NCBI RefSeq assembly: GCF_024218775.1
Contig: NZ_CP100404.1
Span: 2,480,001 to 2,544,000, forward strand
Source: Haloarcula marina
Lineage (GTDB): Archaea; Halobacteriota; Halobacteria; Halobacteriales; Haloarculaceae
Reading direction: 5' to 3'
DNA: 64,000 nt
Program-made: the position numbers and the translations under genes
Notes under the pieces: model-generated
Seen by the model: the letters and a program-made list of their open reading frames with translations, nothing else
Databases searched by the model: none
What the model was told of the DNA's origin: nothing
Shown: in pieces, positions 1 to 64,000 of the stretch
Layout of the letters: each line of letters opens with the position of its first letter
How positions within the stretch are numbered: position 1 is the stretch's first letter

Positions 1-675
1 ACCGGCAGCCCCGAACTCCTCGGTGACCTCGTGGTCGAACACGAGGAGATGGACGTGATTCCGTCGAGCATCGACATGCTCCAAGCGGAACACGAACTGA
101 CCATCGCGGACCTCATCGCCCGCGTCCGCACCGGCGGCCCCGCCGTCGACCCGGCGACCCTCTCGCAGTTCGCTATCAACGTCACGCCCGAGATGGTCCG
201 AGGCGACCACGCGCTGGACACGCTGGACCGCGCCTTGCAGACGGTGTCTGGGTACGACTACGTCATCATCGACTCGCCGCCGTTCTACGGGAAACTGACC
301 GACACGGGCGTCTTCGCCGCCGGACACATCCTCATCCCGGCGCTCGCGGAGGCTACCTCCGAGCGAGCCATCGAACTCCTGATGGACCAGATGGCCGCGA
401 TGGAACACCAGACCGGGACCAGCGTCGAGACGCTGGGCGTGGTCGCCAACCGCATCGAGACCACCTCCGAGGACGAGATGATGCTGGAGTGGTTCAACGC
501 CGCGTTCCCGGACAGTCCCGTCTGGGAGGTCCGCAAGCGGGTGGCCCTCCAGCGTGCGTACACCCAGGGGAACTCTCTCTTTGGACACGACGAGGCCTGT
601 GACATGGCCGACGTGTTCGCAGACATCGCCGCGACGTTCGACGAGCAGTTCGGCTACAACGAGGTAACAGCATGA
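1..675 (+). CDS. ParA/Soj-like ATPase, 3' part
   Basis: The reading frame is open from the first base of the window, so the N-terminus with the Walker A motif lies outside. The visible 224 residues hold the C-terminal half of a ParA/MinD-type P-loop ATPase. The segment YDYVIIDSPP is the typical A'/Walker B strand, followed by helices with the usual ParA spacing (ILIPALAEATSERAIELL). Family members bind ATP and DNA or a partner to position plasmids, chromosomes or protein arrays. The stop codon overlaps the start of the downstream cheW-like gene (ATGA, 672-675), so the two are probably cotranslated. Pairing with CheW suggests a role in placing chemosensory arrays rather than chromosome segregation, but that is inference. 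Confidence 0.85.
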   Translation, partial: TGSPELLGDLVVEHEEMDVIPSSIDMLQAEHELTIADLIARVRTGGPAVDPATLSQFAINVTPEMVRGDHALDTLDRALQTVSGYDYVIIDSPPFYGKLTDTGVFAAGHILIPALAEATSERAIELLMDQMAAMEHQTGTSVETLGVVANRIETTSEDEMMLEWFNAAFPDSPVWEVRKRVALQRAYTQGNSLFGHDEACDMADVFADIAATFDEQFGYNEVTA

Positions 676-1679
676 GCGACGACGACCGTATGGACCGAGC
701 AGAGCGCATCCGCAACATGCGCGCGGGGAACAGAGGCGACGACGGCGCGGACGAGGCGGACGCCGAGTCCGCGGACGACTCGTCGACAGACGCGCCGGAA
801 CCGGCCGAGTCGGCCGACGACGCGGTGGCCGACGCCGACGCCGAATCCACGGACGACGCGGACGAGACGGTGACCGACGACGCCGCGACAGGCGTAGACG
901 CGGAGGCGGCGAGCGTCGAGACGGCCGCCGACGAGGCGTCCGAACAGGCCGCCAAGACGGCGGCGGCATCCACCGGCGACGGCGACGACGACAGCGCGGC
1001 CGACGCCACCGCGGCGGCGGAACGCGCGGCCGCCGCGGCCGCACAGATTACCGACGACAGCGACCCCGCTGGCGTCACGACACAGCGGGACGTTTCCGCG
1101 ACGGCGTCGCCGATGCAAGGCCCGAGCGGCGTCGAACTCCCGGACCAGCAACTGCTGGAGGAGGCGATGGCGACGAGCAACGCCGCCCGGTCACAGGGCG
1201 CGACCCGCGCCGCCGCCGTCGGCGAGGAGTCGACCCAGAAAGAGGAACTCGTCCGCGTCTTGGAGTTCTCGCTCGGCGACGAGTACTACTGTCTGGACAT
1301 CGAGTACGTCGAGGAAATCGTCAAGCGCGAGACCGTCACGCGCGTTCCGAACACCCCGGACTACGTCGACGGCGTCGTCGACCTCCGCGGACAGATTACG
1401 ACCATCCTCGAACCGAAGGAGATGATGGATATCGACGAGGCGGGCGACCAGAGCCTCATCGTCGTCTTCGACCCCGAGATGTTCGAAGAGCAGGGCGCTG
1501 TCGGGTGGGTCGTCGACGAGGTCCGACAGGTCGTCCCCGTGGCCGAGTCCGAGGTGAACGACCCGCCGGTCGACGCTGAGTACATCAACGGCGTCGTCGA
1601 CCGCGAGGACCACGACCAGTTCGTCATCTGGGTCGAACCCGACGACGCCTTGGCGGCCGCCACCGCCGAGGACGACTGA
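672..1679 (+). CDS. CheW-domain protein with long acidic N-terminus
   Basis: This 335-residue protein ends in a CheW domain (about residues 190-325), recognised by LVRVLEFSLGDEYYCLDIEY, VPNTPDYVDGVVDLRGQI and the closing NGVVDREDHDQFVIWV. CheW scaffolds couple the kinase CheA to chemoreceptors. The first 190 or so residues are low-complexity Asp, Ala, Glu, Thr and Ser with no fold that I recognise, whereas ordinary CheW proteins are about 140-170 residues. The start overlaps the stop of the ParA-like gene by 4 bp. It may be a scaffold that links the array to ParA; another possibility is simply a halophilic extension that improves solubility. Confidence 0.88.
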   Translation: MSDDDRMDRAERIRNMRAGNRGDDGADEADAESADDSSTDAPEPAESADDAVADADAESTDDADETVTDDAATGVDAEAASVETAADEASEQAAKTAAASTGDGDDDSAADATAAAERAAAAAAQITDDSDPAGVTTQRDVSATASPMQGPSGVELPDQQLLEEAMATSNAARSQGATRAAAVGEESTQKEELVRVLEFSLGDEYYCLDIEYVEEIVKRETVTRVPNTPDYVDGVVDLRGQITTILEPKEMMDIDEAGDQSLIVVFDPEMFEEQGAVGWVVDEVRQVVPVAESEVNDPPVDAEYINGVVDREDHDQFVIWVEPDDALAAATAEDD

Positions 1680-2882
1680 CTACTCTTCTTCCGATTCGGA
1701 AACGTCGACGATGTCGTCGGGCACGGCATCGATGGCGTCTCTCTCCGCGATATCCAACTCCTCTCGGACGAGGTCCGTCGCGTTCCGAATCGCACCGACG
1801 CTTCCGAGGTAGCCCGCGCCGACGGTGGTCTTCAGCGCCAGCGCCGGACGACCGGTGAGGACGGTCGGTCCGACCTTCGCGACGGCGTCGTCGCCGACCG
1901 AGACGAGCCACCCCGGTACTTCGAACCGGTAGCGGGTGAGGCGAGGTTCGAATCCGCCGTCGTCGTCGCGCAGATGTGCGACCAGCGTCCCGACGTTGTC
2001 GGCCGCGACGCGGGCCGCTCGAATGGCCGCCGAGGCGCTGGCGGGGACGGCCTCGCCGTCGCTGTCGACCACGCGGGCGGCGTCGCCGACGGCGAACGTC
2101 GCGTCGCCGAGTCGGAGGTCCGCGCGGACGACCGGACGCTCGTCGCGCAGCGCTTCGGGTCCCTGTATCCCGCCGGTCCAGACGAACTGGTCGTAGCTTA
2201 GTTCCTCGCCGGAGACGAGCGATATCGCGTCGCCGTCGGCCGAGGTGACAGCAGTTCCAGTGCGGACGGTGACGCCCGCATCGAGGAGCGAGTCGTGAAC
2301 GGCCCGCTGGAACGACTCGGGGAACGTCGGCGCGACGACCGCTTCCTGTTCGAGCAGACAGACCGCCACGTCCACGCCCTCCTCCTCGGCCAAGGCGGCC
2401 AATTCGCCAGCGACTTGCACGCCGGAGAGGCCCGCGCCGCCGACGACGACCCGGTCGCCGTCGTCCAGTTCGAGGAAGTCGTCGCGAATCTCGCGGGCGT
2501 GCGAGAGGCGTTTCAGCGGCGTCGCGTGTTCGCGCACGCCGCCGAGGTCGTAGTAGGCCGTCTCCGCGCCGAGACACACCGCGCCCACGTCGTACGAGAG
2601 CGTCTCCTCGCCGTCGTCTGTGGCGAGCGTCGCGGCCCCGGCGTCGGCGTCGACGGCCGTGACCTCAGCCTGCCGTACCTCGCAGTCCAGCACCTCGCGC
2701 AGGTCGACGGTGATGTCGTCGGCCAGCGAGGGTCGCCGGACCACCCGGTGGAGTTCGTGTTGCACGAGGTGGTCCCGTTGCTCGTCGACGACGACCAGTT
2801 CCACGTCGGCGGGCAGTGTCCGTTCGAGCCTTCGAGCGAGTGTCAGTCCGGCGTATCCGGCACCGAGGACGGCGACGCGCAT
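1680..2882 (-). CDS. FAD-dependent NAD(P)H dehydrogenase (NDH-2-like)
   Basis: A 400-residue flavoprotein of the pyridine nucleotide-disulfide oxidoreductase family. The N-terminus MRVAVLGAGYAGLTLARRLE carries the FAD-binding GxGxxG Rossmann motif. A second dinucleotide motif, VVVGGAGLSGVQVAGELA, sits near residue 155, and FAVGDAARV is the C-terminal FAD motif. This arrangement fits type II NADH:quinone dehydrogenases or sulfide:quinone-like oxidoreductases, which oxidise NADH at the membrane without pumping protons. No redox-active CxxC pair is obvious, which argues against a disulfide reductase. The stop lies next to the cheW-like stop on the other strand. A TATA-like element (2905-2914) sits about 25 bp ahead of the ATG. 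Confidence 0.85.
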   Translation of the reverse strand: MRVAVLGAGYAGLTLARRLERTLPADVELVVVDEQRDHLVQHELHRVVRRPSLADDITVDLREVLDCEVRQAEVTAVDADAGAATLATDDGEETLSYDVGAVCLGAETAYYDLGGVREHATPLKRLSHAREIRDDFLELDDGDRVVVGGAGLSGVQVAGELAALAEEEGVDVAVCLLEQEAVVAPTFPESFQRAVHDSLLDAGVTVRTGTAVTSADGDAISLVSGEELSYDQFVWTGGIQGPEALRDERPVVRADLRLGDATFAVGDAARVVDSDGEAVPASASAAIRAARVAADNVGTLVAHLRDDDGGFEPRLTRYRFEVPGWLVSVGDDAVAKVGPTVLTGRPALALKTTVGAGYLGSVGAIRNATDLVREELDIAERDAIDAVPDDIVDVSESEEE

Positions 2883-2904
2883 GGGGTCGAGTTAGGGTCG
2901 ACGG

Positions 2905-2914
2905 CGGTTTAACC
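2905..2914 (-). promoter_or_regulatory. TATA-like element of the NDH-2-like gene
   Basis: GGGTTAAACC read on the minus strand lies 23-32 bp before the ATG at 2882. That is the spacing expected for a nearly leaderless haloarchaeal transcript. Confidence 0.5.
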
Positions 2915-2942
2915 CTGTGCCAACGGGGTCGGTCGTCCCGTC

Positions 2943-3350
2943 TTATACGCGTTCTAGCGCGGCCTCCGGAACCGGTCGGACGAGACCGTAGAGAACCCGG
3001 TATCCGAGGGAACCGACGTAGAGGCCGAAAATCGCGTCGAAGTACCACCGCACGAGCGACCGCTCGACGACGATCGGCAGGGCCGCGACAGCGGCAGTGA
3101 GCATGATGCCGGCGACGAGCAACAGCGGGTGGTCGTCGGCGTAGTCACGGACCGCGTACACCCGGTCCGGCAACGCCTCGTGTTCGAAGCGGTGTTGAAG
3201 TGCGGCGATGGCGAGACCCACCGAAGCGATGAGGAGGGCGTCTATCGCTCCCGGGAGTTCGGGCCGTAGACTCACGAAGAAGGCCAGTCCGCTGAGTCCG
3301 ACGCCGAAGTGGAGCACGAGGAGGCGGCGCGCGCGGTCCATCGTCCGCAT
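2943..3350 (-). CDS. Small membrane protein, function unknown
   Basis: About 135 residues with four hydrophobic stretches (for example LHFGVGLSGLAFFVSL, ALLIASVGLAIAALQ, LLLVAGIMLTAAVAALPIVV and AIFGLYVGSLGYRVLYGLV), so an integral membrane protein. The frame stays open upstream to a TTG at 3368. I chose the ATG at 3350 because a TATA-like AAATATC lies just before it; the ATG at 3341 is also possible. I recognise no catalytic motif. It is followed after a short gap by mvaD on the same strand as seen from the right, without sign of functional linkage. Confidence 0.6.
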   Translation of the reverse strand: MRTMDRARRLLVLHFGVGLSGLAFFVSLRPELPGAIDALLIASVGLAIAALQHRFEHEALPDRVYAVRDYADDHPLLLVAGIMLTAAVAALPIVVERSLVRWYFDAIFGLYVGSLGYRVLYGLVRPVPEAALERV

Positions 3351-3389
3351 CTCTCTCGGAGTCGTCAAAGATATTTCGCGGCCGTCGGG

Positions 3390-4361
3390 TCAGAACAGCG
3401 CGGCGTCCTCGTCTAAGACCTGTGCGGGGCCGCCGACCTCCCAGACGCGGGTGTCGACGCCGCAGTCGTTCACTGCCGCCTCGACCCGGTCGACGTATTC
3501 CTCGGTGGTGTTGACGTAGACGCTCGCGCCGGTGTCGACCGAGAAGTACACCGGGACGCCCTCATCGCGCAGTTCACGGACGGCGTTGAAAATCTCGATG
3601 GTGCGCGGTTGCCAGTACACCCACCCGGCGGGGCCGGTCATCGTCGTCGCGGCGAGCGACAGCGAATCGTGCTCTGCGAGTTCGAACGCGCGGCCGAAAT
3701 CGGCGTCGTACAGCGCGTCGCGCATGTCCGAAATCTGGCCGTGGATGTGGGCCATCCGCGCCTCGAACATGTGACTGTCGGCGGCCTCGGCGTGGGCGGC
3801 CTCCGTCTCCTTGTACGAGGGCACCATCCCGGCGACGATGCGCAGGTCGTCTTCGAGGTCGGTCTCGATGCGTTCGCTCCGGCAGTCCTTGTCGTTCATC
3901 CCGGTCCGGAGGTGCGAGAACGCCCCAGTGACCGCGCGGGCCGCCGAGGAGGACCCACGACGGGCGACCGTCGAGATTTCGGGCCGAGTCATGTCCAGTC
4001 CGGCGGCCTCGACCAGCGCCATCGCGGCGGCGGCGAAACCCGACGAGGAAGACCCGAAGCCGATGTTGGTCGGGAAGTTGTTGGTCGACTCGAAGCGGAC
4101 GCCGTGGTCGATACCCGCGAGGTCGCGGACGTGGTCGACGACGGCGTCGATGCGCTCGGCCCCGCGGCCCTCGACTGCCTCGCCGTCGATGACGTACACG
4201 TCTTCGTCGCGGTCCGGGTCGAACTCGGCGGTCGTCTTCGAGTGACTCGGGGCCGTACAGACGGAGATGCTGTCGTGGTACGGGAGGCGGAGTTCCTCGT
4301 CGCGCATCCCGTGGTACTTGACCAAGCCCTGAATCGGGTGGGCCTTCGCGGTCGCTTTCAT
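3390..4361 (-). CDS. mvaD: Phosphomevalonate decarboxylase (MvaD family)
   Basis: A 323-residue GHMP-superfamily protein. The signature FPTNIGFGSSSSGFAAAA (about residues 95-112) is the ATP-binding GHMP motif as it appears in diphosphomevalonate decarboxylases, and the N-terminal AKAHPIQGLVKYHG strand fits the same family. In Haloferax volcanii the orthologous family member was shown to act on phosphomevalonate and to give isopentenyl phosphate, which isopentenyl phosphate kinase then converts to IPP for archaeal lipids. By homology this gene probably does the same rather than using diphosphomevalonate. A TATA-like TAATAG lies 30-37 bp before the ATG. Substrate choice cannot be read from the sequence with certainty. 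Confidence 0.88.
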   Translation of the reverse strand: MKATAKAHPIQGLVKYHGMRDEELRLPYHDSISVCTAPSHSKTTAEFDPDRDEDVYVIDGEAVEGRGAERIDAVVDHVRDLAGIDHGVRFESTNNFPTNIGFGSSSSGFAAAAMALVEAAGLDMTRPEISTVARRGSSSAARAVTGAFSHLRTGMNDKDCRSERIETDLEDDLRIVAGMVPSYKETEAAHAEAADSHMFEARMAHIHGQISDMRDALYDADFGRAFELAEHDSLSLAATTMTGPAGWVYWQPRTIEIFNAVRELRDEGVPVYFSVDTGASVYVNTTEEYVDRVEAAVNDCGVDTRVWEVGGPAQVLDEDAALF

Positions 4362-4424
4362 ACCTCACCCTTCCGGGCCGGTCACTTCCCTATTACGAAC
4401 CCGCGGCGGCGGCCGCGGACGACC

Positions 4425-4604
4425 TCAGGCGTCCTCGCTTTCGGCCGCTGGCGCGTTCGATTTCACCCCCTCGATGCCCTGTTTGGCCGTCGCTTGGCTC
4501 GCGTACCCCTCGCCGCTGGCGGCGACGATGTTCCCGTTCGCGTGGCGCAGTCGCCACCGCCAGTCGTCGGCCTCGTCGCGGGACAGTTCGCCAGTGGCAC
4601 TCAC
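4425..4604 (-). CDS. Small HVO_2922/YegP-type protein
   Basis: A 59-residue protein starting with GTG at 4604. It contains DDWRWRLRHANGNIVAASGE followed by GYASQATAKQGIEGVKSNAP, the single-unit YegP/DUF1508 fold known from small haloarchaeal proteins such as HVO_2922. The repeat unit forms a compact beta-beta-alpha domain of unknown function. The gene is easily missed because of its length and GTG start. The Gly/Asp-poor tail AAESEDA is disordered. It stands alone between mvaD and the cobalamin adenosyltransferase gene, all on the minus strand. A confident biochemical role cannot be given. Confidence 0.75.
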   Translation of the reverse strand: MSATGELSRDEADDWRWRLRHANGNIVAASGEGYASQATAKQGIEGVKSNAPAAESEDA

Positions 4605-4656
4605 AACCGTGTCAAACGGCAGTGACGTGCGAGAATATCTGGGGCTGCAGGCGGTG

Positions 4657-5193
4657 TCAGTAGTGCGGACTCTCCTCGCGGACGCCCTCCCGCTTGTTGA
4701 CGAGTCGCGCCAGCGTGAACAGGGCGTCCGAGAGGCGATTGAGGTAGACGATGGCCGTCTCGTTCACCCCGGCCTCCTCTGCGGCCAGGGAGACGGCGCG
4801 GCGTTCGGCCCGGCGACACACCGCGCGGGCGTGGTGGAGTTTCGCGCCCGGTTCGGACCCCGAGGGCAGGATGAACGATTCGAGGGGGTCCAGTTCGCCG
4901 TCGGCCTCGTCGATGACGGCCTCGATTTCGTCGACGTGTCCCTCGTCGATTTGCGGGTCGTCCTCGTCGGGTTGGGGGTTGGCGAAGTCCGCCTGCACGA
5001 TGTGGAGATGGTTCTGGACCTCGCGGAGGTGCTCGTCGATGTCGTCGTACCCGGTGGGACGGACGACGCCGACGAGGGCGTTTACCTCGTCGACGGTGCC
5101 GTACGCCTCGATGCGCCGGGAGTCTTTCGCGACCCGGTCCATCGTCCGCAGGTCGGTCTGCCCCTGGTCGCCGCGGCCGGTGTAGATGGTCAT
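4657..5193 (-). CDS. ATP:cob(I)alamin adenosyltransferase (PduO type)
   Basis: A 178-residue protein starting MTIYTGRGDQGQTDL, the typical N-terminal ATP-binding segment TxxGDxGxT of PduO-type adenosyltransferases. Further family motifs are YGTVDEVNALVG, FILPSGSEPGAKLHHARAVC with RRAERR, and the late LNRLSDALFTLAR. The enzyme transfers the adenosyl group of ATP to cob(I)alamin to make coenzyme B12. The frame continues nine residues upstream to a GTG/ATG-type start at 5220, but the ATG at 5193 matches the conserved N-terminus and has a TATA-like TTATTTG (5217-5226) at the right distance. No other cobalamin genes are near. Confidence 0.92.
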   Translation of the reverse strand: MTIYTGRGDQGQTDLRTMDRVAKDSRRIEAYGTVDEVNALVGVVRPTGYDDIDEHLREVQNHLHIVQADFANPQPDEDDPQIDEGHVDEIEAVIDEADGELDPLESFILPSGSEPGAKLHHARAVCRRAERRAVSLAAEEAGVNETAIVYLNRLSDALFTLARLVNKREGVREESPHY

Positions 5194-5243
5194 ATCCGAC
5201 AGTGAGCGTGCCACGGTCAAATAACCGCGGGCGGCGCGGTGAC

Positions 5244-5912
5244 TCAGAGCCGACGGCGAACCTCGGAGAGCGCCGCCGGAGAGAGGTCCAACTGTGCGAG
5301 TAACTCGCGGCGTTCCTGTTCGTCTCCGTGGCCCGCGACGAAGCCGTTGAGTCGCGCGGCGGCCGTCGAGTCGACGAACGCCGGACCGTACAGCGACTGG
5401 AGTTCGTCGCCGACCACCGGCGTCGACTGGAGTTCGTACTTCTGGTGATACTCCTCGGCGAGCGTGAACGACGCGAGCGGTTCGATAGCCGTCTGGACCG
5501 ACTTCCCGGTTCGCTCTTCAAGTGCCGCCTTCGACGCGACGGCGGCCTCGCGTTGGGCGTCGTCGTGTGCGAGGACGACGCCGCGGTACTGGCGTTTGTG
5601 CGGCGTCGTAAACGGACTGTGGTTCGCCCAGAACACGTCCAGTAAGTCCTCGTAGGCGAGTTCCTCGGGGTCGTACTCGACCTGTACGACCTCGGTGTGG
5701 TCGCCCAGCGAGTAGTAACTGGGGTCGGGGTCGGTCCCGCCAGCGTATCCGACGCGGGTCCGAACGACCCCCGGTATCGCCCCGAAGCGGGCGTCGGGTC
5801 CCCAGAAACACCCCATGCCGAACGTGGCCGTCGCCGTCTCCGCCGGACCGGGGGCCGCCGCGTCCAGGGAGAGCGCCGTCAGTCCCGTCGCGTCGGCGTC
5901 AGAGCGTGCCAT
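5244..5912 (-). CDS. msrA: Peptide methionine-S-sulfoxide reductase MsrA
   Basis: A 222-residue MsrA. The catalytic motif GCFWG is at about residues 34-38 with Cys35 as the nucleophile, followed by GVVRTRVGYAGG, DHTEVVQVEYDP and the conserved YRGVVL and FTLAEEYHQKY segments. It reduces methionine-S-sulfoxide in oxidised proteins. About 30 residues precede the catalytic motif, longer than in minimal MsrA, and are Ala/Pro rich. The frame is open much further upstream, but that part is the antisense of the small zinc protein gene, so the ATG at 5912 is preferred. MsrB is not adjacent. Confidence 0.93.
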   Translation of the reverse strand: MARSDADATGLTALSLDAAAPGPAETATATFGMGCFWGPDARFGAIPGVVRTRVGYAGGTDPDPSYYSLGDHTEVVQVEYDPEELAYEDLLDVFWANHSPFTTPHKRQYRGVVLAHDDAQREAAVASKAALEERTGKSVQTAIEPLASFTLAEEYHQKYELQSTPVVGDELQSLYGPAFVDSTAAARLNGFVAGHGDEQERRELLAQLDLSPAALSEVRRRL

Positions 5913-6017
5913 ACACGCTATTGGTTCCGGCGGGGCTTGCGTGTTTGGCTCTCCGCTCGGCCGGGCGAACTGCCCGAAACCGGGACCTTCAATTGCACCG
6001 ACCCAGAAACGGGGTGT

Positions 6018-6188
6018 ATGAGCCTCGAACTTGAGCACTACTGCCCGGAGTGCGAGGAGTACCGGAACTTCTGGAAAGTCGCCAGCACCACGATGCACCT
6101 CGGGACGAAGGTCAAGTGGCACTGCCCCGAGTGTGACTACGGGTTCGTCCGCATCAACGGCGAAGTCGACACCGGCCAGACCGCATAG
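6018..6188 (+). CDS. Small two-CxxC zinc-ribbon protein
   Basis: A 56-residue protein, MSLELEHYCPECEEYRNF and so on. Two CPEC motifs, at residues 9-12 and 39-42, form a likely four-cysteine zinc site separated by a beta hairpin (WKVASTTMHLGTKVKW). Such one-knuckle-pair microproteins are abundant in haloarchaea and mostly uncharacterised; some affect biofilm, swarming or stress phenotypes in Haloferax. It is divergent from msrA, so a shared control region (5913-6017) is possible. The function of this copy is unknown. Confidence 0.8.
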   Translation: MSLELEHYCPECEEYRNFWKVASTTMHLGTKVKWHCPECDYGFVRINGEVDTGQTA

Positions 6189-6225
6189 ACGCCTCAATAG
6201 CCGTATAGAGAGTTCTTAGCAGTCG

Positions 6226-6233
6226 TTTTATTC
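6226..6233 (+). promoter_or_regulatory. TATA box before the 68-residue ORF
   Basis: TTTTATTC lies 29-36 bp upstream of the ATG at 6262, and only 5-12 bp before a GTG at 6238. It therefore decides the start in favour of 6262. Confidence 0.6.
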
Positions 6234-6261
6234 TCGGGTGGAGACCCATCAGATAGACCCG

Positions 6262-6468
6262 ATGAGTCTCCATCCCGACTGGGTTGCCGACGACACCTGC
6301 GACGGACCCGCGCGCCGAGACATCGACCTGTCGGCGACGGTCGTTCGATACACGGACCGCCCCGACCGATGCACCGTCTACCCGCCCGGGTCGTCCGGCG
6401 TCGCACGGATGTCGACGTGGATAAGCGCCGACGCCGACGCGTTTCTCGACATCGAGACGATGCGATGA
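6262..6468 (+). CDS. Small conserved haloarchaeal protein (DUF7511-like)
   Basis: Sixty-eight residues with the segment VVRYTDRPDRCTVYPPG followed by RMSTWISADADAFLDIETMR. I associate this pattern (RCTIYPP and MSTWxSAD) with a family of short haloarchaeal proteins of unknown function, recalled as DUF7511. No catalytic or metal site is evident, and the single Cys lies in the conserved RCT. It is followed 38 bp later by the receiver-domain gene on the same strand, which has its own TATA-like element, so the two are probably separate transcripts. Confidence 0.7.
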   Translation: MSLHPDWVADDTCDGPARRDIDLSATVVRYTDRPDRCTVYPPGSSGVARMSTWISADADAFLDIETMR

Positions 6469-6475
6469 CAGTGCG

Positions 6476-6482
6476 TTTTTTA
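6476..6482 (+). promoter_or_regulatory. TATA-like element of the receiver gene
   Basis: TTTTTTA lies 25-31 bp before the ATG at 6507, consistent with a leaderless transcript that starts at or near that ATG. Confidence 0.5.
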
Positions 6483-6506
6483 CCGTTCGAAAGCGAATCG
6501 GTGGTG

Positions 6507-6875
6507 ATGAGTATCGAGGTGTTACTAGTCGACGAGGACCGCGACGTGCTCGAAATCGTCGGGACGTTCCTCGGGCAGGAAGACGACCTCGAAGTGACGA
6601 GCGAGACGGACCCGGAGACCGCCCTCGAAATGGCGCTCACGGGGGAGTACGACGCCGTCGTCAGCGACTACAAGATGCCGCGACTCGACGGCGTGGAACT
6701 CTGTACGGCGATTCGGGACCGCGGTCACTCGTTCCCCTTCTTGCTGTTCAGCGCTCGCGACCCCGACGACGTCGAACCCGCGGCCGCCGAGGCGGGCGTG
6801 ACCGAATTCGTCCAGAAAGGAACGGGAACCGAGCAGTACGGCGTTCTCGCCGACCGAATCCGGGACGCGGCTTAA
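6507..6875 (+). CDS. Stand-alone response regulator receiver protein
   Basis: A 122-residue CheY-like receiver domain with no output domain. The acidic pocket is in LLVDEDRDV (Asp9 to Asp11), the phosphoacceptor is Asp54 in VVSDYKMPRLDG, Ser82 lies in FLLFSARD, and the conserved Lys is Lys104 in FVQKG. The protein should take phosphate from a histidine kinase and act through protein contacts. The very large kinase gene lies on the opposite strand and their stop codons overlap (TTAA, 6872-6875), making that kinase an obvious candidate partner, although convergent orientation is not proof. An upstream frame extension to 6369 is ignored because the ATG at 6507 has a good TATA box. Confidence 0.92.
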   Translation: MSIEVLLVDEDRDVLEIVGTFLGQEDDLEVTSETDPETALEMALTGEYDAVVSDYKMPRLDGVELCTAIRDRGHSFPFLLFSARDPDDVEPAAAEAGVTEFVQKGTGTEQYGVLADRIRDAA

Positions 6876-9800
6876 ACGTCCGTCCGGGGGAGTTCGAGCG
6901 TCACCGCCGCCCCGCCAGCGGCCGAGTCGTCGAACGAAACTGTACCGCCGTAGGCCTCGGTCACCCAGATGACCAACCAGAGGCCGAGACCGCTCCCGTG
7001 GCTTAACTGCGTTATCGGTTCGTCGCCGGTCAATACGTCGAGTTCGTGGTCGGGAATCCCCGGCCCGTCGTCGCTGACCGTGACTCTGACGTGGTCGTCG
7101 CCGACGCTCACGTCGACGCGTATCGTCGGGTCGTCGCCGGAGTGTTCGAGGCTGTTCTCGAACAGTTCGTTGAGGACGCGCGTAAACCGACCGTCGGCGG
7201 TGCGGGCCGCCGTCTCCGGGACGCTCGTCTCGACGGTGGCCGCGGTGGTCTCGTCGTACGTCTCGGCCAGTGATTCGACGGCCGACGGCGCGTCGACCGG
7301 TTTCGTCCCCGCGTCCTCCCGACGGATGGAGCGCTCGACTTCGCGCGCACGGTCACTCACCGCCGCCACGTCGGTGGCTTTCTGCTGGAGTCGGTCGACC
7401 AGCGAGAGGAGCATCTCGTCTTCGAGTTGCTCGCCGAGTTCGTCGGCCAACCCCAGCACGACGGTGAGGTCGTTCCGAAGGTTGTGCCGGAGGACGCGGT
7501 TCAGGACCTCCAGTCGGCGCTCGCGCTCCTTCTGGTCGGTGATGTCGGTGTAGATGCCGAAGCCCCACTGGCGGCCGTCGTCGCGTTCGTACGGCACGCC
7601 TCGGAACAGGAAGTCACGGAAGCCGTCGGCGGTGCGGCGGCGCACCTCGGCTTGCACGGTGTCGCCGGTGGCGTCCATATCGAGGAGGTGGTCGGCCTCC
7701 GGGTGTTCCGCCTCCTCGGGCGGCGTGATGAGCGCGGACAGGTGGTCGCCGAGCGCCTGTTCGTGGTCGTAGCCGAACACCTCGGTGAACGCGGGATTGA
7801 CCGACCGCACCGTCGGCGCGTCGACGGCCTGTTCCGTCTCGACGACGGCGTCCGGGAGGTTATTGAACAGGTAGGAGAACCGGTCGCGCTCGTCGCGGAG
7901 TTCCTCGCGGGTCCGCTTCAGTTCCGTCAGGTCGCGGACGACGCCGACCGTGCCGCGGAACACGTGGTCGTCGATGAGCGACACCTCGATTTCCGCCGGG
8001 AGTTCTTCCCCGTCGACGGTGACGAGGTGCGTCTCCATCTGGATGGATTCGTTCTCTCTCTCGGTCCGGAGGTCACGGATGCGCCGCTCGAAGGCGGCCA
8101 CGGACCGGTCGTCGAGGACCTCCCGGGGATGCTCGCCGAGCATCGCCCCCCGCTCGAATCCGAGCCAGTCGGCCAGCGGTTCGGTGACCAGTTGGAACCG
8201 TCCCTCCTCGTCCAAGACGTACACCATGTCCCGGACGTTCTCCATGACCGTCTCGTACCGCATGAGGTCCTGTTCGCGTTCGACTCGGTCCAGCGCGGCC
8301 GCGGCGTTCGAGGCGAGAATCTCAGCGACGGAAACGTCGGCGTCGTCGAAGGGGTCCGCTTCGTACGTGGCGACGCTCAGGATGCCGTGGTCGCCAATCG
8401 GGACGTACATCGCGGCCGTCGCGTCCTGACTGTCGTAGTTCGTCACGTCGTCGAAGTCGTCGACACGAACCGTCTCACCGCGTTGGAACGCGGTCCCGGG
8501 GAACGCTTCGTCGTCGTCGTACATCGGCCGGTCGGGCATCTGTTCGCTTCCGGCGACCGGTTCGAGCGCCCCCGATTCGCGGTCGTGTAGTCTGACGAGG
8601 TTGAGGTCGAATCCGAGTTCGGACTCGGCGGCGGCGACGACGGTTTCGGCCACGTCGGTCTTCGACCGGCCCTGCATCAGCGACCGCGAGGTGTCGAGCA
8701 GGCCCGACAGTTTCGCGTCGCGCTCCCTCTGGTCGGTGATGTCGTGGAAGTACACCGAGAGGCCGTCGGTCGAGGGATAGGCGTTGACTCGGAACCACCG
8801 CTCGACCGGCGGATAGTACTCCTCGAACGTGACCGGTTCCTGCGTCCGCATCGCCTCGTGGTACGCGTCGTAGAACGTCGCGTCGACCGCTTCGGGGAAC
8901 ATCTCCCAGAGGTCTTCGCCCATCACGTCGTCGGCCGACCGCCCCAACACCTCCTCGGCGCGGGCGTTCCAGTAAGTGAGCGTCCAGTCCTCGTCGACGG
9001 CGAAGAAGGCCGCGCCGATGCGGTCGAGTATCTGCTCGATGCGGCGGTAGGCGTCCCGGAGTTCGAGTTCGCGTTCGCGCCGTTCCGTGACGTCGCGGAT
9101 GACGCCCGCGGTTCCTTCGAGGCGGCCGTCGTCGTCCCAGAGGGCGGTCATGTGGTCCTCTGCGGGGAAGCTCTCACCGTCCGCCCGCTGGAGCGAGAGG
9201 TCGAACGTCTCCACGTCCTCGCGGTCCTCGAACACCATCTCCCGGACGAGCGATTCGGCCTCCTCGACCACGTCGGGCGTCTTGATGCGACTGGTGTGTG
9301 AGCCGAGTAAGGCCGCCTCGTCGTGGCCCGTGAGCGAGGCCATCGCCTCGTTGACGAACGTGAAGCGACCGTCGTCGTCGAGCGCGTACACGCCGTCGTC
9401 GACGGCCTCGATGATGTCCTCGTAGTGTTCCAGTTCGTCCTCCCGTTGGCGGCGTTCGAGTTCCCGGCTGACCCACTCGACGAGCAGTTCGAGGAAGGTC
9501 TGCTGGGCGTCGGTAAACGGCGACGTTCGGGGTTCCGTGTCGGCGAAACAGAGCGTCCCGTAGAGGTCGCCGTCGACGTGGATAGCCCCGCCGTAGTAGC
9601 ACGCGAACCCGCTCGTCTGGTAGGCCGCCTCGTCTCCCCACCCCTCCCGCTGCGCGTCCTGAATCTGTAGCGTCTCCCCGCCCTCGACGATTTGCTTACA
9701 GAAGGTGTTGTCGAGGTGCGTCGACGTACCGGGTTCGATGACCGGGTGGTCGCCGACGACCTGCAACACCTCGTAGTCTTCGCCGTCGATACGGCTCAGG

Positions 9801-11098
9801 TACCCTATCGACAGTCCGAGGCGGTCCGCGCCGAGTTCGAGGACGCGGTCTAAGACCCCCTCGCGCGAGAGGTTCTCCTGTGCCGCGAGTCGGTTCAGCG
9901 CCCGGAGGCTCTCGTTGTTGGTCTGAAGCTCCAGTTCCCGGTGTTTCTGGTCGGTGATATCCGTCGCGATGGCCACGAGACGAGGGGGGTGTCCCTCCCG
10001 GTCCTCGATGACGCCGTTGGTGTATATCCACCGCGTCTCGCCCCCGACCGTGGCGCGGAACTCGACTTCGTACTGTTCGTCGCGCTCGCGGGCCTCCGCT
10101 AACCGAGTCTCCAACCGCTCTCGGTCCTCGGGATGGACGTACGCGAAGAAGTCCTCGGTCGACCCGCCGAAGGCCTCCGGCGTCGTCTCGAAGAGGTCGG
10201 CCGTCGCGGCGTCCCAGATGACCTCGCCGGTCGCCAAGTTCACCTCGTAGACGCCGGTGTCTGTTCCGTTCAGCGCCACGTCCAGTCGCCGGTTCGTTCG
10301 CTCTAGTCGCCGTTCGCGCTCCTTGCGTTCGGAGATGTTCCTGATAACTCCGGTACAGTACCACTCCTCGGAGAGTTCGAAGTCCTCGAAGGAGACGGCG
10401 GTCGTGATGGTCTCGCCGTCGGCGTTCACCAGCGGGAACTCCAGATACTCCCAGTCGACGGACCGTTCCCGGTCTTCGAGATAGTCCCTGACGGCGGTGA
10501 GGTGTGGCCCCTGTAGCGAATCGGGCATGAGTTTCGTGAACGACTCGCCGACCAACTCCTCGCGGTCGTACCCGGTCAGCGCCATCGCTTGGTCGTTCAC
10601 GTACGCGATGTGACTGTCCGAGTCTATCGTGATGACCGCCGCGGAGATACTCCCGGCGATGGCTTCGGAGGAATCGCCCAACCGAGTGGAGTGGTCATCC
10701 GAGCGAGCGTCCGTCGACGGCCCCTGCGACGCGTCGCTTTCCAGCGCGCGAATCCGGTCTTCCGGGGGCGTCTCGCTGCGCGGGACGTACTCGGTCACGC
10801 CGAGACGCGTCGCTTCGGCGGCCACTCGACCGTCCGGAGTCCCGGTACACAGCAACACCGGGAGTTCGGGGTGAGACGCGGAGATGGCCTTCAGAATCTC
10901 GAGACCGTCCAGGCCCGCGTCCGGGGCGTGGTCGCAGACGACGTAGTCGACGGCAGTCGTAGACAGCGAATCGAGGGCGTCGGCACGTGAGGTCGCGGTC
11001 TGCACGGCGAGGGCGGGGTCGGCCGTCAGCGAAAGCGAACGAGCGCCGTCGGCCACCGGTGTGGGGCGGACGTGTAAGACGACTGTCTGCTCAGACAT
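6872..11098 (-). CDS. Multi-PAS/GAF sensor histidine kinase with receiver
   Basis: A 1408-residue cytoplasmic kinase without membrane segments. Order of domains: receiver-like domain (1-120, Asp56 in VVCDHAPDAGLDG); PAS (about 145-262); PAS with PAC (265-390); GAF (400-550); PAS (555-675); PAS (680-790); GAF (800-940); PAS (945-1060); PAS (1070-1190); HisKA (1195-1260, phospho-His1205 in VLRHNLRNDL); HATPase (1300-1405, N-box NELFENSLEH, G1 box DDGPGIP, G2 GSGLGLWL). The VLRHNLRND H-box is typical of haloarchaeal kinases. It should sense several cytoplasmic cues and phosphorylate a receiver. The start at 11098 (MSEQTVVLHV) is preferred over 11131 because of a TATA box at 11132-11137. Ligands and target are unknown. 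Confidence 0.9.
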   Translation of the reverse strand: MSEQTVVLHVRPTPVADGARSLSLTADPALAVQTATSRADALDSLSTTAVDYVVCDHAPDAGLDGLEILKAISASHPELPVLLCTGTPDGRVAAEATRLGVTEYVPRSETPPEDRIRALESDASQGPSTDARSDDHSTRLGDSSEAIAGSISAAVITIDSDSHIAYVNDQAMALTGYDREELVGESFTKLMPDSLQGPHLTAVRDYLEDRERSVDWEYLEFPLVNADGETITTAVSFEDFELSEEWYCTGVIRNISERKERERRLERTNRRLDVALNGTDTGVYEVNLATGEVIWDAATADLFETTPEAFGGSTEDFFAYVHPEDRERLETRLAEARERDEQYEVEFRATVGGETRWIYTNGVIEDREGHPPRLVAIATDITDQKHRELELQTNNESLRALNRLAAQENLSREGVLDRVLELGADRLGLSIGYLSRIDGEDYEVLQVVGDHPVIEPGTSTHLDNTFCKQIVEGGETLQIQDAQREGWGDEAAYQTSGFACYYGGAIHVDGDLYGTLCFADTEPRTSPFTDAQQTFLELLVEWVSRELERRQREDELEHYEDIIEAVDDGVYALDDDGRFTFVNEAMASLTGHDEAALLGSHTSRIKTPDVVEEAESLVREMVFEDREDVETFDLSLQRADGESFPAEDHMTALWDDDGRLEGTAGVIRDVTERRERELELRDAYRRIEQILDRIGAAFFAVDEDWTLTYWNARAEEVLGRSADDVMGEDLWEMFPEAVDATFYDAYHEAMRTQEPVTFEEYYPPVERWFRVNAYPSTDGLSVYFHDITDQRERDAKLSGLLDTSRSLMQGRSKTDVAETVVAAAESELGFDLNLVRLHDRESGALEPVAGSEQMPDRPMYDDDEAFPGTAFQRGETVRVDDFDDVTNYDSQDATAAMYVPIGDHGILSVATYEADPFDDADVSVAEILASNAAAALDRVEREQDLMRYETVMENVRDMVYVLDEEGRFQLVTEPLADWLGFERGAMLGEHPREVLDDRSVAAFERRIRDLRTERENESIQMETHLVTVDGEELPAEIEVSLIDDHVFRGTVGVVRDLTELKRTREELRDERDRFSYLFNNLPDAVVETEQAVDAPTVRSVNPAFTEVFGYDHEQALGDHLSALITPPEEAEHPEADHLLDMDATGDTVQAEVRRRTADGFRDFLFRGVPYERDDGRQWGFGIYTDITDQKERERRLEVLNRVLRHNLRNDLTVVLGLADELGEQLEDEMLLSLVDRLQQKATDVAAVSDRAREVERSIRREDAGTKPVDAPSAVESLAETYDETTAATVETSVPETAARTADGRFTRVLNELFENSLEHSGDDPTIRVDVSVGDDHVRVTVSDDGPGIPDHELDVLTGDEPITQLSHGSGLGLWLVIWVTEAYGGTVSFDDSAAGGAAVTLELPRTDV

Positions 11099-11131
11099 TC
11101 GATGATACGACCGTAATCCAGTCCCACCCAC

Positions 11132-11137
11132 TTATAA
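11132..11137 (-). promoter_or_regulatory. TATA box of the large histidine kinase gene
   Basis: TTATAA on the minus strand lies 34-39 bp before the ATG at 11098. It sits in the 62-bp gap after gcvPB, so the kinase gene probably has its own promoter rather than being only the last gene of the gcv operon. Confidence 0.5.
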
Positions 11138-11160
11138 TCTGAGGGGCTGAAATATCAGAA

Positions 11161-12579
11161 TTAGTAATCGAGCGCCTGCCACGAAAGCCGCGGACTGCGG
11201 GCCGCCGACACCTGGTCGATACGCTTTGCGGCCGTCCGCTGCGGGGCGTCGGCCAGCGTCCCGTCGTCCTCCCCGTGAACGGCCTCGAAGGCCGCCGCGA
11301 GTTGGTCCAGCGACCGCTTGCTCTCGCCCTCGGTCGGTTCGGTCATCAGCGCCTCGTCGACGATTTCGGGCCACTTCGTCGTCGGCGGGTGGACGCCGTA
11401 GTCCAGCATCCGCTTGGCGGCGTCGGCGGCGTCCTGCGGGCTTGCGCTGGCGACGAACTCGTGGTGGAACGGCCCGAACGGCACGTCGTAGGGTATCTGT
11501 TCGGCCAGATAGTTCGCGTTCAGCACCGCCTTCGCGCTCGCGTCGGCCAGCCCCGAATCCCCGAGGCGGGCGATGTAAGCGAACGTTTTGACCAACACCG
11601 GCCAGTTGCCGTAGTACCCGTGGACCTTGCCGATAGAGCGGTCGGGCGCGTAGTGCTCGTAGCCGCCGTTCGCTTCCCTGACGTGCGGGTCCGGCAGGAA
11701 CTGCCCGAGTTCCTCGGTGACGCCGACGGGACCAGCGCCCGGCCCGCCCCCGCCGTGGGGCGTCGCGAACGTCTTGTGGACGTTGTAGTGCATCACGTCG
11801 AAGCCCATGTCGCCGGGGCGGGCGCGGCCGAGCAGGGCGTTCAGGTTCGCGCCGTCGTAGTACAGTAGCCCGCCCGCGTCGTGGACGATGTCCGCGATTT
11901 CCTCGATGTCGCGTTCGAACAGACCGAGCGTGTTCGGGTTGGTGAGCATCAGCGCCGCCGTCTCCTCGCCGACGGCCGCTTCGAGGGCGTCGATGTCCAC
12001 CCGGCCGTCGTCGGCGCTGGGGAGTTCGACCACGTCGTATCCCGCCATCGCCGCCGTCGCGAAGTTGGTCCCGTGAGCCGAGTCAGGAATGATGACCTCC
12101 GAGCGTTCGTCGTCGTTGTGCCGGTGGTAGGCTTTCGCTATCTGGATGCCCGTGAACTCCCCGGCGGCCCCCGCGGGCGGTTGGAGCGTCACGGCGTCCA
12201 TGCCCCCGATTCGGCCGAGGTAGTCCTGCAAGCGGTAGCAGAGTTCGAGGGTCCCTTGTAACGTGCTGTCCGGTCGGTCCGGGTGGACCGCCGCCTCGGG
12301 GAGCGCCGCGACGTTCTCGGTGAACGAGGGGTTGTACTTCATCGTACAGGACCCCAGCGGGAACGGCCCGCTCTCGACGCCGTAGTTCATCTGCGAGAGG
12401 CGCGTGTAGTGCCGCGCGAGTTCCGGTTCCGCGGGGTCCGGCAGGGACAGCGAGTCCCGCGTCAGGCCCTCGGGCAACGGCGAGTCCTCGATGTCGACGG
12501 TCCGCTCGGCCTTCTCCGAGAGGAGCGGTTCGTACTTGTCGTCCTCGTCGTCGACCCACTGCGCTTGGTTGTAAATCAT
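11161..12579 (-). CDS. gcvPB: Glycine dehydrogenase (decarboxylating) subunit 2
   Basis: A 472-residue C-terminal-type half of the P protein of the glycine cleavage system. The PLP lysine is Lys269 in [16 protein letters not shown], and [13 protein letters not shown]-like ([12 protein letters not shown], residues 73-84) and [12 protein letters not shown] are family signatures. With subunit 1 it decarboxylates glycine and loads the aminomethyl group on lipoyl-GcvH. The start codon overlaps the gcvPA stop (ATGA), indicating translational coupling. The frame runs 22 residues further upstream into gcvPA, but MIYNQAQW is the normal family N-terminus. Confidence 0.96.
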
Positions 12580-13919
12580 TTCGCCACCTCCGCGAGGGCG
12601 TCGACGAACGCCGCCTCGTCGTCGGCGGTCACCTCCGTCGGGCACACCTGAATCAAGTGTTCGTCGATGGCGTGGACGGCGAAGCCCTCGTCGGCCAAGT
12701 CACCGACGACGGCTTGTGCGGGTTGGTCCGTGTGCGCGACGAACTCCCGGAAGTGGTGACCGTCGTGGACCGGGGCCTGTATCCCGACCACCTCGTCGAG
12801 TCGTGCGGCGAGACCCTCCGCGCGCGTCACACTCTCGTTCGCGAGGTCGACGAGACCCTGCGGGCCAAGCCACGCCGCGTGCATCGCCGCTCGAAGCGCC
12901 ACCCACGCCTGATTCGTACAGATGTTCGAAGTGGCTCGCTCCTTGCGGATGTGCTGTTCGCGCGTCTGGAGCGTGAGCGTGTACGCGCGTCGCCCGGCGG
13001 CGTCCTCGCTGACCCCGACGAGTCGGCCGGGTATCTGCCGGAGGTACTCCTCGCGCGTGACGAACATCCCGAGGCCGAATCCGTAGGCCGTGCCGGTCCC
13101 CAGCGAGGCGGCGTCGCCGACCACCACGTCGGCCCCCACGTCTGCCGGGCGTTCGAGCAGCGCCAGCGCGACGGGGTCAGAGCCGAGACAGAACAGCGCG
13201 CCGTTCTCCGTGGCCACGTCGCCGATAGCGGCGAGGTTCTCCTCGACGAGGCCGCGAACCGTCGGCGTCTCGGCGTACACCATCGCCACGTCCTCGTCGG
13301 CGGCGTCGGCGAGGGCGTCCACGTCGGCCTGACCGTCGGCCATCGCGTACGACTCGACCGACAGGCCGGGGCCGTCTGCGTAGTTCTCCAAGACCGCTCG
13401 TTTCCCGTCTCGTAACTGCTCGGGGACGAGAATTCGGTCGCCCGACACAGAGCGGACCCGTTGAGAGAGCGTCGCCGCCTCGCCCAGCGCCGTCGCCTCG
13501 TCGTACATCGAACAGTTGGCGACGCCCAAGCCCGTCAGTTCGACGAGCATCGACTGGTACTCGAACAGCGCCTGCAAGAACCCCTGTGCGACCTCGGGTT
13601 GGTACTGCGTGTAGGAGGTCAGGAACTCCGAACGACTCGACAGGTCGTCGACCACCGAGGGCACGTAATGTTCGTAGTGTCCTCGGCCGAGAAACTCCGT
13701 CAGCGAGTCGTTGCGCCGCAGAATTTGGGTGGCGGTTCGTCGTGTTTCACGCTCTCCGCGGGCCTCGATGCCGAACTCGCCGTCGAAGGCGACGGACTCC
13801 GGAACGTCGAACAAGGCGTCGATATCGTCGACGCCGAGGGCGTCGAGCATCGCCGCGGTTTCGGCGGGCGTGTGCGGTGCGTACGGACTGCCGGTCGTAG
13901 ATACGTCACTCTCGCTCAT
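12576..13919 (-). CDS. gcvPA: Glycine dehydrogenase (decarboxylating) subunit 1
   Basis: A 447-residue N-terminal-type half of glycine decarboxylase. Family segments include [17 protein letters not shown] near residue 15, [15 protein letters not shown], the conserved [20 protein letters not shown], and [15 protein letters not shown]. The split P protein (PA plus PB) is the common form in archaea and many bacteria; the two chains make one PLP enzyme. It lies 108 bp after gcvH, where a TATA-like TAATGTAC is seen about 55 bp before the ATG, so an internal promoter is possible. Confidence 0.96.
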
Positions 13920-14027
13920 AGGTGGAAACGCCCATCCGCACGGGTGGACATGATGGTTTGAGCTAGCGACCCCCAGTACATTAGCCTACCCGTTCGGCGG
14001 GTCCCCGTGTCCGATTCTCACACAGCG

Positions 14028-14411
14028 TCAGGCGATTTGGTCGGCGTAGTCGTCGGCCGAGAGTAGGTCGTCGAGTTCGCCCTCGTCCGCGAGTTCGACT
14101 TCGAGCATCCACCCCGCGTCGAAGGGGTCCTCGTTGAGCAGTTCCGGTTCGTCGAACAGGGATTCGTTGACCGCCGTCACCGTCCCCGAAACGGGAGCGT
14201 ACACGTCCGAAACGGCCTTGATGGACTCCACGACGCCGAACTCCTCGCCCGCGGTCACGTCGTCGCCCTCGTCGGGCAGTTCGACGAAGACCACGTCGCC
14301 GAGTTCGTCCTGCGCGAAGTCCGTGATGCCGATGCGGGCGACGCCGTCGTCGACCGACACCCATTCGTGCGATTCCAGATACCGCAAGTCCTCGGGAACG
14401 TCGAAACTCAT
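14028..14411 (-). CDS. gcvH: Glycine cleavage system H protein
   Basis: A 127-residue lipoyl carrier. The lipoylated lysine should be Lys65 in [18 protein letters not shown], and the first strand begins [14 protein letters not shown], as in other GcvH proteins. It shuttles the aminomethyl group from the P protein to GcvT and electrons to dihydrolipoamide dehydrogenase, which is not encoded here. The start overlaps the gcvT stop by 4 bp (ATGA). The tail ([12 protein letters not shown]) is short and acidic. Confidence 0.97.
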
Positions 14412-15499
14412 CTATCGAGGAATGGCGTCGTCCGGGTACGTGCCTTCTTCGGTTCGCCGCGAACGACCACTCGAACCGACCGGCCCGGGTCCCGGTACGC
14501 CGCCGGGAGGTACGCCAGCGCTATCGGCTCTCCGAGCGTCGGACTCATCGTCCCGCTGGTGACGTGCCCGAGGTGGTCCCCGTCACCCGTCGTCACCTCG
14601 TAGCCGTGGCGCGGGACCCCGCGGTCGACGAGTTCGAGGCCGACGAGTCGCTGTTCGACGCCCTCCGCGTCGGCCCGTTCAAGCGCGTCCCGGCCGACGA
14701 ACTCCGTGTCGAGTTTGACCGTCCACCCGATACCCGCCTCGTAGGGGTTCCGCGGTTCGTCTTCGGGGTGGAAGTCCTGTCCAGAGAGGAGAAATCCCAT
14801 CTCCAGTCGGAGTGTGTCGCGCGCGCCGAGGCCGCAGGGCTGGCACTCCAGCGCGGTCCAGACCGCTTCGGCCTCGTCCCACGGACAGAGTATCTCGAAC
14901 CCGCGCTCGCCCGTGTATCCCGTGCGCGCGACCAGCGACTCCGCCCCGGCGACGACCCCCGACGCGATGTCGAAGCGGTCCATCTCCCCGATGTCGACGC
15001 CCGTTTCCGGCCTCAGCAAATCCGGCGCGTCGGGTCCTTGTAGGGCCACCATCGCGTACTCCGTCGTCCGGTTGGTCACCGCCGCGTCGAGGCCCCACTC
15101 GTCCCGATAGGCGACCCAGCGCTCGGTCATCTCCTCGTCGTGGCGCGCGTTCGGGATGAACAGGAACTCCTCGTCCTCGTCCGCGGGCAGTCGGTAGACG
15201 ACGGTGTCGTCGAGGATGACCCCGTCCTCGTCAGTGATAGCCGAATACTGGGCCTCGCCGGGGTCCAGTGCCGTCACGTCGTTGGTGGTCAGTCGCTGGG
15301 TCAGCGCCGCGGCGTCGGCCCCTGAGACGGTCACCTCACCCATATGCGAAACGTCGAACTTACCGGCCGAGGACCGGACGGCGTCGTGTTCCTCGCGAAT
15401 CGACGCGAACTCGACGGGCATCTCCCACCCGCCGAAGTCGGTAAAGCGGGCGTCCGCTTCCTCGTGAACCCCCGAAAGCGGGGGCGAACGGAGTGTCAT
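14408..15499 (-). CDS. gcvT: Aminomethyltransferase (glycine cleavage T protein)
   Basis: A 363-residue T protein that transfers the methylene group to the tetrahydropterin carrier and releases ammonia. Key segments are [20 protein letters not shown] at the N-terminus, [21 protein letters not shown] and [14 protein letters not shown]. The ATG at 15499 gives the usual MTLRSPPL N-terminus; the frame extends only eight residues more. It is the first gene of gcvT-gcvH-gcvPA-gcvPB. The 237-bp region ahead of it (15500-15736) holds an AT-rich stretch at about 15580-15598 that may be the operon promoter. Confidence 0.96.
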
Positions 15500-15736
15500 G
15501 GCCGAAAAATCTCGCCCACCCACCTTACTACTTGGCCTCTGGGGCCGTCGGCGGGCGGTGATATCCCGACTGATAAACTATATTTCGCGATAGCAAATCC
15601 CCTCGTTCAGAGAGCACCGGGACTTCGTTCGCCGGTCTCGCCAGTCGTGTGACTGTCGTCGTAGAAAATCGCAACGAGAACAACGGGAGAACCCGACGAC
15701 GAATCCGTGCGGACTCGACGCCGCCGGTACGGCGGT

Positions 15737-17335
15737 CTACCGGCCGCCCGACGTATCGTCGCGTAGCCGTCGAACCCGAGACTCCAGTTCCGCGATGGCC
15801 TCGGTCTGGTCGTCCGTCGCCGCCACGATGTTGTCGGCGGCGTCCGCGGTATCCGACGCGTGCTCGCGCGCCGTCTCCAGCGTCGCGGTCAGTTCCTCGA
15901 CGGTGGCCGCTTGGTCGTCCGTCGCGCGCGACACGTCACTGATGCCGTCGGCCGCTTGGTCGATGGCCGTCGCGATGTCCTCGAACGCCGTCAGCACGTC
16001 GTCGATTTGGTCGCTCGCGGTCGCTATCTGCCGGTGGGACTGCTCGGCCGCGGCGACGGTGGAATCGGTCTGTTCCTGGAGGCTATCGATGTTCGCCGTT
16101 ATCTGTTCGGTGTGCTGGCGCGTCTCGTCGGCGAGCGTCTTCACTTCGTCGGCGACGACGGCGAAGCCGTTGCCGTCTTCGCCCGCGCGGGCGGCCTCGA
16201 TGTTGGCGTTCAGTGCGAGCATGTTGGTCTGTTCGGCCACCTCGGAGATGACCTCGACGACGTTCTCGATGTCGTCCATCCGTTCGCCGAGGTCCGTGAC
16301 GGATTCGACGAGTTCGTCGCCGATTTCGGTGACCTCGTCGGTGGCGACGTGGGCGTCCTCGGACGCGTCGAGGCCTTCGTTGGCGGCCTCCCGTGCCGTC
16401 TTGGCGGCCGTGTCGACCTCTTCGGCGGTCGCTGCGACTTCCTCCATGCTCGCCGAGAACGAGTGCATCTCGTCGACGCTCTCGACGAGCAAGGCGTTCT
16501 GTTCGTCGACGTTCGTGGCGATGTCGTCTGCGGCGGTGACCGCTCGCTCGACGGACTCCCCGAGGTGGTGCGCTTGCTGGTCGACGCGGACCACGATGTC
16601 TTGGAGGTCCTCGGCCATCTCGTTCACCTCGTCGACGACGCCGAGCAGTTGCGAATCGATAGCGTCGCTCTCCGTGAACGACGCGCGGGCGTCTAAGTCG
16701 CCGCCCATCAGCGCCCGGAGCGTCCCAGATACCTCGTCGACCAGCGCTTCGGTGGCCTCCTGTCGACGGCGTTCCTCGGTCAAGTCCTGCACCATCTCGA
16801 CGGCACCCACCAGTTCACCGTCCTCGTAGAGTGGTTTCACCGTGACCCGGGCATAGTGCTCGACGTTCCCGGTGTGGTCGGCGACTCGGTCCTCTTTGAC
16901 GTAGAGGTGACGCGACTCGTCTTCCATCGTCAGTCCGTAGACATCGTCGGCCGTCTTGGGTGCGTCGAGCACCTGCTCTATCATCGTCTCGTCGCTGCTA
17001 TCGTAGAGGAGCATCCCGATATCCGTGCGTTCGAGCGCCTCGTCGGCCGAGATACCGGTGAGTTCCGCCATGCCGTGATTCCACGCTCTAATCTTGCCCT
17101 CGGCGCAGATCATGAACGACGCCTGTGAGACCCCATCGAGCAACACTTGCTCGCTTACCTCGAACTCCTGTCTATCCGGTTCCTCGGGCCCGGTCTCCGC
17201 CGTCGGCGAGTCATCCGCGACTACGTCGGCGCTCGATGCCGGCGCGGTGCTTCCACCGTCGGGTCGGATGGTGTCGCTCTCGGCGTCGCCGTCGTTCAGC
17301 CACGAGCGAACCCCTCGAAACGGATTCAGACTCAT
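15737..17335 (-). CDS. Soluble methyl-accepting transducer (Htr type) with PAS domain
   Basis: A 532-residue protein with no hydrophobic helix. A PAS domain (about 62-190, ICAEGKIRAWNHGMAELTG) is followed by a HAMP-like stretch (TLRALMGGDLDARA) and a long coiled-coil methyl-accepting domain. The signalling hairpin EVAEQTNMLALNANIEAARA is near residues 363-385, with FAVVADEVKTLADET after it. Such halobacterial transducers report intracellular or redox cues to CheA through CheW. Glu/Gln-rich repeats flank the hairpin as potential methylation sites. A CheW-like gene lies at 672-1679 but no CheA is in the window. Confidence 0.93.
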   Translation of the reverse strand: MSLNPFRGVRSWLNDGDAESDTIRPDGGSTAPASSADVVADDSPTAETGPEEPDRQEFEVSEQVLLDGVSQASFMICAEGKIRAWNHGMAELTGISADEALERTDIGMLLYDSSDETMIEQVLDAPKTADDVYGLTMEDESRHLYVKEDRVADHTGNVEHYARVTVKPLYEDGELVGAVEMVQDLTEERRRQEATEALVDEVSGTLRALMGGDLDARASFTESDAIDSQLLGVVDEVNEMAEDLQDIVVRVDQQAHHLGESVERAVTAADDIATNVDEQNALLVESVDEMHSFSASMEEVAATAEEVDTAAKTAREAANEGLDASEDAHVATDEVTEIGDELVESVTDLGERMDDIENVVEVISEVAEQTNMLALNANIEAARAGEDGNGFAVVADEVKTLADETRQHTEQITANIDSLQEQTDSTVAAAEQSHRQIATASDQIDDVLTAFEDIATAIDQAADGISDVSRATDDQAATVEELTATLETAREHASDTADAADNIVAATDDQTEAIAELESRVRRLRDDTSGGR

Positions 17336-17818
17336 GTCGCTCGCCCTTCGGTACCGTCCAGAGAGACGATGGGACGGACACGATAGTCGCCAAGCAGACT
17401 GAAGCGGTCACGCATTCGCGGCGCATGGATGCCTGCCGTCTCGTGCGCGTGCGTCGTGGATTCACCCGTCGATTCGAGAGGTGTTAAAGAGTTTTCACTA
17501 TTCCGTTCGAGGCTGAAAACTGAGGTCTCACACATGCACGGACTATTCGGATACGCAGTAATAATTATGATACCTAACAGGTTAAGGAAATATTCGATAC
17601 GCGCGCAATTTTCCCCACCGCTGTTCCACCGGCGGTATCGACAATATCGAAGGCTGTGCTCCCCGGTACGTCCGTGAGTAACCCACGGGAGGCGTTTGGT
17701 GAATCGAGAGCGGCGACGGCCACTGTTTGATATAGCGCTCACTGGTATATCAGGTCGCCGCGACCGTGGGGAGGCGAAACACCAGACCTAAATCCGACCG
17801 CAGGGGAGAGAGCGGTAT
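17336..17818. other. Intergenic region between transducer and NYN gene
   Basis: A 483-bp divergent spacer without a credible gene. It is clearly more AT-rich than its surroundings between about 17490 and 17620. It holds a TTTAAC-like element on the minus strand (about 17483-17490), a direct repeat of TATCGA (near 17636 and 17645), an inverted repeat at 17728-17752 and a TATA-like CCTAAATC (17787-17794) for the NYN gene. Confidence 0.6.
17728..17752. repeat. Inverted repeat TGATATA-N11-TATATCA
   Basis: Two perfect 7-bp arms, TGATATA (17728-17734) and TATATCA (17746-17752), enclose 11 bp. The centre is about 79 bp upstream of the NYN gene start, beyond its likely TATA box, so it could be an operator or the stem of a transcript. 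Confidence 0.5.
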
Positions 17819-18322
17819 ATGCTGTTTAGTCGGCTTTTCGGCGACGAGGGCGACGAGGAGACGGACGAGGCCGATGAGGCGAACGACGACGGCGAGAACG
17901 GACTTCGTGTCGGCCTGTTCGTCGACGGTCCGAACATCCTCCGCGAGGAGTTCGACGTGGACTTAGACGACGTGCGGACCATCGCCGAATCGTACGGGGC
18001 GCTGGCGACGACGCGACTGTACCTCGACGAGAACGCGTCACCGGGACTGATTCAGGCGGGCGAAGCCCGAGGATTCGAAGTGGTGACGACGAGCGGCGAC
18101 GTGGACGTGAAACTCGCCGTCGACCTGACCGAGGCCGCCGTCGCCGGGCGCATCGACGTGGTGGTCGTCGCCTCGCGCGATACGGACTTCAAGCCCGCGC
18201 TGGAAATAGCGGCCCGCGAAGGCGTCCGCACCGTCGCGCTCGCACCGGGCGAACACGGCCGCTCGGACGCCTTACAGAATGCTGCGCAGGACGCTCTCTC
18301 CCTCGACGCCGACGTGAAGTAG
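17819..18322 (+). CDS. NYN domain protein (TIGR00288-like), putative RNase
   Basis: A 167-residue protein with an acidic N-terminal tail (residues 8-27) followed by a NYN/PIN-like nuclease domain. The conserved acids are in GLFVDGPNIL, SGDVDVKLAVDL and VVVASRDTDFKPAL, which together form the metal-binding site of this fold. Archaeal members are widespread and not characterised in detail; RNA cleavage is assumed from the fold. TATA-like CCTAAATC lies about 25-32 bp before the ATG, suggesting a leaderless transcript. The TatD-like gene follows 42 bp later on the same strand. Confidence 0.85.
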   Translation: MLFSRLFGDEGDEETDEADEANDDGENGLRVGLFVDGPNILREEFDVDLDDVRTIAESYGALATTRLYLDENASPGLIQAGEARGFEVVTTSGDVDVKLAVDLTEAAVAGRIDVVVVASRDTDFKPALEIAAREGVRTVALAPGEHGRSDALQNAAQDALSLDADVK

Positions 18323-18364
18323 GGAATCCCCACGCCTTTTGCTGCGGGCGACGGAGCCTCGAAC

Positions 18365-19210
18365 ATGGATATCGAGGAGACGCCGGTACTGGACAACCAC
18401 CTGCATCTGGACCCGGTCAACGGTCGGAACACGGAGGCCGCGGCGGAGTTTGCCGACCACGGCGGCACGCACTTGCTCGTCCTCAACAAGCCCTCGTGGC
18501 ACCTCGTCGAGGCCGCGGCCGACGAGGGGACGTTCCGCGAGGCGTTCGACCTGACCGTCGACGCCGTCGAGGATGCCACGGGCGTACTCCCCGGCCGCGC
18601 GTGGCCCGTCCTCGGCGTCCATCCGGCGCTCGTCTCTCGATTAGTGGAGGACGGCTACACGCCCGCCGAGGCCCGCGACATCATGCAGACCGGTCTCGAC
18701 GTGGCCGCCGAGTACGTCGTCGACGGCCCGGCACTCGCCATCAAATCTGGCCGCCCGCACTACGACATGGACGACGCTGTGTGGGAGGCGTCGAACGACG
18801 TGATGTGTCACGCCTTCGAGTTAGCGGCCGAGGGGGATTTCGCCGTCCAACTACACACCGAGGGCGGCGAGGACTTCGAGGAAGTGGCCGAGTGGGCCGA
18901 ACAGCGCGGGATGGACCGCACGCAGGTCGTCAAACACTACTCTGGCGGGCGGTTGCGGGGACCGACGAAATCGGTGCTGGCCGACAAGGACGAACTCGGA
19001 ATCGCCATCGAGGAAGGCGAACCGTTCCTCATGGAGACGGACTACATCGACGACCCGGACCGGCCCGGTGCGGTCCTCGGCCCGAAGACAGTACCGCGTC
19101 GGGTCCGGTGGCTACTGCAGGAGGGGCACGACGACGCGGTACGGACTGCCCACGTCGAGACGCCGAAGTCGGTGTACGACATCGACACCGAAGCGACGCT
19201 CTCAGAATAG
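18365..19210 (+). CDS. TatD-like TIM-barrel metal hydrolase
   Basis: A 281-residue metal-dependent hydrolase. LDNHLHLDP near residue 10 gives the HxH metal ligands, PVLGVHPAL carries a later His, IKSGRPHYD and AVQLHTEGG hold further ligands, and MVKHYSGG-like VVKHYSGG and METDYIDDP supply the last His and Asp. The family resembles the archaeal COG1099 branch of TatD/amidohydrolase proteins, whose substrate is not established (DNase activity is known only for true TatD). The gene converges on pstB with 45 bp between the stops. Confidence 0.82.
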   Translation: MDIEETPVLDNHLHLDPVNGRNTEAAAEFADHGGTHLLVLNKPSWHLVEAAADEGTFREAFDLTVDAVEDATGVLPGRAWPVLGVHPALVSRLVEDGYTPAEARDIMQTGLDVAAEYVVDGPALAIKSGRPHYDMDDAVWEASNDVMCHAFELAAEGDFAVQLHTEGGEDFEEVAEWAEQRGMDRTQVVKHYSGGRLRGPTKSVLADKDELGIAIEEGEPFLMETDYIDDPDRPGAVLGPKTVPRRVRWLLQEGHDDAVRTAHVETPKSVYDIDTEATLSE

Positions 19211-19255
19211 CGACCCGTAGAAACGGCGACGACCGGACGACGGGGACGGGACGAT

Positions 19256-20140
19256 TTACCCGAACTTGCCGGTGATGTAGTCTTCGACGCGCTGACTGTC
19301 GGGGTTCTCGAAGATTTTGTCCGTGTCGTCGAACTCGACGAGTTCACCGCCGGTGAGGAAGACGGCCGTCTTATCGGAGATGCGGGCCGCTTGCTGCATG
19401 TTGTGGGTGACGATGACGACGGTGTACTCCTCGGAGAGTTCCTCGATGAGGTCTTCGATTTGGGAGGTAGCGATGGGGTCCAGCGCCGACGCCGGTTCGT
19501 CCATCAGGACGACTTCCGGGTCGACGGCGATGGCGCGGGCGATACAGAGGCGCTGTTGTTGTCCGCCGGAGAGGTCCAGCGCGGAGTCGTCGAGTCGGTC
19601 TTTCACCTCGTCCCAGAGCGCCGCCTTCTTCAGCGATTCCTCAATGACCTCGTCCATGTTGTCGGTCTTGCCCTGCGTTCGCAGACCGTAGGCGACGTTG
19701 TCGTAGATGCTCTTCGGGAAGGGGTTGGGGTGCTGGAACACCATCCCGATTCGGCGGCGTAGTGCCACCGGGTCCACGTCGGCGTCGTAGACGTTTTTGC
19801 CCTTGAAGGACAGTTCACCCTCGACGCGGGCGATGTCGATGAGGTCGTTCATGCGGTTGATACAGCGCAGGAACGTCGACTTCCCGCAACCGGACGGACC
19901 AATCATGGCCGTCACCTGGTTTTCGGGGATGTCGAGGTCGATTCCCTGCAAGGCCTGCGTCTCGCCGTAGAACACGTCTAAGTTCCGTGAGCGAATGATG
20001 GTCTTACCCGCGGTGACCCCGCCGCGGTCGGCGTTCTCGTCGAGGCCGCCTTTGCCCGGGTCGGTCTCGATGAGCGAGTCTTCGTCGGTTGTCTCGGCCG
20101 CCTCTACCTCGGTTTCGGTCGCCATGTCCTCTGTCGTCAT
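19256..20140 (-). CDS. pstB: Phosphate ABC transporter ATPase PstB
   Basis: A 294-residue ABC ATPase. Walker A is [14 protein letters not shown], the signature is [14 protein letters not shown], Walker B is [13 protein letters not shown], and the switch His is in [30 protein letters not shown] and [19 protein letters not shown] are PstB-specific. About 45 acidic residues precede the ABC domain. The ATG shares one base with the pstA stop (TAATG, 20138-20142). It powers high-affinity phosphate import with PstC and PstA. A much longer open frame upstream is only the shadow of pstA. Confidence 0.97.
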
Positions 20141-21795
20141 TAGTGTGCCTCCTGTTGGTATTTGTTCCGGACCAGAATCGCCACGCTGTTCATCGACAGC
20201 ATAACGATGAGTAGCGTCACGACGCCCGCCGCCACGACGCCGTAGCGGAAGTCCTCCGAGGGGAGGAACGCCCACGAGTAAATCTGCATGGGCATCGCGG
20301 TGAGTTTCGTGAACAGTCCCGACGGCGGCGAGAACTTCGTCGTCGCCGCGCCGATCATGATGAGCGGGGCCGTCTCGCCGATGGCCCGCCCGAGCGCGAG
20401 AATCGTCCCCGTGAGGATGCCCGGAATCGACCGGGGGAGGACGACGTTTCGAATCGTCTGCCACCGCGTCGCTCCCATCCCGTACGAGGCCTGTCGGAGC
20501 GAGTCGGGCACCGACCGGAGCGCCTCCTGCGCGGAGATGACCACGATTGGGAGGATGAGCAAGGAGAGCGTCAGCGCCGCGGTGAACACCGTCCCGACGC
20601 CGAACCCGCCGTAGCTGATGGGGCCCAGTTGCGCGTCGATGTTGACGAAGATGCCCAGTCCCAGCAGGCCGTAGACGACCGAGGGCACACCGGCGAGGTT
20701 CGAGATGTTGACGTTGATGAGCCGCGTGATTGTTCCGAGCGGGCCGCTCGATGGCGCGTACTCTTCGAGGTAGATGGCCGTTCCGACGCCGAAGACGAAC
20801 GTGAACACGCTGACCAGGACGATGAGGAACACCGACCCGATGATGGCCGGGTACAGCCCCGCCGTCTCGGCGTTCGAGATGGAGGGCGCGCTGGTCACGT
20901 ACTGCCAGTCGAGCCACGGCGAGGGTTGGGTCGCGCCCACCGCGCCGACGACGAACTCGCCGAGCAGGAACCCGAGGACGACGATGGCAGGGAGCGCGAA
21001 CGCCGCCCAGCGGTCGCGCTGTCGCGCGGTGTTGGCGACGCCGTAGCCGACCGGCAGACCGAACATCACGAGGCCGATGAGCCACACCGACCGACTCACT
21101 TGCGGAATCGTGTCGACGACGGGGACACCGACGATTGCCAGCACCGGCAGGCCGACGCCGACGCCGAGACTCTGTCGCCGGGACAGACCGAGTCGCGTGT
21201 ACGCCAGGAACGCGGCCAGTCCGGCGGCGGGGACCACGAGCGAGAGGAAGAAGATACCCGGCGACCCCAGCATCGCACCGAGGGACCCGAGCACGCCGAG
21301 AGCGGCCGTTCCGACGACGGGACCGAGGACGACGACGCCGAGCATCGCGAGGCCGACCCACGTGGCCTTGCGGTCGTACTGTCCGTAGACGTACAGCGCG
21401 AGGAGGGGACCGACGACGGTGAGGAAGTACGCGAACCACACCGGCGGCGTGGCGATAATCGAGAGGATGATGACCGTCGCCACAGTGAGCATCATCCCAC
21501 CGAGGACCACGCTGAACAGTTCGAACGCGCCCGCGGCGACGGTCGGCCGCGTGCGCGCGTAAACTATGAAAGCGAGGAGTGGGGCGAGCAACGTGGCGGT
21601 GTAGGAGAGGTACCACGTCGTCCCAGCCGTCTCCAATCCGAGGGCGTCCCAGAAGACGTAGGCGAGCAACACGCCGAGCGCGAGGATGCCGACGATGGAC
21701 GCGCCGAAGGAGATGTACTTGAACGCGATGCCTTTGAGTCGGCTCACCTCGCCGAACTCCGTCGTCTCCGCCTGTGTCGGTGTCTGTGTCGCCAT
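20140..21795 (-). CDS. pstA: Phosphate ABC transporter permease PstA, extended
   Basis: A 551-residue permease. The C-terminal 270 or so residues are the standard PstA core, with [22 protein letters not shown] and the EAA loop [20 protein letters not shown] that contacts PstB. The N-terminal 290 residues contain about eight extra hydrophobic segments (such as [20 protein letters not shown] and [20 protein letters not shown]), making it nearly twice as long as the usual 280-300 residue bacterial PstA. Start and stop overlap its neighbours by one base each (TAATG), indicating strict translational coupling in pstS-C-A-B. Confidence 0.94.
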
Positions 21796-22805
21796 TATTC
21801 GTACTCCTCACGGTAGCGGCTCGCGATTACGTCGCTGACGACGTTCATCGCCAGCGTGATGCCGAACAGCGTCAGCCCGATTGCGAACAGCGATTTGTAG
21901 GCCGTCGACCCGCCGGAGATGTCCCCGCTCGCGATGTCTATCATCGCGACGGTCATCGTCGCGGAACTCTCGGTGAACAGCGAAACGAGGTCGCCCGGCG
22001 CGACGTAGGGGATGCCGAACGCCCGCTGGACCGCCGGGATGTCCGGTGGCTGAGAGCCAGCGGCCAGCACGACGGCCATCGTCTCCCCAATGGCCCGAGA
22101 GATGGCGAGGATGAACGACGAGGCGATGCCGGAGACGGCCGCCGGGACGACGATACGAGTCGAGACGTTGAACTTCGTCGCGCCGAGGCCGTATCCCGCC
22201 TGTCGGAGCGAGTCCGGCACGGAACTCATGGCGTCCTCGCTGATGGAGGAGACCATCGGGATAATCATGATGCCGACGACGACGGACGCCGACAGCGCGT
22301 TGAACAGCCCGAGGTTCGGGAGTTGTATCCCGAGTGTCCCGTTCACGCCGTCGATGAAGACGTTCAGCGCGGGCGTGATGTAGACGATAGCGAAGTAGCC
22401 GTAGACGACGGTGGGGACGCCCGCGAGCACTTCGAGCATCGGTTTGAGAATCGACCGGGTTCGCTCGGTGGCGTACTCGCTGAGGTAGATGGCCGTCAAC
22501 AGACCGACCGGCAGTGCGATGACCGCCGCGCCGATGGTGATGAGGAACGTCCCGAGGATGAGCGGCAAGACGCCGAACTCGACGGGTTCGAGGTTGGGAC
22601 TGAACGTCGTCCCCGTGAGGAAGTCCGCGATGGGGTACGCGGCGAAGAAATCCGCCGCGTCGAGGACGAGTACCGCGATGATACTGACAGTCGTCAGGAC
22701 GGACAGCACCGCGCAACCGGCCAGCGCGTATCTATACGTCGACTCCCGGACCGTCCTGAATCCCCGGTCGCCTGAGAGGTCCGGGGTCTGTCCCTCGTTG
22801 CTCAT
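21795..22805 (-). CDS. pstC: Phosphate ABC transporter permease PstC
   Basis: A 336-residue permease with six predicted membrane segments. The N-terminal [21 protein letters not shown] helix, [33 protein letters not shown]-type region and the EAA loop [20 protein letters not shown] identify PstC. The stop TAA overlaps the pstA start. It follows pstS after 93 bp, so pstS is probably made at higher level than the permease genes, as is usual for binding proteins. It pairs with PstA to form the phosphate channel. Confidence 0.96.
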
Positions 22806-22898
22806 CTTGGTGGTTGGGTCATTTGCCGTATCTCGGGAAAAAGTACCCGGATTGTCTCTATAGCGCTATTGTGTCTCAATACTCTCGTCGGTAGCCCG

Positions 22899-23933
22899 TT
22901 ACTGGGCTTCGTCGATGACGCTGTTGAGGGCGTCGAGTTCCGCTTGCATGTCTTCTTCCGTCTTCGGGACGTAGCCGATTTGGTCGGCGATGAGGTCGGA
23001 GTTCGCGCTCTGCTCGACGAAGTAGCGGGCGAACTCGGCGACGTGTTCCTCGGCGAGTGCGCTCTTCTGGGGGTACGTGAACAGCGGGCGGGAGAGGGGC
23101 TGGTACTCCCCGGACTTCGCGGTTTCGAGCGACGGTTCGACACAGCCGTCGCCGTTGTCGATGCCCAGGGCCTTGACCGCGTCCGTGTTGCTCTGGTAGT
23201 ACGCGAAGCCGAAGTAGCCGATGGCGTACTGGTCGCTCTGGACGCCCTGCAGGATGAGGTTGTCCTGCTCGGTGGCTTCGTAGTCGCTCGTGTGGTTGGC
23301 CTCCTCGCCGATGATGGCCTCGTTGAAGTAATCGAACGTGCCGGAGGTATCGGCCGCGCCGAAGCGGTTGAGGGGTTCGTCGGGCCACTCGCTGTTGACG
23401 TCGGACCAGTTCGAGGCGCCGTCGGCCTCCCAAATCTGTTTGAGTTCGTCGGGAGTCATGCAGTCGACCCAGTCGTTGTCGGTGTTGACGATGACCGTCA
23501 GCGCGTCCGTCGCGATGTTGACCTCGTGGTACTCGATGCCGTTCTCGCTACAGAGCTGTTGTTCCTCTTCCGAGATGGGGCGCGAGGCGTTGTTGAAGTC
23601 GGAATTGCCGACGCAGAAGTGGTTACTGAACCCGCCGCCGGACCCGGTGGAACTCACGCTGATGTCGACGCCGGAGTGTTCCCGCTGGAACTGTTCGGCG
23701 ACGGCCGTCGCTACCGGGAACACCGTGCTACTGCCCGTAATCGTGATTTCGCCGGAGAGTTCCCCCGACGAACCGTCGCCGCTACTCCCACCGTCACCGC
23801 CGCCGCCGCCGTCGCCACCGGAACCGCCGTTGGAGGGTCCTTCGGTACACCCGGCGAGTGCGAGTGCGCCAACTGCTCCGGTACTTGTCAGGAAACTACG
23901 ACGCGAGACGCCGCGGTTCGGTGATTCTGTCAT
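22899..23933 (-). CDS. pstS: Phosphate-binding lipoprotein PstS (Tat-exported)
   Basis: A 344-residue periplasm-equivalent binding protein anchored by lipid. The start is the ATG at 23933 (a GTG three bases upstream is less likely). Twin arginines Arg11-Arg12 in SRRSFLTS are followed by a hydrophobic stretch and the lipobox LALAGC with Cys29, so it is a Tat lipoprotein. A Gly/Ser/Asp linker (30-50) leads to the PstS fold with ITITGSSTVFPVATAVAEQF and SSTGSGGGFSNHF, which bind phosphate. It is the first gene of the pst operon and has an AT-rich, palindrome-rich control region. Confidence 0.95.
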   Translation of the reverse strand: MTESPNRGVSRRSFLTSTGAVGALALAGCTEGPSNGGSGGDGGGGGDGGSSGDGSSGELSGEITITGSSTVFPVATAVAEQFQREHSGVDISVSSTGSGGGFSNHFCVGNSDFNNASRPISEEEQQLCSENGIEYHEVNIATDALTVIVNTDNDWVDCMTPDELKQIWEADGASNWSDVNSEWPDEPLNRFGAADTSGTFDYFNEAIIGEEANHTSDYEATEQDNLILQGVQSDQYAIGYFGFAYYQSNTDAVKALGIDNGDGCVEPSLETAKSGEYQPLSRPLFTYPQKSALAEEHVAEFARYFVEQSANSDLIADQIGYVPKTEEDMQAELDALNSVIDEAQ

Positions 23934-23953
23934 CACCTGACCGGATGCCCGAA

Positions 23954-24006
23954 TCGAATAAGTACCCTACTATGTCGAATACGTATTACTATCTAAACTA
24001 TATAGT
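23954..24006 (-). promoter_or_regulatory. Candidate phosphate-response sites of pstS
   Basis: The element TACTTATT (minus strand, 23957-23964) lies 24-31 bp before the pstS ATG as a TATA-like box. TCGAATA occurs as a direct repeat at 23954-23960 and 23975-23981, exactly 21 bp apart. The second copy runs into a perfect palindrome AATACGTATT (23978-23987), and ACTATATAGT (23997-24006) is a second perfect 10-bp palindrome. The spacing fits a dimeric activator bound just upstream of the basal promoter. Regulation by phosphate is inferred from the neighbouring genes. Confidence 0.55.
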
Positions 24007-24195
24007 AAAAAGTTGAGAGCGTGTGTCATGGATATTGCTATGAGTTTGCTAAATACTCCATACGCGCCCGAAATACGCCCCAAAGGCATTCTATCGGCAA
24101 TTTCCCACGAGCACGACTGGTTGGCGAGACACGTCGAACTCAGAATCCCGAAAGCGGCCTCGTTCGTCCCCCAAGCCGGTAATTTCGGTCTTTGG

Positions 24196-24213
24196 GCCGT
24201 GACAGGTCACGGC
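24196..24213. promoter_or_regulatory. 18-bp palindrome upstream of phoU-like gene
   Basis: GCCGTGACAGGTCACGGC is an inverted repeat with perfect 8-bp arms and a 2-bp centre. It ends 51 bp before the ATG at 24265, directly upstream of an AT-rich stretch and the TATA box, a typical place for an activator or repressor dimer. Confidence 0.6.
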
Positions 24214-24231
24214 ATATATAGATAGAGATGG

Positions 24232-24237
24232 ATTTAT
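24232..24237 (+). promoter_or_regulatory. TATA box of the phoU-like gene
   Basis: TTTATG lies 28-33 bp before the ATG at 24265, the expected distance for a leaderless start. Confidence 0.5.
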
Positions 24238-24264
24238 GATGAGGGGGGACTGATACGGGCCTAC

Positions 24265-25263
24265 ATGGAGACCCGCAAGGTGCAGGTGACCGGCGGTTCG
24301 ACCTACACAGTCTCGCTTCCGAAAGACTGGGCGACCGAAAACGACGTGAGTGCCGGTAGCGTCGTCGAGTTCCACGCCGAGGACGACCTGCTGTTGCTCG
24401 CGCCGAAACGCGACGACGACCGGGTTGAGGGAACCCTGGACGTGGGCGGACTGGAGAACAAACACGAACTCACGCGCGCGGTGATGACGATGTACGTCAG
24501 CGGCTTCGACGTCATCCGCCTCGAAGCGCCCCGAATCACCGCCGAACAGCGCCGCACCATCCGGAACGCCACGCAAGGGCTGGTCGGGTTGGAGGTCATC
24601 GAGGAGACGTCGGACCGCGTCGTCCTGCAAGACCTGCTCGACTCCTCGGAGCTGTCGGTCCACAACGCCATCACCCGGATGCGACTCGTCTCGCTGACGA
24701 TGCTTTCGGACGCCGTCGAGGCGCTCATCGAGGACGACGACGACCTCGCACAGGACGTGATGCAACGGGACGACGATGTGGACCGCCTCTGGTACATGGT
24801 TTCGCGGGTCTTCCGGACGGTCCTCCGGAACCCGACGGCGGCCAACGAAATCGGCTTCCCGCGGGAGACGGTGTTCGACTACCAGTCCAGCGCCCGCCAA
24901 CTGGAGCGTATCGGCGACCACGCGACGAAGATAGCGGGCCTCTCACAGGAGATAGGCGAGATTACCGGCGAAACGGCCGAACTCCTCGGCCAACTCGAAT
25001 CCGAGGCCACCACCGTCCCGGAGACGGCGATGGACGCGTTACTGGCGGAGGACTCCGACGACGCCGTCGAGAAGGCCAACCAAGCGCGGAGCAGAATCCC
25101 CAGCGTCGACGAGACGGCCCGCGACGTGGACAGCAAAGTCCGGGAACTCGACCCCCAGAGCGCCCAGATACTCGGGCGCGTCGTCGACTCCCTCTCGCGG
25201 ACCGCCGACTACGGCGGTAACATCGCCGAGAGCGCACTCCAAAAGGCCGCCCCGCGACCCTAG
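24265..25263 (+). CDS. AbrB-PhoU phosphate uptake regulator
   Basis: A 332-residue protein. Residues 1-50 (METRKVQVTGGSTYTVSLPKDW followed by AGSVVEFHAEDD) form a SpoVT/AbrB swapped-hairpin DNA-binding domain. The rest, from about residue 110, is a PhoU domain of two three-helix bundles with acidic metal-site motifs (EALIEDDDDLAQDVMQRDDDVDRL and YQSSARQLERIGDHATKIA). In archaea this fused form is thought to sense PstB status or phosphate and to act directly on DNA. It is divergent from pstS across a palindrome-rich spacer. The stop codon overlaps the ppk stop (CTAG, 25260-25263). Confidence 0.93.
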   Translation: METRKVQVTGGSTYTVSLPKDWATENDVSAGSVVEFHAEDDLLLLAPKRDDDRVEGTLDVGGLENKHELTRAVMTMYVSGFDVIRLEAPRITAEQRRTIRNATQGLVGLEVIEETSDRVVLQDLLDSSELSVHNAITRMRLVSLTMLSDAVEALIEDDDDLAQDVMQRDDDVDRLWYMVSRVFRTVLRNPTAANEIGFPRETVFDYQSSARQLERIGDHATKIAGLSQEIGEITGETAELLGQLESEATTVPETAMDALLAEDSDDAVEKANQARSRIPSVDETARDVDSKVRELDPQSAQILGRVVDSLSRTADYGGNIAESALQKAAPRP

Positions 25264-27728
25264 TCGTAGAACCGCTCTAGGGCCGCCCTCGCACCGTCTT
25301 TCGTCTTCAGGTATCGACGCCCACCGTCGGGCGTCCGCACCGTGTACTCGTACACCGAACTGTCCGGGTGGTACCACCGGTCGGCGTGGCGTTCGAGCGG
25401 GTCGTCCGACGCAGTTCGCGTGCCGCCGTCAGCGGTCTGCGGACGCGGTGGCCGGTCCATTTCGTCGTCCGTCGTCACCGTCGTGATGTCGCCCGTCTCG
25501 CCCGTCTCGCTCGTCCCGCCTCCGCCCGCCTCGACGAGGATGCCGCTATCCACGGGGTAGTCCGCGGGGATGCCGCTGTCCACATCGTCGCGGCGAGTGG
25601 CCTTCATCGTCTCGCGCATCAGAATCGCCTGCGTGTTGACGACGGCCTCGCCGTCGCGCGGGTACTGCTGGTCGTAGCTTCCGTCCGCGTTCATCGTCCA
25701 GCGCTTGCAGTTGTCGGCGAGGATGAGGTCCAAGTTGAACTTCAACTGTCGCCGTATCTCCGGGTCCTCGACGGGCGTGACCGCCTCGACGCGGCTATCG
25801 AGATTGCGGGTCATCCAGTCGGCGCTCCCGGTGTAGTACTCGGGGTCGCCGCCGTTCTCGAAGTAGAAGATGCGCGAGTGTTCGAGGAAGCGGCCGACGA
25901 CTGAGTGGACCGTGACGTTCTCGCTGATACCGTCGAGTCCCGGGCGGAGGCGACAGATGTCCCGCACCACGAGGTCTATCTCCACGCCCGCCATCGACGC
26001 CCGGTACAGTTCCTCGACCATCGCGGGGTCCTCCAGACCGTTGACCTTCACGACGATTCGAGCGGGCCGACCCTCCCGGGCGTGTTCGGCCTCGCGACGG
26101 ACGAACCGCGTGAACTCCCGGCGCATCGTCACCGGCGCGATGAGCAGTTTCCGGAACCGCTCGTCAAGTCCGGGGCCGGTGAAGAAGTTGAACAGCGTCA
26201 CGAGGTCCTGCCCGATGTCCCGGTCGGCCGTCAGCAGGCCGAGGTCGACGTACCCCTTCGCCGTCTCTGAGTGGTAGTTACCGGTCCCTACGTGGGAGTA
26301 GAGATTTACTCCGTCGTCTCCCTCGCGGACCACGAGCGCCGTTTTCGTGTGCGTCTTCAGGCCGATAGTCCCGTAGGCGACGTGGATGCCGTTCTCCTCC
26401 AGTCGACGGACCCACTCTAAGTTGTTCTGCTCGTCGAATCGGGCCTTCAATTCGACCATCACCGCCACCTGCTTGCCGTTCTCCGCCGCTTCGATGAGCG
26501 ACTGGATGATTTGGGAGTCGCTGGCGGTGCGGTAGATGGCCGCCTTCACCGCCAGCACGTCGGGGTCGTTGGCCGCCTCGTCGAGGAACCGCTGGACGGT
26601 GTCCCCGAAGTCGTGGTACGGGTGGTGGAGGAGGATGTCGCCCTCGTCGATGTCCTCGAAGACACTCTGCTGGTGGTCTTCCTCGTCGTCGCGTTCGAAC
26701 GCCGCCGGGCGGCGGTCGCGCAGTCGTGGATGTGGCTGTGGCGTCCACGGTTCGAGTTGCAGTTCCGGCCGGTCGAGGTCGGTCAGCAACATGAACTCCC
26801 GGTAGTCGAGCGGTCCCGGCAGGTCGTATATCTCCCGCTCGGCGAGGTCGAGTTGGTCTTTCAGCGTCTCGCGAATCCGCGGATGAGCGTCGTTCTCTAT
26901 CTCCATCCGGACGACGGTGGCGAAGCGGCGCTGTTCCAGCACTTCCTCGATCATGTCGATGAGGTCTTCGGCGACCTCCTCGTTGCGCCGGACCTCCGCG
27001 TTCCGGGTGAGACGGAACAGCGCGGTGTCGACGACTTCGACGTTCGGCAGGAGTAAATCGAGGTTGTTGCGGATGACGTCCTCGACGAGAACGTACGTCT
27101 CCTCGTCGCCGAGTTGGACGAGGCGCGGCCTGTTCGGCGGAATCTTGATGCGCGTGAACGTCGGTCCGTCGGTGTCGGCACGTCGGGTCAGCACCGCGAG
27201 CGAAAGCGACCGATTCGAGATGAACGGGAACGGGTGGGCGGGGTCGAACGATAGCGGCGTCAGCGTGGGGAGGACCGACTCCTCGAAGTAGTCGCGCATG
27301 CGTGAGCGCTGACTGGCGTTCAGGTCCTCGTAATCGCGCACGTCGATGCCCGCCTCGGCGAGCGCCGGGCGGAGCATGTCGCTGTAACAGTCCGCCTGCT
27401 TGGCGAGCATCGGGTCGAGGGTCTCGTGGACCTCCTCCCACTGTTCCAGCGGCGTTCGACCATCCGGACTCTCCTCGGAGATGCCCGCTTCGACTTGCTG
27501 TTTGAGGCCGCCGACCCGCTTCATCACGAACTCGTCTAAATTGCGGGTGACGATAGAGAGGAACCGCACCCGTTCGAGGAGCGGATTCCGCTCGTCCAGC
27601 GCCTCGTGCAGGACCCGACGCTGGAAGGCGAGTTCACTGAGTTCGCGGTTCAGATACAGGTCCGGGTCGGTCAGGTCGACGCCGTCGGGGTCGTACGGCG
27701 GGATGTCCAGTGGTTCCTCGAACGACAT
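25260..27728 (-). CDS. ppk1: Polyphosphate kinase 1 with C-terminal extension
   Basis: An 822-residue PPK1, which reversibly builds polyphosphate from ATP. The N-terminal domain begins LYLNRELSELAFQRRVL. Catalytic histidines by motif are His460 (LKTHTKTAL, matching E. coli His435), His479 (SHVGTGNYH) and His617 (FLEHSRIF). The canonical fold ends near residue 709; the remaining 110 residues are a disordered acidic/Gly-rich linker followed by a small segment (WYHPDSSVYEYTVRTPDG, then RRYLKTKDGARAALERFYD) not seen in bacterial PPK1. The ATG at 27728 shares a base with the stop of the upstream phosphatase gene (TGATG). Confidence 0.95.
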   Translation of the reverse strand: MSFEEPLDIPPYDPDGVDLTDPDLYLNRELSELAFQRRVLHEALDERNPLLERVRFLSIVTRNLDEFVMKRVGGLKQQVEAGISEESPDGRTPLEQWEEVHETLDPMLAKQADCYSDMLRPALAEAGIDVRDYEDLNASQRSRMRDYFEESVLPTLTPLSFDPAHPFPFISNRSLSLAVLTRRADTDGPTFTRIKIPPNRPRLVQLGDEETYVLVEDVIRNNLDLLLPNVEVVDTALFRLTRNAEVRRNEEVAEDLIDMIEEVLEQRRFATVVRMEIENDAHPRIRETLKDQLDLAEREIYDLPGPLDYREFMLLTDLDRPELQLEPWTPQPHPRLRDRRPAAFERDDEEDHQQSVFEDIDEGDILLHHPYHDFGDTVQRFLDEAANDPDVLAVKAAIYRTASDSQIIQSLIEAAENGKQVAVMVELKARFDEQNNLEWVRRLEENGIHVAYGTIGLKTHTKTALVVREGDDGVNLYSHVGTGNYHSETAKGYVDLGLLTADRDIGQDLVTLFNFFTGPGLDERFRKLLIAPVTMRREFTRFVRREAEHAREGRPARIVVKVNGLEDPAMVEELYRASMAGVEIDLVVRDICRLRPGLDGISENVTVHSVVGRFLEHSRIFYFENGGDPEYYTGSADWMTRNLDSRVEAVTPVEDPEIRRQLKFNLDLILADNCKRWTMNADGSYDQQYPRDGEAVVNTQAILMRETMKATRRDDVDSGIPADYPVDSGILVEAGGGGTSETGETGDITTVTTDDEMDRPPRPQTADGGTRTASDDPLERHADRWYHPDSSVYEYTVRTPDGGRRYLKTKDGARAALERFYD

Positions 27729-28435
27729 CACTGAACCGGCGCGGCCCGGCGCGGTTCGACGATGCTGTCAGACGAACGCGAAACGTAGGTCTCTGGCGGT
27801 TCGACGACGACGAGTTCGTCGTTTCGGTAGTCGTAGGCGGTCAGTTGGCCGCCGTAGACACAGCCGGTGTCGAGGCCGACGGCGTGGTCGGTGACGAACG
27901 GTTCGGCGAGAACCGTGTGGCCGAAGAACACGCGGGGAAACTCCCGTCGCGTCTCGAACCAGTAGGGGCGGTCGTAGCTCCCGTCGGGGACCAGCGACCG
28001 GTTGTTCAGCAGTTCGGTGAGCGAGTGTTCGACCAGCGATTTGCGGTGGTCGACGCCGCCGTGGGCCACGAGCACGTCGTCCCACGAGATGATGGCGGGC
28101 ATCGACTCGACGAACGCGAGGTCCTCGTCGGTCAGCGCGTCGATGGTCTTGCGCCCATCGACGAGTTTCTGTTCGTTGTTGCCGCGAACGCTGACGAGGT
28201 TGTCCCGTTCGCGCACGATGTCGACGACACCCTTGCTGTCCGGTCCCTTCCGAACGAGGTCGCCGACGAAGACGACGAGGTCGTCGGCCGAGGGGTCCAG
28301 TTCGTCGAGCAAGCGCTCCAACGTCCCGCGGCACCCGTGGACGTCGCCGACGACGAAGATGTCGTCCCACTGCGTGCTGTCGATACGTCGGTGCGATGCG
28401 TCGATAGTCGGATTGAGCGTCGGTTCTGGTACCAT
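27728..28435 (-). CDS. PPP-family metallophosphatase coupled to ppk
   Basis: A 235-residue calcineurin-like phosphoesterase of the PPP type. Motifs: IFVVGDVHGC (GDxHG), VFVGDLVRKGP (GDxVxxG), VRGNNEQ (GNHE variant with Asn), LVAHGGV and VFFGHTV. These supply the two-metal centre of serine/threonine phosphatases and symmetrical diadenosine tetraphosphatase-like enzymes. It overlaps ppk1 by one base and must be cotranscribed with it, so a role in polyphosphate or nucleotide-phosphate turnover is plausible but not shown. The GNNE replacement is found in some PrpA-like proteins. A TATA-like CTAATATAAAATA lies about 60-75 bp upstream. Confidence 0.85.
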   Translation of the reverse strand: MVPEPTLNPTIDASHRRIDSTQWDDIFVVGDVHGCRGTLERLLDELDPSADDLVVFVGDLVRKGPDSKGVVDIVRERDNLVSVRGNNEQKLVDGRKTIDALTDEDLAFVESMPAIISWDDVLVAHGGVDHRKSLVEHSLTELLNNRSLVPDGSYDRPYWFETRREFPRVFFGHTVLAEPFVTDHAVGLDTGCVYGGQLTAYDYRNDELVVVEPPETYVSRSSDSIVEPRRAAPVQ

Positions 28436-28577
28436 GGATGCGGTTCGCCACCTCGCTGGCGGTCCTTGTTCGACGTATGCCCGCGTCCGGCTTAGGTATT
28501 TTATATTAGAGATATATATCGGTATGTAGCATCTCTCGAACGACCGACTGCGTGGTATGTGGCAACAACCACCAAAC

Positions 28578-28584
28578 TTTATAG
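28578..28584 (+). promoter_or_regulatory. TATA box of putative small RNA
   Basis: TTTATAG matches the haloarchaeal TATA consensus. Its centre is about 25 bp before 28605-28606, exactly where the long stem begins. Confidence 0.55.
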
Positions 28585-28604
28585 TAAATTATAGTGTAGT
28601 ATCA

Positions 28605-28694
28605 GTAGCGTGCAGCTAGCGCCTCGATAAACAGAGGTTCGTCAGTCAGATTCTGCACGCTACCTCACGGCGGCCTTGCACCAGCCGCCGTTTT
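28605..28694 (+). ncRNA. Putative structured small RNA (about 90 nt)
   Basis: GTAGCGTGCAG (28605-28615) pairs perfectly with CTGCACGCTAC (28653-28663), an 11-bp closing stem. Inside, CCTC (28622-28625) can pair with GAGG (28634-28637), leaving two internal single-stranded regions. A second hairpin, CGGCGGC (28668-28674) with GCCGCCG (28684-28690), follows and is trailed by TTTT (28691-28694). A TATA box lies at the right distance upstream. Promoter, stem starting at the predicted first base and terminator all agree on the plus strand. I do not recognise the RNA: it is too short for 7S or RNase P RNA, and no C/D boxes or clear H/ACA pattern is visible. Confidence 0.5.
28668..28694 (+). terminator. 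Hairpin plus T-run ending the putative small RNA
   Basis: A perfect 7-bp GC stem with a 9-nt loop is followed immediately by four T residues on the plus strand. No gene on the plus strand lies upstream within reach, except the putative RNA. Confidence 0.5.
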
Positions 28695-28759
28695 CCGAAA
28701 CTATCGGCAGTGAGACCTCTCTACGGAAGAGGAGAAGCCGAGAGAACGTCGCGGCGGCG

Positions 28760-29131
28760 TTATTCGACGACGACGGCGTTGACCTGCCCGTCCTGCCCGG
28801 GGCGGGACGTGACGCGGGCCTTGCCTTCGGAGGTCTCGACGATAGCGCCCTTCGTGATGATGTTTCGGCGGGCGTAGTTCGGGTTCGAGGGGTTCTCGAC
28901 GACTTGCTCGATGGTCGCCTCGTGGGACTCGGCGCCGTCGGCGACGGTGGCGATGTCGGTGGTGACCGCGCGGACCTTCTCGGTGTTGCCGCGAGCGTCG
29001 ACGACCTTCAGTTTGCGGTCGCCGACCTGCGTCTCGGTGGATTCGCGGCCGAGTTCGTGCTTTTTCTTCTTGTGGTTCGGGCGTCGTCGACCGCCTGTCC
29101 GCTTGCGAGGGGAGCGTCCCTGGTCTTTCAT
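28760..29131 (-). CDS. rps8e: 30S ribosomal protein S8e
   Basis: A 123-residue archaeal/eukaryotic-type small-subunit protein. The basic N-terminus KDQGRSPRKRTGGRRRPNHK binds rRNA, ARRNIITKGAIVET and VTSRPGQDGQVNAVVVE are conserved C-terminal strands. It stands apart from the ribosomal cluster at 39-53 kb, which is normal for S8e in haloarchaea. It is divergent from the DUF2240-like gene. Confidence 0.97.
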   Translation of the reverse strand: MKDQGRSPRKRTGGRRRPNHKKKKHELGRESTETQVGDRKLKVVDARGNTEKVRAVTTDIATVADGAESHEATIEQVVENPSNPNYARRNIITKGAIVETSEGKARVTSRPGQDGQVNAVVVE

Positions 29132-29253
29132 ACCCGATGCATGTCCCAGCGGCTACTTGAACCGTTCGATGCCGGACCGCGGGTGTGTGTCTGTGTGACG
29201 GACATTGGGGCCAATCGCAATCGTTACCCGACGGCCAGTCGGTGTCACCAACG

Positions 29254-29694
29254 ATGAGTCTGAAGACGGCCGTGGCCGCGCCGTTTCGCCAGCGCGGGAC
29301 CGACAGCATGGCCGAGAGCGAGTTCGTCGTGGCCCTCTCGCTGGACCGCAACTGGTTCTCGCCCGACCAGGCGAAGACGCTGGTCGACGTGGCCGCCAGC
29401 GAGGGCCTCGTCGAACACGACGGGGATTCGCTGGTAGTCACCTTCGACGCCGCCGGAGTCGACGTTCCCGACGGCTTCGCGCCGGGAGAGGAAGTGCTCC
29501 GCTCGCGGTCGACGTTCGAACGCGTTCTCGACGCCGTCGTCGAAAGCGGCGTCGAGAAACAGGACGCCGTGGCCGGCATCAATAGCTTGCAGTCCGAACT
29601 CGGCGTGACGCTGGAGGCGGCCGCCGTCGTCTACGCCCGCAGCGAGGGCGTGGCCGTCGAGAGCATCGCGGCCGAGGCACGGGAGGACATCTGA
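29254..29694 (+). CDS. DUF2240-family protein
   Basis: A 146-residue protein starting MSLKTAVAAPFRQRGTDSM. The pattern of an N-terminal helical segment, SLDRNWFSPDQAKTLVDVAASEGL and a C-terminal helical part (VEKQDAVAGINSLQSELG) matches the archaeal DUF2240 family, which looks like a winged-helix or helical protein of unknown function. The upstream extension to 29185 is not favoured. Its stop overlaps the start of the next gene (TGATG, 29692-29696), so the two form an operon. Confidence 0.8.
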   Translation: MSLKTAVAAPFRQRGTDSMAESEFVVALSLDRNWFSPDQAKTLVDVAASEGLVEHDGDSLVVTFDAAGVDVPDGFAPGEEVLRSRSTFERVLDAVVESGVEKQDAVAGINSLQSELGVTLEAAAVVYARSEGVAVESIAAEAREDI

Positions 29695-30044
29695 TGGTCG
29701 ACGACCGAGTCACGGACGGCACGCGCATCGGGCAGTTGCTCGCTTCGGAGTTGACTGGCCTCCGGCGGGGGCCACTCGGAATGGTCGAAGTCGTCGACGC
29801 CGACCCCGACGTGGAACCGACGGCCGAGGGCGCGTTCGCCTACGGCGTCGAGGCCGACGAACAGCGAATCGGCGCCGTCTACGTCACGCCCGAGACGGCG
29901 GAGTTCCGCACGGCATCGGCGCTCACTATCGAGTTCGACAGAGACGACGTGACCGTGGACGAACGGGACGGAGAGACGGTCGTCGTCGCACACAGCGGGG
30001 CCGCTGTCAAGGCGCTGGTCGACGCCGTGGCCGACGCGCTGTGA
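29694..30044 (+). CDS. Conserved haloarchaeal protein, function unknown
   Basis: A 116-residue acidic protein with alternating beta strands and helices (GMVEVVDADPDV, FAYGVEADEQRIGAVYVTPE, LTIEFDRDDVTVDE) ending in the helix AVKALVDAVADAL. No motif that I recognise. It is translationally coupled to the DUF2240-like gene, which suggests a shared process or complex. The stop lies only 3 bp from the stop of the convergent membrane-protein gene. Confidence 0.72.
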   Translation: MVDDRVTDGTRIGQLLASELTGLRRGPLGMVEVVDADPDVEPTAEGAFAYGVEADEQRIGAVYVTPETAEFRTASALTIEFDRDDVTVDERDGETVVVAHSGAAVKALVDAVADAL

Positions 30045-30047
30045 GAA

Positions 30048-30530
30048 TCAGGCCGACTGCGGGTTCGAGAGTCGCTCGCTCGTCCACGCGATGAACCCGG
30101 TGAGGACGAGCGCCGACCCGACGAACGCCATCGTCGCGGCCGTCGCCAACACCAGTACGGACAGTCCGAGCGGCGACCCGAGCGCCATCACCACTGGCGA
30201 GAGCGTGATACAGAACGCGCCGACGGCGACGGCCTGCCGTTGTTTCGTCGAGAGGTTCACGCCGAGGTGAAAGTGCGACTGCGCGGGCGGGTCCGGGGCC
30301 GCCAGGCCGAGACAGAACAGCGGGACGCCGACGAAGACGAGCGTCGCGGCCACGGCGTTCGCCCAGAAGGCGAGCGGGTCCGTACTCGGGATGAGAGACA
30401 GCAGCGCCCCGGCCACGAGCAGTGAGACGCCGACGACGATACCGAACGGTCGAAGCCGCGAATCCTCGAGCGCCGCGCCGAGACTGGGGAGTGTCTCCGC
30501 GACGTGCCCGACGTCGAGGGAACGGTCCAT
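30048..30530 (-). CDS. Four-helix membrane protein, function unknown
   Basis: 160 residues with about 45 soluble N-terminal residues followed by four hydrophobic segments: FGIVVGVSLLVAGALLSLI, AVAATLVFVGVPLFCLGLAA, AVAVGAFCITLSPVVMALGS and VLATAATMAFVGSALVLTGF. The loop DPPAQSHFHLGVNLSTKQRQ is polar. No functional motif. The ATG at 30530 is the only reasonable start. The gene is divergent from pyrF. Confidence 0.7.
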   Translation of the reverse strand: MDRSLDVGHVAETLPSLGAALEDSRLRPFGIVVGVSLLVAGALLSLIPSTDPLAFWANAVAATLVFVGVPLFCLGLAAPDPPAQSHFHLGVNLSTKQRQAVAVGAFCITLSPVVMALGSPLGLSVLVLATAATMAFVGSALVLTGFIAWTSERLSNPQSA

Positions 30531-30646
30531 ACCGTCGCTTGCCCGCCCACGGTGAAATAGTCGACGGACCCAGTTATCAAATTTGATTTCTGGAGGGGGC
30601 GCGACAGAAGGAAACGCTTGTATCCGTCCCCATCGCGGCTGTACAT

Positions 30647-31474
30647 ATGCACTTCTTCGACCGGCTTCACGACCGAATCGTGACCGCCGACAGCGTCGTT
30701 TCGGTGGGACTGGACCCTGACCCGGACAGGCTTCCCGAGACCGTACGGGACGCCGACCTGCCGCGCTGGCAGTTCAACCGCCGCATCATCGACGCGACGC
30801 ACGAACACGCCGCCTGCTACAAGCCCAACGCCGCGTTCTACGAGGACGCCGACGGCTGGCGGGCGCTCCGTGAGACCATCGCGTACGCCCACGGCAAGGA
30901 CGTGCCGGTCCTGCTGGACGCCAAGCGCGGCGACATCGGCAACACCGCCCGCCAGTACGCCCGGATTCTCGACGACGAATACGGCCCCGCCGCCGACGCC
31001 ATCACCGTCAACCCGTTCCTCGGCCGCGACTCGCTGGAACCGTTCCTCCAACAGGCGGAGAAGGGCGTGTTCGTCCTCGGTCGCACCTCCAACCCCGGCG
31101 GCGCGGACCTCCAGGACCTCGAACTGGCCTCCGGCGAGAAACTGTACGAGCGAGTCGTCCACCTCGCGGACCTCTGGAACGACAACGGCAACGTCGGCCT
31201 CGTCGTCGGCGCGACGGCCCCCGAAGAGTTGGCGGAGATACGCGAACTCGTCCCCGACATCCCGTTCCTCGTTCCCGGCGTGGGCGCACAGGGCGGCGAC
31301 GCCGAAGCGGCCGTCGAGCACGGCCTCGCCGACGGCGTCGGCCTCGTCAACTCCTCGCGGGGCATCATCTTCGCGGGCGAGGACGCCGCGAACCGGGGCA
31401 CGCCCGAGAAGTTCTTCGAGGCGGCGGGACAGTCCGCGAAGCAACTCAAAGAGCAGTTGAACAGATTCCGCTGA
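30647..31474 (+). CDS. pyrF: Orotidine 5'-phosphate decarboxylase
   Basis: A 275-residue enzyme of the longer (type 2) PyrF group that converts OMP to UMP in pyrimidine synthesis. SVGLDPDPDRLP holds the N-terminal Asp, and VLLDAKRGDIGNTARQYA carries the catalytic Lys-Asp network of the family. FVLGRTSNPGG and FLVPGVGAQGGD form the phosphate-binding part of the TIM barrel. No other pyr genes are adjacent. The ATG at 30647 has the AT-rich ACGCTTGTATCC about 25 bp upstream. Confidence 0.95.
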   Translation: MHFFDRLHDRIVTADSVVSVGLDPDPDRLPETVRDADLPRWQFNRRIIDATHEHAACYKPNAAFYEDADGWRALRETIAYAHGKDVPVLLDAKRGDIGNTARQYARILDDEYGPAADAITVNPFLGRDSLEPFLQQAEKGVFVLGRTSNPGGADLQDLELASGEKLYERVVHLADLWNDNGNVGLVVGATAPEELAEIRELVPDIPFLVPGVGAQGGDAEAAVEHGLADGVGLVNSSRGIIFAGEDAANRGTPEKFFEAAGQSAKQLKEQLNRFR

Positions 31475-31478
31475 CCGC

Positions 31479-31682
31479 TCAGAATCGGTAGGTGTCGACG
31501 CCGTCGGGACCCCGCTCAGGGATATCTCGCCTGCTCGGGTCGCCGTCGACGTCGGCGCGACACTCGACGCACAGGCCCGTCTCGGCGTCCCAGTGGCGGT
31601 CACAGACGAGTTTCCCACACCGGTCGCACCCGTGGTCGACGTTCAGGCGTTCGCAGATGGCACACAGGCCCGAGAGGCTCAT
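31479..31682 (-). CDS. Small HIT-type zinc-finger protein
   Basis: A 67-residue protein beginning MSLSGLCAICERLNVDHGCD. The cysteine and histidine pattern C-x2-C, C-x2-C, C-x2-H and C-x2-C within residues 7-43 resembles the HIT/treble-clef zinc finger and would bind two zinc ions in cross-brace fashion. The C-terminal part is acidic and extended. Related short proteins are widespread in Euryarchaeota without assigned function. The stop lies 5 bp from the pyrF stop on the other strand. The open frame runs far upstream, but only as the antisense of the J-domain gene. Confidence 0.78.
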   Translation of the reverse strand: MSLSGLCAICERLNVDHGCDRCGKLVCDRHWDAETGLCVECRADVDGDPSRRDIPERGPDGVDTYRF

Positions 31683-31766
31683 ATGAATTTGTAGTGCAGT
31701 CATCATCTTGAAGGCTTGGGGCCGACAGGCGAGACGCTTACCTGTCTCTGGACCAAAAGGCGATTC

Positions 31767-32333
31767 GTGCAGTACGACCGGGTCATAACGGGCGTCGCCG
31801 CCGTGTTCGCGGTGCTGACAGCCACGCTGACGGTGGTCGGCCTCCTCGTCAATCCGGCCGTCCTCTTTCTCGCGCTCATGTTCGGCGCGTCGACGTACTT
31901 CATGTACTACCACCTGAGCGGGAAGATGGCGTCTGACCTGTACGAGCGAGTCGAGCGCCGGGCCGCGGGCGGCGGTCGCGCTGGCGGACGACGCAACACC
32001 AGTCGCGGCGGGTTCGGGGCCGGACCGCGCGAGAACCGCCGCCGGACGCGGGTCGGGCAGGCCGCCCAACAGGCACGACAGGCCCGACAACGCGGCGGGC
32101 GACGGCAACGCACGCAACAGCGACAGCGTCGTCGCCGAACCGTCCAGCAGTCCTCTGGGCCGACCGTCCGGGAAGCGTACGACCGTCTCGGACTGGACGC
32201 GGGAGCGGACCAAACGGCCGTCAAAGAGGCGTACCGAGAACGCGTCAAGGAGGTCCATCCCGACACCGACACCGGGAGCGAAGCGGAGTTCAAACGCGTC
32301 AAGGCCGCCTACGAGACGCTGACGGACGACTGA
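31767..32333 (+). CDS. Membrane-anchored J-domain protein
   Basis: About 188 residues, starting with GTG at 31767 (MQYDRVITG). Two hydrophobic segments (GVAAVFAVLTATLTVVGLLV and AVLFLALMFGASTYFMYYHL) anchor it. An Arg/Gln/Gly-rich linker (about 65-130) leads to a C-terminal J domain (about 133-188), with the hallmark HPD in KEVHPDTD and the helices TVREAYDRLGL and FKRVKAAYETL. J domains stimulate Hsp70 (DnaK) ATPase. It lacks the zinc and C-terminal domains of DnaJ, so it is a membrane co-chaperone that recruits DnaK locally. The client is unknown. Confidence 0.82.
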   Translation: MQYDRVITGVAAVFAVLTATLTVVGLLVNPAVLFLALMFGASTYFMYYHLSGKMASDLYERVERRAAGGGRAGGRRNTSRGGFGAGPRENRRRTRVGQAAQQARQARQRGGRRQRTQQRQRRRRTVQQSSGPTVREAYDRLGLDAGADQTAVKEAYRERVKEVHPDTDTGSEAEFKRVKAAYETLTDD

Positions 32334-32376
32334 CGCCGACCGCAACCGCCAAAGCCGTCGGTCCGTGAGTTTCGGT

Positions 32377-33060
32377 ATGACCGAGACGCCTCCCCTGCTG
32401 GTCGATATCGACGGGACGCTGACCGACGAGTCCCGCGCCGTCGACCCGCGCGTGTTCCCCGTCCTCCGAGAATGGCCCGAACCCGTCGTCATCGCGACGG
32501 GGAAGGCGATGCCGTTCCCCATCGGCCTCTGTGAGTTTCTGGGCATCGAGCGCACCGTCGTCGCGGAGAACGGCGGCGTCGTCTTCGTCGAAGCGACGGA
32601 CGAACTCCAGTTGCGCGGCGACCACGAGGCCGCACTCGCGGTGGGCGAGGCATACCGCGACTTGGGCCACGAACTCGGGTTCGGGGTCGTCGACCTGGCG
32701 AACCGCTGGCGGGAGACGGAACTGGTCGTCAGCCTCGACCAACCGCTGGCCCCGCTGAAACGACTCGCCGACGAGTACGGTCTCGTCGTCCTCGACACCG
32801 GATTCGCCTATCACGTCACCGACCCGAGCGTCGACAAGGGAACCGGACTCGAAGCCGTCTGCGACGAGTTGGGACTCGCTCCCGGCGGCTTTCTGGCGGT
32901 CGGAGACTCCGAGAACGACGCCGAAGCGTTCGACGTGGCGGGCGAGGCCGTCGCGGTGGCGAACGCCGACGCGACGGCGACGGCGCGGGCCGACCGCGTG
33001 ACCGACGCCGCGTACGCCGACGGGTTCCTCGAAGCGGTCGCACCGTATCGCCCGGCGTGA
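32377..33060 (+). CDS. Phosphoglycolate phosphatase (HAD, archaeal type)
   Basis: A 227-residue HAD-superfamily phosphatase with a C2-type cap. Motif I is LLVDIDGTLTDES (Asp nucleophile and acid/base Asp), motif II is VVIATGK, motif III Lys is in VDKGTGLEA, and motif IV is LAVGDSENDAEAF. It matches the archaeal TA0175-like phosphoglycolate phosphatase family, which removes phosphate from 2-phosphoglycolate. The ATG at 32377 fits the family; four more codons upstream are possible. It starts 43 bp after the J-domain gene on the same strand. Confidence 0.9.
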   Translation: MTETPPLLVDIDGTLTDESRAVDPRVFPVLREWPEPVVIATGKAMPFPIGLCEFLGIERTVVAENGGVVFVEATDELQLRGDHEAALAVGEAYRDLGHELGFGVVDLANRWRETELVVSLDQPLAPLKRLADEYGLVVLDTGFAYHVTDPSVDKGTGLEAVCDELGLAPGGFLAVGDSENDAEAFDVAGEAVAVANADATATARADRVTDAAYADGFLEAVAPYRPA

Positions 33061-33151
33061 CCGGGGGATTCGACAGGGGGTCCGTTACCGTGAGAGATAG
33101 AGCCACACAGTCGGATAAACACCGGTAAGCGGCCCCAAACCCGGGGAAACC

Positions 33152-33158
33152 TTTTATT
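33152..33158 (+). promoter_or_regulatory. TATA box of the GTPBP1-like gene
   Basis: TTTTATT lies 23-29 bp before the ATG at 33181, consistent with a leaderless transcript. Confidence 0.6.
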
Positions 33159-33180
33159 CGCCCCTCTGTTACGACTGGTC

Positions 33181-34806
33181 ATGAGCCCCGACCGGGCTGT
33201 CCTCCGGCGCGCGCTGGAGCGCGGCGAACAGGAGGGCGGCAGCGTCGAGTTCAAAGAACGGCTCACCGAGCATCTCCACCTCTCCGAGGGTCGACTGGAG
33301 TCGCTGGCCGCACAACTCCGCCACCGCGTCCTCTCGGGCGACGGCGAGGCCACCTACGTCGTCGGCGTCACGGACGACGGCGGATTGGCCGGTATCTCCC
33401 CCGAGGAGTTCTCCGAGTCGATGGACGTGTTGAGCCTCTTGGCCGAGGAAGCGAGCGCGCACATCGAGGAGGTGAAGACGTGGGGCGTCGACGGTGTTGC
33501 CAACGGCGACGCGGACGCCGACCACGGTATCGTCGGCGTCGCCACAATCCGCGAGGGTGCCGTCCTCGAAGACGACGACCACATCGTCGTCGGGACGGCG
33601 GGCCACGTCGACCACGGGAAGTCCACCCTCGTCGGCTCGCTCGTCACCGGTGAGGCCGACGACGGCGAAGGGAGCACCCGCGGGTTCCTCGACGTGCAAC
33701 CCCACGAAGTCGAGCGCGGCCTCTCGGCGGACCTCTCCTACGGCGTCTACGGGTTCGACGACGACGGCCCGGTCCGGATGGACAATCCCCACCGAAAAAG
33801 TGACCGCGCACGCGTTGTGGAAGAATCCGACCGTCTCGTCTCGTTCGTCGACACCGTCGGCCACGAACCGTGGCTCCGAACCACGATTCGGGGACTGGTC
33901 GGGCAGAAACTCGACTACGGTCTGCTCACCGTCGCCGCCGACGACGGCGTCACGGCGACGACCCGAGAGCACTTGGGCATCCTGCTGGCGACGGACCTGC
34001 CGACAGTCGTCGCCATCACGAAGACCGACCTCGTGACCGACGAGCGAGTGAGCGAGGTCGAACACGAGGTCGAACGGGCGCTCCGTGAGGTGGACAAGAC
34101 ACCGCTCCGCGTGGAACGGCACGGCGTCGAGACGGCCATCGAGGAGATTTCCGAGACGGTCATTCCCGTCATGACGACGAGCGCGGTGACCCGCGATGGA
34201 CTGGGTGACCTCGACGCGATGTTCGAGGCCCTGCCGAAGACCGCCGGTGAAGTCGGTGATTTCCGGATGTACGTCGACCGGACCTACAACGTCCAAGGCG
34301 TCGGCCCGGTCGCTTCGGGGACCATCAAATCCGGCGAGGTCGAGGCCGGTGACGACCTCCTCATCGGGCCGATGCAGGACGGGACCTTCCGGGAGGTGCA
34401 GGTCCGCTCCATCGAGATGCACTACCACCGCGTCGACGAAGCCACCGCCGGGCGCATCGTCGGCATCGCCCTCAAGGGCGTCCGCGAGGCCGACATCGAC
34501 CGCGGAATGGCGCTCTTGCCCGCCGACGCCGACCCGAACCCAGTCAAAACGTTCGAGGCGGAAGTGATGGTGTTGAACCACCCCACCCGAATCGGTGAAG
34601 GGTACGAACCCGTCGTCCACCTCGAAACCGTCAGCGAAGCCGCCGCGTTCTACCCCGAGGGCGGGCAACTGCTCCCCGGGGACGCCGGACGGACGACGGT
34701 CGAGTTCAAGTTCCGCTCGTACCTCGTCGAGGAGGGACAGAAGTTCGTCTTCCGCGAGGGCCGGTCGAAGGGCGTCGGAACGGTCACAGACGTGACCACC
34801 GACTGA
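33181..34806 (+). CDS. GTPBP1-like translational GTPase
   Basis: A 541-residue protein. About 135 N-terminal residues precede the G domain. G1 is GTAGHVDHGKST (about 138-149), G3 is DTVGHE (about 224-229) and G4 is TKTD (about 280). EF-Tu-like beta-barrel domains II and III follow (for example VQGVGPVASGTIKSGEVEAGD and VEFKFRSYLVEEGQKFVFREG). This layout matches eukaryotic GTPBP1/2 and their archaeal relatives, which are linked to translation and mRNA turnover or ribosome stalling rescue. The archaeal function is not firmly established. It is transcribed alone from a strong TATA box. Confidence 0.9.
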   Translation: MSPDRAVLRRALERGEQEGGSVEFKERLTEHLHLSEGRLESLAAQLRHRVLSGDGEATYVVGVTDDGGLAGISPEEFSESMDVLSLLAEEASAHIEEVKTWGVDGVANGDADADHGIVGVATIREGAVLEDDDHIVVGTAGHVDHGKSTLVGSLVTGEADDGEGSTRGFLDVQPHEVERGLSADLSYGVYGFDDDGPVRMDNPHRKSDRARVVEESDRLVSFVDTVGHEPWLRTTIRGLVGQKLDYGLLTVAADDGVTATTREHLGILLATDLPTVVAITKTDLVTDERVSEVEHEVERALREVDKTPLRVERHGVETAIEEISETVIPVMTTSAVTRDGLGDLDAMFEALPKTAGEVGDFRMYVDRTYNVQGVGPVASGTIKSGEVEAGDDLLIGPMQDGTFREVQVRSIEMHYHRVDEATAGRIVGIALKGVREADIDRGMALLPADADPNPVKTFEAEVMVLNHPTRIGEGYEPVVHLETVSEAAAFYPEGGQLLPGDAGRTTVEFKFRSYLVEEGQKFVFREGRSKGVGTVTDVTTD

Positions 34807-34824
34807 GCGGTTAGGTACCACCCA

Positions 34825-34832
34825 TTTATATA
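34825..34832 (+). promoter_or_regulatory. TATA box of the SDR-like gene
   Basis: TTTATATA lies 20-27 bp before the ATG at 34852; an excellent match to the haloarchaeal consensus. Confidence 0.65.
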
Positions 34833-34851
34833 CAGACCCCCTCAGACACGT

Positions 34852-35466
34852 ATGGATTTACTCGTCTTCGGCGCAAGCGGGCGGGTCGGTAGCCGTCTCT
34901 GTACGTACGCCGCTACCGACGGCCACCGCGTCACTGCGTTCGTCCGCGAGGGCAGTTCCGCCCCGGACGACGCCCGCGTCGTCGAGGGCGACGTTACCGA
35001 CGCACGGACCGTCGCCGAGACGGTAGACGACCAGGACGCCGTCTGTAGCGCCCTCGGCCCCGAGACCGAGGCGGACACCTCGGCATTCACGGCCGGGACC
35101 GAGAACATCAGCGACGGGATGGAAGCCGCTGGCGTCGACCGACTCGTCGCCGTCTCGGCCGCGGCTATCCTGCAGGCGACGCCAGGTCGACTCTGCCTCG
35201 ATATGCCCGAGTTTCCCGACCAGTTGCGGTCCGTCGCGACGGCTCACAAGACGGTGTACGAGCGCCTCCGCGACTCCGCGCTCGACTGGACGCTGGCCTG
35301 TCCGGCACAGATGCCCGACGGCGCGCCGACCAACTACTACCGGACCGCCGTCGACTACCTCCCGGAAGGCGGACAGTCTATCTCGTCGGGTGACGTTGCA
35401 GCGTTCGTCTACGACACGGCGGTCGGCGACGAGTACCGCCGCCAGCGCGTCGGCCTCGCTTACTGA
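34852..35466 (+). CDS. NmrA-like NAD(P)-binding protein
   Basis: A 204-residue Rossmann-fold protein of the atypical short-chain dehydrogenase (NmrA/NAD-dependent epimerase) type. MDLLVFGASGRVGSRL is the GxxGxxG nucleotide-binding motif, VVEGDVTDARTVAE the following strand and Asp, and DAVCSALGPET the next. No Tyr-x3-Lys pair is obvious, so it may be a redox sensor or a reductase without the classical catalytic pair. A strong leaderless promoter precedes it. The stop overlaps the end of the convergent methyltransferase gene by 7 bp. Confidence 0.85.
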   Translation: MDLLVFGASGRVGSRLCTYAATDGHRVTAFVREGSSAPDDARVVEGDVTDARTVAETVDDQDAVCSALGPETEADTSAFTAGTENISDGMEAAGVDRLVAVSAAAILQATPGRLCLDMPEFPDQLRSVATAHKTVYERLRDSALDWTLACPAQMPDGAPTNYYRTAVDYLPEGGQSISSGDVAAFVYDTAVGDEYRRQRVGLAY

Positions 35467-36104
35467 CGGGTGGCCTTCGCCAGATACGCCGGGTGTTGGT
35501 AGGGGTACTGGCGGTTCTCGAAGGCGGCGTTACGGACCCAACTGAGGTCCCAACCGTCGGCGAATCGCGCCCCGAACTCCGAGTACGCGACGCCACCCGG
35601 TCGACGGCCCCACCGTTCCGGAGCGGCCGCGGCGAGGACGAAGCACCGACCCCCATCTCGCAGGGCGGCGTGGACGGCCTCGACGTATCGGTCCCGTTCC
35701 GCGTCGTCGAGGCAGTGAAACAGCGCCGAATCGACCACCGTGTCGAACCGCATCGAGAGGGCGTCGACGGCGAGGGCGTCCCACACCAGAAACTGGGCGC
35801 CGCTACCCCGCCATCTCGCCTTCTGTCGTGCCCGCGCGACGGCTTGGGGCGCGAAGTCGACGCCGAGGACGTCGTGGCCCCGGTCGGCGAGATAGAGCGA
35901 TAGCTCGCCGGTTCCACAGCCGATATCGAGGACGCGGCCGCGAATCTCGCCCGCTTCCGCGAGGGCTACGAACGCGCGCTGGGGTCGTCCGATGTCCCAG
36001 GCTGGCGCGCCGGAGTAGGCCGCGTCGAACCCGTAGGCTCGGGCCGAAACCGGCTGAACGCCGGGACGGTACGGCGGGTAGCCGTGCCAGAAGGGGGCGT
36101 TCAC
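35460..36104 (-). CDS. Class I SAM-dependent methyltransferase
   Basis: A 214-residue methyltransferase. Motif I is RVLDIGCGTGELSLYLADRG, motif II VLGVDFAPQAVARARQKA, and FLVWDALAVDALSMRFDTVV holds later motifs, all typical of the Methyltransf_25/11 group. The start is probably GTG at 36104, because no ATG precedes the conserved fold and the frame closes upstream. AFWHGYPPYRP-like Tyr/Pro/His residues near the N-terminus may shape the substrate pocket. The substrate is unknown; several close relatives act on small molecules. Confidence 0.85.
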   Translation of the reverse strand: MNAPFWHGYPPYRPGVQPVSARAYGFDAAYSGAPAWDIGRPQRAFVALAEAGEIRGRVLDIGCGTGELSLYLADRGHDVLGVDFAPQAVARARQKARWRGSGAQFLVWDALAVDALSMRFDTVVDSALFHCLDDAERDRYVEAVHAALRDGGRCFVLAAAAPERWGRRPGGVAYSEFGARFADGWDLSWVRNAAFENRQYPYQHPAYLAKATRQ

Positions 36105-36179
36105 GGGACCGCCTCGTGAATCAGTCGCATACGGTGACGACGAGCGGCGAACCGAAAAAGCTGCGCCGGTCGGCGGACC

Positions 36180-36656
36180 TTACGCCGCCTCGTAGCCCCG
36201 GTCGGTCTGGCGCGTTAGGCCGAACACGGCGCTCCACTCGAGGAGGTGTTCCGTCCGCCGCCGCCAGTCTGCCTCCCAGTCGGTCCGTCGCTCGCGCTCC
36301 CAGCGCGGAACGACCGACCGAACAGCGTCGAACGCCTCGTCGACAGTCTTCGGTTCCACGTCGAGAGCGTCGAGGAGTTCCGCGACGGCGAAGACGTTCG
36401 CCCGGAACTGTGCGGCCAGCGCCTCCCGGTCGAAGTCGCCCTGCCGCCGGTAGTACCCGCGCTCGCCCGACGCGACGAGGCCCAGCGCTTCGACGAAGAT
36501 GAGGGACTCGCGGGCCGTCTCCCTGTCGGGCACGTCCGTCGCGCGTTGGATAGCCCGACAGCAGTCGGCCTCCTCGCCGGGAACCAGCGGCACGGCCTCG
36601 CGCACGTCCGCCAGAAAGGCGAGCGACCGGGCGGGCGGCGCGACTTTGTATCGCAT
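36180..36656 (-). CDS. Uncharacterised protein coupled to mch
   Basis: A 158-residue protein beginning MRYKVAPPARSLAFLADVRE. The middle segment (AIQRATDVPDRETARESLIF, then VEALGLVASGERGYYR) looks like a winged helix-turn-helix with a short wing. The C-terminal half is Trp/Arg rich (VVPRWERERRTDWEADWRRR) with a conserved-looking aromatic cluster. Its ATG shares a base with the mch stop (TGATG, 36654-36658), so it is made from the same message. It could regulate or assist the C1 pathway. I do not recognise a named family. Confidence 0.7.
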   Translation of the reverse strand: MRYKVAPPARSLAFLADVREAVPLVPGEEADCCRAIQRATDVPDRETARESLIFVEALGLVASGERGYYRRQGDFDREALAAQFRANVFAVAELLDALDVEPKTVDEAFDAVRSVVPRWERERRTDWEADWRRRTEHLLEWSAVFGLTRQTDRGYEAA

Positions 36657-37588
36657 CAGAGCCCGAAGCTCTCGGCCACCACGTCCTCGCTCGTCTCGCC
36701 GACGACGTGCGTGTCGCCGCCGACGACGTCGACGGTGACCTTCGCCGGGCCGAACAGTTCCACCGGGAGTTCCCCGAAGTCCCAGTCCACGTCCTCGAAC
36801 ACCGAATCGAGCGGTCGGCCGTACTCGTCGGCGGCGACGGACGGCACCTCGTCGAATCGGTCGAACGACTCGTCGACCGTGAGGTGGACCTCCGCGCCGT
36901 AGGCCAGCGCGTCCGTCGTGCGGGCCATCGCGGCAGCCTCGTCGCCCGCGACGGGAGCGACCGGTGCGCGCGCGTTCGCTGAGAGCACAGATACCGGGTC
37001 GAACCCGAGCTCCGAGAGGCGGAAGACGGCGAGTTCGGCGGCACGTGCGGCCGCAACGACGCTTCCGGTGACGCTCGCCGTCGCGAAGGCGGGGAGAAAG
37101 ACCCCTGTCTCGGGGACGCCCGTGCGCTCGGCGACCTGACTCGCGACCGCTTCGTCGGGCAGTTGGTCGGTTTCGACCGCGAGGACGGCGAAGTCCTCCT
37201 CCTCCCGGTAGCCGATGCGCTGGTACACGTCCTCCTCGGCCACGAGAGCACGGGCCGGGCCACTCCCCAGGCCCTCGAAACTCTCGGTGGCGAGTTCCCA
37301 CCCGCCCTTCTGCGAGCAGAGCAGGGCCAGCGCGGGGTGGTCCGTCGACAGTTCGACGTGCGTCAACGGCGCGTCGGCGACGCTGTCCATGGTCGTCTGG
37401 ACCGTCGCCAACCCGGCCGTCTGTATCTCTGCGAGGACGAGTCCGGCCTCGACGGCCCCCGGAACCTCGACGCCGAAGTCGAGGACCGCGGCGTCGCCGT
37501 CCAGCGCGTGGACGTCTATCGTCAGTTCGTCGGCGAAGTCGATGGCCTCGTCGACGAGTTCGGTGGCCATCCGATTGAGCGTGTCCAT
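36656..37588 (-). CDS. mch: Methenyltetrahydromethanopterin cyclohydrolase
   Basis: A 310-residue enzyme that interconverts the N5-N10 methenyl and N5-formyl forms of the tetrahydropterin C1 carrier. The opening NRMATELVDEAIDFADEL, ALLCSQKGGWELATESF, YGAEVHLTV and CINGIG-like glycine segments fit the Mch family. Haloarchaea keep this methanogen-type enzyme although they make no methane, apparently with a folate- or methanopterin-like carrier for glycine, serine and purine metabolism. The gene is coupled to the 158-residue unknown gene downstream. The glycine cleavage genes at 11-15.5 kb would feed the same carrier. Confidence 0.9.
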   Translation of the reverse strand: MDTLNRMATELVDEAIDFADELTIDVHALDGDAAVLDFGVEVPGAVEAGLVLAEIQTAGLATVQTTMDSVADAPLTHVELSTDHPALALLCSQKGGWELATESFEGLGSGPARALVAEEDVYQRIGYREEEDFAVLAVETDQLPDEAVASQVAERTGVPETGVFLPAFATASVTGSVVAAARAAELAVFRLSELGFDPVSVLSANARAPVAPVAGDEAAAMARTTDALAYGAEVHLTVDESFDRFDEVPSVAADEYGRPLDSVFEDVDWDFGELPVELFGPAKVTVDVVGGDTHVVGETSEDVVAESFGL

Positions 37589-37612
37589 ACGCGGCCTTTG
37601 GCGGCCCGCCTT

Positions 37613-37945
37613 TTAATCTCCACCTTCGGCCGAGTCGCTCCGGGCCGCCCGGCCCAACTGGGCCTCGACGGCGTCGACTTTCTCACTCGCGCGCTGGTCG
37701 ACCCCGCGCTTGTCGTCTATCTTCAGGAACGTCTCCACGCGGTCCGACTGTGCGCCGACGGCCTCGTGGGCGGCGTGGGCCGCCGCGAACAGTTCCGCGC
37801 TGTCGTCTGCCTCGATGATGGTTCCCATCGGCGTCGTCTCGTACTCCACGTCGAACTCGTCCAAGGCCGCGACGGCGTCGGCGACGTAGGGGGCCATGCT
37901 CTCCTCGACGACCGGTGCGACCGACAGGAAGCCGATACAGGTCAT
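37613..37945 (-). CDS. MTH1187-type thiamine-binding/DUF77 protein
   Basis: A 110-residue ferredoxin-like fold protein of the MTH1187/YkoF (UPF0045, formerly DUF77) family. The pattern MTCIGFLSVAPVVEESMAPYVADAVAALDE, then YETTPMGTIIEADDSAELFA, is distinctive. Some members bind thiamine or hydroxymethylpyrimidine, but the physiological role is not established. The ATG at 37945 gives the conserved N-terminus; a seven-residue upstream extension is unlikely. It sits 24 bp upstream of mch on the same strand and may share its transcript. Confidence 0.88.
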   Translation of the reverse strand: MTCIGFLSVAPVVEESMAPYVADAVAALDEFDVEYETTPMGTIIEADDSAELFAAAHAAHEAVGAQSDRVETFLKIDDKRGVDQRASEKVDAVEAQLGRAARSDSAEGGD

Positions 37946-37987
37946 GCGCGTGGCTACCGTCGGCACAGACCTAACGCTGGCGCTCGG

Positions 37988-38359
37988 TCAGTCGCTTCGG
38001 TCTGCCTCCGCGCGCTGTCGTCGCGGCGCGACGGTCGGCCGCCAGTAGCCCCAGAGTTCCGCGAGCAGCGTCGTCAGGACGAGGCCGGACAGACACAGCG
38101 CCGCGACGAGGAGCGAATCGCCACCGTCGACGACATCCAGCGTCCGGTGGAACCAGAACACGTCGGCCGCGGCCGAGTCGTGAAAATCGTACAGTGTCTC
38201 GCGCGCGAACGGTGCAATCTGGTGCGCGTCGGGGAGCAGGGCCCATCCGCCACCGGCGAGAACGACGGTCCGCGGAAACGGGACCCTCGGACCGAGGAGC
38301 GCGACGAGCACCGTCGTCGCCGTCGCGCCGACCGCGAAGTGGGCGATAGCTATCGACAC
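37988..38359 (-). CDS. Small membrane protein with conserved His/Asp residues
   Basis: About 123 residues, read from GTG at 38359 because a TATA-like TTACTTATGA (about 38384-38393) lies at leaderless distance. Two or three hydrophobic stretches (AIAHFAVGATATTVLVALLG, TVVLAGGGWALLP and LLVAALCLSGLVLTTLLAEL) flank a polar loop, DAHQIAPFARETLYDFHDS, with a later FWFHRTLD. The His/Asp pattern resembles membrane-bound metal-dependent hydrolases (YdjM/LexA-binding-inner-membrane type), but the length is short. Function unknown. The open frame continues to 38530, probably by chance. Confidence 0.6.
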   Translation of the reverse strand: MSIAIAHFAVGATATTVLVALLGPRVPFPRTVVLAGGGWALLPDAHQIAPFARETLYDFHDSAAADVFWFHRTLDVVDGGDSLLVAALCLSGLVLTTLLAELWGYWRPTVAPRRQRAEADRSD

Positions 38360-38644
38360 GCCGGAGGGAGCAATCTGACGGTCATAAGTAAACGGTCGAA
38401 ACCGAGCGTAAGCCGTGCCTACCCGGGACGGCAGAAACGGGTTTGGCGACCCAACCGCGTCGAGTGACACCAAAGCAGTCGCACGGGCGTCGTGGTCGGG
38501 AGAAATGCGCGGACTGGGATGTTGAACCACGGGAAGACGGTCCTACTCGCTCACTGCGCGGGCTGCGACTTCCCTGATTCAAACCCAGTGCGATTTCGTC
38601 TCGGAACGCGACTGGCTCCGCTCGCCGGTTTGCATCGACAGAAA
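38360..38644. other. Intergenic region with tRNA-like fragment
   Basis: No protein gene is credible here. The segment 38500-38530 resembles the 3' end of the adjacent tRNA-Gly gene region (listed as a repeat). A second TTCAAACCCAG motif occurs at about 38578-38588. Confidence 0.55.
38500..38530 (-). repeat. Partial copy of the tRNA-Gly 3' region
   Basis: The bases at 38501-38520 (AGAAATGCGCGGACTGGGAT) align with 38640-38659 (AGAAATGCGCTGGCTGGGAT), and TTGAACC follows in both. The copy breaks off after the T-arm equivalent, and no complete tRNA can be folded. Confidence 0.5.
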
Positions 38645-38715
38645 TGCGCTGGCTGGGATTTGAACCCAGGTTGTGACCATGGCAAGGTCACGTGATACCA
38701 CTACACTACCAGCGC
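38645..38715 (-). tRNA. tRNA-Gly (GCC)
   Basis: A 71-nt cloverleaf on the minus strand. Acceptor stem GCGCTGG (38709-38715) pairs with CCAGCGC (38646-38652), followed by discriminator A at 38645. The anticodon arm TGACC-TTGCCAT-GGTCA gives anticodon GCC (glycine). The T arm is CTGGG-TTCAAAT-CCCAG. No encoded CCA and no intron. Confidence 0.93.
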
Positions 38716-39004
38716 GCACCGCGCCTCTCTGCATCTCAAACTGGTGAGGGTGACAGTAAAAAGCCTTCCGTTTTAGCGGGAAAATCGTGGGACGTGAAGG
38801 CAACGCACCCGCCCACGGATTCGTGAGTGAGAATCACACGCCGAGCTTTCGGAAGCGGCAATGCCCGTGTGGGCAGTTCACGCCCTACGAGCGTCGACGG
38901 GCCGTGTGAACGCGTCCCAACGCACGCGCGAAGCGGGGTCTTTTTACCGTAGGACTGGGGATGTATCGCTACAGTCTAGTGGCGCGACGTGGAAGCGTCA
39001 CGGC
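38716..39004 (+). other. Leader region of the S10/spc ribosomal cluster
   Basis: A 289-bp spacer before the SPOUT methyltransferase gene. TTTTTACC at 38941-38948 is the best TATA candidate and would give a leader of about 35 nt. No protein gene is convincing; an open frame from 38861 lacks haloarchaeal features. The start of the tRNA lies at its left edge. Confidence 0.55.
38941..38948 (+). promoter_or_regulatory. TATA-like element of the ribosomal cluster
   Basis: TTTTTACC lies 57-64 bp before the first ATG (39005), so the transcript would carry a short leader. Confidence 0.45.
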
Positions 39005-39850
39005 ATGACGACCAGCGTACTCGTGCCGTCTTCCCTCACACGGGAAGCCGAAGACCGCCGTGAGGCGACTCGTAAGCTCGGATACGTGGCCCGCGCGGCC
39101 ACGGTGTTCCGGGTCGACCGGCTGACAGTGTTCCCCGACCCAGCGGGCGAGGGGAAGTGGGAGGACGGGTTCGTCGAAACCGTCTTACGGTACGCCGCGA
39201 CGCCCCCGCATCTCCGAAAGGAGATGTGGGGCAAGCGGGACGAACTGGAGTACGTCGGCGTCTTGCCGCCGCTCCGCGTGCGTTCACAGACCGGCTCCGG
39301 ATCTGAGGGTTCGGGGTCGTTAAGACAGGGAATCGTGACCGAGGTCGGAGCTGATGGGCGCGTCCGGGTCAATTGCGGCATGCAACACCCGATCTCCCTC
39401 CCCGTTCCAGACGGTATGGACGTGGGCGAGGGGGAGCGCGTGACCGTCAGGGTCTCTTCGCGACGGCCGGTCCGGGCGAAACTCGTCGACCACCCCACAC
39501 CGGGGTTCGACGTGGTTTCCGCGGACCTCGATTCGGCACTCTCGCGCGACGACGCCGGGCTCACCATCGCCTCGTCGAGGTACGGTGAGTCGGTGACGAC
39601 GCGCCGTCTCGGCCATCTGGCCGAGCGTCGGGAGACCGAGGGCGGCATGACAGTCGCCTTCGGCGCTCCGGAGCGTGGGTTACCGTCGATACTCGACGTG
39701 GACCCGGGCTCCGTCGGTGGAGACCAGACAGACGACGACCCCACAGGGTTCGACCTCTGGCTGAATACGGTTCCGAACCAGGGCAGCGAGGTCGTGCGAA
39801 CGGAAGAAGCGCTGTTCGCCTCCCTCGCCTGTCTAACCCTCATGGAGTAA
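39005..39850 (+). CDS. SPOUT-family putative RNA methyltransferase
   Basis: A 281-residue protein of the archaeal COG2106-type SPOUT family (often annotated as RNA uridine-N3 methyltransferase). The N-terminal MTTSVLVPSSLTREAEDRRE and C-terminal LNTVPNQGSEVVRTEEALFASLACL form the trefoil-knot SAM-binding domain, and an internal OB-fold-like insert (about 100-165, GIVTEVGADGRVRVNCGMQ) may bind RNA. It is conserved as the first gene before rpl3 in haloarchaea, so it is expected to act on rRNA during ribosome assembly. The stop is 4 bp before the rpl3 start. Confidence 0.85.
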   Translation: MTTSVLVPSSLTREAEDRREATRKLGYVARAATVFRVDRLTVFPDPAGEGKWEDGFVETVLRYAATPPHLRKEMWGKRDELEYVGVLPPLRVRSQTGSGSEGSGSLRQGIVTEVGADGRVRVNCGMQHPISLPVPDGMDVGEGERVTVRVSSRRPVRAKLVDHPTPGFDVVSADLDSALSRDDAGLTIASSRYGESVTTRRLGHLAERRETEGGMTVAFGAPERGLPSILDVDPGSVGGDQTDDDPTGFDLWLNTVPNQGSEVVRTEEALFASLACLTLME

Positions 39851-39854
39851 ACGT

Positions 39855-40871
39855 ATGCCACAATCAAGCAGACCACGCAAAGGCTCGCTGGGCTACGGCC
39901 CGCGCACGCGCTCGACGAGCGAGACGCCGCGGTTCAATAGCTGGCCGTCCGACGACGGTCAGCCCGGCGTCCAAGGGTTCGCCGGCTACAAGGCAGGCAT
40001 GACACACGTCGTGCTCGTCAACGACGAACCCAACTCCCCGCGCGAGGGGATCGAAGAGACCGTCCCGGTGACGGTCGTCGAGACGCCGCCGATGCGCGCC
40101 GTCGCCCTGCGAGCGTACGAAGAGACGCCGTACGGCAAGCGTCCGCTGACGGAAGTTTGGACCGACGAGTTCCACGGGGAACTCGACCGGACCCTGAACC
40201 TGCCGGAGGGCCACGACCCGGACGCTGCAGAAGAACAGGTACGCGAGGCGCTCGAAGACGGGAGCCTCGGGGACGTGCGACTTATCACGCACACCGTCCC
40301 CGACGCCGTCCCGAGCGTCCCGAAGAAAAAGCCCGACGTGATGGAGACTCGCGTCGGCGGTGGTTCGCTCTCGGACCGCCTCGACCACGCCCTCGAACTC
40401 GTCGCCGACGGCGGCGAGCACTCGATGAACGACGTGTTCCGCGCCGGTGAGTACACCGACATCGCGGGCGTCACCAAGGGCAAAGGGACCCAGGGTCCCG
40501 TCAAGCGGTGGGGCGTCCAGAAGCGGAAGGGCAAGCACGCCCGACAGGGTTGGCGGCGCCGAATCGGTAACCTCGGCCCGTGGAACCCGTCCCGCGTGCG
40601 CTCGACGGTCCCCCAGCAGGGGCAGACCGGCTACCACCAGCGGACCGAACTGAACAAGCGCCTCATCGACATCGGCGAAGGCGACGAACCCACCGTCGAC
40701 GGCGGGTTCGTCAACTACGGCGAGGTCGACGGCCCCTACACGCTCGTGAAGGGGTCCGTGCCCGGCCCGGACAAGCGCCTCGTGCGCTTCCGCCCGGCGG
40801 TCCGACCGAACGACCAACCGCGCCTCGACCCCGAGGTGCGCTACGTCTCCACAGAATCGAACCAAGGATAA
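39855..40871 (+). CDS. rpl3: 50S ribosomal protein L3
   Basis: A 338-residue archaeal L3. MPQSSRPRKGSLGYGPRTRS is the usual basic N-terminal extension, GYKAGMTHVV is the start of the globular domain, and the internal loop (KGKGTQGPVKRWGVQKRKGK, then HARQGWRRRIGNLGPW) reaches toward the peptidyl transferase centre. Acidic surface residues are typical of halophiles. The rpl4 start follows after 3 bp. Confidence 0.98.
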   Translation: MPQSSRPRKGSLGYGPRTRSTSETPRFNSWPSDDGQPGVQGFAGYKAGMTHVVLVNDEPNSPREGIEETVPVTVVETPPMRAVALRAYEETPYGKRPLTEVWTDEFHGELDRTLNLPEGHDPDAAEEQVREALEDGSLGDVRLITHTVPDAVPSVPKKKPDVMETRVGGGSLSDRLDHALELVADGGEHSMNDVFRAGEYTDIAGVTKGKGTQGPVKRWGVQKRKGKHARQGWRRRIGNLGPWNPSRVRSTVPQQGQTGYHQRTELNKRLIDIGEGDEPTVDGGFVNYGEVDGPYTLVKGSVPGPDKRLVRFRPAVRPNDQPRLDPEVRYVSTESNQG

Positions 40872-40874
40872 CCT

Positions 40875-41615
40875 ATGCAGGCAACTATCTACACTCTGGA
40901 CGGCGAGGCCGACGGGGAGGTCGACCTGCCGGACGTCTTCGAGACGCCCGTGCGAACCGACCTCATCGGAAAGGCCGTTCGCGCCGCCCAGGCAAACCGG
41001 AAGCAAGACTACGGCTCCGACGAGTACGCTGGCCTCCGAACGCCGGCCGAATCGTTCGGTAGCGGTCGCGGGCAGGCCCACGTCCCGAAGCAGGACGGCC
41101 GCGCCCGACGCGTCCCGCAGGCCGTCAAAGGCCGACGCGCGCACCCGCCGAAAGCCGAGAAGGACCGGTCTATCGACCTGAACGACAAGGAACGACAGCT
41201 CGCCATCCGTTCGGCGCTCGCCGCCACGACGGACGCCGAACTCGTCGCCGAGCGCGGCCACGAGTTCGACCGCGAGGACGTTCCCGTCGTCGTCTCCGAC
41301 GACTTCGAGGACCTCGTCAAAACGCAGGAGGTCGTCGACGTTCTCGAAGCGCTCGACGTCGAAGCTGACATCGAGCGCGCCGACGACACGAAGATCAAGG
41401 CCGGACAGGGGAAGGCCCGCGGTCGGAAGTACCGCCGTCCCTCCTCTATCCTGTTCGTGACGAGCGAAGGACCGTCCCGCGCCGCCCGCAACCTCGCGGG
41501 CGCCACCGTCGCCACGGCGGCCGAGGTCAACGCAGAGGACCTCGCCCCCGGCGGCCAGCCCGGTCGGCTCACCGTCTTCACCGAGTCCGCACTCGAGGAG
41601 GTCGCAGACCGATGA
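40875..41615 (+). CDS. rpl4: 50S ribosomal protein L4
   Basis: A 246-residue L4. QATIYTLDGEADGEVDLPDV is the N-terminal strand; the extended loop with GSGRGQAHVPKQDGRARRVP inserts into the exit tunnel wall; RAARNLAGATVATAAEVN is the C-terminal part. The stop overlaps rpl23 by 4 bp (ATGA, 41612-41615). Confidence 0.97.
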   Translation: MQATIYTLDGEADGEVDLPDVFETPVRTDLIGKAVRAAQANRKQDYGSDEYAGLRTPAESFGSGRGQAHVPKQDGRARRVPQAVKGRRAHPPKAEKDRSIDLNDKERQLAIRSALAATTDAELVAERGHEFDREDVPVVVSDDFEDLVKTQEVVDVLEALDVEADIERADDTKIKAGQGKARGRKYRRPSSILFVTSEGPSRAARNLAGATVATAAEVNAEDLAPGGQPGRLTVFTESALEEVADR

Positions 41616-41869
41616 GCTGGGACGTCATCAAGTACCCCCACGTCACCGAGAAGGCCATGAACGACATGGACTTCGACAACAAGCTTCAGTTCGTCGTCGA
41701 CGACGAGGCTGGGAAGCCCGAGGTCGCAGAGGCCGTCGAGACCCAGTACGACGTTACCGTCGTCGACGTGAACACGCAGAACACGATGGACGGCGTCAAG
41801 AAGGCCGTCGTGCGTCTCTCCGAAGACGACGACGCGCAGGAAGTCGCCTCCAGAATCGGGGTGTTCTAA
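41612..41869 (+). CDS. rpl23: 50S ribosomal protein L23
   Basis: An 85-residue L23 starting MSWDVIKYPHVTEKAMNDMD. It lines the polypeptide exit and docks SRP and the translocon. QYDVTVVDVNTQNTMDGVKK is the conserved rRNA-binding part. Overlaps rpl4 by 4 bp and precedes rpl2 by 2 bp. Confidence 0.97.
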   Translation: MSWDVIKYPHVTEKAMNDMDFDNKLQFVVDDEAGKPEVAEAVETQYDVTVVDVNTQNTMDGVKKAVVRLSEDDDAQEVASRIGVF

Positions 41870-41871
41870 CG

Positions 41872-42594
41872 ATGGGACGACGAATTCAGGGACAACGACG
41901 CGGTCGCGGGACGTCCACGTTCCGGGCGCCCTCGCACCGCTACAAGGCTGACCTCGAGCACCGGAAAGTCGAAGACGGCGATGTCATCGCAGGCACAGTC
42001 GTCGACATCGAACACGACCCCGCCCGCTCGGCGCCCGTCGCGGCCGTCGAGTTCGAGGACGGGGACCGCCGACTCGTCCTCGCGCCGGAAGGTATCGGCG
42101 TGGGCGACGAACTGCAGGTCGGCGTCAGCGCCGAAATCGCTCCGGGGAACACGCTCCCGCTCGCGGAGATTCCCGAAGGGGTTCCGGTCTGCAACGTCGA
42201 GTCCAGCCCCGGCGACGGCGGGCGCTTCGCCCGCGCGTCGGGTGTCAACGCGACCCTGCTGACCCACGACCGCTCGGTTGCTGTCGTCAAGCTCCCCTCC
42301 GGGGAGATGAAGCGGCTCGACCCGCAGTGCCGCGCCACCATCGGCGTCGTCGCCGGTGGCGGTCGGACTGACAAGCCGATGGTCAAAGCCGGGAACAAGT
42401 ATCACAAGATGAAAGCTCGCGGGACGAAGTGGCCTAACGTCCGTGGTGTCGCAATGAACGCCGTCGACCACCCCTTCGGTGGCGGTGGCCGACAGCACCC
42501 GGGCAAGCCGAAGTCCATCTCCCGCAACGCTCCGCCGGGCCGGAAGGTCGGGGACATCGCCTCGAGCCGGACCGGTCGAGGTGGTGACGAATGA
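41872..42594 (+). CDS. rpl2: 50S ribosomal protein L2
   Basis: A 240-residue L2. [20 protein letters not shown] is the archaeal N-terminus, [20 protein letters not shown] lies in the central SH3/OB region, and [20 protein letters not shown] is the universally conserved C-terminal loop with the functionally important His near the peptidyl transferase centre. Overlaps rps19 by 4 bp. Confidence 0.98.
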
Positions 42595-43013
42595 GTTCGG
42601 AATACCAAATCGGCCACGAAGGAGAGTTCTCCTTCCGCGGCCACACGCTCGACGAGCTGCAGGCGATGGAGCTCGACGAAGTCGCGGAACTGCTCCCCGC
42701 ACGCCAGCGGCGAAGTATCAAGCGCGGTCTGACCGAGGAAAAGCAGAAACTCCTCGAAAAGGCCCGCGAGGCCGAAGAGGAGGCGACGGCGAACAACCCG
42801 ATCCGCACGCACCTGCGCGACATGCCGGTGCTGCCGGAGATGGTGAACCTTACCTTCGCCGTCCACAACGGCCAGAGCTTCGAGCGCGTGAAGGTCGAGC
42901 CCGAGATGCTCGGGCACTACCTCGGTGAGTTCCAGCTCACCCGCACCTCGGTCGAACACGGTCAGGCCGGTATCGGGGCGACACGCTCCTCGAAGTTCGT
43001 ACCGCTCAAGTAA
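42591..43013 (+). CDS. rps19: 30S ribosomal protein S19
   Basis: A 140-residue archaeal S19 with an N-terminal extension ([20 protein letters not shown]) not found in bacterial S19. The conserved core is [20 protein letters not shown] and [20 protein letters not shown]. It contacts the decoding-site tRNA in the 30S head. Precedes rpl22 by 2 bp. Confidence 0.97.
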
Positions 43014-43015
43014 TC

Positions 43016-43477
43016 ATGGGAATCAGCTACTCAGTCGACGCCGACCCGGAGACCACCGCGAAAGCGATGCTTCGGGAGCGGCAGATGAGCCACAAGCACA
43101 GCAAGGCCATCGCCCGAGAGATCAAGGGCAAGACGGCGGGCGACGCCGTCGAGTTCCTCGAAGCGGTCATCGAGGGCGACCAGCCGGTCGCGTTCAAGCA
43201 GCACAACTCGGGCGTCGGCCACAAGAGCAAGGTCGACGGCTGGGACGCCGGTCGCTACCCGGAGAAGGCCTCCGAGGCCTTCATCGACCTGCTGGAGAAC
43301 GCCGTCGGCAACGCCGACCACCAGGGCTTCGACGGTGAAGCCATGGAGATCATGCACGTCGCCGCCCACAAGGTCGGCGAGCAGCAGGGTCGCAAGCCCC
43401 GCGCGATGGGGCGTGCCTCGGCGTGGAACAGCACGCTGGTCGACGTCGAACTCGTCCTCGAGGAGGTCAGCGAATAA
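43016..43477 (+). CDS. rpl22: 50S ribosomal protein L22
   Basis: A 153-residue L22 whose beta-hairpin forms part of the exit tunnel. SYSVDADPETTAKAMLRERQ, HKHSKAIAREIKGKTAGDAV and PRAMGRASAWNSTLVDVELV are family segments. The stop shares a base with the rps3 start (TAATG, 43475-43479). Confidence 0.97.
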   Translation: MGISYSVDADPETTAKAMLRERQMSHKHSKAIAREIKGKTAGDAVEFLEAVIEGDQPVAFKQHNSGVGHKSKVDGWDAGRYPEKASEAFIDLLENAVGNADHQGFDGEAMEIMHVAAHKVGEQQGRKPRAMGRASAWNSTLVDVELVLEEVSE

Positions 43478-44376
43478 TGGCCGACGAACAGCAGTTCATC
43501 GAGGACGGCCTCCAGCGGACCCAAATCGACGAGTTCTTCGCGGAAGAACTCGGCCGTGCGGGCTACGGCGGCATGGACGTCGCCAAGACCCCGATGGGGA
43601 CCCAAATCGTCCTGAAGGCCGAGAAGCCCGGGATGGTCATCGGCAAGGGCGGGAAGAACATCCGCAAGATCACGACCGAACTCGAAGAGCGGTTCAACCT
43701 CGACGACCCGCAAATCGACGTTCAGGAAGTCGAGGAACCGGACCTCAACGCCCGCATCGTCGCGGACCGTCTGGGGAACGCCCTCGAACGCGGCTGGTAC
43801 TTCCGCAAGGCCGGTCACACGACCATCGACCGCATCATGGAATCTGGCGCGCTCGGTGCCGAAATCGTCCTCTCAGGGAAGGTTACCGGTGCCCGTTCGC
43901 GCGTCGAGAAGTTCAACCGCGGTTACATCAAGCACAACGGCGAACCCGCCGAAGAAATCGTCGACAGCGGCGTCGGCGTCGCCGTGATGAAACTCGGCAC
44001 CATCGGCGTGCAGGTCAAGATAATCCCGCCGGACGCCGAACTCCCCGACGACTTCGAGATTTACGAGGACGTCGAGGTCGAAGACTACGTCGCCGACACC
44101 GAGGGCGAGTCCGTCGAGGAACTCCTCGAAGGCGAACCCGAAGGCGACGAGGAAGCCGAGACCGTCGAAGTCGGTCACGACGAACCCGACGAGGTCGAGG
44201 TCGACGAGGAAGTCGTCGAAGAAGTCGTCGAGGAAGACGTCGAGGTCCCGACTGACGAAGATGTCGAGGACGTCGATGTCGACGAACTCGAGGAAGCCGT
44301 CGAAGAGGACCTCGACGAAGACGTCGAGGCCGAAGCGGAAGAACTGATGGACGAGATGGAGGATGACGAAGAATGA
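43477..44376 (+). CDS. rps3: 30S ribosomal protein S3 with hyperacidic tail
   Basis: A 299-residue S3. The KH domain has GMVIGKGGKNIRKITTELEE (GxxG loop), and RNIEEALLRAG-type helices are replaced by LNARIVADRLGNALERGWYF. GYIKHNGEPAEEIVDSGVGV and MKLGTIGVQVKIIPPDAELP close the globular part at about residue 195. The final 100 residues are almost only Glu, Asp and Val (for example VDEEVVEEVVEEDVEVPTDE), a halophile trait exaggerated here. The start at 43477 follows the rpl22 stop; the frame extends earlier only as a shadow. Confidence 0.97.
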   Translation: MADEQQFIEDGLQRTQIDEFFAEELGRAGYGGMDVAKTPMGTQIVLKAEKPGMVIGKGGKNIRKITTELEERFNLDDPQIDVQEVEEPDLNARIVADRLGNALERGWYFRKAGHTTIDRIMESGALGAEIVLSGKVTGARSRVEKFNRGYIKHNGEPAEEIVDSGVGVAVMKLGTIGVQVKIIPPDAELPDDFEIYEDVEVEDYVADTEGESVEELLEGEPEGDEEAETVEVGHDEPDEVEVDEEVVEEVVEEDVEVPTDEDVEDVDVDELEEAVEEDLDEDVEAEAEELMDEMEDDEE

Positions 44377-44591
44377 CTGTCCTTCACGTCCAGGAAGTTC
44401 GCGACATGACGCCCGCCGAGCGAGAGGCGGAACTCGACGAACTCAAGACGGAACTACTCAACGCCCGCGCCGTGCAGGCGGCGGGTGGCGCCCCGGAGAA
44501 CCCGGGCCGCATCAAGGAACTGAAGAAAGCCATCGCGCGAATCAAGACGATTCAGCGCGAAGCAGGCGACCTCCAGCAGGAGGACGAATAA
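44373..44591 (+). CDS. rpl29: 50S ribosomal protein L29
   Basis: A 72-residue L29, a two-helix protein at the tunnel exit. TVLHVQEVRDMTPAEREAEL and NPGRIKELKKAIARIKTIQR are the helices. It overlaps rps3 by 4 bp and the next gene, rnp1, by one base. Confidence 0.95.
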   Translation: MTVLHVQEVRDMTPAEREAELDELKTELLNARAVQAAGGAPENPGRIKELKKAIARIKTIQREAGDLQQEDE

Positions 44592-44878
44592 TGCCACTGA
44601 CACCCGCGACGCTCCCACGTCACGAACTCGTCGGCCTCGACGTCGAGGTCGTCGCCGCGTCCAATCCGGACGCTATCGGTATCAGCGGTCGCGTCGTCAC
44701 CGAGACGACCCAGACACTGGGTATCGAGGGGGCCGACCGGGTGTGGCACGTGCCGAAGGACAGCGCGACGTTCACCTTCGACCTCGACGACGGACAGCGA
44801 GTCCGCGTCGACGGGTCGAAACTCGTCGCCCGTCCCGCTCGCCGCACAGAGAAATCAGGTGATTCCAAATGGCGCTAG
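44591..44878 (+). CDS. rnp1: Ribonuclease P protein component 1 (Rpp29)
   Basis: A 95-residue protein of the archaeal Rpp29/Pop4 family, an Sm-like barrel that stabilises the RNase P RNA and helps mature tRNA 5' ends. LPRHELVGLDVEVVAASNPD, GISGRVVTETTQTLGIEG and VPKDSATFTFDLDDGQRVRV match the family. It lies inside the ribosomal cluster between rpl29 and rps17, as in other archaea. Its end overlaps the rps17 start by 10 bp (44869-44878), a strong coupling. Confidence 0.93.
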   Translation: MPLTPATLPRHELVGLDVEVVAASNPDAIGISGRVVTETTQTLGIEGADRVWHVPKDSATFTFDLDDGQRVRVDGSKLVARPARRTEKSGDSKWR

Positions 44879-45207
44879 GACTGAACGTACAGGAACCGGA
44901 GACGACCTGTACCGACCAGCACTGCCCGTTCCACGGAGAGCTCTCCGTGCGCGGTCAGACGCTGGACGGTGAGGTCGCTTCCACCGATATGGAGAAGACC
45001 GTCGTCGTCGAGCGCGAGTACGACGTGAAGGTGCCGAAATACGACCGCTTCATGAAGCGGCGGAGCCGCGTTCCGGCTCACGCACCCGACTGTCTCGACC
45101 TCGCGGTCGGTGACACGGTCACGATAGCAGAGTGTCGACCGCTCTCGAAAACGAAGAACCACGTCGTCGTCAGCGTTGCCGACGACACCGAGGACGGTGA
45201 GAACTAA
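44869..45207 (+). CDS. rps17: 30S ribosomal protein S17
   Basis: A 112-residue archaeal S17. [40 protein letters not shown] and [20 protein letters not shown] are conserved; the N-terminal extension contains CTDQHCPFH, a possible metal-binding Cys/His cluster. The TAA stop shares a base with the rpl14 ATG. Confidence 0.96.
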
Positions 45208-45605
45208 TGGAGGCGCTCAACGCAGACGTCACCCAAGGCCTGGAGAAGGGCTCGCTCATCACGTGTGCCGACAACACCGGCGCACGTGAACTGAAAGTCA
45301 TCTCCGTTCACGGCTACTCGGGGACGAAGAGCCGCCACCCGAAGGCTGGGCTGGGCGACAAGATCACGGTCTCGGTCACCAAGGGGACGCCGGAGATGCG
45401 TCGCCAGGTGCTCGAAGCCGTGGTCGTCCGCCAGCGAAAGCCCATCCGCCGTCCCGACGGCACCCGCGTCAAGTTCGAAGACAACGCGGCCGTCATCGTG
45501 GACGAGAACGAGGACCCGCGCGGGACCGAGCTGAAAGGCCCCATCTCGCGGGAAGTCGCGGAACGCTTCGGGAGTGTCGCCTCCGCAGCGACGATGATCG
45601 TATAG
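45207..45605 (+). CDS. rpl14: 50S ribosomal protein L14
   Basis: A 132-residue L14. [40 protein letters not shown] and [20 protein letters not shown] are universal motifs. L14 forms a bridge to the small subunit and docks initiation factor 6. It precedes rpl24 by 4 bp. Confidence 0.97.
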
Positions 45606-45609
45606 AACA

Positions 45610-45972
45610 ATGAGTCAGCAACCAGACAAACAGCGAACGAGTCAACGACGCGCCCCGCTCCACGAGCGACACAAGCAGGTTCGGGCGACGCTGTCGGCCG
45701 ACCTCCGCGAGGAGTACGGCCAGCGAAACGTCCGCGTCAACGCCGGCGACACCGTCGAGGTGCTCCGCGGCGACTTCGCGGGCGAGGAAGGCGAAGTGCT
45801 CGAAGTCGACCTCACGGACGCCGTCATCCACGTCGAGGACGTTACCCTCGAAAAGACCGACGGCGAAGAGGTCCCGCGACCGCTCGACACCTCGAACGTT
45901 CGGGTCACCGACCTGAACTTAGAGGACGAGAAGCGGGAATCGCGTCTCGAATCGGAGGATGATTCCGCATGA
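45610..45972 (+). CDS. rpl24: 50S ribosomal protein L24
   Basis: A 120-residue archaeal L24. The N-terminal basic extension [20 protein letters not shown] is archaeal/eukaryotic; the KOW motif is [20 protein letters not shown]. An acidic tail follows. It overlaps rps4e by 4 bp (ATGA). Confidence 0.97.
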
Positions 45973-46670
45973 GTAACCACCAGAAGCGACTCTCGGTGCC
46001 CAACAGTTGGCCCGTAGAGCGCAAGACGGCAACGTTCACGGTCAAGGCCGGTGCCGGTCCGCACGGTGAGTCGGGGGTCCCCCTGCTCATCGTCCTGCGG
46101 GACGTGCTCGGCTACGCCGACAACCGCAAAGAAGCGCGCTACGCGCTCAACGAGGACAACGTCCTCATCAACGGCAAGGCCGTCTCCGACGAGGAGCGCC
46201 CTGTCGGGATGTTCGACATCCTCGCCTTCACCGAGCGCGAAGAGTACTACCGCGTGTTCCCCGGCGAGGGCGGTCGGCTTGCGCTGACCGCCATCGAGGC
46301 GGACGCTGCCGAGTCCAAACTCGGCAAAATCGTCAGCAAATCTCACGTGCCCGGTGGCGACGTGCAACTGGGCCTCCACGACGGGCAGACGCTCGTCGTC
46401 GAGGACGACCAGACCTACGACGCCGGTGACTCCATCGTCGTCGACAACGAGACCAACGAGGTCGTCGCTCACTTCGAGTACGGAGAGGGCGCACTCGTCA
46501 CGGCCGTCGACGGCGCACACGCCGGCGAAATCGGCGAAGTCGACGAGATTCAGGTCACGCCCGGGTCCGCACAGAACAACGTCCTCGTCTCGCAGGACGA
46601 CGGCGGCTTCGAAACGGTCGAAGAGTACGTCGTGGTCATCGACGAGAACTTCACGGGTGACGACGAATGA
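45969..46670 (+). CDS. rps4e: 30S ribosomal protein S4e
   Basis: A 233-residue archaeal/eukaryotic S4e. An S4-like RNA-binding part ([20 protein letters not shown], then [20 protein letters not shown]) is followed by a KOW-like segment ([20 protein letters not shown]). It is found only in archaea and eukaryotes, unrelated to bacterial S4. Overlaps rpl5 by 4 bp. Confidence 0.97.
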
Positions 46671-47191
46671 GCTCGGAGACCGCGGATTTCCACGAGATGC
46701 GCGAACCGAGCGTCGAGAAGGTCGTCGTCCACATGGGCATCGGTCACGGTGGCCGCGACCTCGCCAACGCCGAGGACATCCTCGGCGAGATTACGGGCCA
46801 GACGCCCGTCCGAACGAAGGCCAAGCGGACCGTCGGCGAGTTCGACATCCGCGAGGGCGACCCCATCGGCGCGAAGGTCACGCTGCGTGACGAACTCGCC
46901 GCCGAGTTCCTCGAGACGGCGCTGCCGCTCGCGGAACTCAAGGGGTCGCAGTTCGACGACACCGGCAACTTCAGCTTCGGCGTCGAGGAACACACGGAGT
47001 TCCCGAGCCAGGAGTACGACCCGTCCATCGGAATCTACGGGCTGGACGTGACGGTCAACCTCGTCCGCCCCGGCTACCGCGTCGCCAAGCGCGACAAGGC
47101 GTCGCGCTCGATTCCGTCGAACCACCGACTCAATCCCGCGGACGCTATCGCGTTCGTCGAGTCGACATTCGATGTTGAGGTGAGCGAATGA
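46667..47191 (+). CDS. rpl5: 50S ribosomal protein L5
   Basis: A 174-residue L5 that binds 5S rRNA and contacts the P-site t[29 protein letters not shown]-like [20 protein letters not shown] and [20 protein letters not shown] are conserved. Overlaps rps14 by 4 bp. Confidence 0.97.
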
Positions 47192-47367
47192 GCGAAAGTG
47201 AAACCACAGAAGAGCCCGACGTCGCCGAGTCCGAGCGGACCGGCCAGCTCGAGTCCTGCCAGCGCTGCGGGCGCGAACAGGGACTCGTCGGCAAGTACGA
47301 CATCTGGCTATGTCGCCAGTGCTTCCGCGAGATTTCTCGGGGAATGGGCTTCAAGAAGTACAGCTAA
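47188..47367 (+). CDS. rps14: 30S ribosomal protein S14 (zinc type)
   Basis: A 59-residue S14. The cysteines at residues 24, 27, 42 and 45 (SCQRCGR and WLCRQCFRE) form the zinc site of the short, zinc-containing S14 form. The end RGMGFKKYS is the universal C-terminus. The first 20 residues are an acidic halophilic extension. It overlaps the rpl5 stop (ATGA) and is followed by rps8 after 2 bp. It is short and easily missed. Confidence 0.96.
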
Positions 47368-47369
47368 CC

Positions 47370-47762
47370 ATGACAGGTAACGACCCATTCGCCAACGCGC
47401 TGTCGGCCATCAACAACGCCGAGAGCGTCGGGCATCTGGACCAGACGGTATCGCCCGCCTCGAACGAAATCGGCGCTGTCCTCGAGGTCTTCTACGACCG
47501 CGGGTACGTCGACGGATTCACCTTCGTCGACGACGGCAAAGCCGGTGAGTTCGAGGTCGAACTGAAAGGAGCCATCAACGAGTGTGGCCCGGTCAAGCCC
47601 CGCTACTCTGCGGGCGCAGACGAGTTCGAGAAGTGGGAGAAGCGGTTCCTCCCCGCCCGTGACTACGGGACCCTCGTCGTTTCGACCAGCCACGGAATCA
47701 TGAGCCACTACGAGGCCCGTGAGGAAGGCGTTGGTGGACAGGTCATCGCGTACGTGTACTAA
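47370..47762 (+). CDS. rps8: 30S ribosomal protein S8
   Basis: A 130-residue S8, an early assembly protein that binds helix 21 of 16S rRNA. DPFANALSAINNAESVGHLD, ASNEIGAVLEVFYDRGYVDG and VVSTSHGIMSHYEAREEGVG are conserved segments. The ATG at 47370 is chosen by the family N-terminus; an upstream extension would run into rps14. It precedes rpl6 by 2 bp. Confidence 0.97.
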   Translation: MTGNDPFANALSAINNAESVGHLDQTVSPASNEIGAVLEVFYDRGYVDGFTFVDDGKAGEFEVELKGAINECGPVKPRYSAGADEFEKWEKRFLPARDYGTLVVSTSHGIMSHYEAREEGVGGQVIAYVY

Positions 47763-47764
47763 CA

Positions 47765-48301
47765 ATGCCACGAGTAGAACTGGAAATTCCGGAAGACGTG
47801 ACCGCCGAACAGGACCATCTCGACATCACCGTCGAGGGTCCCAACGGCAGTGTCACACGACGGCTCTGGTACCCCGACATCGACGTCTCCGTCGAGGACG
47901 GCGTCGTCGTCATCGAGTCCGAGGAATCGGACGCGAAGACGAACTCGACAATCGGGACCTTCCAGAGCCACATCGAGAACATGTTCCACGGCGTGACCGA
48001 GGGCTGGGAGTACGAGATGGAAGTCTTCTACTCTCACTTCCCGATGCAGGTCAACGTCGAGGGTGACGAAGTCGTCATCGAGAACTTCCTCGGCGAGAAG
48101 GCCGCCCGTCGAACGACGGTCCACGGCGACACCGAGGTCCAGATCGACGGCGAGGAACTCACCCTGACGGGCTCGAACATCGAGGCCGTCGGCCAGACCG
48201 CCGCGGACATCGAACAGCTCACGCGCATCAACGACAAGGACGTGCGCGTGTTCCAAGACGGGGTGTACATCACCCAGAAACCGAGCCGAGGTGACGCCTG
48301 A
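47765..48301 (+). CDS. rpl6: 50S ribosomal protein L6
   Basis: A 178-residue L6 near the sarcin-ricin loop. [20 protein letters not shown] and [20 protein letters not shown] are archaeal L6 segments, and [20 protein letters not shown] is the conserved part of the second domain. Its stop overlaps rpl32e by one base. Confidence 0.97.
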
Positions 48302-49152
48302 TGGCAGACAACCCCGACAACAAGAGCAGTGACGCCGACGCCAACGAAGAGGCGCTGACGCAGGGCGACGGGCCCGAAGCAGACATCGAGTCCGAACAGC
48401 CCCTCGACGGCGAACCCGCCGAGGACGTCGACGAAGTGGCCGAGGAGGCCGAAGCCGACGACGACGAGATGGAACTGACCGACATCAGCGGTGTCGGCGA
48501 CTCCAAGGCCGACGCGCTGCGCGAGGCCGGATTCGAGACCGTCGACGACGTTCGCGCCGCTGACCAGTCCGCACTCGCGGAGGTCAACGGCATCGGGAAC
48601 GCGCTCGCGGCCCGAATCAAAGCCGACGTCGGTGGGCTCGAAGTCGACACCGAGACCGAAGCCGAAGTCGAAGAGGAAGGCGCCGAGGAGGCGGCCGACG
48701 AGGACGTGGAGACGGAACTCCAGCCCCGCGGCCACGCCGACAAGACGCCGGACCTCGACGACGAGGCGGCCCGACTGCTGGCACAGCGACACCGCGTCGG
48801 CACGCCGCAGTTCAACCGACAGGACCACCACAAGAAAAAGCGCGTCTCGACCTCGTGGCGCCGCCCCCGCGGCCAGCTATCGAAGCAGCGCCGGGGAATC
48901 AAGGGCAAAGGCGACACCGTCGAGGCGGGCTTCCGCTCGCCGAAGGCGGTTCGCGGCAAGCACCCCTCGGGCTTCGACGAAGTCCGCGTCCACAACGTGG
49001 ACGATCTCGAAGGCGTCGACGGCGACGTCGAGGCGGTCCGAATCGCCTCGAAGGTCGGCGCTCGAAAGCGCGAGCGCATCGAAGAGGAAGCCGAGGACGC
49101 GGGCATCCGCGTGCTCAACCCCACCTACGTTGAAGTCGAGGTGAACGAGTAA
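48301..49152 (+). CDS. rpl32e: 50S ribosomal protein L32e with HhH domain
   Basis: A 283-residue L32e, twice the length of the usual core. The N-terminal part is acidic (1-55) and is followed by a helix-hairpin-helix domain (about 58-115, [20 protein letters not shown] and [20 protein letters not shown]), a DNA/RNA-binding module. The L32e core starts near residue 145 ([20 protein letters not shown], then [20 protein letters not shown]). The HhH extension is known in other haloarchaeal L32e proteins; its role is unclear. It overlaps rpl19e by one base. Confidence 0.95.
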
Positions 49153-49601
49153 TGACGGACCTCTCCGCACAGAAGCGACTCGCAGCAGACGTCCTCGACG
49201 TCGGGAAGAACCGCGTCTGGTTCAACCCCGACCGACAAGGCGACATCGCGGACGCGATTACCCGCGAAGACGTTCGCGAACTGGTCGACGAGGGCGCAAT
49301 TCAGTCGAAGGACAAGAAAGGCAACTCCCGCGGCCGCGCCCGGGAGCGACAGAAGAAGCGCGCCTACGGCCACCAGAAGGGAGCCGGTTCCCGGAAGGGC
49401 AAGGCTGGCGCACGCCAAGACCCGAAGAAGGATTGGCAGTCGCGCATCCGCGCACAGCGAAAGAAGTTGCGCGAACTCCGCGACGACGGCACGCTGACGA
49501 AATCGCAGTACCGCGACCTGTACGACAAGGCTGGCGGTGGCGAGTTCGACAGCGTCGCCGACCTCGAACGATACATCGACGCAAACCACGGTGACGAATA
49601 A
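49152..49601 (+). CDS. rpl19e: 50S ribosomal protein L19e
   Basis: A 149-residue archaeal/eukaryotic L19e. TDLSAQKRLAADVLDVGKNR, VWFNPDRQGDIADAITREDV and the basic GRARERQKKRAYGHQKGAGS are family motifs. Overlaps rpl18 by one base. Confidence 0.97.
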   Translation: MTDLSAQKRLAADVLDVGKNRVWFNPDRQGDIADAITREDVRELVDEGAIQSKDKKGNSRGRARERQKKRAYGHQKGAGSRKGKAGARQDPKKDWQSRIRAQRKKLRELRDDGTLTKSQYRDLYDKAGGGEFDSVADLERYIDANHGDE

Positions 49602-50164
49602 TGGCGACAGGACCACGATACAAGGTGCCGATGCGGCGACGCCGCGAGGCCCGTACCGACTACCATCAGCGGTTGCGCCTGCTGAAATCCGGCAAGCCCC
49701 GCCTCGTTGCTCGAAAGAGCAACAAGCACGTCAGGGCGCAGCTGGTGACGCTGGGCGGCGAGGGCGACCGAACGCTCGCGTCCGCTCACTCGAGCGACCT
49801 CGAAGAGTACGGCTGGGAAGCGCCGACGGGCAACATGCCCGCGGCGTATCTGACCGGCCTGCTCGCCGGGCTTCGCGCACAGGAAGCGGGCGTCGAGGAA
49901 GCGGTGCTCGACATCGGCCTCAACTCCCCGACCCCCGGAAGCAAAGTGTTCGCAATACAAGAAGGCGCAATCGACGCCGGGCTCGAAATCCCCCACAACG
50001 ACGACGTACTCGCCGACTGGCAGCGCACCCGCGGTGCCCACATCGCCGAGTACGCCGAGCAGCTGGACGACCCGCTGTACAGCGGGGACTTCGACGCCGA
50101 AGACCTCCCGGAACACTTCGACGAAGTACGGGAGACCCTACTGGAAGGTGACATCGAACTATGA
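49601..50164 (+). CDS. rpl18: 50S ribosomal protein L18
   Basis: A 187-residue archaeal L18 (eukaryotic L5 homologue), a 5S rRNA binder. [20 protein letters not shown] and [20 protein letters not shown] are N-terminal; [20 protein letters not shown] is the conserved middle. Overlaps rps5 by 4 bp. Confidence 0.97.
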
Positions 50165-50799
50165 GTGCTGACAACGGCTGGGAACCCCGAACACGCCTCG
50201 GCAAGAAGGTTGTCGAGGGCGAAATCGACTCCATGCAGGAGGCGCTGAACTCGGGGCTTCCCCTGAAAGAATCGGAAGTCGTCAACCAGCTCGTTCCCGA
50301 CCTGGAAGACGAAGTGCTGGACATCAACATGGTCCAGCGGATGACCGACTCCGGACGACGAGTGAAGTTCCGCTGCGTCGTCGCTGTCGGTAACCGCGAC
50401 GGCCTCGTCGGCTACGCCGAGGGGCGTGACGACCAGGTCGGCGGTGCGATCCAGAAGGCCATCGAGGTGGCCAAACTGAACCTCATCGACGTCTCCCGCG
50501 GCTGCGGGTCCTGGGAGTGTGGCTGTGGCCGTCCCCACACGGTCGCGCTGCGCACCAAGGGCAAGGCCGGGAGCGTCGAAGTCGAGCTTCAGCCCGCACC
50601 GCGCGGGCTGGGCCTCGCGGGCGGAGAGACCGTCCGCAAGGTGCTCGAACTCGCCGGTATCGAGGACATCTGGACACGCTCGTCGGGCAACACCCGAACC
50701 ACCGTCAACTTCGCGAAGGCGACGTTCAACGCGCTCAAGGGCACGGCCGAAGCCCGCGTCCCCGAGCGCACCTTCGAGAAACGTGAGGTGATCGAGTGA
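50161..50799 (+). CDS. rps5: 30S ribosomal protein S5
   Basis: A 212-residue S5, involved in mRNA helicase activity and decoding. The double-stranded RNA-binding fold contains [20 protein letters not shown] and [34 protein letters not shown] is an archaeal insert with three Cys and a His that could bind zinc. Overlaps rpl30 by one base. Confidence 0.97.
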
Positions 50800-51263
50800 T
50801 GCAAGCGCTCGTTCAGATTCGCGGCGACGTCAACATGGATACGGACATCCACGACACGCTGAAGATGCTGAACATCCACCACGTCAACCACGCGACGCTC
50901 GTCCCGGAGACGGACACGTACCGTGGCATGGTGACGAAGGTCAACGACTTCGTCGCCTACGGCGAGCCGAGCCAGGAGACGGTGGAACTGCTCATCGAGC
51001 GACGCGGCGAGCCCGCGGAGGGCGACGCCGACATCGACGACGAGTGGGTCGCCGAGCACACCGACTACGACGACGTCGGCAGTCTCGCCGCCGCACTCGT
51101 CGACGAGGAGACGACCCTCAACGAGCAGGGGCTCTCCCCGACGCTCCGTCTGCACCCGCCGCGCGGCGGCCACGACGGCATCAAACACCCCACCAAGGAA
51201 GGCGGTGAACTCGGAAAGCACGACTCCGAGGACATCGACGAACTCCTGGAGGCGATGCGATAA
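50799..51263 (+). CDS. rpl30: 50S ribosomal protein L30
   Basis: A 154-residue archaeal L30. [40 protein letters not shown] and LHPPRGGHDGIKHPTKEGGE are conserved. The ATG at 50799 overlaps the rps5 stop (TGATG); a GTG three bases upstream is unlikely. Overlaps rpl15 by one base. Confidence 0.96.
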   Translation: MQALVQIRGDVNMDTDIHDTLKMLNIHHVNHATLVPETDTYRGMVTKVNDFVAYGEPSQETVELLIERRGEPAEGDADIDDEWVAEHTDYDDVGSLAAALVDEETTLNEQGLSPTLRLHPPRGGHDGIKHPTKEGGELGKHDSEDIDELLEAMR

Positions 51264-51763
51264 TGACGAGTAAGAAACGACGACAGCGCGGGTCCCGCAC
51301 GCACGGCGGCGGCTCGCACAAGAACCGACGCGGCGCCGGTCACCGCGGTGGTCGCGGGGCCGCCGGTCGCGACAAGCACGAGTTCCACAACTACGAGCCG
51401 CTCGGCAAGAGCGGGTTCAAGCGTCCGGAGAAGGTCCAAGAAGAGGTCGCGACGGTCGACGTCCGCGAACTCGACGAGGACGCCGCACTGCTAGTCGCCG
51501 ACGGCCTCGCCGAGGAAGACGGCGACGGCTACCACATCGACGTCCGCGAGGCCCTCGACGACGCCGAGGACGCCGACGTGGTGAAGGTGCTCGGTGCCGG
51601 ACAGGTCCGCAACGAACTCACCGTCGTCGCCGACGACTTCTCGGACGGTGCGGTCGAGAAAATCGAGGCGGCCGGTGGCGAGACGGAACTGACCGAACTC
51701 GGCGAGGAGCGGCAGGAAGCCGCCGAAGAAGCCGCCGAGGACGACGCGGACGACGAGGAGTAA
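51263..51763 (+). CDS. rpl15: 50S ribosomal protein L15
   Basis: A 166-residue L15. The basic Gly/Arg/His-rich N-terminus (TSKKRRQRGSRTHGGGSHKN, then RGAGHRGGRGAAGRDKHEF) threads into 23S rRNA; the C-terminus is acidic. It precedes secY by 6 bp. Confidence 0.97.
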   Translation: MTSKKRRQRGSRTHGGGSHKNRRGAGHRGGRGAAGRDKHEFHNYEPLGKSGFKRPEKVQEEVATVDVRELDEDAALLVADGLAEEDGDGYHIDVREALDDAEDADVVKVLGAGQVRNELTVVADDFSDGAVEKIEAAGGETELTELGEERQEAAEEAAEDDADDEE

Positions 51764-51769
51764 CGACCG

Positions 51770-53236
51770 ATGAGCTGGAAGGACACCGCCGAACCGCTGC
51801 TCGTCCGGATGCCCGCAGTCCGCCGACCGGAGGGCCACGTCCCCTTCAAGCGCAAGCTGGCGTGGACGGGCGGCGTGCTGGTGCTGTACTTCTTCCTGAC
51901 GAACGTCAAGCTGTTCGGTCTCGACATCGACGCGAGTCAGAACGTCTTCGGCCGGTTCGGGTCGATTCTCGCCTCCGGTCAGGGGAGCATCATGCAGTTG
52001 GGTATCGGACCCATCGTCACCGCGTCCATCGTGTTGCAGTTGCTCGGTGGGGCCAATCTCCTCGGCTTGAACACGCAGGACGACCCGCGCGACCAGATTC
52101 TCTATCAGGGGCTCCAGAAGCTGCTGGTGCTGGTGATGATCTGTCTGACCGGGCTGCCGATGGTCTTCGCTGGCGGATTCCTGCCGGCGGATACGGCCGT
52201 CGCGCAGTCGCTGGGTATCGGCGAGATCGGTGTCCAGTGGCTCATCTTCGCCCAGATATTCGTCGGCGGTGTCCTCATCCTGTTCATGGACGAGGTCATC
52301 TCGAAGTGGGGCGTCGGCTCCGGTATCGGCCTGTTCATCGTCGCCGGTGTGAGCCAGCGACTGCTGGGTGGCCTGCTCTCGACGCCCTTCATCGGGAGTC
52401 AGAGCGGTATCCTCTACACGTGGTTCCAGTTCATCACCGGCGCGCAGTCGACCGGTCCGGTGCTGGCACCCGCTGGCCTCCAGACCATCATCATGGGACA
52501 GGGCCAACTACTGGCGCTGCTGACCACGGTGCTCATCTTCTCGGTGGTCGTCTACGCCGAGTCCGTGCGCGTCGAGATTCCGCTCTCGAACGCCCGCGTG
52601 AAGGGCGCGCGTGGCCGCTTCCCCGTGAAGCTCATCTACGCCAGCGTCCTGCCGATGATTCTCGTCCGGGCGCTGCAGGCCAACATCCAGTTCCTCGGCC
52701 GCATCCTCCAGTCACAGCTGGGCACACTCCCGGCGTTCTTGGGGACCTACGACAGTGGTCAACCGACCGGCGGGCTGTTCTACTACCTCGCGCCCATCCA
52801 GTCGCCCGGTGACTGGATGTGGTGGCTGGAGACGACGGCCCAACCGGCGTGGCAAATCCTCATCCGCGTCGGCGTCGACCTGACGTTCATGCTGGTCGGT
52901 GGCGCCGTCTTCGCCATCTTCTGGGTCGAGACGACCGACATGGGACCGGAAGCGACCGCGAAGCAGATTCACAACTCGGGGATGCAGATTCCCGGCTTCC
53001 GGCAGAACGTCGGCGTCATCGAGAAGGTGCTCGAACGATACATCCCGCAGGTGACCGTCATCGGCGGGGCGCTCGTCGGCCTGCTGGCCGTCATGGCCAA
53101 CATGCTCGGCACCATCGGCGGCGTCTCCGGGACGGGGCTGTTGCTGACTGTCTCCATCACGTACAAACTGTACGAGGAGATAGCCGAAGAACAGCTCATG
53201 GAGATGCACCCGATGATGCGCCAGATGTTCGGGTAA
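51770..53236 (+). CDS. secY: Protein translocase channel subunit SecY
   Basis: A 488-residue, ten-helix channel of the Sec translocon. HVPFKRKLAWTGGVLVLYFF starts helix 1, GSIMQLGIGPIVTASIVLQL is the plug and helix 2 region, SGIGLFIVAGVSQRLLGGLL and YAESVRVEIPLSNARVKGAR are conserved, and the C-terminal helices hold GTIGGVSGTGLLLTVSITYK. It ends the S10/spc cluster, as in other haloarchaea. A T-rich stretch follows. Confidence 0.97.
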   Translation: MSWKDTAEPLLVRMPAVRRPEGHVPFKRKLAWTGGVLVLYFFLTNVKLFGLDIDASQNVFGRFGSILASGQGSIMQLGIGPIVTASIVLQLLGGANLLGLNTQDDPRDQILYQGLQKLLVLVMICLTGLPMVFAGGFLPADTAVAQSLGIGEIGVQWLIFAQIFVGGVLILFMDEVISKWGVGSGIGLFIVAGVSQRLLGGLLSTPFIGSQSGILYTWFQFITGAQSTGPVLAPAGLQTIIMGQGQLLALLTTVLIFSVVVYAESVRVEIPLSNARVKGARGRFPVKLIYASVLPMILVRALQANIQFLGRILQSQLGTLPAFLGTYDSGQPTGGLFYYLAPIQSPGDWMWWLETTAQPAWQILIRVGVDLTFMLVGGAVFAIFWVETTDMGPEATAKQIHNSGMQIPGFRQNVGVIEKVLERYIPQVTVIGGALVGLLAVMANMLGTIGGVSGTGLLLTVSITYKLYEEIAEEQLMEMHPMMRQMFG

Positions 53237-53251
53237 CCCCGAACGCCAGTC

Positions 53252-53265
53252 TTTTCTTCTCGTTT
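53252..53265 (+). terminator. T-rich tract after secY
   Basis: TTTTCTTCTCGTTT starts 15 bp after the secY stop. Archaeal terminators often are simple T-rich tracts, so this may end the ribosomal transcript. Confidence 0.45.
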
Positions 53266-53275
53266 CAGCGACGCC

Positions 53276-53801
53276 TCAGAGCCACGCGTCCAGCTGTTTC
53301 TCCGTCGCCGCGAGGGAGTCGGAGTTGTCGACGACGAGGTCGGCGTCTTCGGGCGGTTCGAACTCCTCGCGGAGGATGTCGTACACCTCGGTGTCGGCTT
53401 CGCTCGGGTCGTCGCGGCGTTCGTCGATGCGGGTTCGCGCGACCGCCTCGTCGCAGGTGACCCAGACGAGCACGTCGGCCGTCGCGTGGGCGGCCCCGAG
53501 GTCGGCGGCCCGAGAGCGGTGGGCCGCCGTCTTGAACGTCCCGTCGAGGACGATGGTGTGGCCGTCGGCGAGGCGAGCGCGGGCGCGTTCGAGCGCCGCG
53601 CCGTAGACCAGCCACGCCTCCGCGTCGGCGTAGGTCCGTTCGTCGAGAACGTCCCGCCTGACACCGTCGGTACGGACGGAGTCGGCGTCGAGGCGGGCGG
53701 CGAGTTCCACCGCGACGGTCGTACTTCCCGACACCGGGGAGACCGCAGACGGTCACCAGTCGGGGTTCCGATGCGTCACGAAAAGCGGTTGTATCGGACA
53801 C
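53276..53801 (-). pseudogene. P-loop kinase gene with frameshift in Walker A
   Basis: Read from GTG at 53801, the frame gives SDTTAFRDASEPRLVTVCGL then PGVGK, and breaks at about 53724. A second frame, offset by one base, continues STTVAVELAARLDADSVRTD to a stop at 53276. Joined together they make a complete AAA_33-type kinase (about 174 residues) with Walker A GLPGVGKST, an IVLDGTFK segment and VLVWVTCDEAVARTRIDER. The junction AAG-TACG lacks two bases compared with the expected AAG-AGT-ACG. Either the gene is inactivated, or this is a sequence error. The substrate of the family is uncertain; small-molecule or RNA kinases are known. Confidence 0.8.
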
Positions 53802-53875
53802 GGTCTACTCAGTCACCTCGAAGGAGCTCCGGGGCCGTACTTAGTCGGTTCCATCAGCAGGTTGACGAGCGGTGG

Positions 53876-54943
53876 TCACCCGCTGGGCATCGGGGAGGGA
53901 GTCGGCGTCGTCTCGTTGCCCGGCGTCGGTTCCGGCGTCGGCGTGCCGGTCGCGTCGTCGGCCTCGTTATCGGCCGACGAGGGTTCGGCTGGCGGTCCCG
54001 GCACCCGTTCCGGCGCGGTTCCCGTGGCGAGGAACGAGAGCAGGCGGCCGACGAACACCTCGTTGTCCGCGTCGTAGAGTTCGCCGCGGTCGACGAACGA
54101 GGTGTCCGCGACGAAGACGAAGTTCTCGGTTCGCGCGACGGTCGGATACTGTGCCGTCCGCCGTGACCCGAGCGTCTGTGTCCCCTCGGCGGCGGCGTAG
54201 ATCACTTCGGCGTCGCTGTCGGGGCGGACGACGGCGTAGCCAGCGGTGTCGAACGTCACCGTCTCGACGCCATCGGTCAGCGGCCCGTCACCCCGCGGGG
54301 CGGCGTAGATGCTCTTGAAGTTGTTGTCGTTGGCCGAATCGTCGATGTTGAACAGCGATTCCGCGCCCATCCGGACGCCGTATTCGCCGGTCAAGTTGTT
54401 CGCGTCGAAAGAGACCACCGTCGTCGACCCGCCGAGGAGACCGATGGAGACGCGAGTCTGTGTCGGTTCGGCGAGGACGACGACGTGGCCGCCCGCGTCG
54501 GTGTAGTTCCGGAGGACCGACCGTTCGTCGGGGGAGAAACCGTCGGTCGGCTGGATGACGAGCAAGCCGTTGGTCCCGGCGAGCGTCTCGTTGTACGCCT
54601 GCGTGCTGGAGATGTCCTCCCCGAAACTCAGCGTGTGTCCGGCGCGAAACAGCGCCTCTTCCAGCGGTTCGAGTTCCGAGCGGGTGAGCCGGTTCGCGTG
54701 CTCGGTGTCGACGAGGACGCGGCCGCCGCTCCCGTCGACCGGAATCTCGCCGGTTTCGGGGTCGACGGCGATGTCGAGGGCGTCGGGCTGGAACTGCGAC
54801 GGCGACTGCCCCTCGACGCTCGCGCCGTCGGGCGTTCCGGGGGTGCCACCGACGACGAGTCCGGCGAGTGCAATGACGACGGCGAGGCCGACGGCGACGA
54901 GGATGTAGACGCTCAGCAGTTTGATGCCCCACGCGTCACCCAT
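53876..54943 (-). CDS. DUF4350-like envelope protein, GldG-like domain
   Basis: A 355-residue protein with one N-terminal membrane helix (LLSVYILVAVGLAVVIALAG), followed by an outward domain containing VLVDTEHANRLTRSELEPLE, LVIQPTDGFSPDERSVLRNY and GGHVVVLAEPT. This DUF4350/GldG-like fold occurs in gliding and ABC-associated proteins but its activity is unknown. The C-terminus is Pro/Thr/Glu rich and ends without a sorting motif. The start overlaps the end of the sppA-like gene by 8 bp, so both are in one operon. Confidence 0.8.
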   Translation of the reverse strand: MGDAWGIKLLSVYILVAVGLAVVIALAGLVVGGTPGTPDGASVEGQSPSQFQPDALDIAVDPETGEIPVDGSGGRVLVDTEHANRLTRSELEPLEEALFRAGHTLSFGEDISSTQAYNETLAGTNGLLVIQPTDGFSPDERSVLRNYTDAGGHVVVLAEPTQTRVSIGLLGGSTTVVSFDANNLTGEYGVRMGAESLFNIDDSANDNNFKSIYAAPRGDGPLTDGVETVTFDTAGYAVVRPDSDAEVIYAAAEGTQTLGSRRTAQYPTVARTENFVFVADTSFVDRGELYDADNEVFVGRLLSFLATGTAPERVPGPPAEPSSADNEADDATGTPTPEPTPGNETTPTPSPMPSG

Positions 54944-55889
54944 CGACGTACACCTCCCCGTCCGAGGCGTTTCCGCGCGGGACGCCCCAGACGGCGTAGT
55001 ACCGCACTGGACGCTGGAACTCGCTCTCCGAATCGGATTCGTCGGCGACGTAGACGGCGGTGCCGTTACCCCGCTGGACCGACTCGCCCAACACGACGAC
55101 GTTGACCGGTCGCTGTGTCTCGGTGTAGTACACGTCGTACTGGTCCCCTTCGATGGTGGACGACAGCGCGGCCGCCCGTTCGATAGCGGTCCCCAGGTCA
55201 CCGATGCGGTCGGCGAACCCGTTCTGGACGGCCTGCGGGCCGAGGTAGGTGCGGCCGCTCGCGACTTCACTCCGAGTGAGCGTGAGGTTGTCGCCGCGAT
55301 GGCGCACGACCGTCCCGACGAACGCCCGCTGGAGGGTCTCGATGTCGGTTCTGAGGTCGTCGAGGTTTATCTGTGCCTTGTCGGGACCGGACCTGACGAA
55401 CTGCTCCTGTTGCTCGGCCTGCTGTTCGATGGCGCTCTGGGGGAGTTGCACGATGACGCCGATGCTCCCGACGGTGGAACTGGGTTTGACGACGATTTCG
55501 TCGGCCGGTGCGATGCCGAAGTAGCCGCCCGAGGCGGCAGTTCCCTCGACGTAGGCGACGACCGGCATCTCCCGCGCCGTTCGGTTGACCGCGAGGTAGA
55601 ACTCCTCGCTGGCGTCGACCGGGCCGCCGGGACTGTCGACCCGGAGGACGACGGCCCCCACCGAGTCGTTCGCTCGTAGCTCGCGGAGTTGTCGCGCGAC
55701 GGCGTTGACCGTCGCGTCGTCCGTCCCACCACGGAGCGTCACGACGGCGACGCTCTCTCGCTCACCGCCCGCGTCCGCTGTCAGGTTCCAGACCGCCGGA
55801 CCGACCGTGGCCGCTGTCACGACGGCGGCCGTGACCACGACCACGTACGCCGCCGTGGTCGCGGTCGGCAAGTTCACACTCGATGACAT
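54936..55889 (-). CDS. sppA: SppA-like S49 protease
   Basis: A 317-residue membrane protease. One N-terminal helix (TAAYVVVVTAAVVTAATVGP) is followed by the S49 core with AVVLRVDSPGGPVDASEEFY and AYVEGTAASGGYFGIAPADE (nucleophile Ser in TAASGGY). By analogy with Bacillus SppA the general base should be the Lys in RSGPDKAQ. These enzymes degrade leftover signal peptides and membrane protein fragments. It lies between the PKD protein gene and the DUF4350-like gene. The start at 55889 is chosen as the first Met before the helix. Confidence 0.9.
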   Translation of the reverse strand: MSSSVNLPTATTAAYVVVVTAAVVTAATVGPAVWNLTADAGGERESVAVVTLRGGTDDATVNAVARQLRELRANDSVGAVVLRVDSPGGPVDASEEFYLAVNRTAREMPVVAYVEGTAASGGYFGIAPADEIVVKPSSTVGSIGVIVQLPQSAIEQQAEQQEQFVRSGPDKAQINLDDLRTDIETLQRAFVGTVVRHRGDNLTLTRSEVASGRTYLGPQAVQNGFADRIGDLGTAIERAAALSSTIEGDQYDVYYTETQRPVNVVVLGESVQRGNGTAVYVADESDSESEFQRPVRYYAVWGVPRGNASDGEVYVDG

Positions 55890-55935
55890 GTCTGTGGACT
55901 CGATGCCACCGGACGAATAGCTTTGGGTGAGGGTA

Positions 55936-58347
55936 TCAGCGACGCCGCCGCGCCAGCAGGGCGGTGAGGACGGCGACGATGGTGACGACGACGCCGAATC
56001 CGGGACCGTCACCGGCGGTGGTTCGCTCGGTCCGGTCGGGACCGTCGCCGGTGACGCTGTCGGCCGTCGCCGTGGCGGGCGTGCCGGTATCACCCTCCGT
56101 TGCCGCACCTCCGTCTTCCGCGAGATTGTCCCCGGCAACGACGGTGACGGTGGTGTTCGCGTCACCCGCGCTGACCGTGTAGGTGCCGGGCGACTCGAAG
56201 CGGTGGACGACCGTCTCTGTCGCGGTGCCACCGGCCTCGACCGCGGGTGCTCGCTCGACTGGGTCACCCGCGCCGACGAGGGTGACCGCCTCACTGCCAG
56301 CGCGTCGGCCCTCGTTCGCCACGGTCATCGTCAGGGCTACCGGGTCACCGACGGCGACGCGAGAGGCGTTCGCTCGCACATCCGTGACGGCAATCGCTGG
56401 GACCGGCACGCCGAACGTCACCTGTGACGGCGTGGTGGCGTTGACCTGATAGCGGTAGTAGCCGCCGCTCTCGTTGACCAGCGTCGTCGTCATCGGCGTC
56501 ACGCTCCCGTTTCGCGTTCGGTATGCGGTGACTGTCGGCGCCGTCTCGGCGTCGACGGCCGACGTCGGGACGCCGACGGTGAGCGTGACGGGACCGGCGG
56601 TTCGGGCGTCCGTCGTCACGGTTCCCAGCGGTCGGATGCCCGGGTCAGTGAACGGGGCGGCGTCGGGACCACCCACAGTGAGGATGGCGGGCGCACGGGC
56701 GGGTGCGAATCGGAGTCGGTCGTAGGTGAGCGTCTGGGCGCTAACGTTGGGGCTGACGCTGAGCGCGTCGTCGGTCGGCGCGCGCAGGACGTTGACGATA
56801 GCGGTCTGTGCGTCCGGTCTGTCGACCGAAACGCGCGGTCCCGTCGGTTCGGAGCGGGCAGGCGGCGAGGAACCGCCGCCGCCACCGCTACGCCGCTCGC
56901 TGGCGTCGTCGGAGCCACCGCTTCCCCCGTCGTCGGGACTGGCGTTCCCGCCCGAGTCAGAGCCGTCGTCCCCGCCGTCGCTCTCGCCCGAGTTCGAGTC
57001 GTCGTCGCTCCCAGTGCCGTCCTCGTCACCGGAATCATCGCTCTGACCAGTTCCGAGGAGCGTGACGGCGGTGCGGTCGGTGTCGGTCCCGCCCGCGCCG
57101 TCGGTGACCGTGAGCGCGAACGTGACCGTCGTCTGCTCGGCAGCGGACTGGGTATCGAACGTCGGCGTCGGGTCCGACGGGTCCGTCAGCGTGACGTTCG
57201 GTCCGCCGGTCTGCGTCCACTCGTACGTCAGCGCGTCACCGTCGGGGTCCGAAGAACCGGTCCCGTCCAGTTGGATCGTTGCGCCCGCGTCGGTCGTCAG
57301 GTTCGCCCCCGCGTCGGCCGTCGGCGAGCGGTTCACCCGCCGGACAGTGACTCCGACTCGGTCGGTGGCAGTCCGTTCAGTACTGTCCTCGACGGTGAGC
57401 GTGAACGTAACTGTCTGTTCCTCCGCCATTTCGGGTGCCTCGAACGTTGGCGTCGGGTCTGACGGGTCCATCAGCGTGACGTTCGGTCCGCCGATCTGCG
57501 TCCACTCGTACGTCAGCGCGTCGCCGTCGGGGTCCGAAGAGTCGGTCCCGTTCAGTTGGACCGTCGCGCCCGCGTCGGTCGTCAGGTTCGCCCCCGCGTC
57601 GGCCGTCGGCGAGCGGTACACGCGCCGGACGGTGACTCCGACTCGGTCGGTGGCAGTCTGGTTCTCAGCGTCGGTTACGCGCAGTTCGAACGCCAGCGTT
57701 CGGTTCTCGCCCAGCGTCGGTGACTCGAAGCGGGCCACTGGCGTCTCGGCGTCCGACAGCGAGACGGACGGCCCGGCCACCTGCACCCACCGATAACTGA
57801 CGTCGTCGGTCGCGACTGTCGACTCGTTCCCGTCGAGTTCGACCGTCACACCGCCGTCGACGGTGCGGTTATCACCCGCGACGGCGGTCGGTGGCGGCGT
57901 CTGGACCGGGGCGCCGACCTCGACGGTATCGGTCGTCGTCTCGGTGGCGCGTTCGCCCGTCTCCTCGTAGATTGCGGAGGCCGTCGTCCGAATCTCGTAC
58001 TCGCCCTCCGAGGCGTTGCGTGGGACCCGCACCGTGAGCGAAACGGTGTGGTCGTCGTCGTCCGTCCAGAGCCACTCGTACCCCGACCCGCTTCGCCGGG
58101 CGTCGTCGTCGTCCTCGACGGTGGCCGACCAGTTGTCCGGCAGCGTCAGGTTGAGACCCGGTGCGTCGGCGTCGTCGACCTCGACAGCGAGTTCGAGCGA
58201 GAGGCGTTCGCCCGGCGAGAGTTCGGAGTCCTCGACAGACTGCGAGACGTCCACCGTGTCGTCCGGCGCGGCGGTAGCGGCTATCGGAACCGCGACGGCG
58301 AGTAGACACAGGGCGACGGCGACGGCAGCGTGACGTGCTTCGCGCAT
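55936..58347 (-). CDS. Surface protein with PKD repeats and PGF-CTERM anchor
   Basis: An 803-residue secreted protein. A Sec signal peptide (about 1-26) is followed by a domain of unknown type (to about 150), three PKD-like repeats (about 150-440, each with SSDPDGDALTYEWTQ or a variant), a Gly/Ser/Asp linker (about 440-520), a domain with RVSVDRPDAQTAIVNVL, a CARDB-like repeat (about 660-745), and the C-terminal tripartite PGF-CTERM tail (PGFGVVVTIVAVLTALLARR). The last should be processed by archaeosortase A and lipid-anchored. Many N-x-S/T sites suggest glycosylation. The second and third PKD repeats are nearly identical at DNA level. Confidence 0.88.
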   Translation of the reverse strand: MREARHAAVAVALCLLAVAVPIAATAAPDDTVDVSQSVEDSELSPGERLSLELAVEVDDADAPGLNLTLPDNWSATVEDDDDARRSGSGYEWLWTDDDDHTVSLTVRVPRNASEGEYEIRTTASAIYEETGERATETTTDTVEVGAPVQTPPPTAVAGDNRTVDGGVTVELDGNESTVATDDVSYRWVQVAGPSVSLSDAETPVARFESPTLGENRTLAFELRVTDAENQTATDRVGVTVRRVYRSPTADAGANLTTDAGATVQLNGTDSSDPDGDALTYEWTQIGGPNVTLMDPSDPTPTFEAPEMAEEQTVTFTLTVEDSTERTATDRVGVTVRRVNRSPTADAGANLTTDAGATIQLDGTGSSDPDGDALTYEWTQTGGPNVTLTDPSDPTPTFDTQSAAEQTTVTFALTVTDGAGGTDTDRTAVTLLGTGQSDDSGDEDGTGSDDDSNSGESDGGDDGSDSGGNASPDDGGSGGSDDASERRSGGGGGSSPPARSEPTGPRVSVDRPDAQTAIVNVLRAPTDDALSVSPNVSAQTLTYDRLRFAPARAPAILTVGGPDAAPFTDPGIRPLGTVTTDARTAGPVTLTVGVPTSAVDAETAPTVTAYRTRNGSVTPMTTTLVNESGGYYRYQVNATTPSQVTFGVPVPAIAVTDVRANASRVAVGDPVALTMTVANEGRRAGSEAVTLVGAGDPVERAPAVEAGGTATETVVHRFESPGTYTVSAGDANTTVTVVAGDNLAEDGGAATEGDTGTPATATADSVTGDGPDRTERTTAGDGPGFGVVVTIVAVLTALLARRRR
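57176..57658 (-). repeat. Tandem DNA repeat inside PKD coding region
   Basis: The segments 57176-57373 and 57461-57658 (198 bp each, period 285 bp or 95 codons) are about 94 percent identical, with 11 differences that I counted. They encode the second and third PKD repeats and suggest a recent duplication or gene conversion. Confidence 0.85.
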
Positions 58348-58449
58348 CAGTGGTGGACCGTCGTGCGCGTGGAGTGCCGACCCAAACGGGCGGAAGACAG
58401 TGCGTGAGGGGGGAGGACCATGCTACCGGGAAGCGGGGACTCTGTAGTG

Positions 58450-58544
58450 ATTGTTATGCCCGGGTTGCACCGGTAAGCGCTGATTTCAGCGACCCGTAGC
58501 AACTCCCATCTCCCCACTTGCGTCGAAAACCTCGCCATAACAAT
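58450..58544. repeat. Inverted 9-bp repeats between divergent envelope genes
   Basis: ATTGTTATG (58450-58458) and CATAACAAT (58536-58544) are perfect inverted copies 77 bp apart. Between them, CGCTGATTTCAGCG (58478-58491) is a second palindrome with 6-bp arms and a 2-bp centre. The right copy lies about 30 bp before the ATG at 58573 and may include its TATA element, supporting that start. Confidence 0.5.
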
Positions 58545-58572
58545 GCCACGTTCTCCGCTAGGGGACACTCGC

Positions 58573-60003
58573 ATGACGGACCCTCCGAAGATTTCACGGC
58601 GGGCGGTGCTGAAAAGCGGGATGGCGGGTCTCGCAGTCACCCTCGGCGGCACTCGTCTCGGCCGTGCACGCGCCGCATCCCGCCATCCGCTCTTCGAAAC
58701 CGAATTCGACAGCAGCGAGCGGTACGCCGACCCCGACGAAGTCATCGACGACTTCGAAGACTTGGACGACTGGGAGGTCGACGGAGGGTCTCTCGACGCG
58801 GATACCGATGTGGTCTATCAGGGGTCGCAGTCGGCCTGCCTCACGAGCACACCCGACGACGGCGACATCATCGAGATAACGCGGGAGTTCGACGGCCTCG
58901 ACCTCTCCGAGAAGGACCTCTCGGTAGCGATTCGCCTCGGGTCGCCCGAGGTCGAACAGCTAGTCGTCACCGTCGAGGACGAAGACGGCGACTCCGTCAC
59001 GATGAACCGACGAACCATCACCCCGACCTACGGGTGGTTCCGAATAGACCTCGGCGTCACCAGCGAGTCCGGCGACCCTGACCTCTCGGAAGTCGAGGAG
59101 ATACGCATGGGGTTCAACCGGGACAGCGACGCCCCGCTGGTCGCGTGGTTCGACGAGCTCGGGACGACCGAACGGGTCGACGGCGGCCGGGTCGTCCTCA
59201 CGTTCGACGACGGCGGCATCTCGCAGTACACGCGCGGGCTTCCGGTGGTGGAAGACTACGGGTTCCCGGCACTGACCTGCGTCAACCCCGGTCGGGCCGA
59301 CGACAGCGACTACCTCGGCGAGGACGAGATGCGCGAAATGCGCGACGCCGGGTGGGAAATCGGGAGCCACACCGTCGACCACGAACGCCTCACCGACCTC
59401 TCGGACAGCGAGGTCCGACAGCAGGTCGCCGACGCCAAAGAGTGGCTTCTCGAACGGGGCTTCGAGCGCGGGGCATCGATGTTCACCTACCCGTGGAGTT
59501 CTACCTCGCCGAGGGTCCGCGACATCATCAGTGACTACCACTACCTCGCGTTCGTCGACGGGAGCATGCCCCACGGCGGGCGGTTGACGGGACCGTTGAC
59601 CGTCGGCCGCGTGTTCGGCGAGAACTTAGACCGCGTGGACGCGACGCTCGAACTCGCCGAGAAGTACGACCAGACCGTCGTCCTCGCCTATCACGACATC
59701 GGCAAGGACACCGGATGGATATCCGAACCCGACTTCCGCGCGACGATGGACGACATCGAACGGCGCGGTCTGGAGGTCATCCGGCCGTCGTCGATACTGA
59801 CAGAACTCATGGACCCCGTCGTCGACGGCGTGAAACCGCTCTCAATCCGCGACGCAATCGCGACGGACGGCGAAATCGACCTCTCGGCCGCACAGCGCGC
59901 GGTGTACCTGAACAAACGCGACGAGTACGTCCCGAGGACGAACGGGAAGCGGATGGACGACGACACCCTCGAATCTCTCCTTCGCGAGTGGGAAGGGCGC
60001 TAG
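58573..60003 (+). CDS. Tat-exported polysaccharide deacetylase
   Basis: A 476-residue exported enzyme. The Tat signal SRRAVLKSGMAGLAVTLGGT is followed by a beta-rich N-terminal domain (about 40-195; IIEITREFDGLDLSEKDLSV and SYVVDFD-like strands) that resembles a carbohydrate-binding module. The NodB homology domain starts near residue 205: VLTFDDGGIS holds the catalytic Asp pair, and SHTVDHERLTDL gives the metal-binding His residues. It should remove N-acetyl groups from polysaccharide at the cell surface or in a matrix. The start at 58573 is preferred over 58543 because of the upstream AT-rich element. The stop overlaps the permease stop (CTAG, 60000-60003). Confidence 0.88.
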   Translation: MTDPPKISRRAVLKSGMAGLAVTLGGTRLGRARAASRHPLFETEFDSSERYADPDEVIDDFEDLDDWEVDGGSLDADTDVVYQGSQSACLTSTPDDGDIIEITREFDGLDLSEKDLSVAIRLGSPEVEQLVVTVEDEDGDSVTMNRRTITPTYGWFRIDLGVTSESGDPDLSEVEEIRMGFNRDSDAPLVAWFDELGTTERVDGGRVVLTFDDGGISQYTRGLPVVEDYGFPALTCVNPGRADDSDYLGEDEMREMRDAGWEIGSHTVDHERLTDLSDSEVRQQVADAKEWLLERGFERGASMFTYPWSSTSPRVRDIISDYHYLAFVDGSMPHGGRLTGPLTVGRVFGENLDRVDATLELAEKYDQTVVLAYHDIGKDTGWISEPDFRATMDDIERRGLEVIRPSSILTELMDPVVDGVKPLSIRDAIATDGEIDLSAAQRAVYLNKRDEYVPRTNGKRMDDDTLESLLREWEGR

Positions 60004-62243
60004 AGCAACCGTTCGAGTAGACTCCGCTTGCGGTGTTTCTCGGCCAGCAACACCGAGCAGTCCACGTCGTCGGTCACGTCTAACACCATCGACCCGGAGA
60101 CGAGACGGCGGAGCAGTCCCTCCTCGGTCGCGCCGATAATCAGCATGGTAGCGTCCTCGGCCGCGGCCTCGATAGTCGTCTCCACGTCACCGGACTCGAC
60201 GCGTATCTCGGCGTCGTCGAGTCCGTGGTCGGCCGCCCACGTCTCGATGAACTCGGTCGCTTCGTCGAGGCCGTCGTTCGCGACGTGCAGCAGTGTCACC
60301 TCCGAACCGTACTCCTCACGGAGCATCTGTGCGACCGACGCCGAGAGGTCCGAGTCCGGGCCACCGGCGGTCGGAAGGAGGATACGCGACGGGTCGAATC
60401 CGCGGTCACGCATCACGAGGAAGTCACACGGGACGGCCTCGGTGAGTTCGTCCATCGCGGATTCGGCGCGCCCTGGCGACCCGTGGGCGTTCGGTCCCCA
60501 TCCCATCACGACGAGGTCCGCGGTGTGCGTGCGCGCGGCGTCGAAGATGGCCTCGAAGGATTTGTGCGAGATGATTGTGTGGGTCTCGACGTCGACGCCG
60601 AACGTCTCGGCGTCCTCCCGGGCGCGTTCGAGGAGGCGCGCCGACGTGGCGTCTATCTCGTCCGCGCGTTCGGCCGCCCCCGCGAGCGCCGTCTGGTCCG
60701 GCACGGTGACGACGTGGGTGGCGACGACGGTGCCGCCGCGCTGTTTGGCGACGGCGCTGGCGAGCGTGATGAGGTCTTTCTCGTGTTCTGGGTTCGCCAG
60801 CGGGACCATCACGCGGTAGCGCCCGCCGTCGGGTTGGACGCCAGCGGCGGCGCTGACGGCGGCGTCGGGGAGTTCCTCCGAACGGGAGAGGATGTGCTCG
60901 GAGAGGATGCCCTGCTTTTCGGTTCGGGTTCGGGCGTAGAGGCCGTACCAGACGATTGCCGCGGCGGCGATACCGAACGAGAGGAGCAGGGCGTTCCGTT
61001 CGACGAAGCCGAGCAGTGCAAAGGAGAGAACGGCCCCCAGAATCGGTAAGAGCGGGAACAGCGGAACGGTGAAGTCCGGCGCGTACTCCTCCGGCGCGAC
61101 GTAGCGCATCACGATGAGCGCGGCGTTCAGCAGGCCGTAGATGATGAGGTGCAGGCCCGACGCCGCGCCCGACAGCAGCGTCAGGTCGCCGATGACGATG
61201 AACAGGAGGATGAGGCCGCCGGTGATGGCGATGGCGCGGTAGGGCGTGCCGAATCGGGGGTGAATCTCGTTGAGCGCTGGCGTGACGATGCGGTCGCGGC
61301 CCATCGCGAAGTTGATGCGCGAGGAGGCGAGGATGGAGGCGTTCGCGCTGGAAGCGGTGGCGAGAAGGCCACCGAACAGCAACGCGCCGCCCATCACGGC
61401 CCCTTGTAAGTACTGGCCGACTTCGACGACGGCGATGGGGTTGTTCGTCCCGGCGGCGGTCAGCACCTCTTCGATGAACCCTTGCGGGACGGCGGCGCTC
61501 ATGATGACCAGCACCAGCGCGTAGATGACCGTCACGATGACGACGCTCCCGATGACCGCCCGCGGGAGGTTCTTTCCGGGGTCCTTAATCTCCTCGGCGA
61601 CGCTCGTGATCTGGACGAAGCCCAGATACGAGACGAAGATGAGGCCGGTCGTCTCCAAGGTCGTGACGACGCTGCTCGCTTCGGGGAGGTTCGCCGGGTC
61701 GGCCCGGAGCGTCCCGAGTAAGGTGAACACGGCGAGAATCGCCACGAGGAGGACGACGATAGCGTTCTGGAGGCGGCCCGTCTCCTTCGCCCCGACGTAG
61801 TTGATGAGGACGAACAGGCCCGCGCCGACGAGGGCGACGAGTTTGACGACCTCCATCGATAGCGGACCGACGCCGATGCTCCCGGAGAGGCCGAAGATGC
61901 GGGCGATGTAGCGCCCGAAGCCGACCATGTAGAACGCGCTGGCGAAGGCCAGTCCCAGCCAGTTCGCCCACCCGGCGATAGACCCGAAAAGCGGGCCGAG
62001 CGCGTGGTTGACGTAGTAGTACGCCCCGCCGGAACGGGGCATGGCGGTCCCGAGTTCGCTGGCCGACAGCGCCGTGAACATGGCGATGACGCCCCCGAGG
62101 ACGAACGCGACGGAGGCCATCGACCCCGCCTTGATGATGGCGTCGCCCGGCAGGACGAAGATGCCCGCGCCTATCATTGTCCCGACCCCGATGGTCAGGG
62201 CGGCGAGCGGTCCGAGGTCCTTCGCGAGTTCTTCGTCACTCAT
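60000..62243 (-). CDS. APC-family permease fused to two UspA domains
   Basis: A 747-residue protein. Residues 1-430 form the 12-helix amino-acid/polyamine/organocation permease, with GVGTMIGAGIFVLPGDAI on helix 1 and LSASELGTAMPRSGGAYYYV. Two UspA domains follow (about 465-605 and 610-735); the second has the ATP-binding signature IIGATEEGLLRRLVSGS (G-x2-G-x9-GS), and the first has VMGWGPNAHG. Such fusions are common in haloarchaea, where nucleotide binding by UspA is thought to gate transport. The start overlaps the end of the free uspA-like gene by 8 bp. The substrate is unknown. Confidence 0.92.
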   Translation of the reverse strand: MSDEELAKDLGPLAALTIGVGTMIGAGIFVLPGDAIIKAGSMASVAFVLGGVIAMFTALSASELGTAMPRSGGAYYYVNHALGPLFGSIAGWANWLGLAFASAFYMVGFGRYIARIFGLSGSIGVGPLSMEVVKLVALVGAGLFVLINYVGAKETGRLQNAIVVLLVAILAVFTLLGTLRADPANLPEASSVVTTLETTGLIFVSYLGFVQITSVAEEIKDPGKNLPRAVIGSVVIVTVIYALVLVIMSAAVPQGFIEEVLTAAGTNNPIAVVEVGQYLQGAVMGGALLFGGLLATASSANASILASSRINFAMGRDRIVTPALNEIHPRFGTPYRAIAITGGLILLFIVIGDLTLLSGAASGLHLIIYGLLNAALIVMRYVAPEEYAPDFTVPLFPLLPILGAVLSFALLGFVERNALLLSFGIAAAAIVWYGLYARTRTEKQGILSEHILSRSEELPDAAVSAAAGVQPDGGRYRVMVPLANPEHEKDLITLASAVAKQRGGTVVATHVVTVPDQTALAGAAERADEIDATSARLLERAREDAETFGVDVETHTIISHKSFEAIFDAARTHTADLVVMGWGPNAHGSPGRAESAMDELTEAVPCDFLVMRDRGFDPSRILLPTAGGPDSDLSASVAQMLREEYGSEVTLLHVANDGLDEATEFIETWAADHGLDDAEIRVESGDVETTIEAAAEDATMLIIGATEEGLLRRLVSGSMVLDVTDDVDCSVLLAEKHRKRSLLERLL

Positions 62244-62715
62244 CGGCGTCCTCGTCGTCGTCGGGAGTGTTCACGCCCGTCGCTGTCTCCGCGTCAGCGT
62301 CCGCGTCCCCCTCGTCGTCCGGCAGGACGACCACCGGACGCTCGTTCTCGGTCACCATCCGCAGGGCGACGTCACCGGTGATGAGTCGGAGGAGTCGGTT
62401 TCCGCCCCGAGGGGTGAGGACCACGGCCGTGGCGTCGATGTCCTCGGCCGCGTCGAATATCGTCTCGACCACGTCGGTCCCGTAATAGATGTCCGTCGCC
62501 ACGTCGCCGAGGACGGCTTCCGCGGCCTCGAACATCTCCTCGGCCTCCAACTCGCGCTGTTCGACGCCCGCCTTATCGGGGGCGCCACCGGCCTTCTCGA
62601 CGACGTGGACGAAGACGGCCTCGCCGAAGTCGTGTCGGGCGAGCGCCCGTGCCGACGTTCGAGCGTCGTCTTCGCTGGCGACCGGGACCAACACGCGGTC
62701 CAGCAGGTCAGCCAT
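62236..62715 (-). CDS. Universal stress protein family (UspA)
   Basis: A 159-residue UspA domain protein. LLDRVLVPVASEDDARTSAR is the first strand, FVHVVEKAGGAP the second, and TAVVLTPRGGNRLLRLITGD the last with only a partial G-x2-G-x9-G motif, so ATP binding is uncertain. The C-terminal tail (140-159) is acidic. It overlaps the permease gene by 8 bp and probably forms a heterodimer or regulatory partner for the fused UspA domains. Confidence 0.88.
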   Translation of the reverse strand: MADLLDRVLVPVASEDDARTSARALARHDFGEAVFVHVVEKAGGAPDKAGVEQRELEAEEMFEAAEAVLGDVATDIYYGTDVVETIFDAAEDIDATAVVLTPRGGNRLLRLITGDVALRMVTENERPVVVLPDDEGDADADAETATGVNTPDDDEDADE

Positions 62716-62880
62716 GGCTCTGCCCCCCGGCTACGGGACCGTGCTGTCGGCGCGCCGTCTCCGTCACCGTGGCTGCCCAAATCATACCCTACACAGAGGC
62801 GCGCGGCCCTTAACCCTCACGTCTTCCCCCAATCCACGAGATGGAAATACACTTCATGCCGCCGAGTAAAGTGGGTCGAT

Positions 62881-62904
62881 ATGTACGACGCGGAGGGTCG
62901 CTGA
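62881..62904 (+). other. Seven-codon ORF overlapping the trkA start
   Basis: ATG TAC GAC GCG GAG GGT CGC TGA encodes MYDAEGR and its stop overlaps the trkA ATG (TGATG, 62902-62906). It may be a leader ORF that couples translation to trkA, or it may be chance. Confidence 0.3.
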
Positions 62905-64000
62905 TGTACGTCGTAATCGTCGGTGCTGGCGAAGTCGGTTCCGCTATCGCCGACAGCCTCGCCGACACCCACGACGTGGCCGTCATCGACATCGACGGTG
63001 ACCGCGTAGAGGAACTGGTGTACGACGTGGACGTGCTCGGTGTCGAGGGCGACGGCGCGGACCTCTCGACGCTCGAAGACGCCGAAATCGAGAGAGCGGA
63101 CATCCTCATCGCCAGCACGGACGACGACGAGACGAACATCGTCACCTGCGGGACGGCGATGACGGTAACGGACACGTTCACCATCTCGCGGGTCAAGAGC
63201 GCGAAGTTCCTCCGGACGTGGGAACGGTCCGAACGGGCCTTCGGCGTCGACCACATGGTCGCGACGAACCTGCTGACCGCAGAGACCATCACGCGGGTCG
63301 TCGGCCTGCCTGCCGCACAGGACGTGGAGACGTTCGCCGACGGGGCCGTCCAGATGGCCGAGTTCGAAATCGACGAGTCGAGTCCGGTCGCCAACCAGAC
63401 GGTCCGGGAGGCCGACCGCTACGAGTCGCTGACGTTCGCCGCCGTCCTGCGCGACGACGACGTTATCATCCCGCGCGGGGAGACGGTCCTCGAACCCGGC
63501 GACGACGTCATCGTCATCGGGAGTCCCGAGAGCGTCCACACCTTCGCCAACGAAATCGCTCCCGACGTGGACGGCGCGCGGAACGTCCTCGTCGTCGGCG
63601 GGAGCGACGTTGGCTACCACACCGCACGACTCCTCGAAGAACGCGGGTTGAAACCCCGACTGGTCGAGCAGGACCACGAGCGCGCCCGCGAACTCGCAGA
63701 GGAACTGCCCGGAACCACCGTGTTAGAGAGCGACGCCACCGACCGCGAATTCCTCGAACGGGAACACGTCGCCGACGTGGACATCGTCGTGGCGGCACTG
63801 GACAGCGACGAGAAGAACCTGCTCGCGAGTCTGCTGGCCAAGCGCCTCGGCGCGAACCGCGCCGTCGCAGTCGTCGATTCGGGCGCGTACGTCCCGCTGT
63901 TCGAGGCCGTCGGCGTCGACGTGGCCGTCAACCCCCGCGAGGCGACCGCGGAAGAGATTACGCGCTTCACCCGCGAGCATCAGGCCGAGAACGTCGCCAT
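62904..64000 (+). CDS. trkA: Trk potassium uptake protein TrkA, 5' part
   Basis: The gene runs off the end of the window (365 complete codons visible). MYVVIVGAGEVGSAIADSLA is the first TrkA-N (RCK) NAD-binding Rossmann motif, VIDIDGDRVEELVYDVDVLG follows, then a TrkA-C domain (about 135-215, EFEIDESSPVANQTVREADR) and a second TrkA-N domain (NVLVVGGSDVGYHTARLLEE, near residue 230). It is the tandem form of TrkA that gates the TrkH channel in response to NAD(H) or ATP. K+ accumulation is central to the salt-in strategy of haloarchaea. The trkH gene is not visible. Confidence 0.95.
   Translation, partial: MYVVIVGAGEVGSAIADSLADTHDVAVIDIDGDRVEELVYDVDVLGVEGDGADLSTLEDAEIERADILIASTDDDETNIVTCGTAMTVTDTFTISRVKSAKFLRTWERSERAFGVDHMVATNLLTAETITRVVGLPAAQDVETFADGAVQMAEFEIDESSPVANQTVREADRYESLTFAAVLRDDDVIIPRGETVLEPGDDVIVIGSPESVHTFANEIAPDVDGARNVLVVGGSDVGYHTARLLEERGLKPRLVEQDHERARELAEELPGTTVLESDATDREFLEREHVADVDIVVAALDSDEKNLLASLLAKRLGANRAVAVVDSGAYVPLFEAVGVDVAVNPREATAEEITRFTREHQAENVA

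Follow-up and report, generated by a model that had tools for sequence, protein, structure and literature searches.

A probable structured small RNA gene downstream of rps8e in four Haloarcula genomes

The DNA that we analysed is a 64,000-nt window of Haloarcula marina (NZ_CP100404.1, positions 2,480,001-2,544,000, forward strand), and the coordinates given hereafter are those of the window. The region of interest comprises a gene for a PhoU-domain protein (24265-25263, plus strand), followed on the minus strand by those of a polyphosphate kinase (ppk; 25260-27731), a calcineurin-like phosphatase (metallophosphatase; 27728-28435) and the ribosomal protein S8e (rps8e; 28760-29131), and finally by a DUF2240 gene on the plus strand (29254-29694). 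The spacer between the phosphatase and rps8e genes harbours a proposed small RNA of ~90 nt on the plus strand (28603-28694), divergent to the phosphatase gene and convergent with rps8e. Its start was deduced from the spacing to a TATA box, and its end from a hairpin and a TTTT stretch.

An earlier note on this DNA had described a TATA box, an 11-bp stem closing a 37-nt loop, a CCTC/GAGG pairing within the loop, a GC hairpin and TTTT, and all of them were found in place. The TATA box TTTATAG (28578-28584) fits the haloarchaeal consensus TTWT (PMC4983044), and it is followed by a -10 region, TATAGTGTA (28590-28598). The non-coding intergenic stretch is thus preceded by its own basal promoter elements. 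The 5' arm of stem 1, GTAGCGTGCAG (28605-28615), pairs perfectly over 11 bp with the 3' arm, CTGCACGCTAC (28653-28663), across 37 nt that contain the inner CCTC/GAGG stem (28622-28625 with 28634-28637) and the segment CGTCAGTC (28640-28647). After a linker of 3 nt comes hairpin 2, ACGGCGGC-CTTGCACCA-GCCGCCGT (28667-28691; 28668-28690 in the earlier note), at the end of which lies TTTT (28691-28694). Among the listed ORFs of the H. marina genome, none of 50 aa or more on the plus strand falls inside the block.

The 11-bp inverted repeat taken alone proves little, since the window contains nine such seeds, at eight places, when shuffled sequences average 3.8. What is above chance is the conservation in relatives, namely orthologues in the same spacer that keep the promoter, a compensated stem and the second hairpin.

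Conservation and pairing in four orthologues

We compared rps8e loci across 30 genomes assigned to Haloarcula as GTDB defines the genus, plus named genomes; the named loci nearest to that of H. marina are those of Haloarcula/Halomicroarcula, in agreement with its place in the genus. Three other genomes, G021 (Haloarcula pellucida), G016 and G008 (Haloarcula amylovorans), have an orthologous block in this spacer downstream of rps8e, and in all four carriers it lies roughly 70-240 bases from the rps8e stop codon. In the four-way alignment, 58 of the 105 comparable columns of the block are invariant (55%), versus 17 of 107 upstream (16%) and nine of 51 downstream (18%), and the conservation is spread over the whole block, from the TATA box through hairpin 2. 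The promoter elements retain TTTAT and GTGTA in all four sequences, and both are nearly fixed relative to stem 1, in plus orientation; no upstream box common to the four orthologues was found in the alignment beyond the TATA region. A protein-coding frame is not conserved: the variation tracks stem pairing, and a 7-column difference in loop length would break the frame.

The core of stem 1, CGTGC/GCACG, is invariant, and four pairs of the stem show compensatory double changes, a number matched in six of 500 shuffles. Over the alignment, 97.5% of the cells are paired, versus 24-59% when the partners are slid. RNAalifold independently returned the same two helices and a short inner helix; the CCTC/GAGG inner stem is specific to the H. 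marina genome. The comparison rests on four sequences, all of one genus, and the covariation is therefore limited. Conservation and stem covariation in relatives had been set beforehand as the test of the proposed gene, and both were found, the conservation being confined to the stretch from the promoter through hairpin 2. On the plus strand the H. marina RNA folds at -41.7 kcal/mol (z = -5.2), with none of 200 shuffles as stable, and the z-scores of the four orthologues are -5.2, -4.3, -3.9 and -1.95.

Two loop segments do not vary among the orthologues. The first lies in the large loop, where CGTCAGTC is invariant, and is a candidate seed or protein site; when the sequences are folded singly, CGUCAGUC is unpaired in part, and its last three bases are paired in the consensus fold. 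The second is the GCACC loop of hairpin 2, whose middle bases are consistently unpaired in the folds of the orthologues. In this hairpin, eight of the nine pairs never vary, and ACGGCGGC, GCACC and GCCGC are its invariant parts. The earlier note had taken the hairpin and TTTT together as a terminator. Of the two, the hairpin is the one under strong conservation, the T-run being particular to the H. marina genome, so that hairpin 2 probably belongs to the RNA itself, whether or not it also serves as a terminator. Given that transcription in Haloferax terminates by a hairpin or by a T-stretch (PMC7237163), it may also end the transcript.

Strand and possible action of the RNA

Read on the plus strand, the non-Watson-Crick cells of the alignment are four G-U, one C-A and one G-G. 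The four G-U would turn into C-A mismatches on the minus strand, which has one wobble of its own. This asymmetry and the orientation of the promoter point to a plus-strand RNA. The comparison itself shows that a putative promoter, a stem with compensatory changes and segments of the loops are conserved, in a single copy and at a fixed position. Judging from the sequences, we regard the block with high confidence as a conserved structured element, and with moderate confidence as one that is expressed as an sRNA.

Its anatomy, with its own promoter, no coding sequence, two stable hairpins and invariant loop segments, most likely marks it as a trans-acting sRNA. The interpretation that we favour, and hold to be fairly probable, is a structured sRNA gene that lies between protein genes on the plus strand and is transcribed independently, and whose product would likely act in trans as an antisense RNA. 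RNA polymerase, directed by the conserved TATA and -10 elements, would start immediately upstream of stem 1 and yield an RNA of ~90 nt, with a long stem and a large internal loop presenting the invariant segment, and the very stable GC hairpin would end and protect it. The CGUCA(GUC) part of the internal loop would then pair in trans with target mRNAs, possibly helped by the GCACC loop. More tentatively, the RNA may represent a new Haloarcula family of structured sRNAs, unrelated to the described archaeal RNAs, whose two invariant loops would serve to control a trans regulon. The complement of the putative seed, GACTGACGRR, occurs at 63-130 sites per genome in the four carriers (G000, G021, G016 and G008), approximately threefold or more the number for a control with the pattern reversed, an excess that probably stems from the abundance of GAC-TGA codon/stop contexts. 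These sites are too frequent, and we therefore name no targets. The search for antisense complementarity to the neighbouring genes or to the rRNA operon gave nothing beyond 8-12 nt, and no site shared among genomes.

The main alternative is an sRNA that binds a protein, as a scaffold or a decoy, the protein recognising the internal loop segment and the GCACC loop of hairpin 2. The fixed positions of both segments in a conserved fold point in that direction, as does the near constancy of hairpin 2 in sequence and structure, which exceeds the needs of a plain terminator. However, no known protein-binding motif was recognised, there is no Rfam match, and the inner helix varies between species, and we consider this role unlikely.

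An element of the minus strand, as a structured 3' untranslated region or convergent terminator of rps8e, would agree with the short distance that separates the block from the rps8e stop codon in each carrier and with the ability of hairpins to terminate haloarchaeal transcription (PMC7237163). Such an origin is nevertheless quite improbable: the TATA and -10 elements keep their plus orientation and a nearly constant distance to the stem, the wobbles are four to one for the plus strand, the minus strand has no T-run after the element, and most congeners have rps8e without the element.

Distribution in the genus and relation to phosphate genes

The small RNA gene that we propose has a patchy distribution: it is carried by four of the 32 genomes of the genus, as a single copy at a fixed position, and no paralogues were found in the carrier genomes. 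Blastn in the family returned H. pellucida as the only match. With a covariance model, the four copies score 87-106 bits, partly by construction since the same four built the model, and the next best score in 146 family genomes is 31.9 bits. No convincing further copy was detected in these 146 genomes, the 32 of the genus and 392 sampled genomes of the order, and in the latter nothing convincing lies outside Haloarcula. The weak matches that we inspected, including one in G010 (E 0.0015), are chance-like and fall in GC-rich, coding-like sequence, and they are devoid of a promoter, CGTCAGTC or the hairpin loop, the relic of Haloarcula rubra described below excepted. A search of the genus with the hairpin-2 pattern gave the four copies and four further sites at which the remainder of the element is missing, and the motif TTCGTCAGTC...CGGCGGC mostly hit unrelated sites. 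Among the phages, plasmids and viral contigs searched, there was no match to the element; hairpin-pattern matches in viral contigs had scores like chance.

In H. rubra (G024; L150 1-224), hairpin 2 is present with the loop CCTGCACCA beside the PhoU-domain gene, with an apparent insertion element adjoining. The promoter and the 5' arm are absent, and this block is probably a relic of the RNA gene. A small protein tree places the carriers in two groups, G000 with H. pellucida and H. rubra, and G016 with H. amylovorans, with non-carriers between them. As the carriers are thus split and the spacer is fixed, this weak tree suggests one old gain followed by several losses. The RNA is not essential to the genus, since most congeners are devoid of it. 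MITE-like imperfect palindromes (ends CTATAGTAAC and CTACGATAG, centre CACACCGACCGCACCGCCGT) were also seen near rps8e, in different spacers: the rps8e-downstream spacer of H. amylovorans (L005) and about 2103-2205 of L002 in H. pellucida.

The earlier note had speculated on a role in phosphate physiology. Intact ppk and phosphatase genes adjoin rps8e in nine of the 30 genus loci, and the RNA is present in two of these nine; the other seven congeners have both genes without the RNA. Conversely, G016 keeps the RNA and is wholly devoid of ppk, and in H. amylovorans (L005/L090) only short fragments of ppk and phosphatase remain, ~480-770 bases past the rps8e stop, and the RNA block is intact. The RNA is therefore not tied to these genes, and its integrity beside their decayed fragments indicates that it is kept independently of them. 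We thus rejected an association with ppk, and the speculation is not supported. A phosphate-starvation regulator acting on the neighbouring ppk, phosphatase and pho genes, in the manner of the Haloferax sRNA132, would suit the PhoU-domain, ppk and metallophosphatase genes nearby and the use of an sRNA in the haloarchaeal phosphate response that sRNA132 demonstrates (PMC6560208). Against it stand the two genomes with the RNA and no intact ppk/phosphatase, the seven with the reverse, the want of extended complementarity to the neighbours and an upstream box shared only at the TATA region, which make it a poor candidate.

Lastly, a DNA-level element or mobile inverted-repeat relic, to which the frequency of 11-bp inverted repeats in the window and the palindromes near rps8e in relatives might lend credit, is very improbable for a single-copy block without paralogues, in the same spacer of each genome, with its promoter spacing kept and conservation across its whole length.

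The element is thus very probably a real, undescribed and narrowly distributed small RNA gene, and the earlier proposal of a plus-strand gene of unknown family with its own promoter is strengthened by the same-spacer orthologues, the compensatory changes, the conserved TATA/-10 elements and the lack of an Rfam match. Sequencing has brought hundreds of sRNAs to light in haloarchaea, but in few of them does a conserved structure allow the working parts to be identified. The present gene is compact, is delimited by its covariation, its promoter and its invariant loops, and occurs in cultured species, in which deletion and target mapping could be attempted directly; its narrow range limits its wider importance.

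Comparison with known RNAs

None of the Rfam 15 families matches the element above the gathering threshold, and we found no published description of it in the literature searched. A separate observation in the window is a match above the gathering score at 39351-39450, to the L4-Archaeoglobi ribosomal protein leader (76.6 bits), in a haloarchaeon. The element does not have the hallmarks of the two guide RNA classes: stem 1 is followed by CTCACGG, CTCGACGG or TTCGACGG and not by an ACA box as in box H/ACA RNAs, and neither of the boxes of box C/D RNAs, RUGAUGA and CUGA, is conserved on the plus strand. The CreT toxin RNAs (PMC8501985) are small RNA genes likewise found in Haloarcula. They are tied to CRISPR-cas loci and act by tRNA sequestration; in contrast, no cas genes were seen beside the RNA described here, nor is there a conserved ORF.

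The sRNA132 of Haloferax volcanii, a 138-nt RNA needed early in phosphate starvation and reported in Haloferax only, shares with the Haloarcula RNA an intergenic location, its own promoter, two stems, restriction to one genus and a fixed genomic place (PMC6560208). It is located beside HVO_1405, between hypothetical genes, and its stems are separated by a 13-nt pyrimidine-rich linker (PMC6560208), whereas the Haloarcula RNA adjoins rps8e, has ~90 nt and a 3-nt linker. With homologues of the one in Haloferax only and of the other in Haloarcula only, as the covariance search of the 392 order genomes also indicated, the two are set apart by locus and range rather than by alignment.

The closest likeness in size, intergenic position, possession of a TATA promoter and absence of an ORF is to the intergenic sRNAs of haloarchaea (PMC4983044, PMC3956466). 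Those were found as transcripts, whereas the proposed Haloarcula RNA is supported by its conserved structure and promoter.
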